Source: Gemmatimonadota bacterium (GTDB lineage: Bacteria; Gemmatimonadota; Gemmatimonadetes; Longimicrobiales; Gaopeijiaceae). From it: 52,947 nt of DNA. Numbering within the stretch: the first letter of the stretch is position 1; the number at the start of each line of letters is the position of its first letter. Positions 1 to 52,947 of this stretch are shown piece after piece. A program made the translations under genes and the position numbers. The stretch lies in assembly GCA_030827315.1 (NCBI GenBank), contig JAURER010000020.1, positions 1-52,947 of the forward strand. The letters run 5' to 3'. The notes beneath the pieces are model-generated. The model was not told the origin of the DNA, did not search any database, and worked only from the letters and a program-made list of their open reading frames with translations.

Positions 1-1326
1 GAGCGCCAGCATGATGCGTGAGAGCTCGCCTCCGCTCGCGATCTTCGCCAGCGGCATCGGATCGAATCCCCGGTTCGGCGCCACGAGGAAGGTGACGCTC
101 TCCGCACCACCCGCCGACACGGCGTCGTGCGAGGAGAGCCGCACTTCGAAGCGGGCGCCGACGAGTCCGAGCTCGGGGAGCACCGGCTCCATGGCGGCGG
201 CGAGGCGGGACGCGGCGGCGGCACGAGCCGCACTCAGCTCCGCGGCCGCAGCCGCGAGCTCCTCCTGAGCAGTGCGCAGCTCCCCGCGAATGCGGTCGAG
301 GTCATGGTCTGCGTCGTCGAGGTCGGCGAGCTCGGAACGAACCCGCTGCGCCGTCGCCAACACGTCGGCCAGCTCGGGGCCGTACTTGCGCTTGAGGCGG
401 ACGATCCGGTCGAGGCGCGTGCGCACCTCCTCCAGACGCTCCGGGTCGTGATCGACGGACGTCGCGTAGTCGCCCATGCGGCGTCCGACGTCGGTGACGA
501 GATGCGCCGCCTCTACGAGTTGCTCGAGGAGCAGGCGCAGCTCGGGATCGAAGCCCGAGAGGCGCTCGAGCGTGCGCCGGGCATCGGCGAGGAGGTCGGC
601 AGCCGACCCCTCGCCTTCGTATAGACGCTCGTGCACGGCTGCAGCGCCCTGCTGGAGCTCCTCGGAGTTCTCGTGCCTCCCGGCCTCCGCCTCGAGCTGG
701 TCGTCCTCGCCCGGTCCGAGCTGCGCCTCGTCGATCTCCGAGAGCTGGAAGCGCAGAAAGTCGGCCCGGCTCTCGACATCGCGGCGCCGTTCCTCGCGCT
801 GCTCCAGCTCGGCACGCAGGGCCTGGACCCGCGCGTACCCATCGGCCACCGCACCGGCCGCCCCCTCGCTGCCACCGTAGGCGTCCAGGACGGCGCGCTG
901 GTCACGGGACCGGAGCAGCGTCTGGTGCTCGTGCTGCCCGTGCAGGTCGACGAGCGCCGAGCCGAGCGCGCCGACCACGCCCGCCGTCGCGGGAGACCCG
1001 CACACCCAGGCTCGGTTACGACCCTCCGCGGCGACCTCGCGCCGCAGGATGAGCAGGTCATCGTCGATGCGGAATCCGTGCTCGTCGGCCAGCTTCCGTA
1101 CCGAGGGCACATCGTGGACGTCGAAGACCGCCTCGACCGTCGCACGCTCGGCCCCGGCCCGCACCACGTCCGACGACGCGCGCTCCCCGAGCAGGAGAGA
1201 GAGCGCGCCGACGATGATCGACTTGCCCGCGCCCGTCTCGCCCGTGAGGGCGTTGAGCCCGGGGCCGAGCTCGAGCGTGAGATCTTCGACGACGGCGTAG
1301 TCGCGGATGCGGAGTTCGACGAGCAT
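1..1326 (-). CDS. recN: DNA repair protein RecN (3' end outside window)
   Basis: SMC-like ATPase that gathers DNA ends in recombinational repair of double-strand breaks. The protein opens with an ABC-type N-terminal half: MLVELRIRDYAVVEDL, then Walker A GETGAGKS at residues 29-36, then a QHEHQTLL Q-loop-like segment. A long charged coiled coil follows, and the visible part ends at the C-terminal ATPase signature ASGGELSRIMLAL. 442 codons are visible, so roughly the last 110 residues lie beyond base 1. The ATG at 1324-1326 gives the family's usual N-terminus. It is the last gene of the leftward nadK-side run, 51 bases after the nadK stop. Confidence 0.95.
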   Translation of the reverse strand, partial: MLVELRIRDYAVVEDLTLELGPGLNALTGETGAGKSIIVGALSLLLGERASSDVVRAGAERATVEAVFDVHDVPSVRKLADEHGFRIDDDLLILRREVAAEGRNRAWVCGSPATAGVVGALGSALVDLHGQHEHQTLLRSRDQRAVLDAYGGSEGAAGAVADGYARVQALRAELEQREERRRDVESRADFLRFQLSEIDEAQLGPGEDDQLEAEAGRHENSEELQQGAAAVHERLYEGEGSAADLLADARRTLERLSGFDPELRLLLEQLVEAAHLVTDVGRRMGDYATSVDHDPERLEEVRTRLDRIVRLKRKYGPELADVLATAQRVRSELADLDDADHDLDRIRGELRTAQEELAAAAAELSAARAAAASRLAAAMEPVLPELGLVGARFEVRLSSHDAVSAGGAESVTFLVAPNRGFDPMPLAKIASGGELSRIMLAL

Positions 1327-1377
1327 GGCGGCGAAGGTACGGCCCGGGACCGGGACCGTTCAATGGGCGAACGCGCC

Positions 1378-2310
1378 CTACGCCCGTTCGGGCGGACGGA
1401 CCGCCCAGTTCAGCTTACGCCGCATGGTGTGGAAGAACGTCTGCCCCGGCATGCGCACGAGCGACATCGGAGCAGTGTCGCGCTGCACTACGACGCGGTC
1501 TCCCGGGGCCATCTGGTGCACGACCTGCCCGTCGACCGTGACGTGATGGTCCGCGTCGGGATCGAGCGAGGCCACGGCCACGGTCCTGTGCGACGGCACC
1601 ACCAGCGGTCGCACGGCGAGCGAGTGCGGGCAGACCGGCGTGATCACGAGTGCTTCGACTTCCGGCACGATGATCGGGCCGCCCGCCGACATCGAATAGG
1701 CGGTGGATCCTGTGGGAGTGGAAACGATGACCCCGTCGGCGCCGAAGCTGCCCACGTCCTCGAGATGCTCCCCCTCGCCGATCGAGAGCGTGAGCGGCGT
1801 CACGCGTGCCGCGCCTGTGGCGTGGACGACGATGTCGTTGAGCGCGAAGAAGTCCCGGTCGCTGAGGGGCGCATCGCCCGGGCGCGGCGCCACGTAATCG
1901 CCTTCGATCCGGGCCCTCAGGCGGAAGCGCCGCTCGAGCATCGCCTCACCGCGCACGATGGTGTCGAGACCCTCCTCGAGCTCGGAGTCCGGAATCGCGG
2001 TGAGGAAGCCGAGTCGGCCGAGATTGACGCCCAGGACCGGGATATCCGTGCCGACGGCGAGCCGGCTCGCGCGGAGGAAGGTTCCGTCCCCCCCGAGCGC
2101 CACCACGAGGTCCACGGGTCGATCGAGGAAGTCGAGCGACGACTCCGGCCCCCGGCCGGCCTTGGGTTCGATGTCGACCTCGACACCGTTCCGTGTCGCC
2201 CAGGCGCGCAGCCGGTCGAGGATCGCCAGGATCTCCGGCGTGTGCTCGCGATACACCACGCCGAGCCGGCGCACGGAGCGATCGAACCGGGACGGGCCGG
2301 AGCCGGTCAC
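1378..2310 (-). CDS. nadK: NAD kinase
   Basis: Phosphorylates NAD to NADP in the cytoplasm. The 310 residues include the hallmark GGDGT at 73-77 and the NLGRLGFLT segment about 20 residues later. The glycine/serine-rich STPTGSTAYSMSAGGPI segment further on is diagnostic of the family. Translation begins at GTG (2308-2310), which overlaps the dxs stop as GTGA, so coupling to dxs is likely. Length and motif order are normal for bacterial NAD kinases. Its position next to dxs is sensible because the MEP pathway consumes NADPH, although that link is inference. Confidence 0.96.
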   Translation of the reverse strand: MTGSGPSRFDRSVRRLGVVYREHTPEILAILDRLRAWATRNGVEVDIEPKAGRGPESSLDFLDRPVDLVVALGGDGTFLRASRLAVGTDIPVLGVNLGRLGFLTAIPDSELEEGLDTIVRGEAMLERRFRLRARIEGDYVAPRPGDAPLSDRDFFALNDIVVHATGAARVTPLTLSIGEGEHLEDVGSFGADGVIVSTPTGSTAYSMSAGGPIIVPEVEALVITPVCPHSLAVRPLVVPSHRTVAVASLDPDADHHVTVDGQVVHQMAPGDRVVVQRDTAPMSLVRMPGQTFFHTMRRKLNWAVRPPERA

Positions 2311-4217
2311 GCCGTCTCGACTCCCACCACCCGGCCGACGCGGGAACGCACATGCCCGGCGATTCCCGCGGCGTCGAGTCCGAGCCCCGCAAGCAGCTCG
2401 TCGCGGCCACCGTGCTCGATGAACTGGTCCGGAATGCCCAGCGTGGAAATGGCGGGGGCGCGTTCGAGGTCGAGCCCGGCGATCTCGCGCGCCATGTAGG
2501 CGCCGAAGCCGTTCGGGATCTGGCCCTCCTCGATCGTCACCACCAGCGGATGGCTGCGAACCATCTCCTCGAACACCGCTCGGTCGTAGGGCTTCAGGAA
2601 GCGACAGTTGACCACCGTGCAGTGGACGCCCTCGGCGTCGAGCTCATGGGCCGCCGCGAGGGCCGGGAGAACCATGGTGCCCGTGGCGAGCAGGACGCAG
2701 TCGCCTCCGTTGCGCAGAACCTCCCAGCTGTGCGGCGCGATGTCGGGGATCTCGCCGAGAGGAGGCACTTCGGCCGGCACGGCGGCCCGGGGCCAGCGGA
2801 CGCTCCAGGGCCCGTCCATAGCCTGCGTCCCGAGCCGGAGCAGGGCGAGCATCTCGGCGCCGTCCTTCGGCGCCGTCACCGTCATCCCGGGAATCGAGAG
2901 CATGTAGGCGATGTCGAGCACGCCGTGGTGCGTCGGTCCGTCCTCCCCGGCGATCCCGGCCCGGTCCATCCCGAATACCACAGACAGGTCCTGGAGGGCG
3001 ACGTCGTGGACGATGTTGTCGAAGGCGCGCTGGAGGAACGTCGAATAGATGGCCACGACCGGCTTCACGCCCTGCGTCGCGAGCCCGGCGGCGAAGGTCA
3101 CGCCGTGTCCCTCCGCGATCCCCACGTCGAAGTACCGGCTCGGGTGCGCCTTCGCGAACATGTCGGTGGACGTTCCGTCCGGCATCGCGGCGGTGATGGT
3201 GACGACCTTCGGATCCGCGTCTGCGAGCTCGATGAGCCCCTTGCCGAAGACGTTCTGGTAGCGCGGCAGACCGCCCGACTTCTTCGACGTGCCCTTGCCG
3301 GTCACCTTGTCGAAGGGACCGGCGGCGTGCCACGTCCACGGGTCGTCCTCGGCCTGCGCGAACCCCCTCCCCTTCTGCGTGAGGGCGTGCACGAGGATGG
3401 GACCCTTCATCTTCCTGACCCGCCGGAAGGTCTCGACCAGGGCCTCGACGTCGTGACCGTCCACCGGCCCCACGTAGCGGAAGCCGAGCTCCTCGAAGAT
3501 GAGTCCGGGGGTGAGCAGGTGCTTGAGGCTCTCCTCCATGCGGCCCGCGAGCTCCTCCATCACGTCGCCCACCGCCGTCGGCGTACGGTGCAGGACTTCC
3601 TTCACCAGCCCGCGTACCTTGTTGTAGGCGGGGTTGGTGATCATGCCGGTGAGGTACTTGTTCATGGCGCCCACCGCAGGCGCGATCGACATGTCGTTGT
3701 CATTGAGCACGACGATGAAGTCGCGCCCACTGTGGCCCGCGTTGTTCAGCGCCTCGTAAGCGAGCCCACACCCCATCGCCCCGTCGCCGATGATGGCCAC
3801 GACGTCGAAGTCCTCGCCGTTCAGATCGCGCCCGACGGCCATCCCCCAGGCAGCCGAGATCGACGTCGAGGCGTGGCCCGCCCCGAACGCGTCGTACTCC
3901 GATTCGTCCCGGCGGCAGAACGGCGCCAACCCGCCCCGCGTGCGGATGCTCGGGAGCCGGTCATTGCGACCGGTGAGGATCTTGTGGATGTACGCCTGGT
4001 GCCCGGTGTCCCAGACGAGCTGGTCCGTCGGGGTATCGAAGGCGTAGTGCAGCGCCACCGTGAGCTCGGCGACGCCGAGGCTCGCACCGAAGTGTCCTCC
4101 CTTCTGGGATACCACGTCGATGTGCCGTTCCCGCACTGCCTGGACGACCCTGGAGAGGTCCTCCTTGTTCAGCCTGCGCAGGTCCGACGGATATCTGATC
4201 TGATCCAGCAGCGACAC
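2307..4217 (-). CDS. dxs: 1-deoxy-D-xylulose-5-phosphate synthase
   Basis: Thiamine-diphosphate enzyme that condenses pyruvate and glyceraldehyde-3-phosphate to make DXP, the first MEP-pathway step. The 636 residues show the transketolase-like layout. An N-terminal half carries WDTGHQAY and the ThDP/Mg motif GDGAMGCGLAYEALNNAG. A central pyrimidine-binding domain has DRAGIAGEDGPTHHG. The C-terminal transketolase domain has VTIEEGQIPNGFG. The start is GTG at 4215-4217, preceded by AAGGAG at 8 bases spacing. It follows the prenyl synthase gene after 154 bases, and its stop overlaps the nadK start. A GC-rich hairpin sits in that 154-base gap, but no clear T-run follows it. Confidence 0.97.
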   Translation of the reverse strand: MSLLDQIRYPSDLRRLNKEDLSRVVQAVRERHIDVVSQKGGHFGASLGVAELTVALHYAFDTPTDQLVWDTGHQAYIHKILTGRNDRLPSIRTRGGLAPFCRRDESEYDAFGAGHASTSISAAWGMAVGRDLNGEDFDVVAIIGDGAMGCGLAYEALNNAGHSGRDFIVVLNDNDMSIAPAVGAMNKYLTGMITNPAYNKVRGLVKEVLHRTPTAVGDVMEELAGRMEESLKHLLTPGLIFEELGFRYVGPVDGHDVEALVETFRRVRKMKGPILVHALTQKGRGFAQAEDDPWTWHAAGPFDKVTGKGTSKKSGGLPRYQNVFGKGLIELADADPKVVTITAAMPDGTSTDMFAKAHPSRYFDVGIAEGHGVTFAAGLATQGVKPVVAIYSTFLQRAFDNIVHDVALQDLSVVFGMDRAGIAGEDGPTHHGVLDIAYMLSIPGMTVTAPKDGAEMLALLRLGTQAMDGPWSVRWPRAAVPAEVPPLGEIPDIAPHSWEVLRNGGDCVLLATGTMVLPALAAAHELDAEGVHCTVVNCRFLKPYDRAVFEEMVRSHPLVVTIEEGQIPNGFGAYMAREIAGLDLERAPAISTLGIPDQFIEHGGRDELLAGLGLDAAGIAGHVRSRVGRVVGVETA

Positions 4218-4371
4218 CAGGATCGCTCCTTGGTTCTCGTTTTACGACGCGGGGACCCGAGGTCCCACGCGGACAGCCAAAGATAGGTGCAGGGACCGTG
4301 CCGCACAGGGCAGCGAGGTCCACTGCTCGCGGTCCTACCCCGCCACCGTGAAAGATTTCCGCGGAGCCGCC

Positions 4372-5289
4372 CTACTTCTGCCTCTCGACCACGTACCGCG
4401 CGAGCGCCGCCAGCGCCGGGGCGTCCAGCGCCGCTTCGTCCAGCGCGGCCAGCGCCTCGTCCACCACCGACGTCGCACGTCTGCGCGCCTCGTCGAGTCC
4501 GTGAAGGGACACGTACGTCGACTTGTCGAGCTCGGCGTCGCTCGGGTTCTTGCCCAGCTCCGCGGCCGACGCCGTCGCGTCGAGAATGTCGTCGGCGATC
4601 TGGAAGGCGAGGCCGATGCAGCGTCCGTACCGCTCCAGAGCTTCGCGCACCCGGGGTTCGGCGCCGGCGGCGATGGCGCCCATCACCAGCGCCGCGGCCA
4701 GCAGCGCGCCCGTCTTGCGTCGATGCAGCCCGTCGAGCTCGTCCGGGCCCAGCACCCGCCCTTCGCCGAGGAGATCGAGCCACTGCCCGCCGACCATCCC
4801 ACCGGCACCACTCGCCTCCATGAGGGCCTTCGCCACGGCGCGGCTCCGCTCGGGTGGACAGCCGAGGGCGTTGCACGCCTCGAGCGCCTGCAGGGCGGCG
4901 CCCGGGATGAGCACGGCGGCCGCCCGCATGGTGACGTCTTCGCCGTGCACCCGGTGTGTCGTGGGACTCCCCCGACGCAGCGCCGCGTCGTCCATGCACG
5001 GCAGATCGTCGTGCATGAGCGAATAGGCGTGGATCATCTCCAGCGACCCAGCCAGGTCGTAGGCGGCGTCCGTCCGCTCGCCACCGCACGCGGACCAGGC
5101 CGACACGCACAGGATTGGGCGCAGCCGCTTTCCCCCCGTCATCACCCCGTGCCGGATCGCGTCGGCCACTTCGTGGTCCGGGGCGAGGCGCGCGTGGAGA
5201 CGGTTGACGGCGCGGGCGAGGGCGGACTCGACCCGCGCGCCCTCTTCGGCGAGGTACGCGGAAAGACCGAGGAAGCGGTCCCCGCTCAA
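4372..5289 (-). CDS. ispA: Polyprenyl (farnesyl/geranylgeranyl-type) diphosphate synthase
   Basis: Class I trans-prenyltransferase that extends allylic diphosphates with IPP. The 305 residues carry GGKRLRP near 52-58, the first aspartate-rich motif HDDLPCMDD (D94, D95, D100), KTGAL, and the second motif DDILD. The -4/-5 positions before the first motif (S, L) are small, which suits a C15-C20 product, but chain length cannot be fixed from sequence. The start is TTG at 5287-5289, overlapping the xseB stop as TTGA. The xseA-xseB-ispA-dxs order is the classic arrangement seen in many bacteria, and the dxs neighbour supports a role in isoprenoid supply. Confidence 0.93.
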   Translation of the reverse strand: MSGDRFLGLSAYLAEEGARVESALARAVNRLHARLAPDHEVADAIRHGVMTGGKRLRPILCVSAWSACGGERTDAAYDLAGSLEMIHAYSLMHDDLPCMDDAALRRGSPTTHRVHGEDVTMRAAAVLIPGAALQALEACNALGCPPERSRAVAKALMEASGAGGMVGGQWLDLLGEGRVLGPDELDGLHRRKTGALLAAALVMGAIAAGAEPRVREALERYGRCIGLAFQIADDILDATASAAELGKNPSDAELDKSTYVSLHGLDEARRRATSVVDEALAALDEAALDAPALAALARYVVERQK

Positions 5290-5519
5290 GTCTCGTCCCC
5301 ACCCAGCGCGCGCGTCTCCCCCGATGCGAGGAGCTCCTCGACGCGCAACTCCGTCTCGGAGAGCACCTTTTCGGCCTCCCGGACGTGCGCGACCCCTTCC
5401 TCGAAGAGCTTCAGCGCTTCCTCGAGGGCCACCTCGTCGGACTCCATGCGGGCCAGGATCTCCTCCAGCCTCGCGAGCCGTCCTTCGAGCGTGGTGCCCT
5501 TCGTCGCTTCGTCAGTCAT
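5286..5519 (-). CDS. xseB: Exodeoxyribonuclease VII small subunit
   Basis: Small helical subunit that binds XseA in several copies to form the ssDNA-degrading Exo VII complex. The 77 residues contain the family signature (R)LARLEEILARMES then ALEEALKLFEEGVAHV, predicted to be a helical hairpin. It overlaps the xseA stop by 8 bases upstream and the synthase start by 4 bases downstream, so it is embedded in a translationally coupled operon. The ATG is at 5517-5519. Confidence 0.95.
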   Translation of the reverse strand: MTDEATKGTTLEGRLARLEEILARMESDEVALEEALKLFEEGVAHVREAEKVLSETELRVEELLASGETRALGGDET

Positions 5520-6858
5520 CGTCGTGCCTTCCGGCGTCCAGGGTTTCGGTTTCGATCGTCTGGGCCTCGACCGTACCGTCCTCGACCCGCAGGCGGAAGC
5601 GCCGCCCGGGCTCGAAGTCGGCGACGGACCTCAGAACGGAGCCGTCCTCGGCGCGGGCCACCGCGTACCCGCGGCCGAGCGTCGAGAGGGGGGAGAGCGC
5701 CTCGAGGCGCCCGGTGAGCGCCTGCGCCCGCGCGCGCCGGGCCGCGACCAGCGTCGCCATCCGACGCTCGAGGCGGACCGCCCCCATGTCGAGGGTCTGC
5801 CGCGCCGGCGCCAGGCGACGCTCGATGCTCCGTGCCAGACGGGACAGGCGCTCCCTCACCTCCACCCGCGGCCGCGCGGCGGTGCGCCGCAGCGCCCTGC
5901 CCAGCCGCTCCGGGGCCCGGGCGAGGAGTCCGAGCAGCACGACCGCGTCGGGAACGACGGCCTCGGCGGCGGCCGACGGCGTGGGCGACCGCACGTCCGC
6001 CACCAGGTCGGAGATGGTGACGTCCACCTCGTGGCCCACGGCCGACACCACCGGAACCGGGGAGGCGGCGATGGCACGCGCCACCGATTCTTCGTTGAAC
6101 GCCCACAGATCCTCGATGGAGCCCCCGCCGCGCCCGACGATCATCACGTCGGGGAGACCCGACGCGGCCAGCCGCTCGATCGCGGCGGCGATCTCCGCTG
6201 CGGCGCCGTCGCCCTGCACCCGCGCGCCGGCCAGCACCACGCGGGCCCAGGGGGCGCGCCGAGCCAGCACGGACCGGATGTCGTGCAGCGCGGCCCCCGT
6301 GGGCGACGTCACGACCCCGATGCACCCCGGGTAGCGCGGCAGCGGGCGCTTGCGGGCCGGGTCGAGAAGCCCTTCCACTTCGAGTCGCGCCTTGAGCTTC
6401 TCGAACGCCTTGCGCCAAAGACCGTCTCCGCCCTCGACCTCGAGCCTGCGGACGGTGAACTGCATGTCGCCACGCGCCTCGTACAGGGTCAGCGTCCCAT
6501 GGACCCGCACGGTGGTGCCCTCGTCCGGGTCGATCGGGAGTCGGGCGGCCTCCCGGGCCCACATGACGGCACGGAGTTGGGCGCGCTCATCCTTGAGCGT
6601 GAAGTAGCAGTGGCCCGCGCGCGACCGGGTCCAGTTGCCGATCTCGCCGCCGACCCACAGAGGCTCGACACTGCTCTCCAGCAGGCCCCGCACCGCCTTG
6701 TTGACTTGCTGGACGGACCAGACCTTGGGCTCGCGCAGAGCCGACCCGGAGGCGAGGCCCTCCTCGACGTCGGAGGAATCCGCCTCGACATCCCTACCGG
6801 GCTCCGTGTCCGGGTCCCCGCCGTCGTCGAAGAGGTCCAGGCTCAGGTCGTCGGCCAC
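5512..6858 (-). CDS. xseA: Exodeoxyribonuclease VII large subunit
   Basis: Catalytic and DNA-binding subunit of Exo VII, which degrades ssDNA from both ends. The 448 residues show an N-terminal OB fold (VWSVQQVNKAVRGLLE then WVGGEIGNW), followed by the nuclease domain with TSPTGAALHDI, GRGGGSIEDLWAFNEE, and SAVGHEVDVTISD. A coiled-coil stalk and a C-terminal LGRGYAV segment complete it. All are hallmark positions. The first 45 or so residues are acidic and poorly conserved. The start is GTG at 6856-6858. It is 52 bases from the folD stop. Confidence 0.96.
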   Translation of the reverse strand: MADDLSLDLFDDGGDPDTEPGRDVEADSSDVEEGLASGSALREPKVWSVQQVNKAVRGLLESSVEPLWVGGEIGNWTRSRAGHCYFTLKDERAQLRAVMWAREAARLPIDPDEGTTVRVHGTLTLYEARGDMQFTVRRLEVEGGDGLWRKAFEKLKARLEVEGLLDPARKRPLPRYPGCIGVVTSPTGAALHDIRSVLARRAPWARVVLAGARVQGDGAAAEIAAAIERLAASGLPDVMIVGRGGGSIEDLWAFNEESVARAIAASPVPVVSAVGHEVDVTISDLVADVRSPTPSAAAEAVVPDAVVLLGLLARAPERLGRALRRTAARPRVEVRERLSRLARSIERRLAPARQTLDMGAVRLERRMATLVAARRARAQALTGRLEALSPLSTLGRGYAVARAEDGSVLRSVADFEPGRRFRLRVEDGTVEAQTIETETLDAGRHDDD

Positions 6859-6910
6859 GGCTCTCTCACCCTTCGCTCGGCCGGTTCGCGCGCGCCGTTG
6901 GCCGCGGCGC

Positions 6911-7804
6911 TCAGCCCGCGCGGTCCGAGGCGATCTCCGCGGAACGGACCGTGTTGGCGAGGAGCATGGTGATGGTCATCGGGCCGACCCCGCCGGGCAC
7001 CGGCGAGATCGCCGCGGCCTTGTCCTTCACCTCGTCGAAGAGCACGTCGCCGCAGACGCGGTAGCCCCGTTCGCGGGTCGGGTCGTCGACCCGGTTCGTG
7101 CCGACGTCGATCACGACCGTGCCCTCGGAGACCATGTCGCCCGTGATCATCTCCGGGCGGCCCATGGCCACGATAAGGATGTCGGCGGAGCGCGTCACGG
7201 CGCCGAGGTCGGCTGTCCGTGAGTGCGCGACGGTGACCGTCGCGTCCCCACCCCGCCCCTTGCGCATGAGCAGCGCCGCCATCGGCTTGCCCACGATGTT
7301 CGAACGGCCCACCACGACGGCGTGCTTCCCCGCCGGGTCGTGGCCCGAGCGCACGAGCATCTCGATGACGCCCGCCGGCGTGCAGGGGGCGAAGCACTCG
7401 CCCGAGCCGGTCTGGAGCCGGCCGACGCTCACCGGGTGGAAGCCGTCTACGTCCTTCATCGGGTCGATGGCCTCGATGACCTTCGCCTCGTCGATGTGCC
7501 CGGGCAGCGGCAGCTGGACCAGGATCCCGTGGATCGCCGGGTCCGCGTTGAGCCCGTCGATGACGCCGAGCAGCTCGTCCTCGGGCGTCTCCGCCGGCAG
7601 CGAGATCTGCCGAGAGTGGATGCCGAGCTCCTTGGCCGCCTTGTTCTTCATTCCGACGTACATCTCGGACGCGGGGTCCGCGCCCACCAGGACCACGGCC
7701 AGACCCGGGACGACACCCGTCCCGGCCTTGAGTGTGGCGACCTGCTCCTTGAGTTCGGCTCGGATCTCTTCGGAGATCTCCTTGCCGGAGATGATCTGGG
7801 TCAT
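6911..7804 (-). CDS. folD: Bifunctional methylene-THF dehydrogenase/methenyl-THF cyclohydrolase
   Basis: Interconverts 5,10-methylene-, methenyl-, and 10-formyl-tetrahydrofolate using NADP. The motifs YVGMKNKAAKELGI (catalytic Tyr and Lys), QLPLPGHID, DPMKDVDGFHP, and GRSNIVGKPMAALLM (cofactor loop) appear in order, and PVPGGVGPMT closes the protein. I chose the ATG at 7802-7804 (MTQIISGKEI), which gives the usual N-terminus and 297 residues. An in-frame TTG at 7846 would add 14 unconserved residues. The gene lies 91 bases downstream of rny in the same direction. Confidence 0.95.
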   Translation of the reverse strand: MTQIISGKEISEEIRAELKEQVATLKAGTGVVPGLAVVLVGADPASEMYVGMKNKAAKELGIHSRQISLPAETPEDELLGVIDGLNADPAIHGILVQLPLPGHIDEAKVIEAIDPMKDVDGFHPVSVGRLQTGSGECFAPCTPAGVIEMLVRSGHDPAGKHAVVVGRSNIVGKPMAALLMRKGRGGDATVTVAHSRTADLGAVTRSADILIVAMGRPEMITGDMVSEGTVVIDVGTNRVDDPTRERGYRVCGDVLFDEVKDKAAAISPVPGGVGPMTITMLLANTVRSAEIASDRAG

Positions 7805-7895
7805 CGGTGCGTTGGCTGGAATGTTCGTCTCGTGCGAAACCGGCAATCTAACAGGCTCGCCCGTCGCGCCTACCGCCGCGACGGGCGCTCCGGAC

Positions 7896-9470
7896 CTACC
7901 GCGCGAAGTCCACCGCCCGGGTCTCGCGGACCACCACGACCTTGATCTGGCCCGGGTACTGCAACTCGCTCTCGATGCGCCGGGCCACGTTCTCCGAAAT
8001 CTGCGCCATCTCGCCGTCGCCCACCTTCTCGGGCTCCACCATGACGCGCAGCTCGCGGCCGGCCTGGATCGCGAAGCAGCGCGCCACGCCCGGCTGCTCC
8101 ATGGCGAGCTCCTCGAGCTTTTCGAGGCGCTTCACGTACCCTTCGAACATCTCGCGACGTGCACCCGGGCGCGAGCCGCTGATGGCGTCGGCCGCGGTGA
8201 CCAGGAACGTCTCGGCGAAGAAGTGGGGCTCCTCGTCGTGGTGCGCCTTGATGGCGTTGAGCACGAGCGGTGTCTCCCCGTGCTTCTTGCACAGGCGGTA
8301 GCCGAGCTCGACGTGGGTGCCCTCGTGCTCGTGGGTCATCCCCTTGCCGACGTCGTGCAGGATGGCCGCGCGCTTGGTGCCCTGGACGTCGAGCTTCATC
8401 TCGGCGGCCATCGAGCCTGCGAGCAGGGCGACCTCGCGCGCGTGCTGGAGCTGGTTCTGACCATAAGAGGTTCGGAAGCGCAGCCGACCGAGCGTCTTCA
8501 CGATCTCGGCATGCACGTTGTGGATGCCGAGCTCGTAGAGGACCTCCTCGGCCGCCTCGACCATCGACCGCTCCACCTCCGCCGCGGCCTTCTCGACGGT
8601 CTCCTCGATCCGCCCGGGGTGGATCCGACCGTCCTCGACGAGCCGTTCGAGAGCGATGCGCGCCACTTCGCGCCGCACCGGATCGAAGGCGGACAGCACC
8701 ACGGCCTCCGGGGTGTCGTCGATGATGACGTCGACGCCGGTCACCTGCTCGAAGGAGCGGATGTTGCGCCCCTCCCGGCCGATGATGCGGCCCTTCATCT
8801 CTTCGGACGGAAGCTGGACCACGGAGACGGTGGTTTCCGCGGTCAGGTCCGCGGCCATGCGCTGGATCGCGAGCGCCGTGATCTTGCGGGCCTCGCGGTC
8901 GGCTTCGCGCTGGGCCTGTTCCTTGATCTCGCGAAGCGAGTTCGCGGCTTCGGCTCTCGCCCGGTCCTCGAGCGCCGAGACGAGCTCACGCTTCGCCTCC
9001 TCCTGGCTCATGCCGGCCAGCTGCTCCAGACGACGACGCGCCTCATCGCCGCGCCGCTGGACCTCGGCGGCCTGGCGCTCGGATTCCTGCTCGCGTCCGG
9101 CAACCGTCTCGCTGCGGGAGTCGAGCTCCTCCTCCCGCACGTTGAGTCGATCGAACTGCCGGTCGAGGGCGTCCGAGCGTTCTTCGGCTCGCCGCTCGGC
9201 CCGCTCGATCTCCTCCCTGCGGCGATCCTCTTCCTTTTCCCACGCTTCGCGGAGTCGGAACCCCTCCTCCCTGCCCGCGAGCTCGCCGGCCTTGCGGGCG
9301 TTCTCCGCCTCGCCCCGGGCGCGCTCGAGAATACGGGAGGCCTCGTCCTGTGCCCTGCTCTTTTCCAGCTCCTGTCGTGCCCTTTCACGACTCCGCGTGA
9401 TCGCGAAGCCGATCAGCGCACCCAGAACGAGTCCGACCGCCGCCGCCAACAGTACCGGCGGGGTGATCAT
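7896..9470 (-). CDS. rny: Ribonuclease Y
   Basis: Membrane-anchored endoribonuclease that initiates mRNA decay. The 524 residues start with one transmembrane helix (LLAAAVGLVLGALIGFAI). A long charged coiled coil runs to about residue 200. Next is a KH domain with IIGREGRNIRSFEQVTGVDVI, then an HD domain with AILHDVGKGMTHE. The C-terminal part ends in VKVVVVRETRAVDFAR-like sequence (seen as IKVVVVRETRAVDFAR). The ATG at 9468-9470 has GGAG nine bases upstream. It sits after zapA across a structured 149-base gap. Confidence 0.97.
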   Translation of the reverse strand: MITPPVLLAAAVGLVLGALIGFAITRSRERARQELEKSRAQDEASRILERARGEAENARKAGELAGREEGFRLREAWEKEEDRRREEIERAERRAEERSDALDRQFDRLNVREEELDSRSETVAGREQESERQAAEVQRRGDEARRRLEQLAGMSQEEAKRELVSALEDRARAEAANSLREIKEQAQREADREARKITALAIQRMAADLTAETTVSVVQLPSEEMKGRIIGREGRNIRSFEQVTGVDVIIDDTPEAVVLSAFDPVRREVARIALERLVEDGRIHPGRIEETVEKAAAEVERSMVEAAEEVLYELGIHNVHAEIVKTLGRLRFRTSYGQNQLQHAREVALLAGSMAAEMKLDVQGTKRAAILHDVGKGMTHEHEGTHVELGYRLCKKHGETPLVLNAIKAHHDEEPHFFAETFLVTAADAISGSRPGARREMFEGYVKRLEKLEELAMEQPGVARCFAIQAGRELRVMVEPEKVGDGEMAQISENVARRIESELQYPGQIKVVVVRETRAVDFAR

Positions 9471-9486
9471 GTATCGATACTCCGAA

Positions 9487-9619
9487 ATCGGCCGCCGAAC
9501 GGCCGAAGGTGAGCGTAACGAGGTGCGCTCCGACCCCGAAGGGGCCCGCGGGCGTCACCCCCCTGCAACCTCCTGAGGATAGGTCGCGGGGGAAGCGGGG
9601 CGCAACCGGGCCCCTACCC
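9487..9619 (-). ncRNA. Structured zapA-rny intergenic RNA; candidate 6S RNA
   Basis: The transcript downstream of the zapA stop can form a hairpin with an 11-pair stem: CTGAGGGTAGG (9614-9624, overlapping the stop codon) with CCTATCCTCAG (9573-9583). A rod follows in which GGGGTG-CGC pairs with GCG-CACCTC around an inner GGCCCC-TTC-GGGGTC stem. A third hairpin, GGCCG-TTCGG-CGGCC, lies just before rny. 6S RNA is often encoded directly downstream of zapA, which is the main reason for the call. I could not reproduce the large central bubble of classical 6S by hand, so the structure could instead be an rny leader. Confidence 0.3.
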
Positions 9620-9913
9620 TCAGCCCTGCGTCGAGCGCTCCAGCTGCTCCGCGAGACGGTCGACGCGTGCCGCGAGCTGCGCCCTGACGCGCACGAGCTC
9701 CTCCTGCGCCTGGAAGTAGTCGTCGGCGATGGAGAGCGCGGCCAGAATCGCGGCCTTGTGCCCTTCGATGAGGCCCGCCTGCGTCCGGATCTGATGGATC
9801 CGATCGTCGACGCGCTCAGCGCACCGGCGCGTGTAATCCGGCTCGGCCGCCGCACGAATCGTGTGTTCCTCGCCGGCGATGCGCACGGTCACGGAGGTCT
9901 TGTCCGGGGTCAT
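9620..9913 (-). CDS. zapA: Cell division protein ZapA
   Basis: FtsZ-ring-associated protein that bundles FtsZ filaments at midcell. The 97 residues have the family's two-part form. The N-terminal globular part is VTVRIAGEEHTIRAAAEPDYTRRCAERVDDRI. The C-terminal coiled coil starts with KAAILAALSIADDYFQAQEEL. The ATG overlaps the stop of the upstream coiled-coil gene by 4 bases. The pheT-coiled coil-zapA-rny order recurs in several phyla, which supports the call. Confidence 0.9.
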   Translation of the reverse strand: MTPDKTSVTVRIAGEEHTIRAAAEPDYTRRCAERVDDRIHQIRTQAGLIEGHKAAILAALSIADDYFQAQEELVRVRAQLAARVDRLAEQLERSTQG

Positions 9914-10221
9914 CCCTGGTTCTCCAGAAAGCGGATGCGCGCGATCATGCGGTCGACGCCGTCGCGGCCGCGCTCGAGGCGCGCCCGCAGATCGGCGTTC
10001 TCCTCCTCGAGGGTGCGGATCCGGGTCATGATGCGGCCTGCCTCGGCCTCGTCCCCCGTGAACCGCTTCACCGCCTCTGTGAGCTCGGCCACCCGTGCTT
10101 CGGCAGCCTCGGCGCGCACCGTCAGTCGGCCGCGCTGCTCGACCATCCGCGCGATGGCGCCCTCCAGGCGCGAGAACGCGGCCTGTTCGGCCACGGCGCC
10201 GCTATCCTCGGGCTTTGACAC
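9910..10221 (-). CDS. ZapB-like coiled-coil protein
   Basis: 103 residues, almost entirely predicted coiled coil with heptad Leu/Ile/Val (for example FSRLEGAIARMVEQRGRL and TRIRTLEEENADLRARL), and no membrane segment. The location between pheT and zapA, and translational overlap with both (20 bases with pheT, 4 with zapA), suggests a division-ring partner of ZapA, as ZapB is. The assignment rests on context and coiled-coil character, because such sequences give little specific homology. The short C-terminal tail IARIRFLENQG matches small coiled-coil proteins from the same locus in other phyla only in general style. Confidence 0.65.
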   Translation of the reverse strand: MSKPEDSGAVAEQAAFSRLEGAIARMVEQRGRLTVRAEAAEARVAELTEAVKRFTGDEAEAGRIMTRIRTLEEENADLRARLERGRDGVDRMIARIRFLENQG

Positions 10222-12610
10222 CGAAATCCTCCTCGAGGCGTTTCAGGACCATGCCGACGTTGCGGTCGACTTCCTTGTCCTTCAGGGTCCGCTCCGGCGC
10301 GCGGAAGCGCAAGCGAAACGCTACCGACCGCGTGCCCTCGGCGAGCCCCTCTCCCGTGTAGACGTCGAACAGGTCCACGGACTCCAGCTCCGACCCGCCC
10401 GCGGACCGAATGGCCTCGGTGACGGCGGCCGCCGTGACGCCCTCGGGAAGAAGCAGCGCCAGATCCCGCTCCGACGACGGATACTGCGGGAGCGGGCGGT
10501 GCGTGACCGGCACCCGGGGGGCCGGCTCGGCGGGAAGCGTCACCTCGATCGCCCACACGTCTCCAGCCCACGGTGGCAGGTCCAGGGCGCCGTCCGCCAC
10601 CCGCCCGGCGCGGCCCACCGCGACGCCCCCTTCGATCACCCCCTCGAAGCTCATGGCCACGTCGAGCCGGTCGAGGTCCGTCCCGCCCGCGCGTAGCTCC
10701 ACGGGCCCTCCCCAGGCGCGCCGAAGGACGTCTTCGAAGAGCGCCTTGACGTCCCATACCCCGAACGGCTCCGCCGGGCGGGACCAGTGTGCCGGCTCAC
10801 GGTCCCCGGCGAGGATCGCGCACAGGTGCGTCTCCTCGTGCGGCGGCTCGCCCGGTCCGGCCCTGCGGAACGATGTCCCGATCTCGAAGAGCCGCACGTC
10901 GCGGTTGCCGTGCGCCATGTTGTGCTCGAGTCGCCGAAGGAGCGAAGGCAGGATCCACCGCCGCATCACGGGGTGCGCCGTGCTCACGGGGTTCGATACC
11001 TCGACGTCCCCCTGGTCGGCCGGCGCGAACGCAGGCGTCTGCGCCTCGAAGAGCCCCCGCCCCGCCAGCGTGGCCCGGAGCTCGTCCTCGAGCTGGAAGA
11101 GCGGGTGGTCGGGCACGGTGCCCGGCCGGCCCGGGCCGAGCTTCGACGGGAACCGGTCGAAGCCGTGCGTCCTTGCCACCTCCTCGATCAGGTCGACCTC
11201 GCGGGTCACGTCGTAGCTGCGGAAGCCGGGCACGCGCACCCGGAGGACGCCGTCCTTTTCCCCTTCCACCGTGAAGCCGAGGGGAGCCAGGAGCTCGCGA
11301 ACGTACTCGCTCTCGAAGGGGATCCCCAGGAGGTGCTCGATGCGCGAGAGCCGCAGCTCGACGACGGCAGGGCGGAAGGGCACGGGACAGCAGTCGAGGA
11401 TCGGGCCGTCCAGCCTCCCGCCCGCGATGGCCAGGATGAGCGCCGCCGCGCGCTCGACGGCGGTGCGCATCCCCTCGGGGTCCACGCCCCGCTCGAAGCG
11501 GTACGACGCGTCCGTGGACATGATCAGCGCCCGGCGCGTGGCGCGGATCGACTTGGGGTCGAACAGCGCGCACTCCAGGAGCACGTCGACGGTGTCGTCG
11601 CCAACCTCCGAATGCAGCCCGCCCATGACGCCGGCGATGGCCACCGGCCGCACGGCATCGCAGATCATGAGCATGTCCGGCGTGATCGCCCGCTCTTCGT
11701 CGTCGAGCGTCATGAACGACGTTTCCGACTCCGCGGCACGGCGCACCACGACTGTGGCGTCGGTGAGCCTGGACAGGTCGAACGCGTGCAGCGGCTGGCC
11801 CAGCTCGAGCATCACGTAATTGGTGGCGTCCACCACGTTGTTGATCGGCCGCGATCCCGCCCCGCGCAGCCGCTCCTGCAGCCAGGCAGGTGAGGGCCCG
11901 ATCTTCACGCCCCGCAGGACCGCGCCGAGATACCGCGAGCACAGGTCCGGGTCGTCGATGCGGATCGAGACGCCCGCGCTCGACACCCGCTCCTCGTGCT
12001 CCACGTACCGGGCCGCGAGCGGCACGGCGCCCGGGATTTCCGCGAGCCTCACGCTCCCCTCGCCCAGGGGCGCCGCTTCCCGCGCGATCCCGACGTGAGA
12101 CAGCAGGTCGCCGCGGTTCACGGTGATCTCGACGTCGAGCGTCCAATCGTCGAGGCCGAGGGCCGCGACGAAGGGCTCGCCCGGCGTGAAGGCGCCGTGC
12201 AGCTCCATGAGGCCCGAGTGGTCCGCGCCGAGCCCCAGCTCCCTCGCGGAGCACAGCATGCCCTCCGACGTCTCACCACGGATCTTGGCCTTCTTGATCC
12301 GGAAGTCGCCGGGCAGGACGGAGTCGACCGGCGCGAACGGATACCAGGCGCCGCCGGTCACGTTCGGGGCTCCGCAGACCACATGCACCACGCCCGATCC
12401 CCCGTCGACCTCGCAGAGCGACAGCCGGTCTGCGTTCGGGTGCTGCACTGCGGTGATCACCCGGGCGATCACGACGTCGCCGAGCCCCTCGCCCGGAGAC
12501 GAGATCTCCTCCACCGGGGCGCCGCGAAGCGCGAGGTGCTCGGCGATCTCCCGAGCGGTGCCCTTGAGCCCCGGGACCATCTCCCGCAGCCATCGGATCG
12601 AAACGTTCAT
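10202..12610 (-). CDS. pheT: Phenylalanyl-tRNA synthetase beta subunit
   Basis: Beta chain of the alpha2-beta2 PheRS, with tRNA-binding and editing functions. At 802 residues it has full family length. The order is MNVSIRWLREMVPGL, an EMAP/OB tRNA-binding domain (HPNADRLSLCEVD and VVCGAPNV), the B3/B4 editing domain (RPINNVVDATNYVMLELGQ then HAFDLSRL), the B5 domain, the catalytic-like core, and the C-terminal ferredoxin-like anticodon domain (YPSSERDLALLLPEGV). The ATG at 12608-12610 overlaps the pheS stop by 4 bases. An open frame runs upstream through pheS in another phase, but the family N-terminus fixes this start. Confidence 0.97.
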   Translation of the reverse strand: MNVSIRWLREMVPGLKGTAREIAEHLALRGAPVEEISSPGEGLGDVVIARVITAVQHPNADRLSLCEVDGGSGVVHVVCGAPNVTGGAWYPFAPVDSVLPGDFRIKKAKIRGETSEGMLCSARELGLGADHSGLMELHGAFTPGEPFVAALGLDDWTLDVEITVNRGDLLSHVGIAREAAPLGEGSVRLAEIPGAVPLAARYVEHEERVSSAGVSIRIDDPDLCSRYLGAVLRGVKIGPSPAWLQERLRGAGSRPINNVVDATNYVMLELGQPLHAFDLSRLTDATVVVRRAAESETSFMTLDDEERAITPDMLMICDAVRPVAIAGVMGGLHSEVGDDTVDVLLECALFDPKSIRATRRALIMSTDASYRFERGVDPEGMRTAVERAAALILAIAGGRLDGPILDCCPVPFRPAVVELRLSRIEHLLGIPFESEYVRELLAPLGFTVEGEKDGVLRVRVPGFRSYDVTREVDLIEEVARTHGFDRFPSKLGPGRPGTVPDHPLFQLEDELRATLAGRGLFEAQTPAFAPADQGDVEVSNPVSTAHPVMRRWILPSLLRRLEHNMAHGNRDVRLFEIGTSFRRAGPGEPPHEETHLCAILAGDREPAHWSRPAEPFGVWDVKALFEDVLRRAWGGPVELRAGGTDLDRLDVAMSFEGVIEGGVAVGRAGRVADGALDLPPWAGDVWAIEVTLPAEPAPRVPVTHRPLPQYPSSERDLALLLPEGVTAAAVTEAIRSAGGSELESVDLFDVYTGEGLAEGTRSVAFRLRFRAPERTLKDKEVDRNVGMVLKRLEEDFGVKARG

Positions 12611-13629
12611 GACGCGAACTGCCCCAGGAAGCGGACGTCGTTTTCGAAGAAGGTGCGAAGGTCGTCGACCCCGTGTTTGAGCATCGCGATGCGGCCCGGA
12701 CCCATGCCGAAGGCCCACCCGGTGTAGCGCTCGGGATCGAGTCCGGCGTTGGCGATGACGTTGGGATCGACCATGCCGGCGCCCATGATCTCGAGCCAGT
12801 CGGTCTCCTCCTGGCGTCCGTCGGGGCGCGTGATCACCCGCTTGACGTCGACCTCGGCGCTGGGCTCGGTGAAGGGGAAGAACGACGGCCTGAAGCGCAC
12901 GGTCGTGTCCGGACCCCAGTAGCGTCGAGCGAATTCCTCGAGGGTGGCCTTGAAATCGACGAACGACACGCCTTCGTCGATGACCAGCCCCTCGATCTGC
13001 ATGAAGGCCGGCGTGTGCGTGGCGTCGTACGTGTCGCGCCGATACACCCACCCGGGCGCGAGCACCCGGATCGGAGGGGGGTACTTCTCCATGGTGCGCA
13101 TCTGCACCGGCGACGTGTGACTGCGCAGGAGCACGGAGTCCACCAGGTACAGCGTGTCCTGCTCGTCGGCGGCCGGATGGTCCAGCGGGGTGTTCAGGGC
13201 CACAAAGTTGTACCACTCGGTGTCCGCCTCGGGCCCCCGGCTGCGCGAGAAGCCCAGCTCTCGGAAGATGTGCCAGATCTCGTCGACGGCCTGGGTGATC
13301 GGGTGCAGCCCCCCCTGCCAGGGCCGTCGCCCGGGCAGGGTCAGGTCCAGCGACCCGGCGGCGACACCACCGGCGAGCTCGGCCGCGCGCGCCTCCAACG
13401 CCTCCGAGACCGCGTTCTTGACCCGGTTCGCGTGCTGGCCCACGAGGGGGCGCTCCTCGGGCGAGAGACCTCCCAGGCCGCGCAGGATCGCCGAAATGCG
13501 ACCCTCGCTGCGTCCCAGGAAGGTGATGCGCACGGACTCGAGCGCCGACGCCTCGGACGCCCGGGCGATGGCCGCCAGCGCCTCCGTTTCGAGGGATGCG
13601 AGCGCTTCGATCGGGTTTGTGTCGGTCAT
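12607..13629 (-). CDS. pheS: Phenylalanyl-tRNA synthetase alpha subunit
   Basis: Catalytic class II subunit that attaches Phe to tRNA-Phe. The 340 residues have an N-terminal coiled coil, followed by motif 1 (HPITQAVDEIWHIFRELGF), motif 2 (RTMEKYPPPIRVLAPGWVYRRD then THTPAFMQIEGLVID), and motif 3 (WAFGMGPGRIAMLKHGVDDLR). It leads the four-gene pheS-pheT-zapB-like-zapA operon. The ATG is at 13627-13629. The 174-base gap upstream must contain the promoter, but no convincing -35/-10 pair was found by eye. Confidence 0.97.
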   Translation of the reverse strand: MTDTNPIEALASLETEALAAIARASEASALESVRITFLGRSEGRISAILRGLGGLSPEERPLVGQHANRVKNAVSEALEARAAELAGGVAAGSLDLTLPGRRPWQGGLHPITQAVDEIWHIFRELGFSRSRGPEADTEWYNFVALNTPLDHPAADEQDTLYLVDSVLLRSHTSPVQMRTMEKYPPPIRVLAPGWVYRRDTYDATHTPAFMQIEGLVIDEGVSFVDFKATLEEFARRYWGPDTTVRFRPSFFPFTEPSAEVDVKRVITRPDGRQEETDWLEIMGAGMVDPNVIANAGLDPERYTGWAFGMGPGRIAMLKHGVDDLRTFFENDVRFLGQFAS

Positions 13630-13735
13630 CTCAACGCGTTGCGATGCAGGAAGTTCAAGCGGATCGCCTCAGGAACGACCCGAAAGCTACAAGGGACGCA
13701 TGTGCTTCACTACAGCCGGGGTCCTGGAACGTCGA

Positions 13736-13767
13736 GGGGGTCCCGCGGACCGTGCCGCGGGACCCCC
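13736..13767 (-). terminator. Hairpin terminator after rplT
   Basis: A perfect 13-bp inverted repeat (13736-13748 with 13755-13767) around a 6-base loop lies 37 bases past the rplT stop. No T-run follows on the minus strand, so it may act as a strong stem-loop or processing barrier rather than a textbook intrinsic terminator. Confidence 0.6.
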
Positions 13768-13803
13768 ATCGTCGCTCCTGGGCGGCCCCGGGGCCGGCCG
13801 CGG

Positions 13804-14172
13804 TCAGCTCGCCTTGGCGGCGAGGCTGTCCCTGGCCTGCGCGACGATCGCGCCGAACGCATCGGGATTCCGGACGGCGAGGTCGGCCATCGCCTTGCGA
13901 TCGAGCTCGATGCCGGCGTGCTTGCACCCGTTGATGAACACGGAATACGACATGTCGTGCTCACGCACGGCCGCGTTGATGCGCGCGATCCAGAGGCGCC
14001 GGAAGTTGCGCTTCTTCTTCTTCCGGTCCCGGTACGCGTGCTCCCAGCCCTTCTCGACCGCGTCCTTCGCGGTCTTGTAGAGGTTCTTCCGGCCGCCGAA
14101 GTAACCCTTGGCGACCTTGAAGATCTTCTTCTTCCGATTGTTCCGCGCCACGGCGGAGGTTGAACGTGGCAT
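13804..14172 (-). CDS. rplT: 50S ribosomal protein L20
   Basis: 23S rRNA-binding protein needed for early 50S assembly, and a translational or transcriptional repressor of its own operon in the bacteria where this has been studied. The 122 residues show the basic N-terminal extension [27 protein letters not shown] and the globular part with [11 protein letters not shown]. The length is normal. AAGGAGG precedes the ATG at 14172, and only 12 bases separate it from rpmI. This is the third gene of infC-rpmI-rplT. Confidence 0.97.
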
Positions 14173-14184
14173 TTCGTGGCCTCC

Positions 14185-14385
14185 TTACGCGCCGTAGGGG
14201 AGAATCTTGTCCAGACGACGCGAGTCGCCCCGGGCAGCCACCTCGGACTGACGAAGGCGACGCTTACGCTTGCGCGTCTTCTTTGTGAGGATGTGGCTCT
14301 TGTTGGCCCTCATCCGCTTCCACTTTCCGGAGCCGGTCTTCGAGACCCGCTTCGCCGCCCCACGATGGGACTTCATCTTCGGCAT
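14185..14385 (-). CDS. rpmI: 50S ribosomal protein L35
   Basis: Small basic 50S protein of 66 residues with the typical opening [21 protein letters not shown] and many Lys/Arg residues. It sits between infC and rplT in the universal order. The C-terminal tail ([23 protein letters not shown]) is ordinary for the family. Confidence 0.97.
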
Positions 14386-14430
14386 GGTACCGCTCTTCTC
14401 CGTGTTCCCCGTACGTCCCGGGGTGTGATT

Positions 14431-14946
14431 CTAGGCTTTCAGGGGGCCGACGATCATCGACATCACCCGCCCCTCCATGCTTGGCTGAGATTCGGCCTTT
14501 CCGAGCTCCTGGAGATCCTCCATCACGCGAGCCAGCACCTCGAGCCCGAGCTCCGGGTGGGTCACCTGACGACCTCGGAACATCATCGTCAGCTTGACCT
14601 TGTTCCCTTCCTCGAGGAACCGCTTCGCGTGACCCACCTTGAAGCTGTAATCGTGCGACTCGATTCCGGGCCGGAACTTGACCTCTTTGACCCTGATCGT
14701 GTGCTGCTTCTTCCGCGCTTCGCGACGTGCCCGCTCCGCCTCGTACTTGAACTTGCCGTAGTCCATCATCTTGACCACGGGCGGCCGGGCTTCCGCCGCT
14801 ACTTCCACCAGGTCCATTCCGCGTGCCGCGGCCCGCTCGCGGGCCTCGTCGATCGAGACGATGCCGATCTGCTCGCCATCGTCCTGAATCAGCCGCACCG
14901 GGCTGATCCGGATCTGCTCGTTGACGCGGACTCTCTTGTCGCTGAT
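14431..14946 (-). CDS. infC: Translation initiation factor IF-3 (ATC start)
   Basis: Binds the 30S subunit and discriminates against poor start codons. The start is ATC at 14944-14946, giving (M)SDKRVRVNEQIRISPVRLI. It is the only choice that supplies the conserved RVNEQIR N-terminus, and GGAGG lies 7 bases upstream. A GTG at 14898 would remove that region. The protein is then 171 residues, the family norm, with the linker helix ARREARKKQHTIRVKEVKFRP and the C-terminal domain KVKLTMMFRGRQ. Rare start codons allow IF-3 to repress its own translation in other bacteria. The leader also carries an attenuator-like terminator. Confidence 0.96.
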   Translation of the reverse strand: MSDKRVRVNEQIRISPVRLIQDDGEQIGIVSIDEARERAAARGMDLVEVAAEARPPVVKMMDYGKFKYEAERARREARKKQHTIRVKEVKFRPGIESHDYSFKVGHAKRFLEEGNKVKLTMMFRGRQVTHPELGLEVLARVMEDLQELGKAESQPSMEGRVMSMIVGPLKA

Positions 14947-15004
14947 CTCCCTGCCTCCGCTTGAGTCTTATCGAGGGCCCTGTCCGGCGCCCGTACCACC
15001 ATGC

Positions 15005-15029
15005 AAAAAGCCCGAGACGAGTCCCGGGC
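15005..15029 (-). terminator. Intrinsic terminator/attenuator in the infC leader
   Basis: On the minus strand, GCCCGGGA-CTCG-TCTCGGGC forms an 8-bp stem (one G-T pair) with a tetraloop, followed at once by TTTTT (15009-15005). It lies 58 bases upstream of the infC ATC and 206 bases past the thrS stop. Either it ends the thrS transcript, or, given the promoter candidate upstream at 15174-15202, it attenuates infC-rpmI-rplT as L20 leaders do. Confidence 0.75.
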
Positions 15030-15173
15030 CGCGACCGGGACGACGACCCCCGCATGAGCGAAGCCCGCCGACCCTTGCGACCCTCATGTCGGCTCCGGAG
15101 AGCCCTGAAGGTGGAACCGCCGGTCCGGGCGGCCCTCTTCCTGTAATGTCTTCACCGATCGCGGTGAGGCGGA

Positions 15174-15202
15174 AAGATGCCGGAGGATGCCCGGCAGGTC
15201 AA
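15174..15202 (-). promoter_or_regulatory. Candidate sigma-70 promoter for infC-rpmI-rplT
   Basis: TTGACC (15202-15197), a 17-base spacer, and CATCTT (15179-15174) read toward infC. The -35 box matches 5 of 6 and the -10 box 3 of 6. It would give a leader of about 220 nt containing the terminator at 15005-15029. Confidence 0.35.
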
Positions 15203-15235
15203 CGGTTGCGGGGCTTTCCCCCTTCGACCCGCCGG

Positions 15236-17167
15236 TCAGTCGAGCGCGCGGGTCCGGATCTTCTCCGTCAGGACGTCGAGGAAGGCGCCGCGGCTCATCA
15301 CCTCCTGCTTCCGCCCCGCCCCCCGTCGCCGCACGGCGACCGTGCCATCGCTGGCCTCGCGCTCCCCGACGATCGCCATATACGGGATCTTGAGGCTCTC
15401 CGCCTCGCGGATGCGGTAGTTCAGGGTCTCCCGCTCCTCCACGTGCACCCTCACCCCTGCGGCCGCGAGCCCCGCGGCGGCTTCGCGCGCACTCGTCTCC
15501 CACTGCTCGCTGATGGGCAGCACCCGGACCTGCTCCGGAGCCAGCCACGTCGGGAACGCCCCTGCGAAGTGCTCGATCAGGATGGCGATGAAGCGCTCGA
15601 ACGATCCGCACACCGCGCGATGGATCACGACCGGTCGGTGAGGCGCGTTGTCCTGACCCACGTAGTTGAGGTCGAAGCGCTCCGGGGCGTTGTAGTCGAG
15701 CTGGATCGTGCCGAGCTGCCAGCTGCGCCCGATGGAGTCGGTGACGTGGAAGTCGATCTTGGGGCCGTAAAAGGCCCCGTCGCCGGGCTCGACTTCGTAG
15801 GGCCGGCCGGTGGCCTCCAGCGCCTCCCGCAACGCCGCCTCCGCGTGATCCCACTGCGCGTCGCTGCCGATGCGCTGCTCGGGCCTGGTCGCGAACTTGA
15901 TGGACGACTCGAGACCGAAGGCCTCGTAGTGGCCGAGGATGAAGTCCGTCAGGAACCGGACCTCCTGGGCGATCTGGTCTTCCCGCAGATACACGTGGCA
16001 GTCGTCCTGCGCGAACTGGCGCACCCTCGTGAGGCCGGACAGCGCACCCGAGAGCTCGTTGCGGTGCAGCACGTCGAGCGTCGCGTATCGGATGGGGAGC
16101 TCGCGGTACGAGTGCGTCTGCGACGCGTAGTAGATGTGGTGCGAGGGGCAGTTCATCGGCTTGAGCGACATGTCGTGCTCCCCCGATTCGGCGTCGAGCA
16201 CGAGGAACATGTTCTCGCGGTACTTCCCCCAGTGCCCGGACTGCTCCCACAGCTCCTTGGTGTACAGCAGGGGGGTCTTCACCTCAAGGAAGCTCTCCGC
16301 CTGCCGCTCGCGCACGAACCGCTCGAGGGTGTTGTACATGGCCGTGCCCCTCGGTGTCCAGAACGCGGCACCCGGCGACACCGGGTGGAACTGGAAGAGG
16401 TCGAGCTCGCGGCCGAGACGGCGATGGTCCCGCCGTCGGGCCTCCTCGAGGCGGTGGAGGTGCGTGTCCAGGTCGTCTTTGCGATGGAAGGCCGTTCCGT
16501 AGATGCGCTGAAGCATCTGCCGCTTCTCGTCGCCCCTCCAGTACGCTCCCGCGCCCGACAGGAGCTTGAAGTGCTTCAGGTGCCCCGTACTCGGCACGTG
16601 CGGACCCCTGCACAGGTCGAGGAAGGGCCCGTTCTGGTAGACGGTGATCACCTCGGCGTCGTCGAATTCCTCGAGACGCTCGAGTTTGAGCGGGTCGTCG
16701 GCGAAGAGCTTTCGGGCCTCGGCCTTGTCTACGCGGCGGCGCTCGAACGGCTGATCGGCCTCGACCACCTCCGTCATCTTCTGCTCGAAGGCCGCGAGGT
16801 CGTCGGGCGTGAACGGCGCGTCCACGTCGAAGTCGTAGTAAAAGCCCTCGTCGATGGCGGGCCCAAACCCGATCCCCGCACCCGGGCGCAGCTCGCGCAC
16901 CGCGGTGGCGAGGATATGCGCGGCGGAGTGCCGGAGCACGGGGAGCGACTCGGGATCGCGGGCCGTGAGGATGCGGATCGCCGTGTCGTGCTCGATCGGC
17001 TCACCCAGCCCGACCGTCCGGCCGTCGATGACGGCCGCGAGAGCGGCCTTGGCCAACCCCGGCCCGATGCTCGCCGCAACGTCTCCCGGCGTCGAGCCCG
17101 CCGGCAGGGTGAGCACGGTGCCGTCGGGAAGCGTGATCTGGATCGCGTCGCTGGCCATCGTCGTCAT
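15236..17167 (-). CDS. thrS: Threonyl-tRNA synthetase
   Basis: Class II synthetase that charges tRNA-Thr. The 643 residues contain the N-terminal TGS domain (ITLPDGTVLTLPAGSTPGDVA), the SAD editing domain with HSAAHILATAV and, later, FYYDFDVD, then the catalytic core (zinc ligands in NCPSHHIYYAS; RNELSGALSGLTRVRQFAQDDCH), and the C-terminal anticodon-binding domain (QVRVLPISEQWETSA). The start is ATG 17165-17167, with a second in-frame ATG at 17158 that equally fits. Neither has a strong ribosome site. The leader carries a hairpin with a nearby T5 tract. Confidence 0.97.
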   Translation of the reverse strand: MTTMASDAIQITLPDGTVLTLPAGSTPGDVAASIGPGLAKAALAAVIDGRTVGLGEPIEHDTAIRILTARDPESLPVLRHSAAHILATAVRELRPGAGIGFGPAIDEGFYYDFDVDAPFTPDDLAAFEQKMTEVVEADQPFERRRVDKAEARKLFADDPLKLERLEEFDDAEVITVYQNGPFLDLCRGPHVPSTGHLKHFKLLSGAGAYWRGDEKRQMLQRIYGTAFHRKDDLDTHLHRLEEARRRDHRRLGRELDLFQFHPVSPGAAFWTPRGTAMYNTLERFVRERQAESFLEVKTPLLYTKELWEQSGHWGKYRENMFLVLDAESGEHDMSLKPMNCPSHHIYYASQTHSYRELPIRYATLDVLHRNELSGALSGLTRVRQFAQDDCHVYLREDQIAQEVRFLTDFILGHYEAFGLESSIKFATRPEQRIGSDAQWDHAEAALREALEATGRPYEVEPGDGAFYGPKIDFHVTDSIGRSWQLGTIQLDYNAPERFDLNYVGQDNAPHRPVVIHRAVCGSFERFIAILIEHFAGAFPTWLAPEQVRVLPISEQWETSAREAAAGLAAAGVRVHVEERETLNYRIREAESLKIPYMAIVGEREASDGTVAVRRRGAGRKQEVMSRGAFLDVLTEKIRTRALD

Positions 17168-17204
17168 CTGGTGACGGGCCTGCACCCGACAGGGAAAGAC
17201 CCGG

Positions 17205-17229
17205 AAAAAGGGAGGCGCGGCATCGCGCC
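17205..17229 (-). terminator. Hairpin plus T-tract in the thrS leader
   Basis: GGCGCG-ATGC-CGCGCC forms a 6-bp GC stem on the minus strand. It is followed by TCCC and then TTTTT (17209-17205), 37 bases before the thrS ATG. A second inverted repeat, GCACACC/GGTGTGC, lies just upstream. The room left for a promoter below it is too small, so transcription must read through it. That makes an attenuator more likely than a simple end signal. The four-base offset of the T-tract weakens the call. Confidence 0.45.
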
Positions 17230-17268
17230 AGGGCACACCCGCTCCCGTCAACGGTGTGCGGGCGCCCA

Positions 17269-17297
17269 ACGATGGCGGAGGGCGATGCGGGGGTCAA
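17269..17297 (-). promoter_or_regulatory. Candidate sigma-70 promoter for thrS
   Basis: TTGACC (17297-17292), a 17-base spacer, and CATCGT (17274-17269) point toward thrS. The layout is nearly the same as the infC candidate. It would give a leader of about 95 nt holding two hairpins. Confidence 0.35.
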
Positions 17298-17361
17298 CCG
17301 AGCGGCGTGTGGCCTCGGGCCCGCTCGCGTGCCTGGTTCGCCGCCCGCCCCCGGGACGCCC

Positions 17362-17547
17362 TCACCCTCTTCGGAACACCAGGTACCCCCCGAACGGGAA
17401 GAGGACGATCCACCCCATGACCAGCCCGTCCCGCACGCGCCCCTCCGGCGCGAAGCCGGCCACGCAGAGCAGCACTACGAAGGCCAAGGCGAAGTAGAGG
17501 ATCAGCGGTTTCAGGCGTGCCGCCGACACGAAGCGACTCCGGGTCAC
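17362..17547 (-). CDS. Small two-helix membrane protein
   Basis: 61 residues with two hydrophobic segments (LILYFALAFVVLLCVAGF and GLVMGWIVLFPFGGYLVF) and no recognised motif. The start is GTG 17545-17547 because GGGGAGG lies 7 bases upstream. A GTG 6 bases earlier would be too close to that site. The gene begins 2 bases after the stop of the BNR-repeat gene and is probably cotranscribed with it. I do not recognise the family, and coding status is inferred from ribosome-site spacing and the clean helix pattern. Confidence 0.6.
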   Translation of the reverse strand: MTRSRFVSAARLKPLILYFALAFVVLLCVAGFAPEGRVRDGLVMGWIVLFPFGGYLVFRRG

Positions 17548-17549
17548 GC

Positions 17550-20500
17550 TCACCCTCCCCGGCGCGGCGCGGGCACGGGATCGCCGAGGTCCGGCATCGC
17601 GGCCGCCGTCCACACCTCGGACATGAGCGCCGCCACGCGGCCCGTCCGGAGCGCGTTGATGCGCTCGACGATCGCGGGGACGCGCGCCCACGACCGCTCC
17701 AGATCGAAGAGCTGATCAGCGGTCGGCGGGGCCGTCACGCTTTCGATAGCACGCCACACGCCGGCGCCTCCCGAAGCGGCGTCGAGCTCCTCCCCCAACT
17801 CCGACAGAGCCCCGCGGAGCGACGCGATCTCGGCGGTCACCGACTCGCTCGCGCGCCCGCCCAGACGCCGCTCCGCGTCGTCGATGCGGTCGCGCATGCG
17901 CTCCAGGGCTTCCTCGGCCGCGTCCACGGGGCCCGACAGCCTGTACGATTCCAGCATGGCGAGGTGGCGCGCCATCAGGGGGCGCCGCTCCATCTCCACG
18001 CGGGGGTCGAGGCGGACCTGCACCTCGGTCTGCACGATGTCGTCGCCCGTCGAGAGCTCCACCAGGTACGTGCCGGGCAGGACCCTGGGGCCCTCGCCCA
18101 TCGGCTCGCCGGCCGCGTCGCTCTCGACGAGCCGGAGGTTCCACACCACCTCGTTGAACCCGGCCGCGCCGGGTGCATCGAGGGTCCGGAGCGTATTGCC
18201 CCCCGGGTCCGCGATGCGGAGCTCGACGTCCTCCGCGTCGGCTCCGAGCCAGAAGCGGATGGTTGCGCCGGCGGGCGGGTTCTCCGCGGCGTAGATGCCG
18301 GGCGTCCACCCCTGCGGCCGGTGCTCGTTGTATGAAGTGGCCCGCCGCACGGGAAAGAGAAACGCCGTCGAGCCCACGACGCCGGGGTCGAAGCGAGCGA
18401 GCGGCGTCACGTCGTCCAGGATCCAGATGCCCCGACCGTGCGTCCCGAGGACGAGGTCCTTGTCCCGGGGGTGGATCTCGATGTCGTCTACGGGGACCGT
18501 GGGCAGGTTCGCGCGCATGGCGACCCAGTTCTCGCCGGCGTCCGCCGACACGTAGAGGCCAACCTCGTTGCCCAGAAAGAGTAGATCCGGGTTGTCGGGG
18601 TGCTCGGCGAGCGCGTTCACGGAGGTGCGCGGGAGCCCGCGGATCACGGGGCGCCACGCCTGACCGAAGTCGTCACTGACGAGGACGTACGGGGCGAAGT
18701 CGTCGGACCGGTGCCCGTCGAAGGCCGCGTAGACCCGGCCCGCCGAGGCGGCCGAGGCCACGATCCGGGTCACGTAGGTGAAGCGCGGCACCCCTCCGAT
18801 CCGCCCGGTGACGTCGACCCATGTGGCCCCGCCGTCACGAGTCACGTGGACCCGCCCGTCGTCCGAGCCGGTGTAGAGCACCGCGGCGTCGAGCGGGGAT
18901 TCGGCGATGGCCGTCAGGTTGCCGTACGACGACTGGCCGTCGTTACGCGACATCTGCGCCGCCCCGCCAGGAACCCCCATGATCTCGAGGGTGTCCCGGT
19001 CCACCGCCCACGTCAGGTCACCGCTCACGGCCTCGAACGTCTGGCCGAGGTCCGTCGAGCGGAAGAGCACGTTGGAGCCGGCGTAGACGGTGTTCTCGTC
19101 GTGGCCCGAAAGGAGCACCGGGGTATTCCAGTTCCAGCGGAGCTCCGGCATCTCTCCATCCTCTCCCGGACGGCCCGACGGGCGGATCCGGGCACGCTCG
19201 CCCGTCACGAGGTCGACCCGCGTCAGGTTGCCACCCTGGCTCTCGGCCAACATCAGCCGCGGGTTCGACGGGTGCATGACGGTGAAGAAGCCGTCGCCGC
19301 TCCCGACGTTGTACCAGTCGCGCGTGCGGATGCCCTGGTCCGACCAGGTATCGGAGGGGGCACACCACGAGCCGTTGTCCTGCAGGCCGCCGCAGACGTG
19401 GTACGGGTCGCGCATGTCGACGCCGATCTCGTAAAACTGACCCAGGGGCAGATTGCGGAACTGGAACCAGTTGTCCGACCGGTCACGGCTCACGGACACG
19501 CCACCGTCGCTCCCGAGAATGAGGTGGTCCGAGTTCGAGGGATCGATCCAGAGCGCGTGGTGGTCGAGGTGGACGCCGTCGGCCGCGTCGTTGGTGAACG
19601 TCCGGCCACCGTCCGACGAGCGAAAGAGGTCGGCCCCCCCCAGGTAGATCCGCTCGGGATCGTTGGGGTCGATGCGGATCTGCGAGTAGTACATCGGGCG
19701 GTTGTTCGTGGTGGAGCGATGCTCCCACGTCTCGCCCCGGTCCGCGGAGCAGTAGACGCCGTTGCGCACCTCTCCCCCGCCGGCGCCGAACCCCTCGCCG
19801 GGGCCGCGCGCGTCGGCCTCGACCAGAGCGCACACGAAGTTTCCGTCACGACGATAGATGTCGAGCCCGATGCGCCCCTTGTCCCCCTCGGGAAGCCCCT
19901 TCGTCAGCTCGACCCAGGTGCTCCCGCCGTTGACCGTCCGGTAGATCCCGCTGCCGGGCCCGCCGCCGTTGAACCCCCAGGCGCGCCGCTGACGCTGGTA
20001 CATGGCGGCGAAGAGGGTCTGCGGATCGTCGGGATCCATGGCGAGGTCGATGGCCCCGGTGTGCTCGTCGACGAAGAGAACGAGGTTCCACGTCACGCCG
20101 CCGTCCGTCGTGCGGTAGACTCCGCGTTCCGGGTTGGACGCCCACAGGTGACCGACGGCCGCCACGTAGGCCACGTCCGGGTCGCGGGGGTGGACCGCGA
20201 TGCGTGAGATGTGGTGCGTGGCCTCCAGGCCGAGGTGCGCCCACGTGCGTCCTCCGTCGAGGGAGCGGTAGACCCCGTTGCCCCAGGGCGAGCTCTGGCG
20301 GTTCTGCGGCTCGCCGGTGCCGACCCAGACGACATTGGGGTTCGACGGCGCCACGGTCACGTCGCCCACCGACGCCGTCTCCTCGCGATCGAACAGCGGC
20401 CGGAAGGTGATCCCGGCGTTCTCCGTCTTCCACACGCCGGCCGTCGCGGTGCCGACGTAGAAGGTCGACGGGTCGCTTTCGACTACGGCCAGGTCCGAGA

Positions 20501-20684
20501 CCCGTCCCCCCATGATGGTCGGGCCGATCTCGCGGAAGCGCATCGCGTTGGCCAGCGCGGAGACCTGGGCGGGCGTCTGGGCCCGGGCAGCCCCGGGGGC
20601 GAGGCCGAGCCCGAGGGAGAGCGCGAGGACGAGAGCCGGCGCGAGGACGCGCGGAAGAGGCGAGGAGACGTTGCGAACGGGCAT
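17550..20684 (-). CDS. Secreted BNR/sortilin-like beta-propeller protein
   Basis: A 1044-residue exported protein. From MPVRN at 20684 it has a clear signal peptide (basic start, hydrophobic LAPALVLALSLGLGLAPG, cleavage at ARA-Q). The body holds at least nine Asp-box repeats of the form S-x-D-x-G-x-T-W, such as RSLDGGRTW, RTTDGGVTW, CSADRGETW, and VTRDGGATW, typical of VPS10/sortilin-type or sialidase-type propellers. The last 250 or so residues form a helical region with a preceding beta sandwich (TIRFWLGADAEDVELRI). Such proteins are abundant in Gemmatimonadota and Bacteroidota, often without known substrate. ATGs at 20714 and 20726 are alternative starts. Enzyme activity is not established. 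Confidence 0.85.
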   Translation of the reverse strand: MPVRNVSSPLPRVLAPALVLALSLGLGLAPGAARAQTPAQVSALANAMRFREIGPTIMGGRVSDLAVVESDPSTFYVGTATAGVWKTENAGITFRPLFDREETASVGDVTVAPSNPNVVWVGTGEPQNRQSSPWGNGVYRSLDGGRTWAHLGLEATHHISRIAVHPRDPDVAYVAAVGHLWASNPERGVYRTTDGGVTWNLVLFVDEHTGAIDLAMDPDDPQTLFAAMYQRQRRAWGFNGGGPGSGIYRTVNGGSTWVELTKGLPEGDKGRIGLDIYRRDGNFVCALVEADARGPGEGFGAGGGEVRNGVYCSADRGETWEHRSTTNNRPMYYSQIRIDPNDPERIYLGGADLFRSSDGGRTFTNDAADGVHLDHHALWIDPSNSDHLILGSDGGVSVSRDRSDNWFQFRNLPLGQFYEIGVDMRDPYHVCGGLQDNGSWCAPSDTWSDQGIRTRDWYNVGSGDGFFTVMHPSNPRLMLAESQGGNLTRVDLVTGERARIRPSGRPGEDGEMPELRWNWNTPVLLSGHDENTVYAGSNVLFRSTDLGQTFEAVSGDLTWAVDRDTLEIMGVPGGAAQMSRNDGQSSYGNLTAIAESPLDAAVLYTGSDDGRVHVTRDGGATWVDVTGRIGGVPRFTYVTRIVASAASAGRVYAAFDGHRSDDFAPYVLVSDDFGQAWRPVIRGLPRTSVNALAEHPDNPDLLFLGNEVGLYVSADAGENWVAMRANLPTVPVDDIEIHPRDKDLVLGTHGRGIWILDDVTPLARFDPGVVGSTAFLFPVRRATSYNEHRPQGWTPGIYAAENPPAGATIRFWLGADAEDVELRIADPGGNTLRTLDAPGAAGFNEVVWNLRLVESDAAGEPMGEGPRVLPGTYLVELSTGDDIVQTEVQVRLDPRVEMERRPLMARHLAMLESYRLSGPVDAAEEALERMRDRIDDAERRLGGRASESVTAEIASLRGALSELGEELDAASGGAGVWRAIESVTAPPTADQLFDLERSWARVPAIVERINALRTGRVAALMSEVWTAAAMPDLGDPVPAPRRGG

Positions 20685-20766
20685 GGTGCGGTCGTGTGGA
20701 GGTCTCGAGGGCATCGACGGGATCATCCTACGGCGTGGCGGACGTCGGCGCATCCGTGGCGGGGGC

Positions 20767-20782
20767 GGCCGGGCGCCCGGCC
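20767..20782. repeat. 16-bp perfect palindrome
   Basis: GGCCGGGCGCCCGGCC lies in the 130-base gap between the DinB-family gene and the BNR gene. It could be a weak transcription-end hairpin or an operator. There is no T-run. Confidence 0.4.
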
Positions 20783-20814
20783 TGCCGTGCGGCGGCCCCG
20801 GCTCCATCCACGTC

Positions 20815-21339
20815 CTAGTATCTCTCGCGCGTGGGCCGGGCGTTGTAGGCCGCCGTGCCCCCGGGCGGGATGGTCAGGTACGACCACCCGTCCCCGGCGA
20901 GCATCTTGCCCAGGAAGGCGATCTGCCCGACGTGGTACGCCGTGTGGCCGAGGGAACGTTCGAGCGCTTCCGCAACGCTCCACTCCATGCCCCGGATGAA
21001 CACGGATCGGACCAGGTCCTCGTCGGTGAGCGGCGCTAGGCTCCGCATCAGGGTATCCCACCCGGCCGCCCACTTCTCCAGGACTTCCCGCTTCGTGACC
21101 GTGCGCACGGAGAATTCGCTGTCGCGCTCCCTCCATGGCTTCTCGCCGTCGCTCGTGAGAAAGTCGGTGAAGCGCGACTCGAGGTTGCCGGAGACGTGCC
21201 ACACGATCATCGCGATCGAGTTGCTATGCTCCGTCACGCGCGTGGCGAGCTGCCCGCCGTTGAGCTGCTCCATGGTCCCTTCCCCGAGGGACCGGTAGCG
21301 GCGGTACTCTCCTTCTATCGCGTCGATCACGTTGCGCAT
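20815..21339 (-). CDS. DinB-superfamily protein (DUF1572-like)
   Basis: 174 residues forming a predicted four-helix DinB fold. The segment NSIAMIVWHVSGNLESRFTD supplies the usual first metal-ligand helix (His in WHVSGN). GHTAYHVGQIAFLGKML supplies the His-x3-His pair near the C-terminus, so a three-histidine metal site is likely. DinB-like proteins include metal-dependent thiol transferases, among them bacillithiol S-transferases. A bacillithiol gene (bshA) lies elsewhere in this window, so thiol transfer is a possible role, but this is inference. The ATG at 21337-21339 has AGGAG 11 bases upstream. Confidence 0.75.
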   Translation of the reverse strand: MRNVIDAIEGEYRRYRSLGEGTMEQLNGGQLATRVTEHSNSIAMIVWHVSGNLESRFTDFLTSDGEKPWRERDSEFSVRTVTKREVLEKWAAGWDTLMRSLAPLTDEDLVRSVFIRGMEWSVAEALERSLGHTAYHVGQIAFLGKMLAGDGWSYLTIPPGGTAAYNARPTRERY

Positions 21340-21458
21340 GGCGTGGAGTACTCCTGGTTCGGGTGGCGGATGGTCCGGGGGCGGCCGTCGCGATACAATG
21401 TCGTCCATCTCATCCCGTGGCCAACGGGCCACCGGCCTCACCCGATCTCGATCGACTC

Positions 21459-23654
21459 ATGACGAAGCTCCGCTCCGCCCTCCTGCTCTTCTCCGCCGCG
21501 CTGCTCCTCTCCGCCTGCGCCCCCGCCGATCCCGAAGTCGCGGCGTGGGAGGCCATGGCCGGCGCGGTCACGATCACCCGTGACGACTGGGGAATCGCGC
21601 ACGTCTACGGTCCGACCGACGCGCATGCGGTCTTCGGGGCGGTCTACGCCCAGGCCGAAGACGACTTTCCGCGCATCGAGCGCAACTTCCTCTTCTCGCA
21701 GGGGCGCCTGGCCGAGGCCTTCGGCGAGGACGACCTGTACACCGACCTGCGCATGCGGCTCTTCATCGATCCGGTCGAAATCCAGGCGATGTACGACGAG
21801 AGCCCGCAGTATCTGAAGGATCTGATGGACGCGTGGGCCGCAGGTCTGAACTACTACCTGCACACGCACCCGGAGGTGGAGCCCTGGGTGCTCGACCGCT
21901 TCGAGCCGTGGATGGCGCTCACGTTCAGCGAGGGCTCCATCGGCGGCGACATCGAGCGGGTCAACGTGCGCCAGCTCCAGGCGTTCTACGAGGAGGGCCC
22001 GGGAGGGATGGCGATGGCCGAGCTGGCCATCGAGCCGCCGCTGATCGACTGGGAAGAGCCGCGCGGGTCCAACGGGATCGCGATCGCTCCGTCCAACACT
22101 GTCGACGGCAACGCGCTGCTTCTCATCAACCCGCACACCTCGTTCTTCTTCCGCTCCGAGCTCCACATGCGCTCCGACGAAGGGCTCAACGCCTACGGTG
22201 CGTCCACGTGGGGGCAGTTCTTCATCTACCAGGGCTTCAACGAGGACGCCGGCTGGATGCACACATCGAGCGGCGTGGACAACATCGACGAGTTCATGGA
22301 GACCGTGGTGGAGCGCGACGGCGCCTTCTTCTACCTGGTCGACGGCACGGAGCGCCCCATCGAGACGCGGGAGGTGACGGTTCGCTTCCGGACCGATGCC
22401 GGCATGGAGGAACGCTCGTTCACGACGTTCCGCACGCACCACGGTCCGATCGTGCGCGCCGAGGACGGCAAGTGGGTCTCGTTCGCGATCATGGAGGAGC
22501 CCCTGTCCGCCCTCCAGCAGTCTTGGGGCCGCACCAAGGCCCGCAGTCTCGCGGACTACCGCGAGAACATGGAGATGCACACGAATTCGTCGAACAACAC
22601 GATCTTCGCCGACTCCGAGGGCAACATCGCCTACTGGCACTCGAACTTCGTGCCCCGGCGCCGCGCCGACCTCGACTGGAACCGCCCGGTGGACGGGAGC
22701 GACGCGCGCAACGACTGGGGCGAGCCCCACTCCATCGACGAGACGCCGAACATCTTCAACCCGGCCAGTGGCTGGATCCAGAACACCAACAACTGGCCGT
22801 ACTCGGCGGCAGGCCCCGACAGCCCGGACCCCGAAGCGTACGCCCCGTACTTCGACCGCGTGGGCGAGAACGCGCGCGGCATCCACGCCATGCGGGTCCT
22901 GGAGGGACGGACCGACTTCACGCTCGAGGGGCTCCTGGAGGCCGCGTTCGACAGTCAGATGCCGGGCTTCGAGCCTATCGTACCCGCGCTCGTCCAGGCG
23001 TACGACCGGGCACCGGCGTCCGACGCGCGCCGGGCGGCCCTCGCCGAGCCGGTGGAGCTGCTGCGCGCCTGGGACTACCGCTGGGGCACGGAGTCCGTGG
23101 CGACGTCCGTGGCCACGTACTGGGCCGAGGATATGATGGACCGAGTGGCCGGGGCCGCCCGCACGGCCGGCGTCTCCACGGAAGCGTACATCGCCGGGCG
23201 GGCGAGCGTGCAGGAGCATCTCGCTTCGCTCGCCGCCGCGGTGGAGAAGCTCGAAGCCGACTTCGGGGACTGGCGGACGCCGTGGGGAGAGATCAACCGC
23301 TTTCAGAGGCTCACGCCGGACATCGTTGCCGTCTTCGACGACGAGGGGCCGAGCATTCCCGTGGGCTTCCACTCCGGGCGCTGGGGCTCGCTGGCCTCCT
23401 TCGGGACCCGTCAGCCCGAGGGCCTCGTGCGGCGATACGGCACCAGCGGCAACAGCTTCGTGGCCGTGGTCGAGTTCGGAGACCGGGTGCGGGCCCTCGC
23501 GGTGACCGCGGGCGGCGAGAGTGGCGACCCGACGTCCCCGCACTTCAACGACCAGGCCGAGCGGTACGCCACCGGCAATCTGCGGCCCGTCTACTACTAC
23601 GCCGAGGACATCGAGGCGCACGCCGAGGAGACGTACCGACCCGGCCGGCGATAG
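21459..23654 (+). CDS. Penicillin-acylase-family lipoprotein (Ntn hydrolase)
   Basis: Amide hydrolase of the penicillin/N-acyl-homoserine-lactone acylase group. The 731 residues begin with a lipoprotein signal (LLLFSAALLLSAC, Cys20), so it is membrane-tethered. The alpha-chain region has DDWGIAHVYGPTDAHAVFGAVYAQAEDDF. The likely self-cleavage site is EPRGSNGIAIAPS, with Ser204 becoming the N-terminal nucleophile of the beta chain. Later, NNTIFADSEGNIAYWHSN supplies the expected Asn region. The substrate cannot be read from sequence: quorum signals, N-acyl amino acids, and beta-lactams are all open. Two other amide hydrolases lie in this window. Confidence 0.87.
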   Translation: MTKLRSALLLFSAALLLSACAPADPEVAAWEAMAGAVTITRDDWGIAHVYGPTDAHAVFGAVYAQAEDDFPRIERNFLFSQGRLAEAFGEDDLYTDLRMRLFIDPVEIQAMYDESPQYLKDLMDAWAAGLNYYLHTHPEVEPWVLDRFEPWMALTFSEGSIGGDIERVNVRQLQAFYEEGPGGMAMAELAIEPPLIDWEEPRGSNGIAIAPSNTVDGNALLLINPHTSFFFRSELHMRSDEGLNAYGASTWGQFFIYQGFNEDAGWMHTSSGVDNIDEFMETVVERDGAFFYLVDGTERPIETREVTVRFRTDAGMEERSFTTFRTHHGPIVRAEDGKWVSFAIMEEPLSALQQSWGRTKARSLADYRENMEMHTNSSNNTIFADSEGNIAYWHSNFVPRRRADLDWNRPVDGSDARNDWGEPHSIDETPNIFNPASGWIQNTNNWPYSAAGPDSPDPEAYAPYFDRVGENARGIHAMRVLEGRTDFTLEGLLEAAFDSQMPGFEPIVPALVQAYDRAPASDARRAALAEPVELLRAWDYRWGTESVATSVATYWAEDMMDRVAGAARTAGVSTEAYIAGRASVQEHLASLAAAVEKLEADFGDWRTPWGEINRFQRLTPDIVAVFDDEGPSIPVGFHSGRWGSLASFGTRQPEGLVRRYGTSGNSFVAVVEFGDRVRALAVTAGGESGDPTSPHFNDQAERYATGNLRPVYYYAEDIEAHAEETYRPGRR

Positions 23655-23662
23655 CGGAAAAG

Positions 23663-23729
23663 CCCCACACTGCGGCGCGTAAAGTCCCGACGGCGCGCAC
23701 ACGCGCGCCGTCGGATCTTTCGTGTGGGG
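23663..23729. repeat. Nested inverted repeat between acylase and cytochrome genes
   Basis: The inner stem is a perfect 12-bp palindrome, CCGACGGCGCGC / GCGCGCCGTCGG, with loop ACAC (23687-23714). The outer arms CCCCACAC (23663-23670) and GTGTGGGG (23722-23729) also pair. It may be a terminator for the acylase gene, but it ends only 19 bases before the next start and could affect that gene too. Confidence 0.6.
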
Positions 23730-23748
23730 TCAGAACCGGGAGGAATCG

Positions 23749-24468
23749 ATGGAAGCGCGTGGCTGGAGAGGGCATCCGGGCGCGATCCGGGTCGCCGCGA
23801 TGGGGTTGGCCATCGTCGTCGCCGCGTGCGCCGGCAACCGGCCCGAGCCGTTCGAGGGTAGCCCGAGCCGTGGCCAGATGATCTCGCACTTCGATCTGGC
23901 GGTGCAGGCCCGGGGCCATGCGATCCGCGGCGACGTGGGCGGGTTCCGTGACGCGGCCGCCGCACTCGCCGAGCTCGGGCCCGCCGACGACCTGCCTGCC
24001 GAGATCCTCCTCCAGCTCGGGCCGATGCGCTGGGAAGCCCGGCAGGCGGCTCGGGCCCGCACGATCCAGGAGGCGGCGGAGGGTGCCGCGAAGATCGCCG
24101 AGACGTGCGGGGCATGCCATCTCGCCAACGGTGACCCCCTGGCCGACCGGTTCACCGTCGGAGGGCCGCCCCCGCCGGGCACCCCGGCGCGGCATATGGC
24201 CGGGCTCGCCTGGGCTTCGCGACTCCTGTGGGACGGGCTGATCGGTCCGTCGGACCGGATCTGGGTGCTGGGTGCAGAAGGCCTCGTGGAGCTCGGGGTC
24301 CTCCCCGAGGGCCTCCCGGCCGACATCCCGCCGGGTGACGTACGCGTCGCCGGGGTCCGGCTGCAGCAGCTCGGGAGCCGGGCCGCGCTCGTGATGGACT
24401 CCCGCCATCGCATCGAGACCCTTTCCGAGATCTGGATGGTGTGCGCCCAGTGCCACGCGGGCAGCTGA
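23749..24468 (+). CDS. Lipoprotein with two c-type haem motifs
   Basis: 239 residues starting at ATG 23749, with GGGAGG 6 bases upstream. The lipoprotein signal ends at VVAAC (Cys27), and the protein has two CXXCH motifs: CGACH at 120-124 and CAQCH at 232-236, four residues from the end. Between them are mostly helical segments without the usual cytochrome c spacing. It looks like two helical-bundle domains, each with one haem motif at its end. A periplasmic electron-carrier or haem-sensor role is likely. I cannot assign a named family. It follows the acylase gene and converges on groEL. Confidence 0.72.
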   Translation: MEARGWRGHPGAIRVAAMGLAIVVAACAGNRPEPFEGSPSRGQMISHFDLAVQARGHAIRGDVGGFRDAAAALAELGPADDLPAEILLQLGPMRWEARQAARARTIQEAAEGAAKIAETCGACHLANGDPLADRFTVGGPPPPGTPARHMAGLAWASRLLWDGLIGPSDRIWVLGAEGLVELGVLPEGLPADIPPGDVRVAGVRLQQLGSRAALVMDSRHRIETLSEIWMVCAQCHAGS

Positions 24469-24491
24469 CGCGGTCTCGCCCCGGATGAAGA

Positions 24492-24523
24492 ACGGCCCGG
24501 CCACCGAAGGGTGGCCGGGCCGT
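24492..24523. terminator. Bidirectional terminator between the cytochrome gene and groEL
   Basis: A perfect 14-bp stem, ACGGCCCGGCCACC / GGTGGCCGGGCCGT, with tetraloop GAAG lies between two converging genes. On the minus strand it is followed by TCTTCATCC, a T-rich but imperfect tail. Confidence 0.7.
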
Positions 24524-24552
24524 GTTGCTACGCCCGCGGGCGAGGCCGGCTG

Positions 24553-26196
<1,644 letters not shown>

Positions 26197-26224
26197 TTAT
26201 CTCCTGTCGATTCGTGTGCGCTGT

Positions 26225-26539
26225 TTACGAGACGATCGCGAGAATGTCCGACTCGCGGAGGATGAGGTACTCCTCCCCGTCGAGCGTGACATCCGTGCCG
26301 CTGTACTTGCCGTACAGCACCTTGTCACCGACGGAGACGTCCATCGCGACACGCGATCCGTCATCCGCCACCTTTCCCGGGCCGACCGCGACGACCTCAC
26401 CCTGGGACGGCTTCTCCTTCGCCGTGTCCGGGATGTAAAGGCCACCACGCATCTGCTCGGCTTCATCGACCGGCTTCACCACGACGCGGTCCGCCAGCGG
26501 CGTGACCTTGACCGCCGCGGCGGCTTTACCCTTAGCCAT
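26225..26539 (-). CDS. groES: Co-chaperonin GroES
   Basis: Heptameric lid of the GroEL cage. The 104 residues have [22 protein letters not shown] (mobile-loop region), [27 protein letters not shown], and [13 protein letters not shown] short Lys/Ala N-terminal extension precedes the core. The ribosome site AGGAGGAGG is strong, about 5 bases before the ATG at 26537-26539. Confidence 0.98.
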
Positions 26540-26589
26540 CGGGCCTCCTCCTGCGTGTACAGGGCCGTAGATTGTTGGGAATCATCCCC

Positions 26590-26616
26590 TTAGCACTCAC
26601 ACCATATGAGTGCTAA
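26590..26616. promoter_or_regulatory. CIRCE operator (HrcA site)
   Basis: TTAGCACTC-N9-GAGTGCTAA is a perfect match to the CIRCE consensus, including the 9-base spacer. It lies 51 bases upstream of the groES start codon. It predicts HrcA repression of groES-groEL that is lifted by heat. No hrcA gene is in the window. Confidence 0.97.
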
Positions 26617-26622
26617 CACGGG

Positions 26623-26652
26623 GTAATCTCACACCGCGGGCCGCGGTGTCAA
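26623..26652 (-). promoter_or_regulatory. Candidate groESL promoter
   Basis: A consensus TTGACA (26652-26647) lies 17 or 18 bases before AGATTA or GATTAC (26629-26623). The start site would fall inside CIRCE, the usual arrangement for HrcA control. The spacer carries the palindrome CCGCGGCCCGCGG. The -35 box is strong and the -10 box poor. Confidence 0.5.
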
Positions 26653-26740
26653 GCCGATGGGACCCCTCGCGGACGCGACCCAGCGGGGGCCCGCAGGCCG
26701 GAAACCGACACGGTCCCGGGACGCCCGGGGGAGCCGAGGA

Positions 26741-27817
26741 TCAATCCCGTGCGATGAGCGCTTCCATGCGGGAGACACCCTCGAGCCCGACGATCGCGTG
26801 CACCACCTCGTCGGCCAGGGCGGGGTCGAACCAGTACCCCATCTCCGCCAGCGTCCCGAAGGCGGCACGGGCCTCCGCGTAGGCGCGCTCGAGGACCGAC
26901 CGCGCGGCATGGGCGAAGGCTTCCTCGACCACGCCGGCACGCACCGGCGCCCCCTCCCACAGGGGCTCGAACGCCGCCCGCTCCGTCTCGGTCCCCTCGT
27001 GCGCAATCTGCGACACGAGCAGGTTGTGGCTGCGCCGCGCCACGTCGAACTCGAAATCGGTGAGGTCGTCCACGATCTGGAAGGCGGTGCCGAGACGGGC
27101 TATCGCTTCCTCCGCACGAGCCATCTTCGCCGCCATCTCCCCCTGTTCCAGCGCCGACGGAGCGGCGAAGGCGAGCGCGAAGAGCGCCCCGCCGCGCACC
27201 CGATGCACCGATTCGACCATGACGTCGGGCGTCGGAATCACGTCGACCCCGCCCTCCTCCGACCCCTCGAGCACCCCGATCTCGGCCATTCGGTCGATGA
27301 GCGACCGCTGGATCGGGCCCACGTCATCGGTCGAGATCACACCGTCGTGCACGGCCCGGTCCAGCACGGCCCGGAGCAGTCGCTCGAACGACATGAGCTG
27401 CAGGATCGACATGAAGCGCGGCCCGGCATGGTCCGCAAGCGGCAGCAGGCTTTTGGCCTGGTCGTCGAAGATGTTGTCCGCCGCCGTGATGGTCCCCTTG
27501 ATGCAGAAATTGAGCTCCGAGTACGCCTGAAGACGTCCCGGTAGCACACCGAGCGAGCGGAAGATCGAGCGAAAGAGAATGAGGAAGAAGTACTCCTGCA
27601 GGAAATGGAGCCCTTCCGGAGTCGTCACCTCCGCCGCGGACGGCACGTGCGGCGCACCCGTGCGGAAACGCGCGCCGATGACGCTCTCCAGGTCCGCGTA
27701 GACGCGACGGACGGCGTCCGCCTGAGCCTCCATGTCGGGGGCAAGTCCATCCCATACGCCCTGCTCGGCCAGCAGCTGGACGGCCTTCGCGGAGCGGAAG
27801 ACGGGGGAGAGCGTCAT
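26741..27817 (-). CDS. Atypical polyprenyl synthase homologue
   Basis: 358 residues with the class I isoprenoid synthase fold. The second aspartate-rich motif is DDLTDFEFD (D250, D251, D254), preceded by GTAFQIV. The first motif, normally DDxxD or DDxxxxD, reads DNIFDDQAK (114-122), so the acidic residues are D114, D118, and D119. The GGKRxRP box of ordinary IspA/IspB proteins is missing. The protein also has a longer N-terminal region than the synthase at 4372-5289. It could be a divergent head-to-tail or terpene-type enzyme. It follows coaX after 165 bases, a gap with no clear promoter. Confidence 0.75.
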   Translation of the reverse strand: MTLSPVFRSAKAVQLLAEQGVWDGLAPDMEAQADAVRRVYADLESVIGARFRTGAPHVPSAAEVTTPEGLHFLQEYFFLILFRSIFRSLGVLPGRLQAYSELNFCIKGTITAADNIFDDQAKSLLPLADHAGPRFMSILQLMSFERLLRAVLDRAVHDGVISTDDVGPIQRSLIDRMAEIGVLEGSEEGGVDVIPTPDVMVESVHRVRGGALFALAFAAPSALEQGEMAAKMARAEEAIARLGTAFQIVDDLTDFEFDVARRSHNLLVSQIAHEGTETERAAFEPLWEGAPVRAGVVEEAFAHAARSVLERAYAEARAAFGTLAEMGYWFDPALADEVVHAIVGLEGVSRMEALIARD

Positions 27818-27982
27818 GTGTCGCCGCGACCGGGGCTGGAGGTGGATGACGGGCTGACCTGGCGCAACATCGAGCGCCGGAAATCTACTCCGATCCGGCC
27901 GCGGGTCACACCCGGTCCGGCGCAGGCGGGCGCAGCTCCTCCGGCCCCGCCCGTCGGGAACGGCGGGCGCGGCACCCCCGGT

Positions 27983-28780
27983 TCAGCCGGCGGTCGCGCC
28001 GGCGCCCGCAAGGTATTCTCCGGCCATCGCCAGCCCGTAGAGGGTCAGGAACGGTTCCACCACATCCACCGTCCTCAGGTGGCCACCCACGACGTTGGCG
28101 AAGCCCCCGGTGGCCACGACCAGCGCATCGGGCCGGCCCCACTCCGCCTTGATGCGGTCGACCATTCCGTCCACCGCGTCGATCGCCTGCCAGAAAACGC
28201 CACTCTGGATGCACGTCTCGGTGCGTCGGCCGATCACCCGCTCCGGAGGCTGAAGCTCCACGCGCGGGAGCTTGGCGGTTCGAGACGCAAGCCAGTCGAG
28301 GCCTGCTCGGAGGCCGGGCGAGATGACGCCGCCCAGGAAGACGCCGTCGGCCGTGATGCAGTCGAAGGTCGTCGCTGTGCCCAGATCGACGGCGATGGTG
28401 TCACGGTGGTACATCTCGCAGGCCGCGAGCGTGTTCACGATCCGGTCGGCCCCCACGGTCATCGGTTCCTCGACGTCGAGCCGGATGGGAAGGGGCGACG
28501 ACGGGCCCACCGACACGGAGTCGACCCCGGTGATCGCGCGGATCGTTCTCGACCATACGTGGTTCACGGACGGAACCACCGAACCGATCACGCCACGGAC
28601 GATCGACCGCTCGTCGAAGCCTCCGCCCGCGAGGAACGCCCGTATCAGCGCCGTCATCTCGTCGCCCGTGCGCGGAACGCTCGAGCTCACGCGCCAGTCC
28701 GCGAGCAACTCGGTCCGGCTCGAGGCGAGCCCTACCACGGTCTCGGTGTTTCCCACGTCCACGACGAGCTGCACGGTCAT
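27983..28780 (-). CDS. coaX: Type III pantothenate kinase
   Basis: First step of coenzyme A synthesis; the CoaX form is not feedback-inhibited by CoA. The 265 residues show the ASKHA-fold phosphate loops: DVGNTETVVGL at the N-terminus and DLGTATTFDCI near 137. GGVISPGLRAGLDWLASRTAKLP and ATGGFANVV come later. All match the type III family. The ATG overlaps the birA stop by 4 bases. The birA-coaX pair is common in bacteria. Confidence 0.95.
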   Translation of the reverse strand: MTVQLVVDVGNTETVVGLASSRTELLADWRVSSSVPRTGDEMTALIRAFLAGGGFDERSIVRGVIGSVVPSVNHVWSRTIRAITGVDSVSVGPSSPLPIRLDVEEPMTVGADRIVNTLAACEMYHRDTIAVDLGTATTFDCITADGVFLGGVISPGLRAGLDWLASRTAKLPRVELQPPERVIGRRTETCIQSGVFWQAIDAVDGMVDRIKAEWGRPDALVVATGGFANVVGGHLRTVDVVEPFLTLYGLAMAGEYLAGAGATAG

Positions 28781-29607
28781 CCTCCCCGTTTCGGGCCGCC
28801 CCGTGCCTCGGGGCCGCCGGCAGATTCATGATGCGCGTCGGCGGGCTCCGACGCGAGACGCACGCTCCCCGACGACACCGCGATCCTGGATCCGTCGGGG
28901 CGGTCCAGGACGAGGGCTCCGGCCGCGTCGACCCCTCGCGCCACGCCGGAACCCGCGGATTCAGTCACGACAGGCCGTCCGAGCAGCGCGTCCCGCGCTC
29001 CGAACGCGGCGTGCGCGGAGGGCCACCCTCCCGTCCCTCCGTGGACGATCCTGCCGACTATCTCACGACCGATCTCTATGCGTGACAGAGCTTTATGTAT
29101 TTCTACCTCAAGTGCTGTCGCAGTCCTCGCGAGGGCCGCGTCAAAGCCCCCGGCGGGCGGACGCACGTTGATGCCGATCCCGACCACGACCCCGTGCGGC
29201 CCGGCCTCGCAGAGAATGCCGCCCACCTTGCGGTCGTGCACCATGAGGTCGTTGGGCCACTTCACCCCGACGCGCACGCGCGCGGACCCGACCGCCGCCT
29301 CGATCCCTTCGGCGCAGGCAAGACCGACGAGGAGCGGGAGAGTAGGCGCCGCCCGCACGGGATCGAGGATCAAGGACATCCAGAGGCCCGCGTCCGGCGC
29401 GGAGTGCCAGGGCATTCCCCGTCGCCCCCGCCCCGCACTCTGGGCCTCCGCCAGGACTACGGTGCCCCGGGGTGCGCCGGAACGGGCGAGTTCGGACGCC
29501 CGGTCGTTGGTGGAACCGATCACGTCGTGCACCTCGACGGCCGGCACGGCCCAAAGCGCCGCCAGCTCGGCGCCGGTGTGCCCTTCCCACACTCCGAGGC
29601 CCGACAC
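28777..29607 (-). CDS. birA: Biotin--protein ligase (no DNA-binding domain)
   Basis: Attaches biotin to the carrier domain of acetyl-CoA carboxylase. The 276 residues carry IGSTNDRASEL, the biotinyl-AMP loop AGRGRRGMPWHS, and KWPNDLMVHDRKVGGIL. The C-terminal SH3-like cap includes GALVLDRPDGS. No N-terminal helix-turn-helix is present, so it is a class I ligase that should not act as the biotin repressor. The start is GTG at 29605-29607, 3 bases after the uppP stop. Confidence 0.94.
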   Translation of the reverse strand: MSGLGVWEGHTGAELAALWAVPAVEVHDVIGSTNDRASELARSGAPRGTVVLAEAQSAGRGRRGMPWHSAPDAGLWMSLILDPVRAAPTLPLLVGLACAEGIEAAVGSARVRVGVKWPNDLMVHDRKVGGILCEAGPHGVVVGIGINVRPPAGGFDAALARTATALEVEIHKALSRIEIGREIVGRIVHGGTGGWPSAHAAFGARDALLGRPVVTESAGSGVARGVDAAGALVLDRPDGSRIAVSSGSVRLASEPADAHHESAGGPEARGGPKRGG

Positions 29608-29610
29608 GGG

Positions 29611-30399
29611 TCAGCGTGCGGCGAGGTACGTCAGGTACAGGGCCCCGACGGCCCAGCAATAGGGCGCGAACAAGTGGAAGGAGCGGCGGGCCAGCATGGC
29701 GTTGAAGGCGCGAATGGCGAGCACGCCCGTCACCCCGGCTACCACGCTCCCGGCCAGCACCACCGACGGGAGCAGGCCCGAGGTCCCTTCCGAAGCCAGG
29801 TCGGGCAGCTGAAGCACCGCGGCGCCGGCCACGGCCGGCACCGCCATCAGGAAGGAGAACGCGGCAGCCTCGCGCGCCTCGAGCCCGAGCCAGAGCGCCG
29901 CCACCACCGTCGCGCCGGAACGCGAGATGCCCGGCACGAGGGCGACGGCCTGTGCGGTCCCGATGAGGAGCGCGACGAGCCACGTCGGACGTTCCTCTGT
30001 GGCGCGTGCCGCGGCGCCCCTGCTGCTCCAGAGGAAGGCGCCGGTCACCAGGAGAGCCACCCCCGGTGCCCAGGCGTTGTCGAAGAGCCGCTCGATCGCG
30101 TCCTTGGCGAAGACACCCAGGAGCCCCGCCGGGATCGTCGCCACCACCACGAGCCCGATGTAGGTCAGCGCGTCGCGGTTGCCGGTCGCGGCCCCGCGAA
30201 GGAGCCGGCCCACGCGGGTGCGGTACACCAGCAGGATCGAGACGAGCGTCGCGACGTGCACGGCCACCTCGAAGAGTACGCCCGGGATGCGCACGTCCAG
30301 CAGGGCCTGCCCGATGACGAGGTGGCCGGAGCTGGACACGGGCAGGAACTCCGTGGCACCCTGGATGAATCCGAGGATGATCGACTCGAGATAGGTCAT
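29611..30399 (-). CDS. uppP: Undecaprenyl-diphosphatase (BacA/UppP)
   Basis: Inner-membrane enzyme that recycles the C55 lipid carrier for cell-wall synthesis. The 262 residues have the family opening (LGFIQGATEFLPVSSSGHL) with catalytic Glu and Ser/His positions. The second motif is VPGISRSGATV. Eight or so hydrophobic helices are visible. It overlaps the bshA stop by 4 bases. Loss of this activity raises bacitracin sensitivity in other bacteria. Confidence 0.96.
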   Translation of the reverse strand: MTYLESIILGFIQGATEFLPVSSSGHLVIGQALLDVRIPGVLFEVAVHVATLVSILLVYRTRVGRLLRGAATGNRDALTYIGLVVVATIPAGLLGVFAKDAIERLFDNAWAPGVALLVTGAFLWSSRGAAARATEERPTWLVALLIGTAQAVALVPGISRSGATVVAALWLGLEAREAAAFSFLMAVPAVAGAAVLQLPDLASEGTSGLLPSVVLAGSVVAGVTGVLAIRAFNAMLARRSFHLFAPYCWAVGALYLTYLAAR

Positions 30400-31526
30400 C
30401 CGGCGTTCACCACGCGCTCGTAGAGCGCCTCGTAGCGGGGAACCACCGCCTCGGCGGAGAATTGCTCGCGGGCGAGCACGAGGCCGGCCCGGGACATCGC
30501 ACGCCGGCGCTCTTCGTCCGACAGGATCGCGATGCCGGCTTCCGCCATCGCCTCGATGTCGCCGGCCGGCCGCAGGAACCCGGTCACACCGTCGACAACC
30601 AGCTCCGGCAGCCCGCCCACCGCCGAGGCCAGCACGGGCGCGCCGCAGGCCATCGCTTCAAGCGCGGCGAGTCCGAATGACTCGGTCTGCGACGCGAGAA
30701 CGAAGAGGTCGCAGCAGGCGAGGAGCTCTTCCACGGACTGATGCTTGCCCAGGAAGAGGACCTTCTCCTCCAGCCCCAGATCAGCCGCGCGCTGGACGGC
30801 CCGCGGGCGGTCCGGCCCGTCGCCGACCATGATCAGGCGCGCGGGGAGCGCCCGGTCGATGCGGGCGAAGATCTCGATGACGTCCTCGACGCGTTTGAGC
30901 GCTCGGAAGTTCGACACGTGCATGACGATCTTCTCGCCCCCCGGTGCCAGCTTCGACCGGTGACACGGCCGGACGTCGGGATGCCAGATGCGCGTGTCGA
31001 TGAAGTTCGGAATCACCTCGATGCGCGATGCGGGCACCGAGAAGTCGCGCACGGTCTCGTCGCGCAGGTAGCTCGACACCGCCGACAGTCCGTCGGACTC
31101 GAGGATGGAGAAGCGCGTGATGGCGTGGAACGAGGGGTGCAGCCCGACGAGCGTGATGTCGGTGCCGTGGAGCGTGGTCACGATCTTGAGCGGGCGCTCG
31201 GCCGCGAGCATCTGACGCGCGAGGTACGCGGAGGCCGCGTGGGGGATCGCGTAGTGCATGTGCACCAGGTCGAGCCCGTGCTTGCGCGCCGTATCGTGCA
31301 GGGCGACTGCCAGCGCCAGGGAGTACGGCGGGTGCTCGAAGAGCGGGTAGTCCTCCATCTCGACTTCGTGGAAGAAGACCCGCTCGTGAAAGCCCCCGAG
31401 TCGGAAGGGCTGCGCGTAGGACACGAAGTGCACTTCGTGTCCCCGCTCGGCGAGCGCGATCCCGAGTTCGGTCGCGACCACTCCGGACCCACCGTACGTC
31501 GGGTAGCAGGTGATGCCGATCTTCAC
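30396..31526 (-). CDS. bshA: N-acetyl-alpha-D-glucosaminyl L-malate synthase
   Basis: GT4 glycosyltransferase that joins UDP-GlcNAc to L-malate, the first step of bacillithiol synthesis. The 376 residues begin KIGITCYPTYGGSGVVATEL. GTDITLVG and VIPNFIDT follow, and the donor-site motif is ESFGLAALEAMACG. This N-terminus and the HMHYAIPHA stretch separate BshA from generic GT4 enzymes. The start is GTG at 31524-31526, overlapping the miaA stop. The partners BshB and BshC are not in this window, so bacillithiol production is likely but not shown. Confidence 0.93.
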   Translation of the reverse strand: MKIGITCYPTYGGSGVVATELGIALAERGHEVHFVSYAQPFRLGGFHERVFFHEVEMEDYPLFEHPPYSLALAVALHDTARKHGLDLVHMHYAIPHAASAYLARQMLAAERPLKIVTTLHGTDITLVGLHPSFHAITRFSILESDGLSAVSSYLRDETVRDFSVPASRIEVIPNFIDTRIWHPDVRPCHRSKLAPGGEKIVMHVSNFRALKRVEDVIEIFARIDRALPARLIMVGDGPDRPRAVQRAADLGLEEKVLFLGKHQSVEELLACCDLFVLASQTESFGLAALEAMACGAPVLASAVGGLPELVVDGVTGFLRPAGDIEAMAEAGIAILSDEERRRAMSRAGLVLAREQFSAEAVVPRYEALYERVVNAG

Positions 31527-32526
31527 GCGTGCCGGCTCCCGGGGGCTTCGGCCCCCGCGTCGGAGTGGGTCCTTCGCTCGGGCACCTCGATCCCGGCGGC
31601 ACGCAGCGCGCTCAGCGCGGTCGCGACCTGGCGGGCGAGGGGGAGCGTCGCGTCGATGCGCACGGCCGAATCGGGAAGCTGGTGGCGGAACCAGGTCACC
31701 TGTCGGCGGGCGTACCGTCGCGTCTGTCGTCGAATCTCGTCCATGGCTCCATCCAGCGTCGTCTCCCCCCGCAGGAAGGCGGAGATCTCGCGGTACCCCG
31801 TACCCGTCATTCCGGGTGCGTCGTCCGCGGCTCCAGCGTCCAGAAGCCGGCGCACCTCGTCGACCAGGCCCCGGTCGACCATGCGTCCCACCCGGTCGTC
31901 GATGCGCCTGTCCATCTCCTCCCGTGGAAGATCGAGCACGAGAACCACGCCCGGCACCCCCTCTCCGTCCGGCGGCGCTTCGCGGTGCCACACCGAAAGC
32001 GGAACGCCGGTGAGGAGCGCCACCTCGATGGCCCTCCCCATGCGCTGCGGCCCGCCCTGGACGGCCAGCTCCGCGCGTTCCGGGTCGAGGCGACGCACCA
32101 TGCGCGCGAGCTCCTCTGCGGATCGCCCGCCCAGCCATGCCCGCAGTACCTCGCGCCGCTCACGGTCCAGCTCGGGCTCGCGAAAGATCGGCTCCATCAG
32201 CGACCGAAGGAAGAAGCCCGTCCCGCCCACCAGGAGCGGGAGCGATCCGCGGGACTCGATGTCGACGATCCAGCGCCGCACGTCACGCGCGAAACGGCCG
32301 GCCGAATACCGTTCGTGGGGATCCACCAGGTCGAGACCGTGGTGGGGCACGGCCTCGCGGCCCGCGCGGTCGACCTTGTCCGTGCCGATGTCCATGCCGC
32401 GGTAGACCTGGCGCGAGTCCATCGACACGATCTCGACCGGCATGAGCCGCGCGAGCGCCAGCGAGAGATCCGTCTTCCCCGATGCGGTCGCGCCGGTGAT
32501 GGCGACGAAGCGCGGTCGGACCCCGG

Positions 32527-32530
<4 letters not shown>
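31523..32530 (-). CDS. miaA: tRNA dimethylallyltransferase
   Basis: Adds the dimethylallyl group to A37 of tRNAs that read UNN codons. The 335 residues show the P-loop ITGATASGKTDLSL, the DSRQVYRGMDIGTDK motif, YSAGRFARD, and GGTGFFLRSL. RRYARRQVTWFRH is near the C-terminus. Its stop overlaps the bshA start and its start overlaps the mutL stop, both by 4 bases. The isoprenoid donor DMAPP comes from the MEP pathway whose first enzyme is encoded at 2307-4217. Confidence 0.96.
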
Positions 32531-34328
<1,798 letters not shown>

Positions 34329-34329
<1 letters not shown>

Positions 34330-35099
34330 CACGCGACCCCGTAGAGGCGGCGCGCGTTCTCCGTGGTGAGACGTGCCACGTCGGCGAGTGCCGCGCCGAG
34401 GTGTCCGGCCACGGCCTCGGCGACCTCGTGGACATGTGCAGGCTCGTTGCGGCGCCCGCGGTGCGGGACCGGAGCGAGATAGGGCGAATCGGTCTCGACC
34501 AGGAGGCGATCCTGAGGCACAAGGCGGAGGAGGTCGACCGGGCCGAAGGACCGGAACGACGCGATTCCCGAGAAGGAGACGTACCAACCGGCGCTCATCG
34601 CTTCCTCGAAGGCGCGCGGACCTCCGGTGAAGCAGTGCAGCACGCCCAGTGTTCCGGAGGGCATCTCGCGCAGCGACGACGCGACCTCGGGGTCGGCCTC
34701 CCGCGCGTGTACCACGACCGGGAGCCCGAGCTCCGCGCCCAGCGCGAGGTGCGCCGCGAAGGAGTCGCGCTGAAGGTCGCGCGGCGCGCTGTCGTAGAAG
34801 AAGTCCAAACCCGTCTCCCCGATGGCCACGATCTCCCGGTTCTCCGTCGCGAGTGCGCGGATCGCGTCGATGTCACCGGGCGAAGCGTCCCCCGCCTCGT
34901 GCGGGTGTACGCCGGCGGTACACCAGAGTCCCTCGTGGGTGCGGCACAGGTCCACCGCGACCCGCGCGTCGGCCACGGTGGAGGCGACGGTGACCATCCG
35001 GGTCACACCCGCGTCACGGGCCCTATGCAGCACCGCCTTCCGGTCTTCCCGGAAGGCGGCGTCGGTCAGGTGACAGTGGCTGTCGAAGAACTCGATCAC
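34329..35099 (-). CDS. tatD: TatD-family metal-dependent deoxyribonuclease
   Basis: TIM-barrel metal hydrolase with 3'-5' exonuclease activity in studied homologues. The 256 residues have FDSHCHLTD (two metal-binding His), GETGLDFFYDSA, VVHAREAD, LHCFTGGP, and VETDSPYLAPVPHRGRRNEP, all in the correct order. Length is normal. It sits between secF and mutL with stop-start overlaps on both sides. Confidence 0.94.
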
Positions 35100-36058
35100 A
35101 CCGTCGCGGGTTCGGGTCGCGGCTTCTTCTCGCTTACCCCTCCGACACCCCAGCGCTTCTGAATTTCGATGAGGGCCGGGGAGGCCACGAAGATCGACGA
35201 GTACGTTCCGATCAGGATTCCGAGGATCAGGACGAGCGTGAAGTCGCGGATCACCGCGCCGCCGAGTACGAGCAGAGCGACGAGGACCGCGAGCGTGGTA
35301 CCCGACGTGAGCACCGTGCGCGGCAGCGTCTCGTTGATGGACTGGTTGACGAGCGCCACTGGATCCGTCTTGCGCGCGCCCTTGGCGTTCATGTTCTCGC
35401 GGATGCGATCGAACACGACGATGGTGTCGTTGAGCGAGTATCCGAGAATCGTGAGAATCGCCGCCACGGTGGGTAGTGCGATCTCGACGCGGAAGAGCGC
35501 GAGGAAGCCGAGCGTGATCAGGATGTCGTGTGCCGTGGCAATCACCGCCGCCAGACCGAACCGGAGCTCGAAGCGCACCGCGAGATACGCGAGGGTGAGC
35601 AGGAAGGAGAACAGAACGGCCATCAGGGCCTTCTGCTGAAGCTCTCCTCCGACCTTCGCTCCGACGAGCTCGGTACGCACCACCTCGAAGTTGCGGCCCG
35701 GCAGATTCGCCCGCAGCGTGGCTTCGACCCCGTCCGCCACTTCCGTGATGGAGGCGTCCTCGTCGAGCGGAGCGCGGATCACGAACTCGGCTGCGCCTTC
35801 CCCGCCGAAACGCGTGATGGGAGGGGACTGCGCGCCGCCCAGAGCGTCGCGGAGCTCGCCGGCGGTCATTTCGCCGTCGAAGCGAACCTGAACCAGGGAG
35901 CCACCGAGGAAGTCGACCCCGTAATTCGCCCAGCTGCCCAGCGTGGCGACGTTGTACGCCATCGCGCCGATGCCCACGAGGAGCACGATCGCGGAGATGA
36001 CGTAAGCGCGCTTCCGCTGTTGGATGAAGGCGTACGATGCGTCCTGAAAGAGTCTCAT
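35096..36058 (-). CDS. secF: Protein translocase subunit SecF
   Basis: Membrane partner of SecD in the proton-driven late step of Sec export. The 320 residues show an N-terminal helix, a short periplasmic loop beginning YGVDFLGGSLVQVRF, and the conserved helices TVAAILTILGYSLNDTIVVFDRIREN. The Sec-specific GTYSSIFVASPALI is near the end. It lies 10 bases after secD and overlaps tatD by 4 bases. Confidence 0.96.
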   Translation of the reverse strand: MRLFQDASYAFIQQRKRAYVISAIVLLVGIGAMAYNVATLGSWANYGVDFLGGSLVQVRFDGEMTAGELRDALGGAQSPPITRFGGEGAAEFVIRAPLDEDASITEVADGVEATLRANLPGRNFEVVRTELVGAKVGGELQQKALMAVLFSFLLTLAYLAVRFELRFGLAAVIATAHDILITLGFLALFRVEIALPTVAAILTILGYSLNDTIVVFDRIRENMNAKGARKTDPVALVNQSINETLPRTVLTSGTTLAVLVALLVLGGAVIRDFTLVLILGILIGTYSSIFVASPALIEIQKRWGVGGVSEKKPRPEPATV

Positions 36059-36068
36059 GATCGAGCCG

Positions 36069-37733
36069 TCAGATGCTGATCGGATCCGAAGCTTTCCTGC
36101 CCGACAGATACGCCAGGAAGAAGCTGCGGGTCACGAACAGGGCGGAGAAGAAGGAGGCCACGATCCCGATCGACAGCGTCACTGCGAAGCCGCGCACGGG
36201 ACCCGTGCCGAACTGAAAGAGAATCAGCGCCGTGATGAGCGTCGTGATGTTGGCGTCGACGATGGCGGACAGCGCGTGCTCGAAGCCGTCGTCCACCGCG
36301 CTTCGCGTCACCCGGCCCTTCGCGAGCTCCTCCCGAATTCGCTCGAAGATGAGCACGTTCGCGTCCACGGCCATGCCGATGGACAGGATGAGGCCCGCGA
36401 TGCCCGGCACGGTGAGCGTCGCGTTCATGCCCGCGAGCCCACCCAGGACGAGCGTGACGTAGACGGCCAGCGCACCGACCGCGATGAGACCGGCGACGCG
36501 GTAGTACAGGATCATGATGAAGACCACGAGGACGATGCCGACGAGGCCGGCGAGGCTCCCCTGGTCGATCGAGTCCTGTCCGAGCGACGGCCCGACCGTG
36601 CGCTCCTCCACGATGTTGATGCGTGCGGGAAGCGCACCGGCGCGCAGAACGAGCGCGAGGTCACGCGCCTCCTCCAGCGGAGTGCCCTGCCCCATGTCGA
36701 TCTGCCCGCGGGCACCGATCCGGTCGCGGATGACCGGGGCGCTCATCACCTCGTTGTCGAGCACGATGGCGAGGAAGTCACCCACGTGTGCACCGGAAAA
36801 GCGTGCGAACTGTCGGCCACCCGCCCGGGAAAGCTGGAACTGGACCTGAGATTGGTTGAACTGCGGATCACGGCCGGCCGTCGCGTCCTCGAGCTCCTCA
36901 CCGGTGAGGAACGAGTCCTCCTCCAGCACGTACAGCCGGTAGTAGTTGCGAGCCGCCTGACTGACCAGGTCGGCGCCCCAGAGGACGATCTGGTCACGCG
37001 GGAAGGCTCGTTCGACCTCCGGCATCGCGAGGAACATCTCCGCAATCGGACGATCCTCCGCCGCCACGAGGAACGCGCCCTCGATGTCCCCGAACGCCAG
37101 AAGCGACGAGAACGGTCGGAGCGCGTTGGCCTCGGCCTCCGCGCTGTCTGCCGCGGCTGCGGCCGCCGCGGCCGCGCTGTCGCTGACCGCCGTCATGCTG
37201 TCCGTCGCAGCGGCCGGATCCGTGCCGAAGAGGAGGTCCGTGAGATCGTCGCCCTCCTGGCCCGCGACGTCACGGCCCAGCGCCCGGATCGAGTCGACGC
37301 CGAGGCTCGTGACGACGGCGCGGTCGATGCGCGACAGCGCCTGCTCGAAGTCGATCGTCGGGAGGACCAGCTTGAACTCGAGGAACGCGTTTCGCTGTAC
37401 GATCCCCTTGGCCTGGTCTTCGTCGTCGATTCCGGCGAGTTCCACGATGAGGCGCTCGCCGCCCACCTTCTGGATGAGGGGCTCCTCCACGCCGAATTCG
37501 TCGATCCGGGTCCGGATGATCCGGTCGACGCGGTCGATCATGTCCGACCTGGCCTCGGCGGTCATCGTCCCGTCGGGATCGTCGACCTCGAGAACGAGGT
37601 GCATGCCTCCCTGCAGATCGAGGCCCAGTTTGAGCCATTCACCCGTGCGGGTCTTGTGCGAGTAGAGCTGCCAGACGGCCGTGACGACAACCAGCGCCAC
37701 AATGATCAGGCGGCTCCGGACTGAGTTGAACAT
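36069..37733 (-). CDS. secD: Protein translocase subunit SecD
   Basis: RND-fold protein with a large periplasmic P1 domain that pulls exported proteins across the membrane. The 554 residues have LGLDLQGGMHLVLEV at the base of P1, then RMDEFGVEEPLIQKVG-type sequence, and the membrane motif AGLILSIGMAVDANVLIFERIREEL. An alanine-rich acidic insertion (nine consecutive Ala near residue 185) interrupts P1. It heads the long leftward operon. Upstream, 37734-37875 holds two inverted repeats. Confidence 0.96.
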   Translation of the reverse strand: MFNSVRSRLIIVALVVVTAVWQLYSHKTRTGEWLKLGLDLQGGMHLVLEVDDPDGTMTAEARSDMIDRVDRIIRTRIDEFGVEEPLIQKVGGERLIVELAGIDDEDQAKGIVQRNAFLEFKLVLPTIDFEQALSRIDRAVVTSLGVDSIRALGRDVAGQEGDDLTDLLFGTDPAAATDSMTAVSDSAAAAAAAAADSAEAEANALRPFSSLLAFGDIEGAFLVAAEDRPIAEMFLAMPEVERAFPRDQIVLWGADLVSQAARNYYRLYVLEEDSFLTGEELEDATAGRDPQFNQSQVQFQLSRAGGRQFARFSGAHVGDFLAIVLDNEVMSAPVIRDRIGARGQIDMGQGTPLEEARDLALVLRAGALPARINIVEERTVGPSLGQDSIDQGSLAGLVGIVLVVFIMILYYRVAGLIAVGALAVYVTLVLGGLAGMNATLTVPGIAGLILSIGMAVDANVLIFERIREELAKGRVTRSAVDDGFEHALSAIVDANITTLITALILFQFGTGPVRGFAVTLSIGIVASFFSALFVTRSFFLAYLSGRKASDPISI

Positions 37734-37797
37734 GTAGCTCGTGGGTTCGACGAAGAAACGGCCCGCGAAAGGGGCCGGCGGAGCAGCGAATCCGCCC

Positions 37798-37817
37798 GTT
37801 TACGACAGCCCGTAAAC
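37798..37817. promoter_or_regulatory. Inverted repeat upstream of secD
   Basis: A perfect 7-bp inverted repeat, GTTTACG-ACAGCC-CGTAAAC, lies 65 bases before the secD start. It could be an operator or a leader hairpin. It is AT-richer than its surroundings. Confidence 0.4.
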
Positions 37818-37825
37818 CTGCCGCC

Positions 37826-37853
37826 GCCCCTCTGAAGTGTCAATCGGAGGGGC
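37826..37853 (-). terminator. Hairpin after the porin gene
   Basis: GCCCCTC and GAGGGGC pair across a 14-base loop, 22 bases past the porin stop on the minus strand. No T-run follows, so the terminator call is weak. Confidence 0.4.
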
Positions 37854-37875
37854 TGCGCCGGTGGCCGCCCCCGGC

Positions 37876-38961
37876 TCAGAAATAGAGGAAGGTCTGCACC
37901 CGGAACGCGTGGACCGCATCGCCCGCCTGCGGCACGTAATAGTCCCAGTTGAAGCCGATCTTGTTCTTCCCGAGGATGTACGCCATCAATCCCGGTGTGA
38001 AGAGCATTCCACCCCCGTCGTCGATGCGGTCGTCAGGGTTGGCGAAGCTGACGCGCCCCACGGGCTCCAGCCCGACGATGCGGTCGTTCTCGATGGGCAC
38101 GTAGTAGGAGACGTACAGCTCCCCGGCCAGGAACGCGCCCGGTGAGAACTCGTCGCGCAGCCCCGCCGCCGGCGCCGGAAGCAGGCGCAGCGCGCGCCAG
38201 TTGTCGCCCCCGATGATGCCCCCGACGACCTTCAGGCCGTCGCGCCACTCACCGATCTCGACGTCCGCCCCCCACGCGAAAGCTTGGGCCGTAACGTCAT
38301 CGGGCTGGAGATAGTCCTTGTCTTGCAGGTTGGCGCCGACCGTGATGGCGTCCGTCACATCAAAGGTGGCACGCACGGCGGTCGACTTTCGGCTGTTCTC
38401 GTCCCGGCTGTTGGGGCTGCGTCCGTTGGTAAGCGTCGCCGTGTACCCGAAGCGCCCCGTCGTGCCCTCGACGCGGATGCCGGTGTCCCGGCTTCCGAAG
38501 TTCAACGCCTCGCTCAGTCGACTGTACGAACAGATGCCGCCCACGCCGGCGCACCCGTCGTACCCGGGAACGCTGCCAGCCCGCTCGATCGTAGAGAGGT
38601 CCGTCGAGCTCAGGAGTTCGATGAGATCGAACGCCCGCTTGGTCTGACCGAACTGCACCACGAAGGCGTCCGAAAAGTCGAGCTGAATGTAGGCGTCGAG
38701 CAGCTTGGCGCTCCCACCGGCGAAGTCCGTCATCAGGCGCCCGCTCAGGAAGTCGTTGAACGTCCAGTCGCCGCTGAAGCGTGCCCGGCGAACGAAGAAA
38801 TCGCTCGTGGAGTTATCGACCGAAGACGCCTGGTACTGGGCGTGCAGCCGCCCACCGAAACGAAGCGAGGCGCCGCGGGCCGAGATCTCGCTCTGAGCCT
38901 CGGCCACCGAGGGAGCAGTCGAGGCGAGCAGCGCCAGGGACAGCATGAGGTGTCGTCGCAT
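37876..38961 (-). CDS. Outer-membrane porin of the OprP/OprO type
   Basis: 361 residues with a signal peptide (MLSLALLASTAPSVAEA-Q), alternating beta-strand sequence, and a terminal Phe (VQTFLYF) that marks barrel proteins for BAM. The N-terminal LRFGGRLHAQYQAS and FFVRRARFSGDW match the phosphate-selective porin O/P family, whose members pass phosphate or other anions. FGQTKRAFDLIELLSSTDL is also family-like. A Cys pair (GCAGVGGIC) sits in a loop. Substrate choice is not visible in sequence. Upstream repeats with 11-bp period may be a PhoB-like site. Confidence 0.82.
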   Translation of the reverse strand: MRRHLMLSLALLASTAPSVAEAQSEISARGASLRFGGRLHAQYQASSVDNSTSDFFVRRARFSGDWTFNDFLSGRLMTDFAGGSAKLLDAYIQLDFSDAFVVQFGQTKRAFDLIELLSSTDLSTIERAGSVPGYDGCAGVGGICSYSRLSEALNFGSRDTGIRVEGTTGRFGYTATLTNGRSPNSRDENSRKSTAVRATFDVTDAITVGANLQDKDYLQPDDVTAQAFAWGADVEIGEWRDGLKVVGGIIGGDNWRALRLLPAPAAGLRDEFSPGAFLAGELYVSYYVPIENDRIVGLEPVGRVSFANPDDRIDDGGGMLFTPGLMAYILGKNKIGFNWDYYVPQAGDAVHAFRVQTFLYF

Positions 38962-39069
38962 TTCCGTTCAACCCATTCAGGAAGGTTCCGATCGGTTTCC
39001 GTCACCGACGCCCGCAAATTCAACTCCCCGACCGCGCGGCTCAACGGCTTCCGGAGCAGAGAGCGCCAC

Positions 39070-39109
39070 CGTTACGGTCGCGTTACGATCCCGTGGCGCG
39101 TCTGTAACC
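39070..39109 (-). promoter_or_regulatory. Phased 11-bp repeats upstream of porin, Pho-box-like
   Basis: On the + strand, CGTTACG occurs at 39070-39076 and again at 39081-39087. Degenerate copies CGTGGCG (39092-39098) and TGTAACC (39103-39109) follow in the same 11-bp register. PhoB-type operators are 7-bp direct repeats with this period. It lies 109-148 bases upstream of the porin ATG. Confidence 0.4.
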
Positions 39110-39125
39110 CGGCGGGGAATCGCGC

Positions 39126-41228
39126 TCAGAGCGCCCGTCGCGTGACCGCGTGCACGCGTGCCATGAAGCGGGCCGCGTCGATCGACTTCTCCACGTAGTC
39201 GTCGGCCCCGGCCTCCAGGAGCTCCGCCTCCAGGGCATCGCTGCCCGTGGCGGTCCGGATGAGTACCGGAAGTGCCGACGTGTCCACGGATCCCCGAATC
39301 TGATCCAGCACCTCCCGCCCTCCGAGGCCTGGCATGGCGAGGTCGAGGATGATGAGCTTGAAGTCCTGGTCGACCTTGAGCATGTCGAGTGCCTTGTGCC
39401 CGTCCTCCGCCTCCTCGACCTCGAACCCGTCTCGCTCCAGGACAAATCGGATCAGGAGGCGGGCCTCCTCGTCGTCGTCCACAAGGAGAATTCTCGGCGG
39501 CCCGACCGTCACCTCGCCCGTGCTGTCGTCGAGTCCCTGCCCGAGCACCCGCTCGACCTCGGCCAGAGTGGTCCTGGCCTTCCCGACCCACTCGAGCCCC
39601 ACTTCGTGCAGCGTGCGCATGCCACTCTGCTTCGCGACGCGCTCGAGCGTCGCGCGGCCCTTCCTCTGCTCGATCGCCTGCTGGAAGCGCGGTCCCACGA
39701 CGAGCACCTCATTGACCGGCAGGCGGCCCCGGTAGCCCGTGAAGCCGCACTCGTTGCACCCGACGGCCCTCACCACGGGTTCCATCCCGTGCCGCTCGGT
39801 GAGCCGCCGCTCCTCGGGCGTGAGGTGCCCGCGCACGGGCTCCGCGCACGCCGCGCACACCCGGCGCAGCAGCCGCTGCGCGATGGCCCCCCGCATCGTC
39901 TGCGAGATCGTACCGTACTGAAGTCCCATGTCCGCGAGGCGGGCGATCGTGGAGACCGCGTCGTTGGCGTGGACCGTGGTGAGCACCAGGTGACCGGTCA
40001 ACGCAGCCTGCGCTGCGGTGACCGCGGTCTCGTTGTCGCGGATCTCCCCCACGAGGATGATGTCGGGGTCCTGCCGCAGCATCGCCCGCAGCGCGCTGGC
40101 GAAGGTCATGCCCTGCTTGGTCTGGACCTGCGTCTGCGTGACACCGCCCAGTTCGTACTCGATGGGGTCCTCGACGGTCATGATGTTGACCCGTCCGTCC
40201 GCAAGCTCCCGCAGCGCCCCGTAAAGCGTCGTCGTTTTTCCCGAACCGGTCGGCCCTGTCACCACGACAATGCCGTCGCGGTGGGTCAGCAGGTCGCGAA
40301 GGCGGTCGAGCTCGGCCTTCGGGATGTCGAGATCGTCGAGGGAAAGCGAACTGCTCGAGTCGAGAATGCGAATCACGCACTTCTCGGCCCCGCCGGCCGG
40401 AATGGTAGAGACGCGCAGGTCGTAGCCCCGTGCCTTGACCTGAACGCGTGCCTTCCCGTCCTGGGGGCGGAGCCGGTCGGCGATGTCGAGACGTGAGAGC
40501 ACCTTGACCCGAGACACGATGCGGTTGAGCGCCGCCATCGGGAGGTCCATGTGCTTCCGGAGGACCCCGTCGACGCGATACCGTACGGCCCCAAGCCGGC
40601 GCCCCGGCTCGATGTGGATGTCCGACGCACCGACCGTGATGGCGTCACGGACGATGAGGTTGGTGAGCTTCACCACCGGCGTGGCCGAGACGTCGTCCTC
40701 GGAAATGGACTCCGGGCCCATCTCCTCCAAGACCTTGACCGCGTCCTCGCCGATGTCGTCGCCGAGTCCGCCCAGCAGCGTCTCGACGGCGCGCTCGGGT
40801 GAATATCGCCCGTCGAGCGCCTCCTGGATCACGCCCGGGGCGGCCACCTGAAACAGCAGCGCCCGGCCCGCGGTGAAGCCGAGGGCCCGTTCCGCCTCCA
40901 CGTTCGTTGGATCGCACGTCGCCACGATGAAGTACCGGTCGTCCTCGGCCACGGGGTAGACGTGGTGCCTCCGCGCCATCGTCTCGGGAATCACGAGGGC
41001 GGCATTCGGGTCGGCGCGGTGAACGTCCGCCACGTCCAGTCGGAAGTACTCCGCCACCATGCGTGAGAGGGCGTCGTCAGACAGATCGTAGGCGCGCGTG
41101 ACGTCCGTCCAGGCCTCCAAGGCGCTCGCGCCCGCAGGTATCTCCGGGCGCTGACGGTCCGAATGACCCGCGCGTTCGGCGATGCGCACCATCCAGTGCA
41201 CGGCGTGTCCCCGGGCGGCCTCGCTCAT
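39126..41228 (-). CDS. GspE/PilB-type ATPase fused to a C-terminal receiver domain
   Basis: 700 residues. An N-terminal MshEN/T2SSE_N-like domain spans about 40-150. A GspE/PulE/PilB ATPase spans about 180-565, with Walker A GPTGSGKT (325-332), Walker B IILVGEIRD (390-398), the His box TTVHAND (417-423), and the zinc cysteines C458, C461, C491, C494. After a short linker, a response-regulator domain spans 578-700 with the acidic pocket DDD (584-586), phospho-acceptor D629 in ILDLAMPG, T659, and K681. Type II secretion and type IV pilus ATPases normally end after the zinc domain. Its start overlaps the diguanylate cyclase stop by 4 bases. No pilin or secretin genes are nearby. Confidence 0.9.
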   Translation of the reverse strand: MSEAARGHAVHWMVRIAERAGHSDRQRPEIPAGASALEAWTDVTRAYDLSDDALSRMVAEYFRLDVADVHRADPNAALVIPETMARRHHVYPVAEDDRYFIVATCDPTNVEAERALGFTAGRALLFQVAAPGVIQEALDGRYSPERAVETLLGGLGDDIGEDAVKVLEEMGPESISEDDVSATPVVKLTNLIVRDAITVGASDIHIEPGRRLGAVRYRVDGVLRKHMDLPMAALNRIVSRVKVLSRLDIADRLRPQDGKARVQVKARGYDLRVSTIPAGGAEKCVIRILDSSSSLSLDDLDIPKAELDRLRDLLTHRDGIVVVTGPTGSGKTTTLYGALRELADGRVNIMTVEDPIEYELGGVTQTQVQTKQGMTFASALRAMLRQDPDIILVGEIRDNETAVTAAQAALTGHLVLTTVHANDAVSTIARLADMGLQYGTISQTMRGAIAQRLLRRVCAACAEPVRGHLTPEERRLTERHGMEPVVRAVGCNECGFTGYRGRLPVNEVLVVGPRFQQAIEQRKGRATLERVAKQSGMRTLHEVGLEWVGKARTTLAEVERVLGQGLDDSTGEVTVGPPRILLVDDDEEARLLIRFVLERDGFEVEEAEDGHKALDMLKVDQDFKLIILDLAMPGLGGREVLDQIRGSVDTSALPVLIRTATGSDALEAELLEAGADDYVEKSIDAARFMARVHAVTRRAL

Positions 41229-42157
41229 CCTTTCCCCAGCGTGCTCGGTCGCTTGGCGTTCTTCTCGCGGTACATCGCCTCGTCCGCCGCTGCGACCAGA
41301 TCTCTGAGCCGAACCCCCGGATCGTCCTCCAGATGCACCATGCCGATGCTGACGGAGAGCGAATAGGGTTCCGAACGGTTCTGATTGAAGTCGTCGACTC
41401 GCTCCCGCAGACGCGCGACCAGAGTCTCCGATCGCTCATCGGCGGCCTCGAGAGCCAGAACCCCGAACTCGTCTCCGCCCAGGCGGGCGATGATGTCGGA
41501 GCGCCTGAAGGTCGCACGCAGGATATCTGCCACCTTGCGAAGAGCCCGGTCGCCCACGTGGTGCCCCAACGAGTCGTTGATCGTCTTGAGGCGGTCGAGA
41601 TCGAAATACACCATGGTGATCCCGCGCCCCGACCGGCGAGCTAGCTTTAGATGCTGTTCCCCGAGATCCGCGAATCCACGGCGATTGTACAGTCCGGTAA
41701 GGTCGTCGATCAGCGAAAGACTGCGCAGCGCCTCGAAGAGCCGGTGACGCTCGATGGCGTGCCGGACCGAACGCACGATCAGCGACGGTCCCATCTCGCC
41801 CTGCACCAGGTAGTCCTGCGCTCCGGCCTGCACGCTGGAGAACGCCTCCCCCTCGTTCGGCTCGGCGGAGATCACGAGGATGGGGAGGTCGGGGGCGAGC
41901 GCGTACACCCGCTCGAAGGTCACCATTCCCTGGCTGTCCGCGAGGTCGAGGTTGAGGAGGACCGCGTCGAGTCCGCCCCTCGTCAGCCTCGCGAGTGCCT
42001 GGCTGAGCTCGCCCACCCACTCGACCTGCAGGACACCGGCGTGCGATACCGCGAGCCCTGCCTCAACCTTCTCGAGGGCGTACTCGTCCGGGTCGACGAG
42101 CAGGACGTTGATCGGCCGATGCTGCAGAAGAGCGCTCCTTGCAACGGGATCGGGCAC
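41225..42157 (-). CDS. Diguanylate cyclase with degenerate receiver domain
   Basis: 310 residues, REC (about 15-135) then GGDEF (about 145-305). The cyclase half looks active: GGDEF at 227-231, FDLDRLKTINDSLGH as metal and base site, and the inhibitory I-site RRSD at 218-221, exactly five residues before GGDEF. The receiver keeps the acidic pair D22/D24 and S97 but has N69 (VLLNLDLAD) at the phospho-acceptor position and Q119 (DYLVQG) for the invariant Lys. It should therefore not be switched by ordinary phosphorylation. The gene overlaps the ATPase-REC gene, so c-di-GMP made here probably acts on that ATPase. Confidence 0.92.
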   Translation of the reverse strand: MPDPVARSALLQHRPINVLLVDPDEYALEKVEAGLAVSHAGVLQVEWVGELSQALARLTRGGLDAVLLNLDLADSQGMVTFERVYALAPDLPILVISAEPNEGEAFSSVQAGAQDYLVQGEMGPSLIVRSVRHAIERHRLFEALRSLSLIDDLTGLYNRRGFADLGEQHLKLARRSGRGITMVYFDLDRLKTINDSLGHHVGDRALRKVADILRATFRRSDIIARLGGDEFGVLALEAADERSETLVARLRERVDDFNQNRSEPYSLSVSIGMVHLEDDPGVRLRDLVAAADEAMYREKNAKRPSTLGKG

Positions 42158-42265
42158 GCGGGTCGTGTGGATTCGGAGGACTGCGGCAAGCCCCGGCCCG
42201 CCTACCGGCTCAAGGTAACGCCCTCAGGCGGCCGAGGACCACAGTGGACTGCGGGGCACGGCCGG

Positions 42266-42286
42266 GGCGCCCGTGTCGGGGGCGCC
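42266..42286 (-). terminator. GC hairpin between the small secreted ORF and the cyclase
   Basis: GGCGCCC-N7-GGGCGCC forms a 7-bp stem on either strand, 24 bases past the stop at 42310. No T-run follows. Confidence 0.35.
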
Positions 42287-42309
42287 GGGCGATCGCCACG
42301 CCGACGTAT

Positions 42310-42498
42310 TCAGGTCCCCGCCGCGAGTTCCACCGCCTGGCCGGGGGTCGAATCGTCCGGTGCCTGCTGGGCGTGGGCGGAGATCGCGGAGACGGCCAGC
42401 AGCAGCGTGCCGATCACGAGGGCCCGCAATGCGATCCGGTCGACCGTGTCGCACCAGCCCTCCACGAGATGTCTGGCGTGCATCCGATCGTTCATCAT
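42310..42498 (-). CDS. Small exported protein, unknown
   Basis: 62 residues from ATG 42498 with an AGGGGGG ribosome site about 8 bases upstream. A hydrophobic stretch (ALVIGTLLLAVSAISA) ends in AHA-Q, a good signal-peptidase site, leaving a mature peptide of only about 20 residues. It could instead be a single-helix membrane protein. It lies 152 bases upstream of the cyclase in the same direction. I do not recognise it, and coding status is inferred. Confidence 0.45.
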   Translation of the reverse strand: MMNDRMHARHLVEGWCDTVDRIALRALVIGTLLLAVSAISAHAQQAPDDSTPGQAVELAAGT

Positions 42499-42770
42499 AA
42501 CGGTCGCCCCCCTCTCCGACTGGCTGCCTTCGAGTCTCACCCTCGCGAGCCCCGGATCGGAGGCCCGACCGAATCCGGTGGGCTGATCACCGGCTCCACT
42601 CCCCGCCTCACCACACCCTCCGGACGGGCCCCGCTCAATCCGTTTCGCGCCCCTCCCTTCGTGAAGTCCGCGTCAAAAGTTTCGCGTGCGCCGCACGAGG
42701 CGGCGGCGTACCATGGGGCGTCCGTCGAAACCCGCACCGCCGAACACCCCGATCGACCATCGGAGACCCC

Positions 42771-44852
42771 ATGCGCATGGCCCGTTCCCGCCCCGTCTTC
42801 TCCGTCCCCTCCGCGCTTACCCACGCCCTGCCCCTGGCCATGGCGATCGTCCTCGGAGCGGTGCCGCAGCCGGCCGGAGCACAGGCCGCGCCGTGTGCCG
42901 ACGAGGCATACCGGCACTTCGACTTCTGGGAAGGTCGCTGGGTCGTCCGTGCAACAAACGGCATGCTGGCCGGCCACAACACGCTCACGGTGGAGCTGGG
43001 CGAGTGTGTCCTCGCAGAGCACTACGTGACGCCCGCAGGGTTCGAGGGACGCAGCCTCAACGTGTTCGACGCCTCGCGCGGCGTTTGGCACCAGACGTGG
43101 ATGGACAACACCGGGCTGCTGCTCGTGCTGGAGGGCAGCTACGCGAACGGGCGCATGGTCATGCAGGGCGAGACCGTGGGCGCCGACGGCACGGTCACGC
43201 GCAACCGGCTCACCTGGTCACGCCCCTTCGAAAGCACGGACCGCGTGCGTCAGCTCTGGGAGACGTCCACCGACGGCGGCGCCACCTGGAGCACGAGGTT
43301 CGACGGTCTGTACCTCCGGCAGAGCAGTTCGGTGGACTGGGACGTCCTGCTGCGCGGCGGCACGGTGGTCGACGGGAGCGGGCAGCCGGGCTTCTCGGCG
43401 GACGTCGCTATCCGTGGCGACCGCATCGTCAGAGTCTCTCGCGCGCCCCTCGATCCGGCGCGCGCCGCGAGGGTCATCGACGCCGTAGGCAGGGTTGTCG
43501 CCCCCGGCTTCGTGGACATCCACACCCACCTCGACCCCCTCCTGCGCCTTCCCGGTGGGGAAAGCCACGTGCGACAGGGCGTGACGACAGCGCTGGGTGG
43601 TCCGGACGGGGGCTCGCCCTGGCCACTGGCCGAGTACCTGGCCCAGGCCGACTCCGTGGGCGTCGGCCTCAACGTGGGGTACACGGTCGGTCACAACACG
43701 GTGCGCGAGGCCGTCATGGGGCTGGCATCCCGGGTCCCCACGCCGGGCGAACTGGACCAGATGCGGGCCATGATCGCCCGAGGCATGGACGACGGCGCCT
43801 GGGGGATCTCGACCGGCCTGAGGTATCTGCCCGGGGCCTTCTCGGACGTCGACGAGGTCGTGGAGCTGTCGAAGGAGGCGGCCGTCCGAGGCGGCTTCTA
43901 CACGTCGCACCTCCGCGAGGAGGGCCTCGGACTCTTCGAAGGCGTGTCGGAGGCCCTCGAGATCGGTCGGCGGGCGGACATACCCGTGGTGCTGACGCAC
44001 CACAAGGCGGTAGGTGCGCCCATGTGGGGCTCCTCGGCCCGGACGCTCGCCATGGTCGACTCCGCGCGTGTCGCGGGCACGGATGTGATGCTCGACCAGT
44101 ACCCGTATACGGCCAGCTACTCGGGCATCACGATTCTCGTGCCGGCGTGGGCGATGGAAGGCGGCTCGGATGCCCTGCTCGAGCGCATGGACGACCCGGT
44201 CCTCGCCGACAGCGTCCTGTCCGGAATCGAGTACAACATCGTCAACGACCGCGGCGGCAACGACCTTCGCCGGGTGCAGCTGGCCCTCGTCCCGTGGGAC
44301 CGGTCCCTGGAGGGTCTCACGCTCTACGACTGGGCCGTTCGCGACGGTCTGGATCCGACCCCGGCGACGGGGGCGCGCCTGGTCGTCGAAGCGGTCCGGC
44401 GCGGAGGGGCCAGCGGGATCTATCACGCGCTCTCGGAGCAAGACGTCGAGGCGATCATGGCCCACCCTCAAACCATGATCGCCTCCGACGGCCGACTCGT
44501 AGCCCCGGGTGACGGCCACCCCCACCCCCGCTGGTACGGTACCTTCCCGCGCGTCCTGGGTCTCTACGCCCGCGAGCGTGGCGTCCTCGCCCTAGAGCAG
44601 GCGGTACGGAAGATGACCGCGATGCCGGCCGAGCGGATCGGGCTTCGCGAGCGCGGGCAGATCCGCGCCGGCTGGTATGCCGACGTGGTCGTCTTCGACC
44701 CCCTGTCCGTGGCCGACCGTGCGACCTTCGAGGAGCCCCACCAGTACCCGGTCGGGATCGAGTACGTGCTGGTCAACGGGGTCCTCGCGGTAGACGCGGG
44801 GCAGTACCACGACGTGCGATCCGGACGGGTCCTCCGGCGGGGAAGAGACTGA
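42771..44852 (+). CDS. D-aminoacylase-type amidohydrolase with an N-terminal DUF1579-like domain
   Basis: 693 residues. A signal peptide (MAIVLGAVPQPAGA-Q) is followed by a beta-rich region (about 42-185) opening with FDFWEGRWVV, typical of DUF1579-like calycin folds. A complete amidohydrolase begins near 187 with WDVLLRGGTVVDGSG. Metal ligands are visible: FVDIHTHLDP (HxH), SHLREEG, LTHHKAVG, and IASDGRLV. The GGPDGGSPWP segment replaces the Cys-containing GNCG loop of some D-aminoacylases. Likely substrates are N-acyl-D-amino acids in the periplasm. The two domains are usually separate proteins, so this is an unusual fusion. GGAG lies 5 bases before the ATG. Confidence 0.86.
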   Translation: MRMARSRPVFSVPSALTHALPLAMAIVLGAVPQPAGAQAAPCADEAYRHFDFWEGRWVVRATNGMLAGHNTLTVELGECVLAEHYVTPAGFEGRSLNVFDASRGVWHQTWMDNTGLLLVLEGSYANGRMVMQGETVGADGTVTRNRLTWSRPFESTDRVRQLWETSTDGGATWSTRFDGLYLRQSSSVDWDVLLRGGTVVDGSGQPGFSADVAIRGDRIVRVSRAPLDPARAARVIDAVGRVVAPGFVDIHTHLDPLLRLPGGESHVRQGVTTALGGPDGGSPWPLAEYLAQADSVGVGLNVGYTVGHNTVREAVMGLASRVPTPGELDQMRAMIARGMDDGAWGISTGLRYLPGAFSDVDEVVELSKEAAVRGGFYTSHLREEGLGLFEGVSEALEIGRRADIPVVLTHHKAVGAPMWGSSARTLAMVDSARVAGTDVMLDQYPYTASYSGITILVPAWAMEGGSDALLERMDDPVLADSVLSGIEYNIVNDRGGNDLRRVQLALVPWDRSLEGLTLYDWAVRDGLDPTPATGARLVVEAVRRGGASGIYHALSEQDVEAIMAHPQTMIASDGRLVAPGDGHPHPRWYGTFPRVLGLYARERGVLALEQAVRKMTAMPAERIGLRERGQIRAGWYADVVVFDPLSVADRATFEEPHQYPVGIEYVLVNGVLAVDAGQYHDVRSGRVLRRGRD

Positions 44853-44946
44853 AGCGGTCGGGCCTGCTCCCCGGTATCCATCGCGTCCGGTGCCGGGTGG
44901 CGGGACGCGAGCTACTGCGTCGCGCGGTGCCGGAGTATCTTCCAGC

Positions 44947-45894
44947 ATGACGCACGCGCCCGAGATCCTCGCCCGTCTCGAGGAGACGCTGGGTACCGGG
45001 CGCGTCGAGCGCGACGTGCCCCTCGCCCGGATGACGACGTTCCGCATCGGCGGGCCGGCCGACTTCCTCGTGCGCGCCCGCACCGCCGACGAGCTCGCGA
45101 GCGCCGTGACCGCGGCCCGCGACATCGGGATCGACTGGTTCCTGCTCGGGCACGGGGCCAACGTTCTGGTGGCGGACCGTGGTTTTCGCGGCCTCGTCAT
45201 CCGATCGGAGGTAGCCGGGATCGAGGCCCTCGGAGACGGACGCGTGCGCGCGGGCGCGGGCGTCGAGGTCTTCCCGGACCTCATCGAGGCGACGGTCTCG
45301 CGCGGGCTCGGCGGGCTGCACCACTTCGTCGGAATCCCGAGCACCGTCGGCGGCGCCCTCTGGCAGAACCTCCACTTCCTGTCCCCCGCCCCGGAACGAG
45401 AGCGGACCGTCTTCATCGAGGAGTCCCTGGAGTCCGCCGACCTCCTCACGGAAGAAGGGGTGCGCAGGACGGTCGACACCGCCTACTTCGAATTCGGCTA
45501 CGACCAGAGCGTCCTCCACCATCGGCGTGACGTCGTGCTCTCGGCTACGTTTCGCCTCCAGACCGAGGCGGTCGAAGACCTTCGGCGCGTCATGAGAGAG
45601 AATCTGGCGTGGCGGGCCGAGCGGCACCCCGACCTTTGGCTTTACCCGAGCGCCGGCTCGATCTTCCAGAAGATCGAGGGGATCGGAGCCGGCCGGCTGA
45701 TCGACGAGTGCGGGCTCAAGGGCCGCGTTTCCGGTGGTGCGGCCATCTTCCACCGCCACGCGAACATCGTCGTGAACCTCGGCGGCGCGACGGCCTCCGA
45801 CGTACGGGCGCTCATCGACCTCGCACGCGAAACGGTGCTCCGAGAAACCGGCTACGACCTCGTACCCGAGATCACGTTCGTCGGCGACTTCTGA
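44947..45894 (+). CDS. murB: UDP-N-acetylenolpyruvoylglucosamine reductase
   Basis: FAD enzyme that reduces UDP-GlcNAc-enolpyruvate to UDP-MurNAc in peptidoglycan synthesis. The 315 residues start MTHAPEILARL at ATG 44947. TTFRIGGPADFLV (FAD site), LGHGANVLVADRGFRGLVI, and GIPSTVGGALWQN follow. The catalytic loop is YPSAGSIFQKIEG, and the protein ends with VPEITFVGDF. It stands alone here, away from other mur genes, and converges on the esterase gene with a 6-base gap. Confidence 0.95.
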   Translation: MTHAPEILARLEETLGTGRVERDVPLARMTTFRIGGPADFLVRARTADELASAVTAARDIGIDWFLLGHGANVLVADRGFRGLVIRSEVAGIEALGDGRVRAGAGVEVFPDLIEATVSRGLGGLHHFVGIPSTVGGALWQNLHFLSPAPERERTVFIEESLESADLLTEEGVRRTVDTAYFEFGYDQSVLHHRRDVVLSATFRLQTEAVEDLRRVMRENLAWRAERHPDLWLYPSAGSIFQKIEGIGAGRLIDECGLKGRVSGGAAIFHRHANIVVNLGGATASDVRALIDLARETVLRETGYDLVPEITFVGDF

Positions 45895-45900
45895 GTCGCG

Positions 45901-46602
45901 CTACCGTCCGGAAGATCCGGCCTGGTGCCCCCGCCTGCCCGCTCGGGCGACCCCGACAAGAGCGACCAGCGTGTCCTCGTGAATGTCGTGCCCGCCGTCG
46001 TAGCGAACGGATCGGACGCGGATACCGGCCTCGTTCAGGCGCACCGCCTCTTCTTCCGCCAGCCGAGCCGAGAGCGCCGGGTCCGCGTTGCCGCGCACCG
46101 TCACGACCTCGACGCCGGCGAGGGCCTTCGTGGCCCGGTCGAGGTCGAGATCGGGTGGGGTGAAGTCGCCCCAGAGGATCAGGCGCGCCGGGCGCAGCGT
46201 CCCGTGCACCACCCACCGGGTCGCGGTGGCGACACCCTGCGAGAAGCCGAGAACGTTCACGGGGCGTCCTGGCACCTGCGCGACGATGGCGCCCGCAAGC
46301 CGTTCGAGGTACGCCACGTAGTCCCGGATCTCGTGTTCACGGTCCTCGCGCGTCATCCACGTCGCCCCGACGGTCGCGCCCGGCCCGTGCCGACCGACCG
46401 TCGAAGCCACGTAGAAGCGCGACAGGGCCTCGGGTGCGACGATGAGCCTCGTGCCGTCGTCGACCGCCGCGAACCGCTTGAGGAAACGTCGTGCAAGCTG
46501 ACGATATCCGTGCAGTACGAACCAGATCTCGCCGGCGCTTCGGGCGTCCCCCAGCGTCCAGTACCGGGCCGTGCGGGCGACCTCCAGGTGATGCTCGATC
46601 AC
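45901..46602 (-). CDS. Alpha/beta hydrolase, carboxylesterase/phospholipase type
   Basis: 233 residues. The oxyanion-side motif is FVLHGYRQLA, the nucleophile elbow is LGFSQGVATA (Ser121), and a late His in DGGHDIHEDT completes a probable triad. This matches the small YpfH/Est-type serine hydrolases, which cut short-chain esters. The region DPAL supplies a likely Asp. The start is GTG 46600-46602, overlapping the rfbC stop. No substrate can be assigned. Confidence 0.83.
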   Translation of the reverse strand: MIEHHLEVARTARYWTLGDARSAGEIWFVLHGYRQLARRFLKRFAAVDDGTRLIVAPEALSRFYVASTVGRHGPGATVGATWMTREDREHEIRDYVAYLERLAGAIVAQVPGRPVNVLGFSQGVATATRWVVHGTLRPARLILWGDFTPPDLDLDRATKALAGVEVVTVRGNADPALSARLAEEEAVRLNEAGIRVRSVRYDGGHDIHEDTLVALVGVARAGRRGHQAGSSGR

Positions 46603-47162
46603 GCCGGTCGGATGCGAAACGGGTTCTCACACCGGGCGAGCGTGGGCTGCCGCTGATCCGCGTCCGACAGGACCGGGTCGGACACGGGCCACTGGATGCC
46701 GAGGGCGGGGTCGTTCCACCGGATGCCCCGGCTCAGTTCGGCACGGTAGGGGGCGGTGACCTTGTAGGACACGTCGGCCGTGTCCGAGAGCACGCAGTAG
46801 CCGTGCGCGAAGCCGGGCGGGATCCAGAGCAGCTCACCGTCGTCCCTGTCGAGAATGCGCGACACCCACCGGCCGTACGTCGGCCCACCCACGCGCAGGT
46901 CCACCGCCACGTCGAAGATCGTGCCCCGCACCACGCCGACGAGCTTTCCCTGTGCGGCGGGGGGCAACTGGTAGTGGAGCCCGCGCAGCACGCCACGCAC
47001 GGACAGCGCTACGTTGTCTTGCACGAACCGCGCCGTGATGCCGGCCGCGGCGAAGGCTTCTTCCCGGTAGACCTCCATGAAGAAGCCCCGGTCGTCCAGG
47101 TGGCGCTGCGGACGTACGACCACCACGTCACGGATCTTGAGCGGTTCGAAGGTGAACGACAT
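46599..47162 (-). CDS. rfbC: dTDP-4-dehydrorhamnose 3,5-epimerase
   Basis: Cupin-fold enzyme of dTDP-L-rhamnose synthesis. The 187 residues include DRGFFMEVYREEAF, FVQDNVALSVRGVLRGLHYQ with the catalytic His of GLHYQ, KLVGVVRGTIFDVAVDLR, and WIPPGFAHGYCVLSD. The C-terminal region RWNDPALGIQWP is standard. The ATG at 47160-47162 yields the usual start. The other rml genes are not in the window, so its pathway partners are elsewhere. Confidence 0.95.
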   Translation of the reverse strand: MSFTFEPLKIRDVVVVRPQRHLDDRGFFMEVYREEAFAAAGITARFVQDNVALSVRGVLRGLHYQLPPAAQGKLVGVVRGTIFDVAVDLRVGGPTYGRWVSRILDRDDGELLWIPPGFAHGYCVLSDTADVSYKVTAPYRAELSRGIRWNDPALGIQWPVSDPVLSDADQRQPTLARCENPFRIRPA

Positions 47163-47199
47163 GCGCGCGCGGGGTTGCGGGGCCGATGGGTTGCTAAAG

Positions 47200-48600
47200 C
47201 TACGCCGGATCCTCATCGATCACGAGGCGGCGGAGCTCCCGGCCGAACCGACGCCGGATCCGCGCCAGGATCAGGAGCGCGACGATCCCGATGCCGAGGG
47301 CGAGCCCCCACCACACGCCCTCCGGCCCCAGGTCGGTGCCGAAGCCGAGCCACCAGCAGGCCGGCAGTCCGATGATCCAGAAGCCCAGGAGATTGAGGAG
47401 CATCGGAACGCGCGTGTCTCCCACCCCGCGCAGCGCCCCCGCGCCGGTGACCTGGAGCCCGTCGAAGACCTGGAAGACGCCGGCGATGGGGAGAAGCATC
47501 GCCGCGGCCCCGACCACCGCGGCGTCGCTGCTGAACGCTCGTGCGAGCGGCCCCGGCAGCGTGAGGAACATCACCGCCGTCAACGACATGAAGGCGGTCG
47601 CCGCGGCGAGCCCCGCACCCACGGCGCGCCGGGCACCGGCGGGATCGCTCCTGCCCACGGCCTGTCCCACCACCACCGACGTGGCCTGGGCGACCCCGAC
47701 CGGGATCATGAAGGTGAGGGCGGCGAGCTGCAGAGCGACCTGGTGGCTGGCGACGGCCACCGTTCCGAGGAGGCCCATGAGCAGGCCCGCAGCGCCGAAC
47801 ACGCCGAACTCCAGCGTCTGCTGCGCTCCGATCGGCGCGCCGACGCCGAGGATCCGGCGCAGCGGCGGAATCGCGAGCGCGTCGCGCCGCAGGGGAATCA
47901 GCGCAGGTCGGAGGTCTCCCCACCCCACCGCGGCGAGCATGAGGAGCATGAACCATCGGCTCAGGCTGGTGGCCCACGCGGATCCCTCGGCGCCGAGTGC
48001 GGGCACACCCAGGTGGCCGAAGACGAGGACCCAGTTGAGGGCCACGTTCACGACGTTCGCCGCCACGACGGCCACGATGATCGGTCGCACACGCGTCATC
48101 GCCTGCAGACTCTGGCGAAGCACCACGAATCCGTAGAAGGGAAAGATGCCGAGAATGAGTCCGTGCGCGTACGCCTCGGCCACGGGCACCACCTCGGCGG
48201 GCTGACGCGTCAGGATGAGAAAGTCGCCAGCCGGCACCAGAAGCAGGCTCGCGACCAGGGTGAGGCCGATGGCCAGGACCCCTCCTCGCTGCACGCCGCG
48301 CGCGATGCCGACCCGGTCGGCGGCGCCGACGGCCTGGGAGATCACGGGGTCGAGCGCGAAGAGGACGCCCATGCCGAAGACGGCCATGCCGAAGAAGTAC
48401 AGGTTTCCGAGCGCGACCGCCGCAAGCGCCGTGGGGGACACGCGGCCCACCATGATGGTGTCGATCGCGCCCATGGCCATCATGGCGACCTGCACGACGG
48501 TGACGGGCGCGGCCAGCTCGAAGAGCGCCGCCACGTCGGCTCGCCCTGGTCGGTAGGCGCCGAGCGCGATGGCTCCCGGCGGCTGGTCGGCTTCGTTCAC
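47200..48600 (-). CDS. MATE-family multidrug efflux transporter
   Basis: Na+- or H+-coupled exporter with 12 hydrophobic helices in 466 residues. The N-terminal half has ELAAPVTVVQVAMMAMGAIDTIMVGRVSPTALAAVALG, a strong family match. The second half repeats the pattern (GAPIGAQQTLEFGVFGAAG). GAGALRGVGDTRVPMLLNLLGFW is also typical. The start is GTG 48598-48600 with GGAGAA just upstream. It is second in a leftward operon after a small membrane protein. Confidence 0.92.
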   Translation of the reverse strand: MNEADQPPGAIALGAYRPGRADVAALFELAAPVTVVQVAMMAMGAIDTIMVGRVSPTALAAVALGNLYFFGMAVFGMGVLFALDPVISQAVGAADRVGIARGVQRGGVLAIGLTLVASLLLVPAGDFLILTRQPAEVVPVAEAYAHGLILGIFPFYGFVVLRQSLQAMTRVRPIIVAVVAANVVNVALNWVLVFGHLGVPALGAEGSAWATSLSRWFMLLMLAAVGWGDLRPALIPLRRDALAIPPLRRILGVGAPIGAQQTLEFGVFGAAGLLMGLLGTVAVASHQVALQLAALTFMIPVGVAQATSVVVGQAVGRSDPAGARRAVGAGLAAATAFMSLTAVMFLTLPGPLARAFSSDAAVVGAAAMLLPIAGVFQVFDGLQVTGAGALRGVGDTRVPMLLNLLGFWIIGLPACWWLGFGTDLGPEGVWWGLALGIGIVALLILARIRRRFGRELRRLVIDEDPA

Positions 48601-48634
48601 TGCTTCTCCGTTGGACGGGCTACGGAGCCCGTGG

Positions 48635-48922
48635 TCACCTCGTCTCGAGACCGCCCGGATCGACGTCGTCGCCGGAACGGAGCGCCCGGTCGCGACGGAT
48701 CTCCTCGAGGAGCGCGAGCCCGTCATCGTCCTCGGGAGCCTGCACTTTCGGCACCCCGCCCTCATGCGAGACGAAGAAGGAGATCCACGTGGTCGGTGTT
48801 CCCGCCCAGAAAGCGGCGAAGCGGGTGAACCCGTGCAGGCCTTTCCGCCTCAAGTCGACGTAGACCACGTTGGCGACCAACCAGACGATCGCGCCGAGGA
48901 GGATCTGCAGGAAGTGCGACAT
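48635..48922 (-). CDS. Small membrane protein, unknown
   Basis: 95 residues from ATG 48922. One clear helix (LQILLGAIVWLVANVVYV) is followed by a motif-like stretch RKGLHGFTRFAAFWAGTP then TTWISFFV, which may be a second helix. The acidic C-terminal tail is probably cytoplasmic. The gene lies 34 bases before the MATE gene and is likely to be cotranscribed with it. I do not recognise a named family. Confidence 0.6.
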   Translation of the reverse strand: MSHFLQILLGAIVWLVANVVYVDLRRKGLHGFTRFAAFWAGTPTTWISFFVSHEGGVPKVQAPEDDDGLALLEEIRRDRALRSGDDVDPGGLETR

Positions 48923-49026
48923 CTTCGAAGGTCGAGGGGGGGCGAGGGCCGCCGATTCGCGCTCCCCCGTTGCTGCTGGCCGCTGCGCCGACGATGATAG
49001 CCCACCGACCTCCGATCCGCCTACCC

Positions 49027-49521
49027 ATGCCCCCATCGACCGAAGCCCCCGGAGCCCGCCTTCGGGCCCTCTGGCGCCGCCTGGCCCCCCTGCCCGGTGG
49101 ACGCTGGCTATTCAGCCGACTGCTTGGGCGCAGGGTCCCCTACTCCGGGTCGATCGGCGCGCTCGTCGAGCACTTCGAGCCGGGCCACGCCATCGTGTCG
49201 GTCCGGGATCGCCGCGCGGTCCGAAATCACCTCCGCTCCGTGCACGCCATCGCCCTCGCAAACCTTGGCGAACTCTCGACGGGCCTCGCGGTGCTGGGGG
49301 CCATGGACGCGAGCGTGCGCGGGATTCTCACGGGACTCGAGGTGTCGTACCTGCGGAAGGCGCGGGGACGGCTCACCGCCGAGGCCCGATGTTCGGTGCC
49401 CAAGGTGGTCGAGCCCGTCGACTGGCGCGTCGAAGCCGCCGTGCGGGACGCCTCGGGCGCCGTCGTTGCGGTGGTCACGGCCGCCTGGCGTCTCGCGCCC
49501 GTGCCCGAGGCCGGATCGTGA
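49027..49521 (+). CDS. Hotdog-fold thioesterase-like protein (DUF4442-type)
   Basis: 164 residues. The core reads YSGSIGALVEHFEPGHAIVSVRDRRAVRNHLRSVHAIALANLGELSTGL, the typical hotdog layout with NHLRSVHA ahead of the central helix as in PaaI/DUF4442 proteins. A strand region with KARGRLTAEARC follows. Thioesterase activity on acyl-CoA or acyl-ACP is possible, but catalytic residues are not certain. The ATG at 49027 lacks a clear ribosome site, and an ATG at 48994 is possible. Its stop overlaps the next start as GTGA. Confidence 0.72.
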   Translation: MPPSTEAPGARLRALWRRLAPLPGGRWLFSRLLGRRVPYSGSIGALVEHFEPGHAIVSVRDRRAVRNHLRSVHAIALANLGELSTGLAVLGAMDASVRGILTGLEVSYLRKARGRLTAEARCSVPKVVEPVDWRVEAAVRDASGAVVAVVTAAWRLAPVPEAGS

Positions 49522-50534
49522 CGGCCGGCGACGCGCCGCAGAGCATTCCCGTGGGCGAAACGGCGCTCACGCGCGACGCGGGGATCGCGGTTCCGCTCAT
49601 CTGCGGCCCCATGTACCCGTGTTCGAACCCCGAGCTCGTCGCGGCGGTCTCCGAAGCGGGCGGGCTCGGAGTCCTCCAGCCGGTCACGCTGACGTACGTC
49701 TTCGGGTACGACTTTAGGGAGGGGATCCGAGCCATCCGGCGTGCAACCACCCGCCCGATCGGAATGAACGCCCTCATCGAGGCCTCGTCCGACACGTACC
49801 GAAAGCGCATGGAGGAATGGATCGACGTGGCGCTCGACGAGGGCGTCCGCTTCTTCATCACGTCGCTGGGCAAGCCGCGCTGGGTCGTCGACCGCGTCGG
49901 GGAAGTCGGCGGCGTGGTGTACCACGACGTGACCGAACGGAAATGGGCTCAGAAGGCCGTCGACTCCGGGGTCCACGGCCTCATCGGCGTAAACCGTCGG
50001 GCCGGTGGCCACGCGGGCCCCCTGAGCGCCGAGGCACTCCTCGAGGAGGTTGGCGACCTGGGGCTCCCCGTGGTGTGCGCAGGAGGCGTCGGGGCCGCCG
50101 ACGAGTTCGCCCACGCGCTCTCGCTCGGATACGCCGGCGTGCAGATGGGCACGCGGTTCATCGCGACCGACGAATGCCGGGCGAGCGCACCGTACAAGCG
50201 AGCCATCGTGACCGCCGAGGAGGATGACATCGTGCTCACCGAGCGCCTCACCGGCGTCCCGGTGGCGGTCATCAACACCCCCTACGTACAGCGCCTCGGT
50301 CTGCGGGCGGGGTCCCTCGCGCGACGGATGCTGCGCGGGCGGCGCACCAAACACCTGGCCCGAAGTGTCTACGCGCTCCGTGCCGCCTGGACGCTCAAGC
50401 GCACGGCCCTCGACGACGCAGGATCGACCGAATACTGGCAGGCCGGTCGCTCCGTGGCACGCATCCACGAGGTCGTGCCGGCGGCCCAGGTCGTGCGAGC
50501 CTGCGCGATGGCCATCGCATCGACCGAACCTTGA
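49518..50534 (+). CDS. Nitronate monooxygenase-family flavoprotein
   Basis: FMN-dependent TIM-barrel protein of the 2-nitropropane dioxygenase group. The 338 residues start at GTG 49518. They show PLICGPMYPCSNPELVAAVSEAGGLGVL, GVNRRAGGHAGPL with the catalytic-type His of GGHAG, and the FMN-phosphate segment VVCAGGVGAADEFAHALSLGYAGVQMGTRF. It is translationally coupled to the hotdog protein. Related enzymes include FabK-type enoyl-ACP reductases, and pairing with a hotdog protein makes a lipid-related role conceivable. Confidence 0.87.
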   Translation: MTAGDAPQSIPVGETALTRDAGIAVPLICGPMYPCSNPELVAAVSEAGGLGVLQPVTLTYVFGYDFREGIRAIRRATTRPIGMNALIEASSDTYRKRMEEWIDVALDEGVRFFITSLGKPRWVVDRVGEVGGVVYHDVTERKWAQKAVDSGVHGLIGVNRRAGGHAGPLSAEALLEEVGDLGLPVVCAGGVGAADEFAHALSLGYAGVQMGTRFIATDECRASAPYKRAIVTAEEDDIVLTERLTGVPVAVINTPYVQRLGLRAGSLARRMLRGRRTKHLARSVYALRAAWTLKRTALDDAGSTEYWQAGRSVARIHEVVPAAQVVRACAMAIASTEP

Positions 50535-50566
50535 ACGAAGACCCACCGCCCCCCCGGAGAAGAGGC

Positions 50567-51526
50567 ATGAAGCCCCAGCCCACCGTCTCGAGCCGCTCTC
50601 GCTCCCCCTCGACCCGACACCGCATCTCAGGCCGCGCCGCGGCCTGCGTCGCGATCGCGGCCCTCGCCTTTGCGCCCGCGCTGTCGGCACAGGCGGCAGG
50701 CCTCAAGGTGTACATCTCCGCGGACATGGAGGGCATCGCAGGCGTGGTCACGGGAAGCCAGCTTGGACCCAGCGGTTTCGAGTTCGGGCGCTTCCGGGGC
50801 TTCATGACGGCCGAGGTGAACGCCGCCATCGAGGCGGCACGCGCCATGGGCGCCACGGAGATCCTCGTGTCCGACTCGCACGGCAACGGGGAGAATCTCC
50901 TTGTCGAGGAGCTGCCGGGCGACATCCAGCTGGTCCGCTCCTGGCCACGTCCCCTCATGATGATGGAAGGAATCGACGCGACGTTCGACGCGGTCCTTCT
51001 CATCGGGTACCACGCGAGCACGGCAAATCCCGAGGGAGTCCGTGCCCACACCTTCTCGAGCGCCAATCTCACGGCGGTCCGCCTGAACGGTGTCGACATG
51101 ATGGAGGCCAGCATGAGCGCCGCCATCGCCGGGGCGTTCGGCGTTCCCGTGGTCATGATCTCCGGGGACGACGCGACGGTGGAGGAGGCGCGCATGCGCA
51201 TCGGCGACATGGAGGGCGCGGTGACCAAGTGGCACTACGGCTTCCATTCCGCACGCACCCTGATGCCCGAGGCGGCGCGCGGCGTGATCGGGGAACGGGT
51301 CCGCGCCGCCCTCGGCCGCCTCGACGACTTCCGGCCCCTGCGCATCGACGGTCCCCTGGAACTCGAGATCTCGTTCAAGAACTACATGCCGGCCGAACTC
51401 ATGGCGTACCTGCCGAACGTCGATCGCGTTGACTCGCACACGATCCGGTTCGTCGGCCGCGACATGACGGAGATCTCCCGGTTCATCGAGTTCACGACGA
51501 GCTACGCGGCCAACGTCACGCCCTGA
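50567..51526 (+). CDS. M55 D-aminopeptidase, exported DppA homologue
   Basis: 319 residues with a twin-arginine-free signal peptide (CVAIAALAFAPALSA-Q). The M55 zinc site is clear: SADMEG (D53, E55), SDSHGN (H105), GYHAS (H149), and the nucleophile-like H161 in RAHTFSS. Spacing between D53, H105, and H149 matches B. subtilis DppA (D8, H60, H104). It removes N-terminal D-amino acids from peptides. A signal peptide is unusual, because studied DppA is cytoplasmic. GGAGAAGAGG precedes ATG 50567. The gene starts 32 bases after the flavoprotein. Confidence 0.89.
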   Translation: MKPQPTVSSRSRSPSTRHRISGRAAACVAIAALAFAPALSAQAAGLKVYISADMEGIAGVVTGSQLGPSGFEFGRFRGFMTAEVNAAIEAARAMGATEILVSDSHGNGENLLVEELPGDIQLVRSWPRPLMMMEGIDATFDAVLLIGYHASTANPEGVRAHTFSSANLTAVRLNGVDMMEASMSAAIAGAFGVPVVMISGDDATVEEARMRIGDMEGAVTKWHYGFHSARTLMPEAARGVIGERVRAALGRLDDFRPLRIDGPLELEISFKNYMPAELMAYLPNVDRVDSHTIRFVGRDMTEISRFIEFTTSYAANVTP

Positions 51527-51542
51527 CGGGCCGGACCGTCAG
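51523..51542. terminator. Hairpin across two convergent stop codons
   Basis: CTGACGG-GCCGGA-CCGTCAG is a 7-bp inverted repeat. Each arm contains the stop codon of one of the two convergent genes. It probably acts as a short bidirectional end signal, but no T-run is present. Confidence 0.45.
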
Positions 51543-52039
51543 TCGATTCCGACGAGGTCGCTGCGACGCTCCATCAGCACCGTGTCGCGCCACCGGCCGT
51601 CGTGGAATCGACCGATCCTCTCGCGCCGTCCGATGACCCGAAAACCCGCGCGCTCGTGCGCGCGGATGGATGCCACGTTCTCCGGGAAGATACTGGCCTG
51701 CAGGGTCCAGATCCCCGCGGCTTCCGCCGCGCGCACGAGTTCCGACATGAGCAGGGAGCCGACGCCCCGCCCTCGGGCGGACGCCGCGACGTAAACCATG
51801 ACCTCGCCGACCCCCGCGTACGCAGGACGCCGCGACGTCGGACTGAGGGCGGCGAAGCCGAGCACCGTCCCCTCGACTGTCGCGACGATACGCGCCTCCG
51901 TCCGACGGGCCGCATCCCAGCTCTCCCAGTCGGGCACCGCGGTCTCGAAAGTCGCGTCTCCGCTCGCGATCCCCTCTCGATAGATCTCGGCGACGCGAGT
52001 CCAGTCGGCCCTCTCCATAGGTCGGAGCGTCACGGTCAT
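51539..52039 (-). CDS. GNAT acetyltransferase, phosphinothricin-acetyltransferase-like
   Basis: 166 residues. The sequence follows the PAT/Bar/MnaT subgroup: WTRVAEIYREGIASGDATFET near the start, ALSPTSRRPAYAGVGEVMVYV, the acetyl-CoA loop RGRGVGSLLM, and WTLQASIFPENVASIRAHERAGF then VGRRERIG-like sequence (here IGRRERIG). Members acetylate L-amino acids such as methionine sulfone or phosphinothricin. Substrate is not fixed. The ATG at 52037-52039 overlaps the upstream gene as ATGA. Confidence 0.88.
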   Translation of the reverse strand: MTVTLRPMERADWTRVAEIYREGIASGDATFETAVPDWESWDAARRTEARIVATVEGTVLGFAALSPTSRRPAYAGVGEVMVYVAASARGRGVGSLLMSELVRAAEAAGIWTLQASIFPENVASIRAHERAGFRVIGRRERIGRFHDGRWRDTVLMERRSDLVGID

Positions 52040-52269
52040 AGCGCGTCTTCGTCCACCGGTGGTGCGCCGTGGTGGCCCAGGCTCGGATAGTGCCAGGCGA
52101 GCAGCAGAGCCAGGGGCAAACCGAGGCCGACCCCCCATCGCAGGAGCACGAGGAAGAGCTCCGGCAGGACGAGGACGACGCGTGCCCCTTCCGCCACGCG
52201 CAGCACGACCCAGGCCACGGCAAGGTATCCCGCGCCGACGGCCACCGCGCGACGCAGCGCCGGGAGCAT
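52036..52269 (-). CDS. Small two-helix membrane protein
   Basis: 77 residues with two long hydrophobic segments (AVGAGYLAVAWVVLRVAEG and VGLGLPLALLLAWHYP) and a short polar tail. It shares TGATG with the hydrolase remnant upstream and ATGA with the acetyltransferase downstream. Its arrangement recalls the N-terminal membrane hairpins found in larger Gemmatimonadota signalling proteins, but here it is freestanding. Function is unknown. Confidence 0.55.
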   Translation of the reverse strand: MLPALRRAVAVGAGYLAVAWVVLRVAEGARVVLVLPELFLVLLRWGVGLGLPLALLLAWHYPSLGHHGAPPVDEDAL

Positions 52270-52463
52270 CAGCGCAGTCCCGCGAAGAAGCCGGAAACGG
52301 CGGCGAGCAACCCCGCCCGGTCCTCGACGAAGGGGAAGTGCCCGGAATCGAGCAGCTGGTGCGTGCCCGATGGAAGCGGGCCAGCCAGGGCTCGCCCCAC
52401 GGCGCGGGCGGGTGGGACGCTACCCGACACGGGTACGCTCCGAGGGATTCGCGTGCGGCCGGA
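52269..52463 (-). pseudogene. 3' remnant of an alpha/beta hydrolase
   Basis: Reading leftward from 52463, 64 sense codons stay open to a TGA at 52269-52271. They end in GTHQLLDSGHFPFVEDRAG and LLAAVSGFFAGLR, the usual C-terminal helix and catalytic-His segment (SGHFPFVE) of alpha/beta hydrolases. A stop at 52464-52466 closes the frame upstream, and no nucleophile Ser domain exists there, because the hairpin at 52501 and the RND gene follow. A GTG at 52430 could start a 53-residue product, but decay is more likely. Confidence 0.6.
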
Positions 52464-52500
52464 TCATGCAGAGTAGATACGCCCGGCGCGCCGATACGTC

Positions 52501-52535
52501 GAGGGGGCCCCGGCCGAAGGACCGGGCGCCCCCTC
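52501..52535 (-). terminator. Hairpin after the RND pump gene
   Basis: GAGGGGGC pairs with GCCCCCTC, continued by CCCGG with CCGGG after one bulged C, around an 8-base loop. It lies 56 bases past the RND stop. No T-run follows on the minus strand. Confidence 0.5.
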
Positions 52536-52590
52536 GTGGCGCCGGCGCCCGACGGCCGACGGCCGGGCGCGGCAGGCCGTCACGTCACCC

Positions 52591-52947
52591 TCAGCCGGGC
52601 TCGGGCTGGGGATCGAGGAGACCGGGCGACGGTACGCGGCGGGCTCCCACCGGTTCGGGCTCCACCGCCGGCGGCCGCGTCTGCGTCGGGCGCCCGCGCA
52701 CGGCCGCATCGATGCGGTGCTCGGGCACCTCGGCGACCGGTGCAGCCTCCGCATCGCCGGTGGACGCGAAATGACGGCGGAAGAACAGCTCGAAGTCGTC
52801 GACCAGCGAGTACATCACCGGCACGAGAATCAGCGTGAGGAAGGTGGCGAACAGAATCCCCGCGATGATGGCGACGGCCATGGGGCCCCACCACGCCGCC
52901 TGCTGACCACCCCAGTACAGCTCCGGGTCCAGCGCTCCGAAGAGGCC
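52591..52947 (-). CDS. RND efflux pump permease (C-terminal end only)
   Basis: 118 visible residues of an AcrB/CusA-type inner-membrane pump. The segment WWGPMAVAIIAGILFATFLTLILVPVMYSLVDDF is the last transmembrane helix with its family flanks. A Pro/Glu-rich cytoplasmic tail of about 65 residues follows, longer than in AcrB. The rest lies beyond the window. The stop is at 52591-52593. Confidence 0.85.
   Translation of the reverse strand, partial: GLFGALDPELYWGGQQAAWWGPMAVAIIAGILFATFLTLILVPVMYSLVDDFELFFRRHFASTGDAEAAPVAEVPEHRIDAAVRGRPTQTRPPAVEPEPVGARRVPSPGLLDPQPEPG

Follow-up and report, generated by a model that had tools for sequence, protein, structure and literature searches.

A PilB/GspE-type traffic ATPase fused to a receiver domain and paired with a REC-GGDEF cyclase gene in Gemmatimonadota

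The stretch of DNA analyzed here (52,947 nucleotides, hereafter the window) comprises an entire contig of a 3.07-Mb assembly from a Gemmatimonadota bacterium. It encodes a traffic ATPase that continues into a C-terminal receiver (REC) domain, hereafter ATPase-REC, and, directly upstream on the same strand, a putative diguanylate cyclase (Table 1). Pfam searches of ATPase-REC returned MshEN at residues 70–147 (E = 3.5e−14), T2SSE at 181–560 (E = 2.7e−120), and Response_reg at 580–692 (E = 5.2e−25), and the translated ORF has zero internal stops. An assembly or frameshift artifact was excluded as the source of the fusion, because the frame is single and full-length orthologs with 61–85% identity occur in independent assemblies. 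These orthologs, designated class a, are distributed across many genera of the family; the named records among the relatives are Gemmatimonadota, several of them labeled Longimicrobiales.

Table 1. Features of the window and of the related ATPase-REC loci
Feature	Location	Strand	Basis
ATPase-REC fusion gene, 700 aa	39126..41228	-	One open frame, Pfam domains, orthologs
N1 domain, residues 11–145, MshEN/PilB-N1 fold without c-di-GMP motif	40794..41198	-	AF2, VIA-align, motif count
T2SSE traffic ATPase domain, residues 181–560	39549..40688	-	Pfam, catalytic motifs, tetracysteine
Walker A GPTGSGK, residues 325–331	40236..40256	-	Motif reading
C-terminal receiver domain, residues 578–698 (D584, D585, D629, T659, K681)	39135..39497	-	Pfam, VIA-align, dN/dS
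REC-GGDEF diguanylate cyclase gene, 310 aa, upstream partner	41225..42157	-	Pfam, conserved adjacency
GGDEF domain with RxxD I-site	41249..41713	-	Pfam, motif reading
Degenerate cyclase receiver, residues 18–118 (Asp to Asn, Lys to Gln)	41804..42106	-	Sequence reading
4-bp stop/start overlap (ATGA), cyclase/ATPase	41225..41228	-	ORF coordinates
Class b HPt gene	L054:5874-6233	-	
Class b HPt gene	L065:6897-7256	-	
Class b HPt gene	L067:9369-9731	-	
Class b HPt gene	L108:6233-6571	+	
Class b HPt gene	L110:8498-8848	+	
Class b HPt gene	L104:8862-9203	-	
Class b HPt gene	L103:11431-11799	+	
Class c locus	L061:7598-9685	+	
Class c locus	L062:2447-4558	+	
Class c locus	L064:8258-10360	-	
Class c loci	L070, L072, L073		
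Class d loci	L098, L099, L100, L102, L113		

The Walker A motif, the Asp box (VEDP), Walker B, the His box, and the tetracysteine C458/C461/C491/C494 are all intact in ATPase-REC and invariant among its orthologs, which places it in the PilB/GspE-type traffic ATPase superfamily. Its best NCBIfam match was GspE (480.3 bits; equivalog cut-off, 630.25), and the PilB model scored 450.5 bits (cut-off, 675.65). Because both cut-offs were missed and no pilus or type II secretion system (T2SS) operon surrounds the gene, the protein was not classified as PilB or GspE in the strict sense. The receiver retains the acidic pair D584/D585, and D629, T659, and K681 are kept in every full-length ortholog read. 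Its model aligned to RR468 with a VIA-align Z score of 23.2; with these residues and a CheY fold it has the hallmarks of a response regulator and is predicted to be phosphorylated. Ser follows the receiver lysine, a position usually occupied by Pro. The dN/dS ratio was approximately 0.07–0.09 for both the ATPase domain and the receiver in comparisons with two congeners, and the receiver is therefore no decaying appendage. The full-length AlphaFold model had a mean pLDDT of 60 and a poor core, built on a shallow alignment of 12 close sequences, and structure comparisons were limited to the N-domain and REC models.

In the upstream gene product, Pfam detected GGDEF (E = 8.7e−40) and Response_reg at residues 18–118 (E = 2.9e−11). 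The GGDEF signature and the RxxD I-site are intact, predicting diguanylate cyclase activity. The receiver of this protein lacks the phospho-acceptor Asp (LLNLDL); near relatives carry Ser at this position, the window protein Asn, and some more distant orthologs retain Asp. The window protein does not fit a PleD-type phospho-activated cyclase. Because the receiver is degenerate in this clade, the cyclase is not simply phospho-activated. The pair is flanked on one side by genes for a porin, secD, secF, tatD, and mutL, and on the other by an amidohydrolase and murB (names assigned by inspection); the order cyclase, ATPase-REC, (porin), secD, secF, tatD, mutL is conserved in most class a loci. By inspection, the amidohydrolase (42771–44852, plus strand) appears fused to an N-terminal DUF1579-like, lipocalin-type region. 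No gene for a histidine kinase, HPt protein, pilin, secretin, or other pilus component adjoins ATPase-REC in the neighborhood of the window. Structured RNAs, riboswitches included, were also considered and dropped, as an Rfam scan of the window returned nothing at the gathering thresholds. An earlier note on this DNA had described the ATPase motifs and zinc cysteines, the complete receiver with D629, T659, and K681, the overlapping GGDEF neighbor with its I-site, and the lack of an adjacent kinase, pilin, or secretin gene. Each of these readings held, on motif reading and ortholog alignment for the ATPase and with the receiver residues at exactly the positions given; the degenerate receiver at the N terminus of the cyclase and the Ser after the receiver lysine of ATPase-REC had been overlooked.

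A phylum-wide search recovered a homolog at E ≤ 1e−110 in 146 of 298 genomes, and nearly all ATPases at the 16 loci read in detail carry a C-terminal REC domain. The fusion is present in close relatives and in more distant paralogs across Gemmatimonadota. We sorted these proteins into four groups, classes a to d. In a phylogenetic tree, class a formed one clade (support 100/100), the branching order of class b was uncertain, and long branches led to class c and to C63, the third ATPase of the genome; a single origin of the fusion is possible on this topology. In class b (about 48–54% identity), an HPt gene often adjoins or overlaps the ATPase gene (seven confirmed with Pfam; Table 1), and hybrid kinases as well as solitary REC proteins are frequently encoded close by. 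By inspection, the class b genes of L063 and L067 lie within flagellar clusters (motAB-, fliW-, flgC-, fliE-, and fliF-like genes). In a class b relative of 899 aa (L066:1139-3838, minus strand), REC is replaced by PAS and a degenerate GGDEF (DSDDF). Class d (43–47% identity) occupies a fixed place beside tig-clpP-clpX, again named by inspection, without pilus genes.

The genome encodes three extension-type GspE/PilB ATPases, one protein of the PilC/GspF type (beside pilB and pilT), and one strong PilM match. We compared the occurrence of class a (at least 55% identity) and PilB orthologs (at least 62%) across 86 genomes of the family: both were found in 28, class a only in 4, PilB only in 18, and neither in 36 (one-sided Fisher test ignoring shared ancestry, P = 7e−7). 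Restricting the test to genomes at least 90% complete gave 5e−6, and counting by genus gave 0.0013. When the C-terminal remnant in G025, which keeps PilB, was scored as lacking class a, the counts became 27, 4, 19, and 36 (P = 1.8e−6, phylogeny ignored); that is, PilB occurs in 27 of 31 genomes with an intact class a gene and in 19 of the 55 without. Within the genus, PilB was found in six of seven genomes with an intact copy and in none of the seven others (one-sided hypergeometric P = 0.0023, shared ancestry ignored). These tests are to be taken as suggestive. In two congeners without PilB or a full PilC, the ATPase-REC gene is a pseudogene: the G013 copy is broken by in-frame stops and by a deletion that brings residue 308 next to residue 629, and the G006 copy has a stop in place of a conserved Trp codon and shows no similarity beyond residue 358. 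The cyclase gene stays open in both. G092 (97% complete) has an intact class a gene without PilB or PilC. A full-length PilB is missing from G015 and G111, and G079 carries only part of one; these three genomes are 75–88% complete. A partial pilus set was seen in G001 and G006, in which PilM is present (E = 1e−58 or better) and neither PilB nor a full PilC was found.

We tentatively propose, at somewhat short of an even chance, that ATPase-REC is an orphan extension motor, gated by phosphorylation, that serves in an accessory or alternative role on the one type IVa pilus machine of the cell, whose canonical PilB, PilT, and PilC are encoded elsewhere. It would be a catalytically competent extension motor of the PilB/GspE superfamily that engages this machine as its platform, with the C-terminal receiver as a phosphorylation switch. 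D629 would receive its phosphoryl group from a histidine kinase or a phosphorelay with genes at another locus, and this would alter hexamer assembly, docking, or ATP turnover. Phosphorelay input is plausible by analogy, because paralogs adjoin HPt and hybrid-kinase genes. The invariant ATPase motifs and the equal selection on receiver and ATPase domain are consistent with a working motor, and the modeled N1 fold appears closest to those of pilus and secretion ATPases. Further support comes from the excess of three extension ATPases over a single PilC/GspF, from the co-occurrence of class a with PilB, and from the decay of the gene in the two congeners lacking PilB and PilC. Several observations run the other way: no pilus, histidine kinase, or HPt gene adjoins the window copy; 19 genomes have PilB without class a, which is thus not needed for a pilus; and G092 and G025 each break the association.

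The main rival to a pilus motor is that ATPase-REC is a signaling protein, its ATPase ring being a scaffold or an ATP-dependent switch with a protein–protein output and an indirect link to the pilus. Class c favors this reading within its own branch and counts against the pilus-motor proposal. In these proteins (37–40% identity), the P-loop GPTGSGK has become GPARSGT and VEDP has become LEGR in five of six copies, and the sixth has decayed further; the Walker A Lys and the Asp box are lost, the N-domain is kept, and the receiver residues are intact. Copies persist in G006 and G013, both without PilB and PilC. Judged by these residues, class c is a pseudo-traffic-ATPase response regulator, and some members of the family clearly do not work as motors. 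The orphan location of the gene in every class and the placement of some class b genes among flagellar genes also agree with a signaling role, and PilB itself is reported to act as a signaling protein in Myxococcus (PMC5544727). For the window protein we nevertheless regard a purely signaling role as rather unlikely, since none of the catalytic residues has been lost in class a, where purifying selection is strong, and since this class tends to occur together with PilB. A broader scenario, possible though doubtful, is that traffic ATPases of Gemmatimonadota became response-regulator outputs with HPt or kinase partners, some serving as phospho-gated accessory pilus motors and one branch surviving as pseudo-ATPases with a live receiver. 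In that scenario, a two-component system would act directly on a pilus-type motor and not via transcription or a separate adaptor.

The c-di-GMP-binding motif of MshE consists of two 24-residue repeats, RLGxx..G..LxxxLxxQ, with a 5-residue linker (PMC5013675). We scored its 14 residues by alignment on the canonical PilB of the genome, accepting Ile or Val for Leu. This PilB has 13 of 14 with the exact 29-residue spacing, and the C63 ATPase has 11. The genome gave six GGDEF matches, of which three were strong, but no PilZ domain was detected, and a PilZ adaptor route was set aside on this ground. The canonical PilB is therefore the strongest candidate receptor for c-di-GMP from the partner cyclase, and more likely than ATPase-REC to be its target. 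Under the pilus-motor proposal, the co-translated REC-GGDEF enzyme would supply c-di-GMP to the MshEN domain of PilB and not to the N-domain of ATPase-REC, so that two distinct signals from one operon would converge on a single pilus machine. The cyclase may also feed a general c-di-GMP pool. Cyclase and ATPase could even be mere operon neighbors, with c-di-GMP tied specifically neither to the ATPase nor to the pilus. This reading would suit the class a genes of G021, G022, and G029, which have no adjacent cyclase, and the survival of the cyclase where the ATPase is a pseudogene. We consider it unlikely, because the cyclase lies directly upstream on the same strand in 23 distinct genomes including that of the window, mostly with the same stop/start overlap (the −4 spacing is available for about 16 of the 23), and because the L066 relative has PAS-GGDEF fused where REC would be.

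The earlier note had gone further and suggested that one protein integrates phosphorylation at its C terminus with c-di-GMP at its own MshEN-type N-domain. The fold it had recognized is there: the AlphaFold model of the N-domain (pLDDT 87.6) has three helices before an alpha/beta part and matched Xanthomonas citri PilB N1 (Z = 13.3), the XpsE N-domain (2d28; 13.0), and MshE (5htl; 12.6), a tie under the rule of the tool itself. The binding residues on which its suggestion depended are not. ATPase-REC has 3 of the 14 motif residues and its orthologs have 2–5; substitutions occur at R and Q in each of the two repeats and at three of four Gly positions, and the helix matching LxxxLxxQ of motif I is absent from the model. 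The MshEN fold is thus present with the known c-di-GMP site gone, and the N-domain is not supported as a sensor. The same fold without c-di-GMP binding is known from X. citri PilB N1 (PMC10333796) and from XpsE, which is altered at several of the same positions (PMC5013675), and a Pfam "MshEN" label is no guarantee of binding. Dual input through one protein is accordingly improbable, even with the fold, a conserved cyclase partner overlapping by 4 bp, and the recovery of imperfect Bdellovibrio motifs by a c-di-GMP screen (PMC5013675). Least probable of all is that ATPase-REC drives a secretion or pilus system distinct from the common one. Its best NCBIfam match, GspE at 480 bits, speaks for this; against it, the score is far under the GspE (630) and PilB (676) cut-offs, the genome has one PilC/GspF protein only, and no secretin, pilin, or platform genes are adjacent in the window or the relatives read.

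Type IV pilus motors are known to be controlled by c-di-GMP binding, by PilZ/FimX adaptors, and by chemotaxis-type pathways; a motor that doubled as the response regulator would link kinase and filament directly. Both halves of ATPase-REC are known, and a 2016 study (PMC5013675) already noted MshEN occurring together with REC. No description of the PilB/GspE-REC fusion family, its HPt partners, or its pseudo-ATPase branch was found in the open-access papers covered, an absence of little weight. The variants across the phylum (HPt partners, PAS-GGDEF, dead ATPase) are natural material for testing the role of the receiver.

Canonical PilB, as in Myxococcus and Geobacter and in this genome (C74:75451-77166; about 40% identity), has N1 and N2/CTD, all motifs, and the tetracysteine in common with ATPase-REC. 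ATPase-REC differs in its C-terminal REC, its lack of the c-di-GMP motif, its location away from pilT and pilC, and its sub-cut-off score. It shares the N-domain fold and ATPase family with the c-di-GMP-binding MshE-type ATPases (PMC5013675), from which it differs by loss of the binding motif and gain of REC. XpsE/GspE resembles it in having the MshEN fold and having lost c-di-GMP binding (PMC5013675), but belongs to a complete T2SS and lacks REC. The MshEN-REC proteins described earlier, such as the response regulator Bd2402, also combine MshEN and a receiver in one protein, with MshEN there being the c-di-GMP sensor (PMC5013675). In the FimX-PilZ-PilB system, a protein with degenerate REC and GGDEF regulates a PilB-type ATPase that does not itself bind c-di-GMP (PMC11656802, PMC8389850). 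FimX, however, is a c-di-GMP receptor with PAS, GGDEF, and EAL domains, whereas the partner cyclase described here has no EAL domain and a GGDEF domain that looks active, in a genome in which no PilZ was found.

Follow-up and report, generated by a model that had tools for sequence, protein, structure and literature searches.

The open reading frame at positions 42771-44852 (+) of the window (i.e., the whole stretch of 52,947 nucleotides that was analysed) encodes a protein of 693 amino acids, in which a predicted signal peptide and a calycin-type barrel precede a D-aminoacylase-type amidohydrolase. The extra barrel represents a gain by a predicted secreted enzyme, apparently made once, in one family of Gemmatimonadota. 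The fused gene is in frame, conserved in 15 genomes or contigs and under purifying selection, such that the fusion is not due to chance. Pfam matches and conservation in relatives support the reading frame. Since it is this frame that is conserved, overlapping alternatives, e.g., 43218-44525 (-), are regarded as shadow frames of a coding sequence rich in G+C. With a confidence slightly better than even, we regard the protein as a soluble secreted or periplasmic two-domain deacylase with an Asp279 site, in which the once-fused barrel would act as a ligand- or surface-binding module that replaced a lipoprotein signal.

The protein begins with a predicted Sec-type signal peptide without lipobox (around aa 1-37, 42771-42881), which was judged from the sequence by eye, cleavage site and start codon being estimates. 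It is followed by the barrel (around aa 42-183, 42894-43319; Pfam, alignment, model, fold search, and profile-profile comparison), by the linker QSSSVD (aa 184-189, 43320-43337), and by the complete amidohydrolase (around aa 188/189 to 693, 43335-44849; Pfam, sequence search, and fold search), all on the forward strand. Among the eight fused copies in which it was measured, the linker has 6 aa in seven and 5 aa in one.

Enzyme part and metal site

Amidohydro_3 is matched at aa 234-672 with 99.9 bits (Pfam cut-off 29.7); only amidohydrolase families exceed their Pfam cut-off in this protein, and an S12 serine-hydrolase domain is not among them. The best solved sequence relatives are the D-aminoacylase of A. 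faecalis and its kin (1rjp, E 8.4e-88), whose alignment starts at aa 184. A predicted model of the mature protein (656 aa), built with 24 sequences, has a pLDDT of 88.6 and a pTM of 0.77. In a fold search with residues 151-656 of this model, corresponding to aa 188-693, D-aminoacylases, N-acyl-D-Glu deacylase and PpOngB (9g5m, 3gip, and 1m7j among them) were matched with Z 53-54, rmsd 1.9-2.6 and 449-454 aligned residues. By superposition of the predicted model, aa 188-693 contain the TIM barrel as well as the beta-sandwich in both its halves. As the solved D-aminoacylases superpose on this part, the barrel is an addition ahead of a complete enzyme, which agrees with an earlier note on this DNA that had proposed a separate, secreted, calycin-like domain joined to a complete amidohydrolase. 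The same note had named, as the case that would speak against it, an N-terminus of 185 residues folded into the ordinary amidohydrolase beta-sandwich. Nothing was found in favour of this reading, and we give it practically no weight: complete D-aminoacylases align only from around aa 184-188 on, orthologues without the domain are otherwise complete, and the domain modelled alone forms a closed barrel. The extent given for the domain holds only in part, however, since around 40 of the 185 residues are signal peptide and spacer.

Concerning the active site, the alignments place the HxH motif at His251 and His253 (43521-43529), the first barrel His ligand position at His380 (43908-43910), the second at His410 (43998-44006, together with His411 and with Lys412 at the position of the substrate-carboxylate Lys), and the catalytic aspartate position at Asp573 (44487-44489). 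The remaining substrate-carboxylate positions are taken by Tyr444 (44100-44102) and Arg587 (44529-44531), and Tyr352 (43824-43826) aligns with the Tyr equivalent to Tyr194 of PpOngB. These equivalences to named residues were read off alignments on the assumption of a constant offset of two between the numbering of the A. faecalis enzyme and that of PpOngB. In this clade of fused and unfused orthologues, H251, H253, Y352, H380, H410, K412, Y444, D573 and R587 are each present in all 31 rows, such that HxH, the two further His, the catalytic Asp and the carboxylate Lys/Tyr/Arg positions of D-aminoacylases are all found.

The beta-metal site is different. In characterised D-aminoacylases this position is a Cys, whereas the window protein has Asp279 (43605-43607), and the column is Asp throughout the 31 clade rows, of which 30 are distinct. 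Subtype V amidohydrolases are defined by a Cys/His/His metal site and a catalytic Asp, according to the PpOngB paper (PMC12017989), which calls the metal ligands strictly conserved across the groups it compares and gives Cys97 as the beta-metal ligand of PpOngB; with Asp279, the window protein falls outside this subtype. The claim that the metal ligands are intact thus has to be given up. The substrate loop had further been called Cys-less: the Cys is indeed absent, but the aligned position is, going by the PpOngB paper, a beta-metal ligand and not a substrate-loop residue. Asp279 itself may bind the metal.

Among 12 paralogues of the same genome the 279 column holds Asp in eight, Ser in two, Gly and Val in one each, and Cys in none (L110 and L111 align poorly in this loop, and L109 and L112-L115, being pieces of counted genes or lacking the region, were left uncounted), and among 14 outgroup rows Cys in 11 and Asp in three. 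Since Asp is not confined to the fused group, Asp279 is not linked to the fusion. Rows L052, L057 and L059, which represent KSB1, Acidobacteriota and a remote protein of Gemmatimonadota, also have Asp at this position, such that the variant is not restricted to the clade of the window. The genome itself (3.07 Mb) contains 18 D-aminoacylase-like matches at 14 places, a large expansion, in which one paralogue (L100), devoid of both the HxH motif (Met/Gln instead) and the Asp, is possibly an inactive or altered enzyme.

A literature search, beyond whose scope most subscription papers lay, found no published description of the Asp variant of this metal site (one query being very broad) or of the barrel-enzyme fusion, and no text match for the DUF1579 family name.

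The N-terminal barrel and its stand-alone relatives

Modelled alone (AlphaFold2, aa 38-190, 18 sequences), the barrel consists of one helix and ten antiparallel strands with a mean pLDDT of 89.3; the predicted model thus has the N-terminal helix and the antiparallel up-and-down barrel of the calycin fold. The closest solved folds are those of OlmO (Z 19.4, rmsd 2.1, 138 aligned residues, 14% identity) and OssO (Z 18.3), followed by nitrobindins (around 15) and fatty-acid-binding proteins (around 11). A search of PDB sequences with the isolated N-terminus gave no match at E up to 1. A search with the barrel profile returned short kelch-type matches at a YD..W motif, with E down to 4.2e-6, which were judged spurious; for the best rows no single stretch was significant.

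The description of the domain as DUF1579-like can be kept in a weaker form. PF07617 (DUF1579) scores 11.9 bits in the full protein and 17.3 bits in the isolated domain, below the Pfam cut-off of 25.2, and of the seven stand-alone relatives tested only one (L070, 26.6 bits) passes it. In an hhalign comparison, the barrel family matches 10 canonical DUF1579 proteins from the phylum over the full length (95.5%, E 1.3e-8, 136 columns), and more weakly (62%) when the seven fused copies alone form the query. Taken together, these scores make the barrel related to DUF1579, though by score it is not a member of the Pfam family. In alignment A3, which comprises 18 rows, both fused and stand-alone, and omits the truncated L077, the signature WHQTWMDN (aa 106-113, 43086-43109) is invariant at six of its eight positions; the invariant residues, the polar Glu, His, Gln, Asp and Asn among them, are common to fused and stand-alone copies.

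These polar residues, and the fact that OlmO and OssO exceed the nitrobindins in Z, might suggest that the barrel is itself catalytic, in the manner of a spirocyclase. We consider this very unlikely, as OlmO shares only 14% identity, a common fold shows no function, and the spirocyclase activity is itself called putative in the source (PMC6490886).

Stand-alone relatives of the barrel (29-49% identity) are found in Gammaproteobacteria, a Burkholderiales MAG and Roseivirga, and the barrel profile matches 74 of 298 Gemmatimonadota genomes. Inspected by eye, 40 stretches around barrel matches mostly contain a signal peptide and a barrel, and their frames stop at most seven residues past the barrel, except in L130 (one of two frames), L147, where the frame is broken by a stop codon, and L149. 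In other Gemmatimonadota, two barrels lie within one ORF (L133, L145, and L151), or TPR-type repeats are situated ahead of the barrel (L148, L152, and L153, the repeats of the last two being below the Pfam cut-offs).

In none of the 40 stretches was a D-aminoacylase relative found beside the stand-alone barrel at E 1e-10; a threshold of E 1e-5 yielded three weak matches of amidohydrolase type (24-35 bits), compared to 288-890 bits in five control stretches. With no strong D-aminoacylase near the stand-alone barrels of these stretches, a functional link between barrel and enzyme is not seen outside the fusion. Conversely, no stand-alone barrel lies beside the unfused orthologues, either by tblastn or in a search of 15 unfused stretches with the barrel profile, for which two fused stretches served as positive control. 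A stand-alone barrel occurs elsewhere in two genomes of the unfused group (G037 and G004), a result to be read with the proviso that the 12 unfused genomes need not all be among the 298 searched. In the genome of the window itself, no second barrel was found.

History of the fusion, signal peptides and gene neighbourhood

In the family to which the window belongs, 56 of 58 genomes possess D-aminoacylase relatives at E 1e-20. Eight of the 58 carry the fused gene (counting G013, in which two contig ends each hold a part of it), and 12 carry a gene of 65-78% identity without the barrel, these orthologues being otherwise complete. With G254, G196 and named contigs added, the fused cases amount to 15 distinct Gemmatimonadota genomes or contigs. 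The 16 fused rows of the trees stand for these 15, and the 31 clade rows for 30, as L045 and L083 come from one and the same contig (46479 bases); L046/G005 and L047/G050 are likewise counted as pairs of identical contigs, going by their length.

In the enzyme tree (36 rows, 16 fused and 20 unfused), in which long outgroup branches meet, the starred branches force at least four changes of state, and a single clade of the fused rows is rejected (AU p 0.00037). In the barrel tree (68 rows, without matches below 111 residues, e.g., two pieces in L147), the 16 fused barrels form one side of a branch with support values of 89/72 (not starred), recovered in 92% of 200 bootstrap trees; closest to them, joined at 96/38, is a stand-alone barrel from the same family. 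Alignment A4 omits L054-L056, L058, L060-L066, L073 and L075-L077. The favoured and simplest account of the sequences is one fusion of a stand-alone secreted barrel followed by three losses (in G037, in G024/G052, and in G047/G014); the support for a single origin is moderate. If there was one fusion, the enzyme tree implies at least three losses of the barrel with the enzyme retained, such that the barrel is not needed for the core reaction. In a Gemmatimonadetes MAG, the frame of an unfused orthologue (L049:627-3614, +) also encodes, at the N-terminus, a beta-lactamase domain (PF00144, 78.5 bits), possibly another fusion partner of the same enzyme.

Concerning the signal peptides, all seven unfused family-f1 orthologues outside the fused group exhibit [GA]C after the hydrophobic core, and five of them fit a simple lipobox pattern, the other two nearly so. 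The pattern is fitted by none of 14 fused and none of five derived unfused proteins (compared without L008/L084, i.e., the split G013, and without L049, with start codons chosen by rule of thumb). Since the unfused outside group is lipoprotein-like and the fused group is not, the fusion probably replaced a lipid anchor, although two more distant unfused relatives (L048 and L050) likewise lack a lipobox, which counts against such a swap. In our reading, a barrel gene with its own signal may have been joined ahead of the enzyme and have displaced the lipoprotein signal, those lineages that later lost the barrel retaining the soluble signal. For the barrel as a membrane-docking domain, as had been proposed earlier, the support is indirect, namely that the fusion coincides with the loss of the lipobox-like Cys.

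The same coincidence of signal switch and fusion, together with the barrel losses, would also suit a passenger barrel, tolerated in a fusion whose main contribution was a new signal peptide. The barrel moreover evolves faster than the enzyme, with a median dN/dS (NG86) of 0.22 (74 usable of 78 pairs, 13 sequences) compared to 0.12 (77 usable of 78 pairs). A passenger nevertheless appears improbable to us: barrel dN/dS stays far below 1, reaching at most 0.40 in the usable pairs, and the signature residues are conserved in the fused copies.

Directly downstream of the fused gene and on the same strand lies murB (44947-45894), followed by an ORF of 233 aa without Pfam match at E 1e-5, by genes for a dTDP-sugar epimerase, for what is presumably a MATE-like efflux protein and for a nitronate monooxygenase, and, around 5.7 kb downstream, by an M55 D-aminopeptidase gene (50531-51523, +). 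In 13 of 25 stretches searched, many of them short, murB is near the gene, in fused and unfused cases alike; M55 is near the orthologues in five of 27 stretches, two of which are repeated records. Between the enzyme gene and murB, some relatives possess DinB-like and M61 peptidase genes. The neighbourhood fits a salvage of D-amino acids or of cell-wall material, short of proof; being similar whether or not the gene is fused, it offers no explanation for the barrel. Elsewhere in the window, a gene for a secretion- or pilus-type ATPase (39126-41228, -; MshEN and T2SSE) encodes a C-terminal response-regulator receiver domain and adjoins a receiver-GGDEF gene (41225-42157), so that a c-di-GMP-linked control is possible.

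Proposed function and comparison with known systems

The preferred reading, a soluble two-domain deacylase with a binding barrel, joins computed elements (domain boundaries, predicted fold, repeated loss, purifying selection, and residue conservation) to others that we infer (substrate class, Asp279 as ligand, anchor swap, and the role of the barrel). The protein would probably hydrolyse N-acyl-D-amino acids as a soluble enzyme outside the cytoplasm. Water would be activated by a divalent metal, with His380, His410 and, instead of the usual Cys, Asp279 as its ligands; Asp573 would act as catalytic acid/base, and Lys412, Tyr444 and Arg587 would hold the alpha-carboxylate of the substrate. The barrel would descend from a stand-alone secreted calycin related to DUF1579, a single fusion of which would have replaced the ancestral lipoprotein signal of the enzyme. 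Its role as an accessory binding module is uncertain; most likely it would by itself bind a ligand or a surface and so localise the enzyme or gather substrate. An added domain can at least tune activity, as the removal of an extra C-terminal domain from another amidohydrolase led to a roughly 4-fold loss, according to a preprint (PMC13081902).

Fusion and Asp site together constitute a modest variation on a known enzyme: one lineage gained a domain that was repeatedly lost again, and an Asp is conserved in place of a metal-binding Cys. Close orthologues that differ in the presence of the barrel, and whose enzyme parts are 71-82% identical to that of the window, provide a natural experiment on the role of a DUF1579-related domain. 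Should Asp279 bind the metal, the classification of D-aminoacylase metal sites and the recognition of such enzymes in genomes would be widened.

Among known systems, the enzyme part is most similar to the D-aminoacylases of A. faecalis (1m7j), B. bronchiseptica (3gip) and K. pneumoniae (9g5m), with which it shares the fold over aa 188-693 (Z 53-54), HxH, the two further His, the catalytic Asp and the carboxylate Lys/Tyr/Arg positions, whereas it differs from them in Asp279 at the position of the beta-metal Cys, in a shorter stretch after this loop, in the signal peptide, and in the extra N-terminal barrel. The GlcNAc1A deacetylase PpOngB (9kb1 and 9kb3) likewise shares the fold (Z 53) and conserved binding-residue positions, but has Cys97 as ligand and no barrel. 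To DUF1579 (PF07617), the barrel is tied by the full-length profile-profile match, yet it remains below the Pfam cut-off and has its own signature WHQTWMDN. The spirocyclases OlmO and OssO (7sfn and 7sfp), the closest solved barrels ahead of the nitrobindins, share only 11-14% identity and derive from polyketide gene clusters of Streptomyces.

A functional parallel is Pab87 (CubicO), a D-peptidase of Pyrococcus abyssi, in which a lipocalin domain is joined to a D-amino-acid-specific hydrolase (PMC2651629). Since this domain is described there as driving octamerisation and lining the active-site chamber, the window barrel might by analogy be an assembly module that drives oligomerisation and encloses the active sites, which would suit the short linker of near-constant length in the eight copies. 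We hold this to be rather unlikely, because the invariant barrel residues are the same in stand-alone copies, which have no enzyme to assemble, so that binding is preferred over assembly; unfused orthologues moreover persist, and in Pab87 the lipocalin domain is C-terminal and its partner an unrelated S12 serine hydrolase. Pab87 therefore shows that a D-amino-acid hydrolase can bear a lipocalin domain, but is a precedent only as a system that works alike. More tentatively than the reading of a binding module, and in our estimate with the chances against it, the protein may belong to a D-aminoacylase-like lineage with a His/His/Asp beta-metal site beyond subtype V, one branch of which swapped its lipid anchor for a ligand-binding or assembling calycin, convergently with Pab87.
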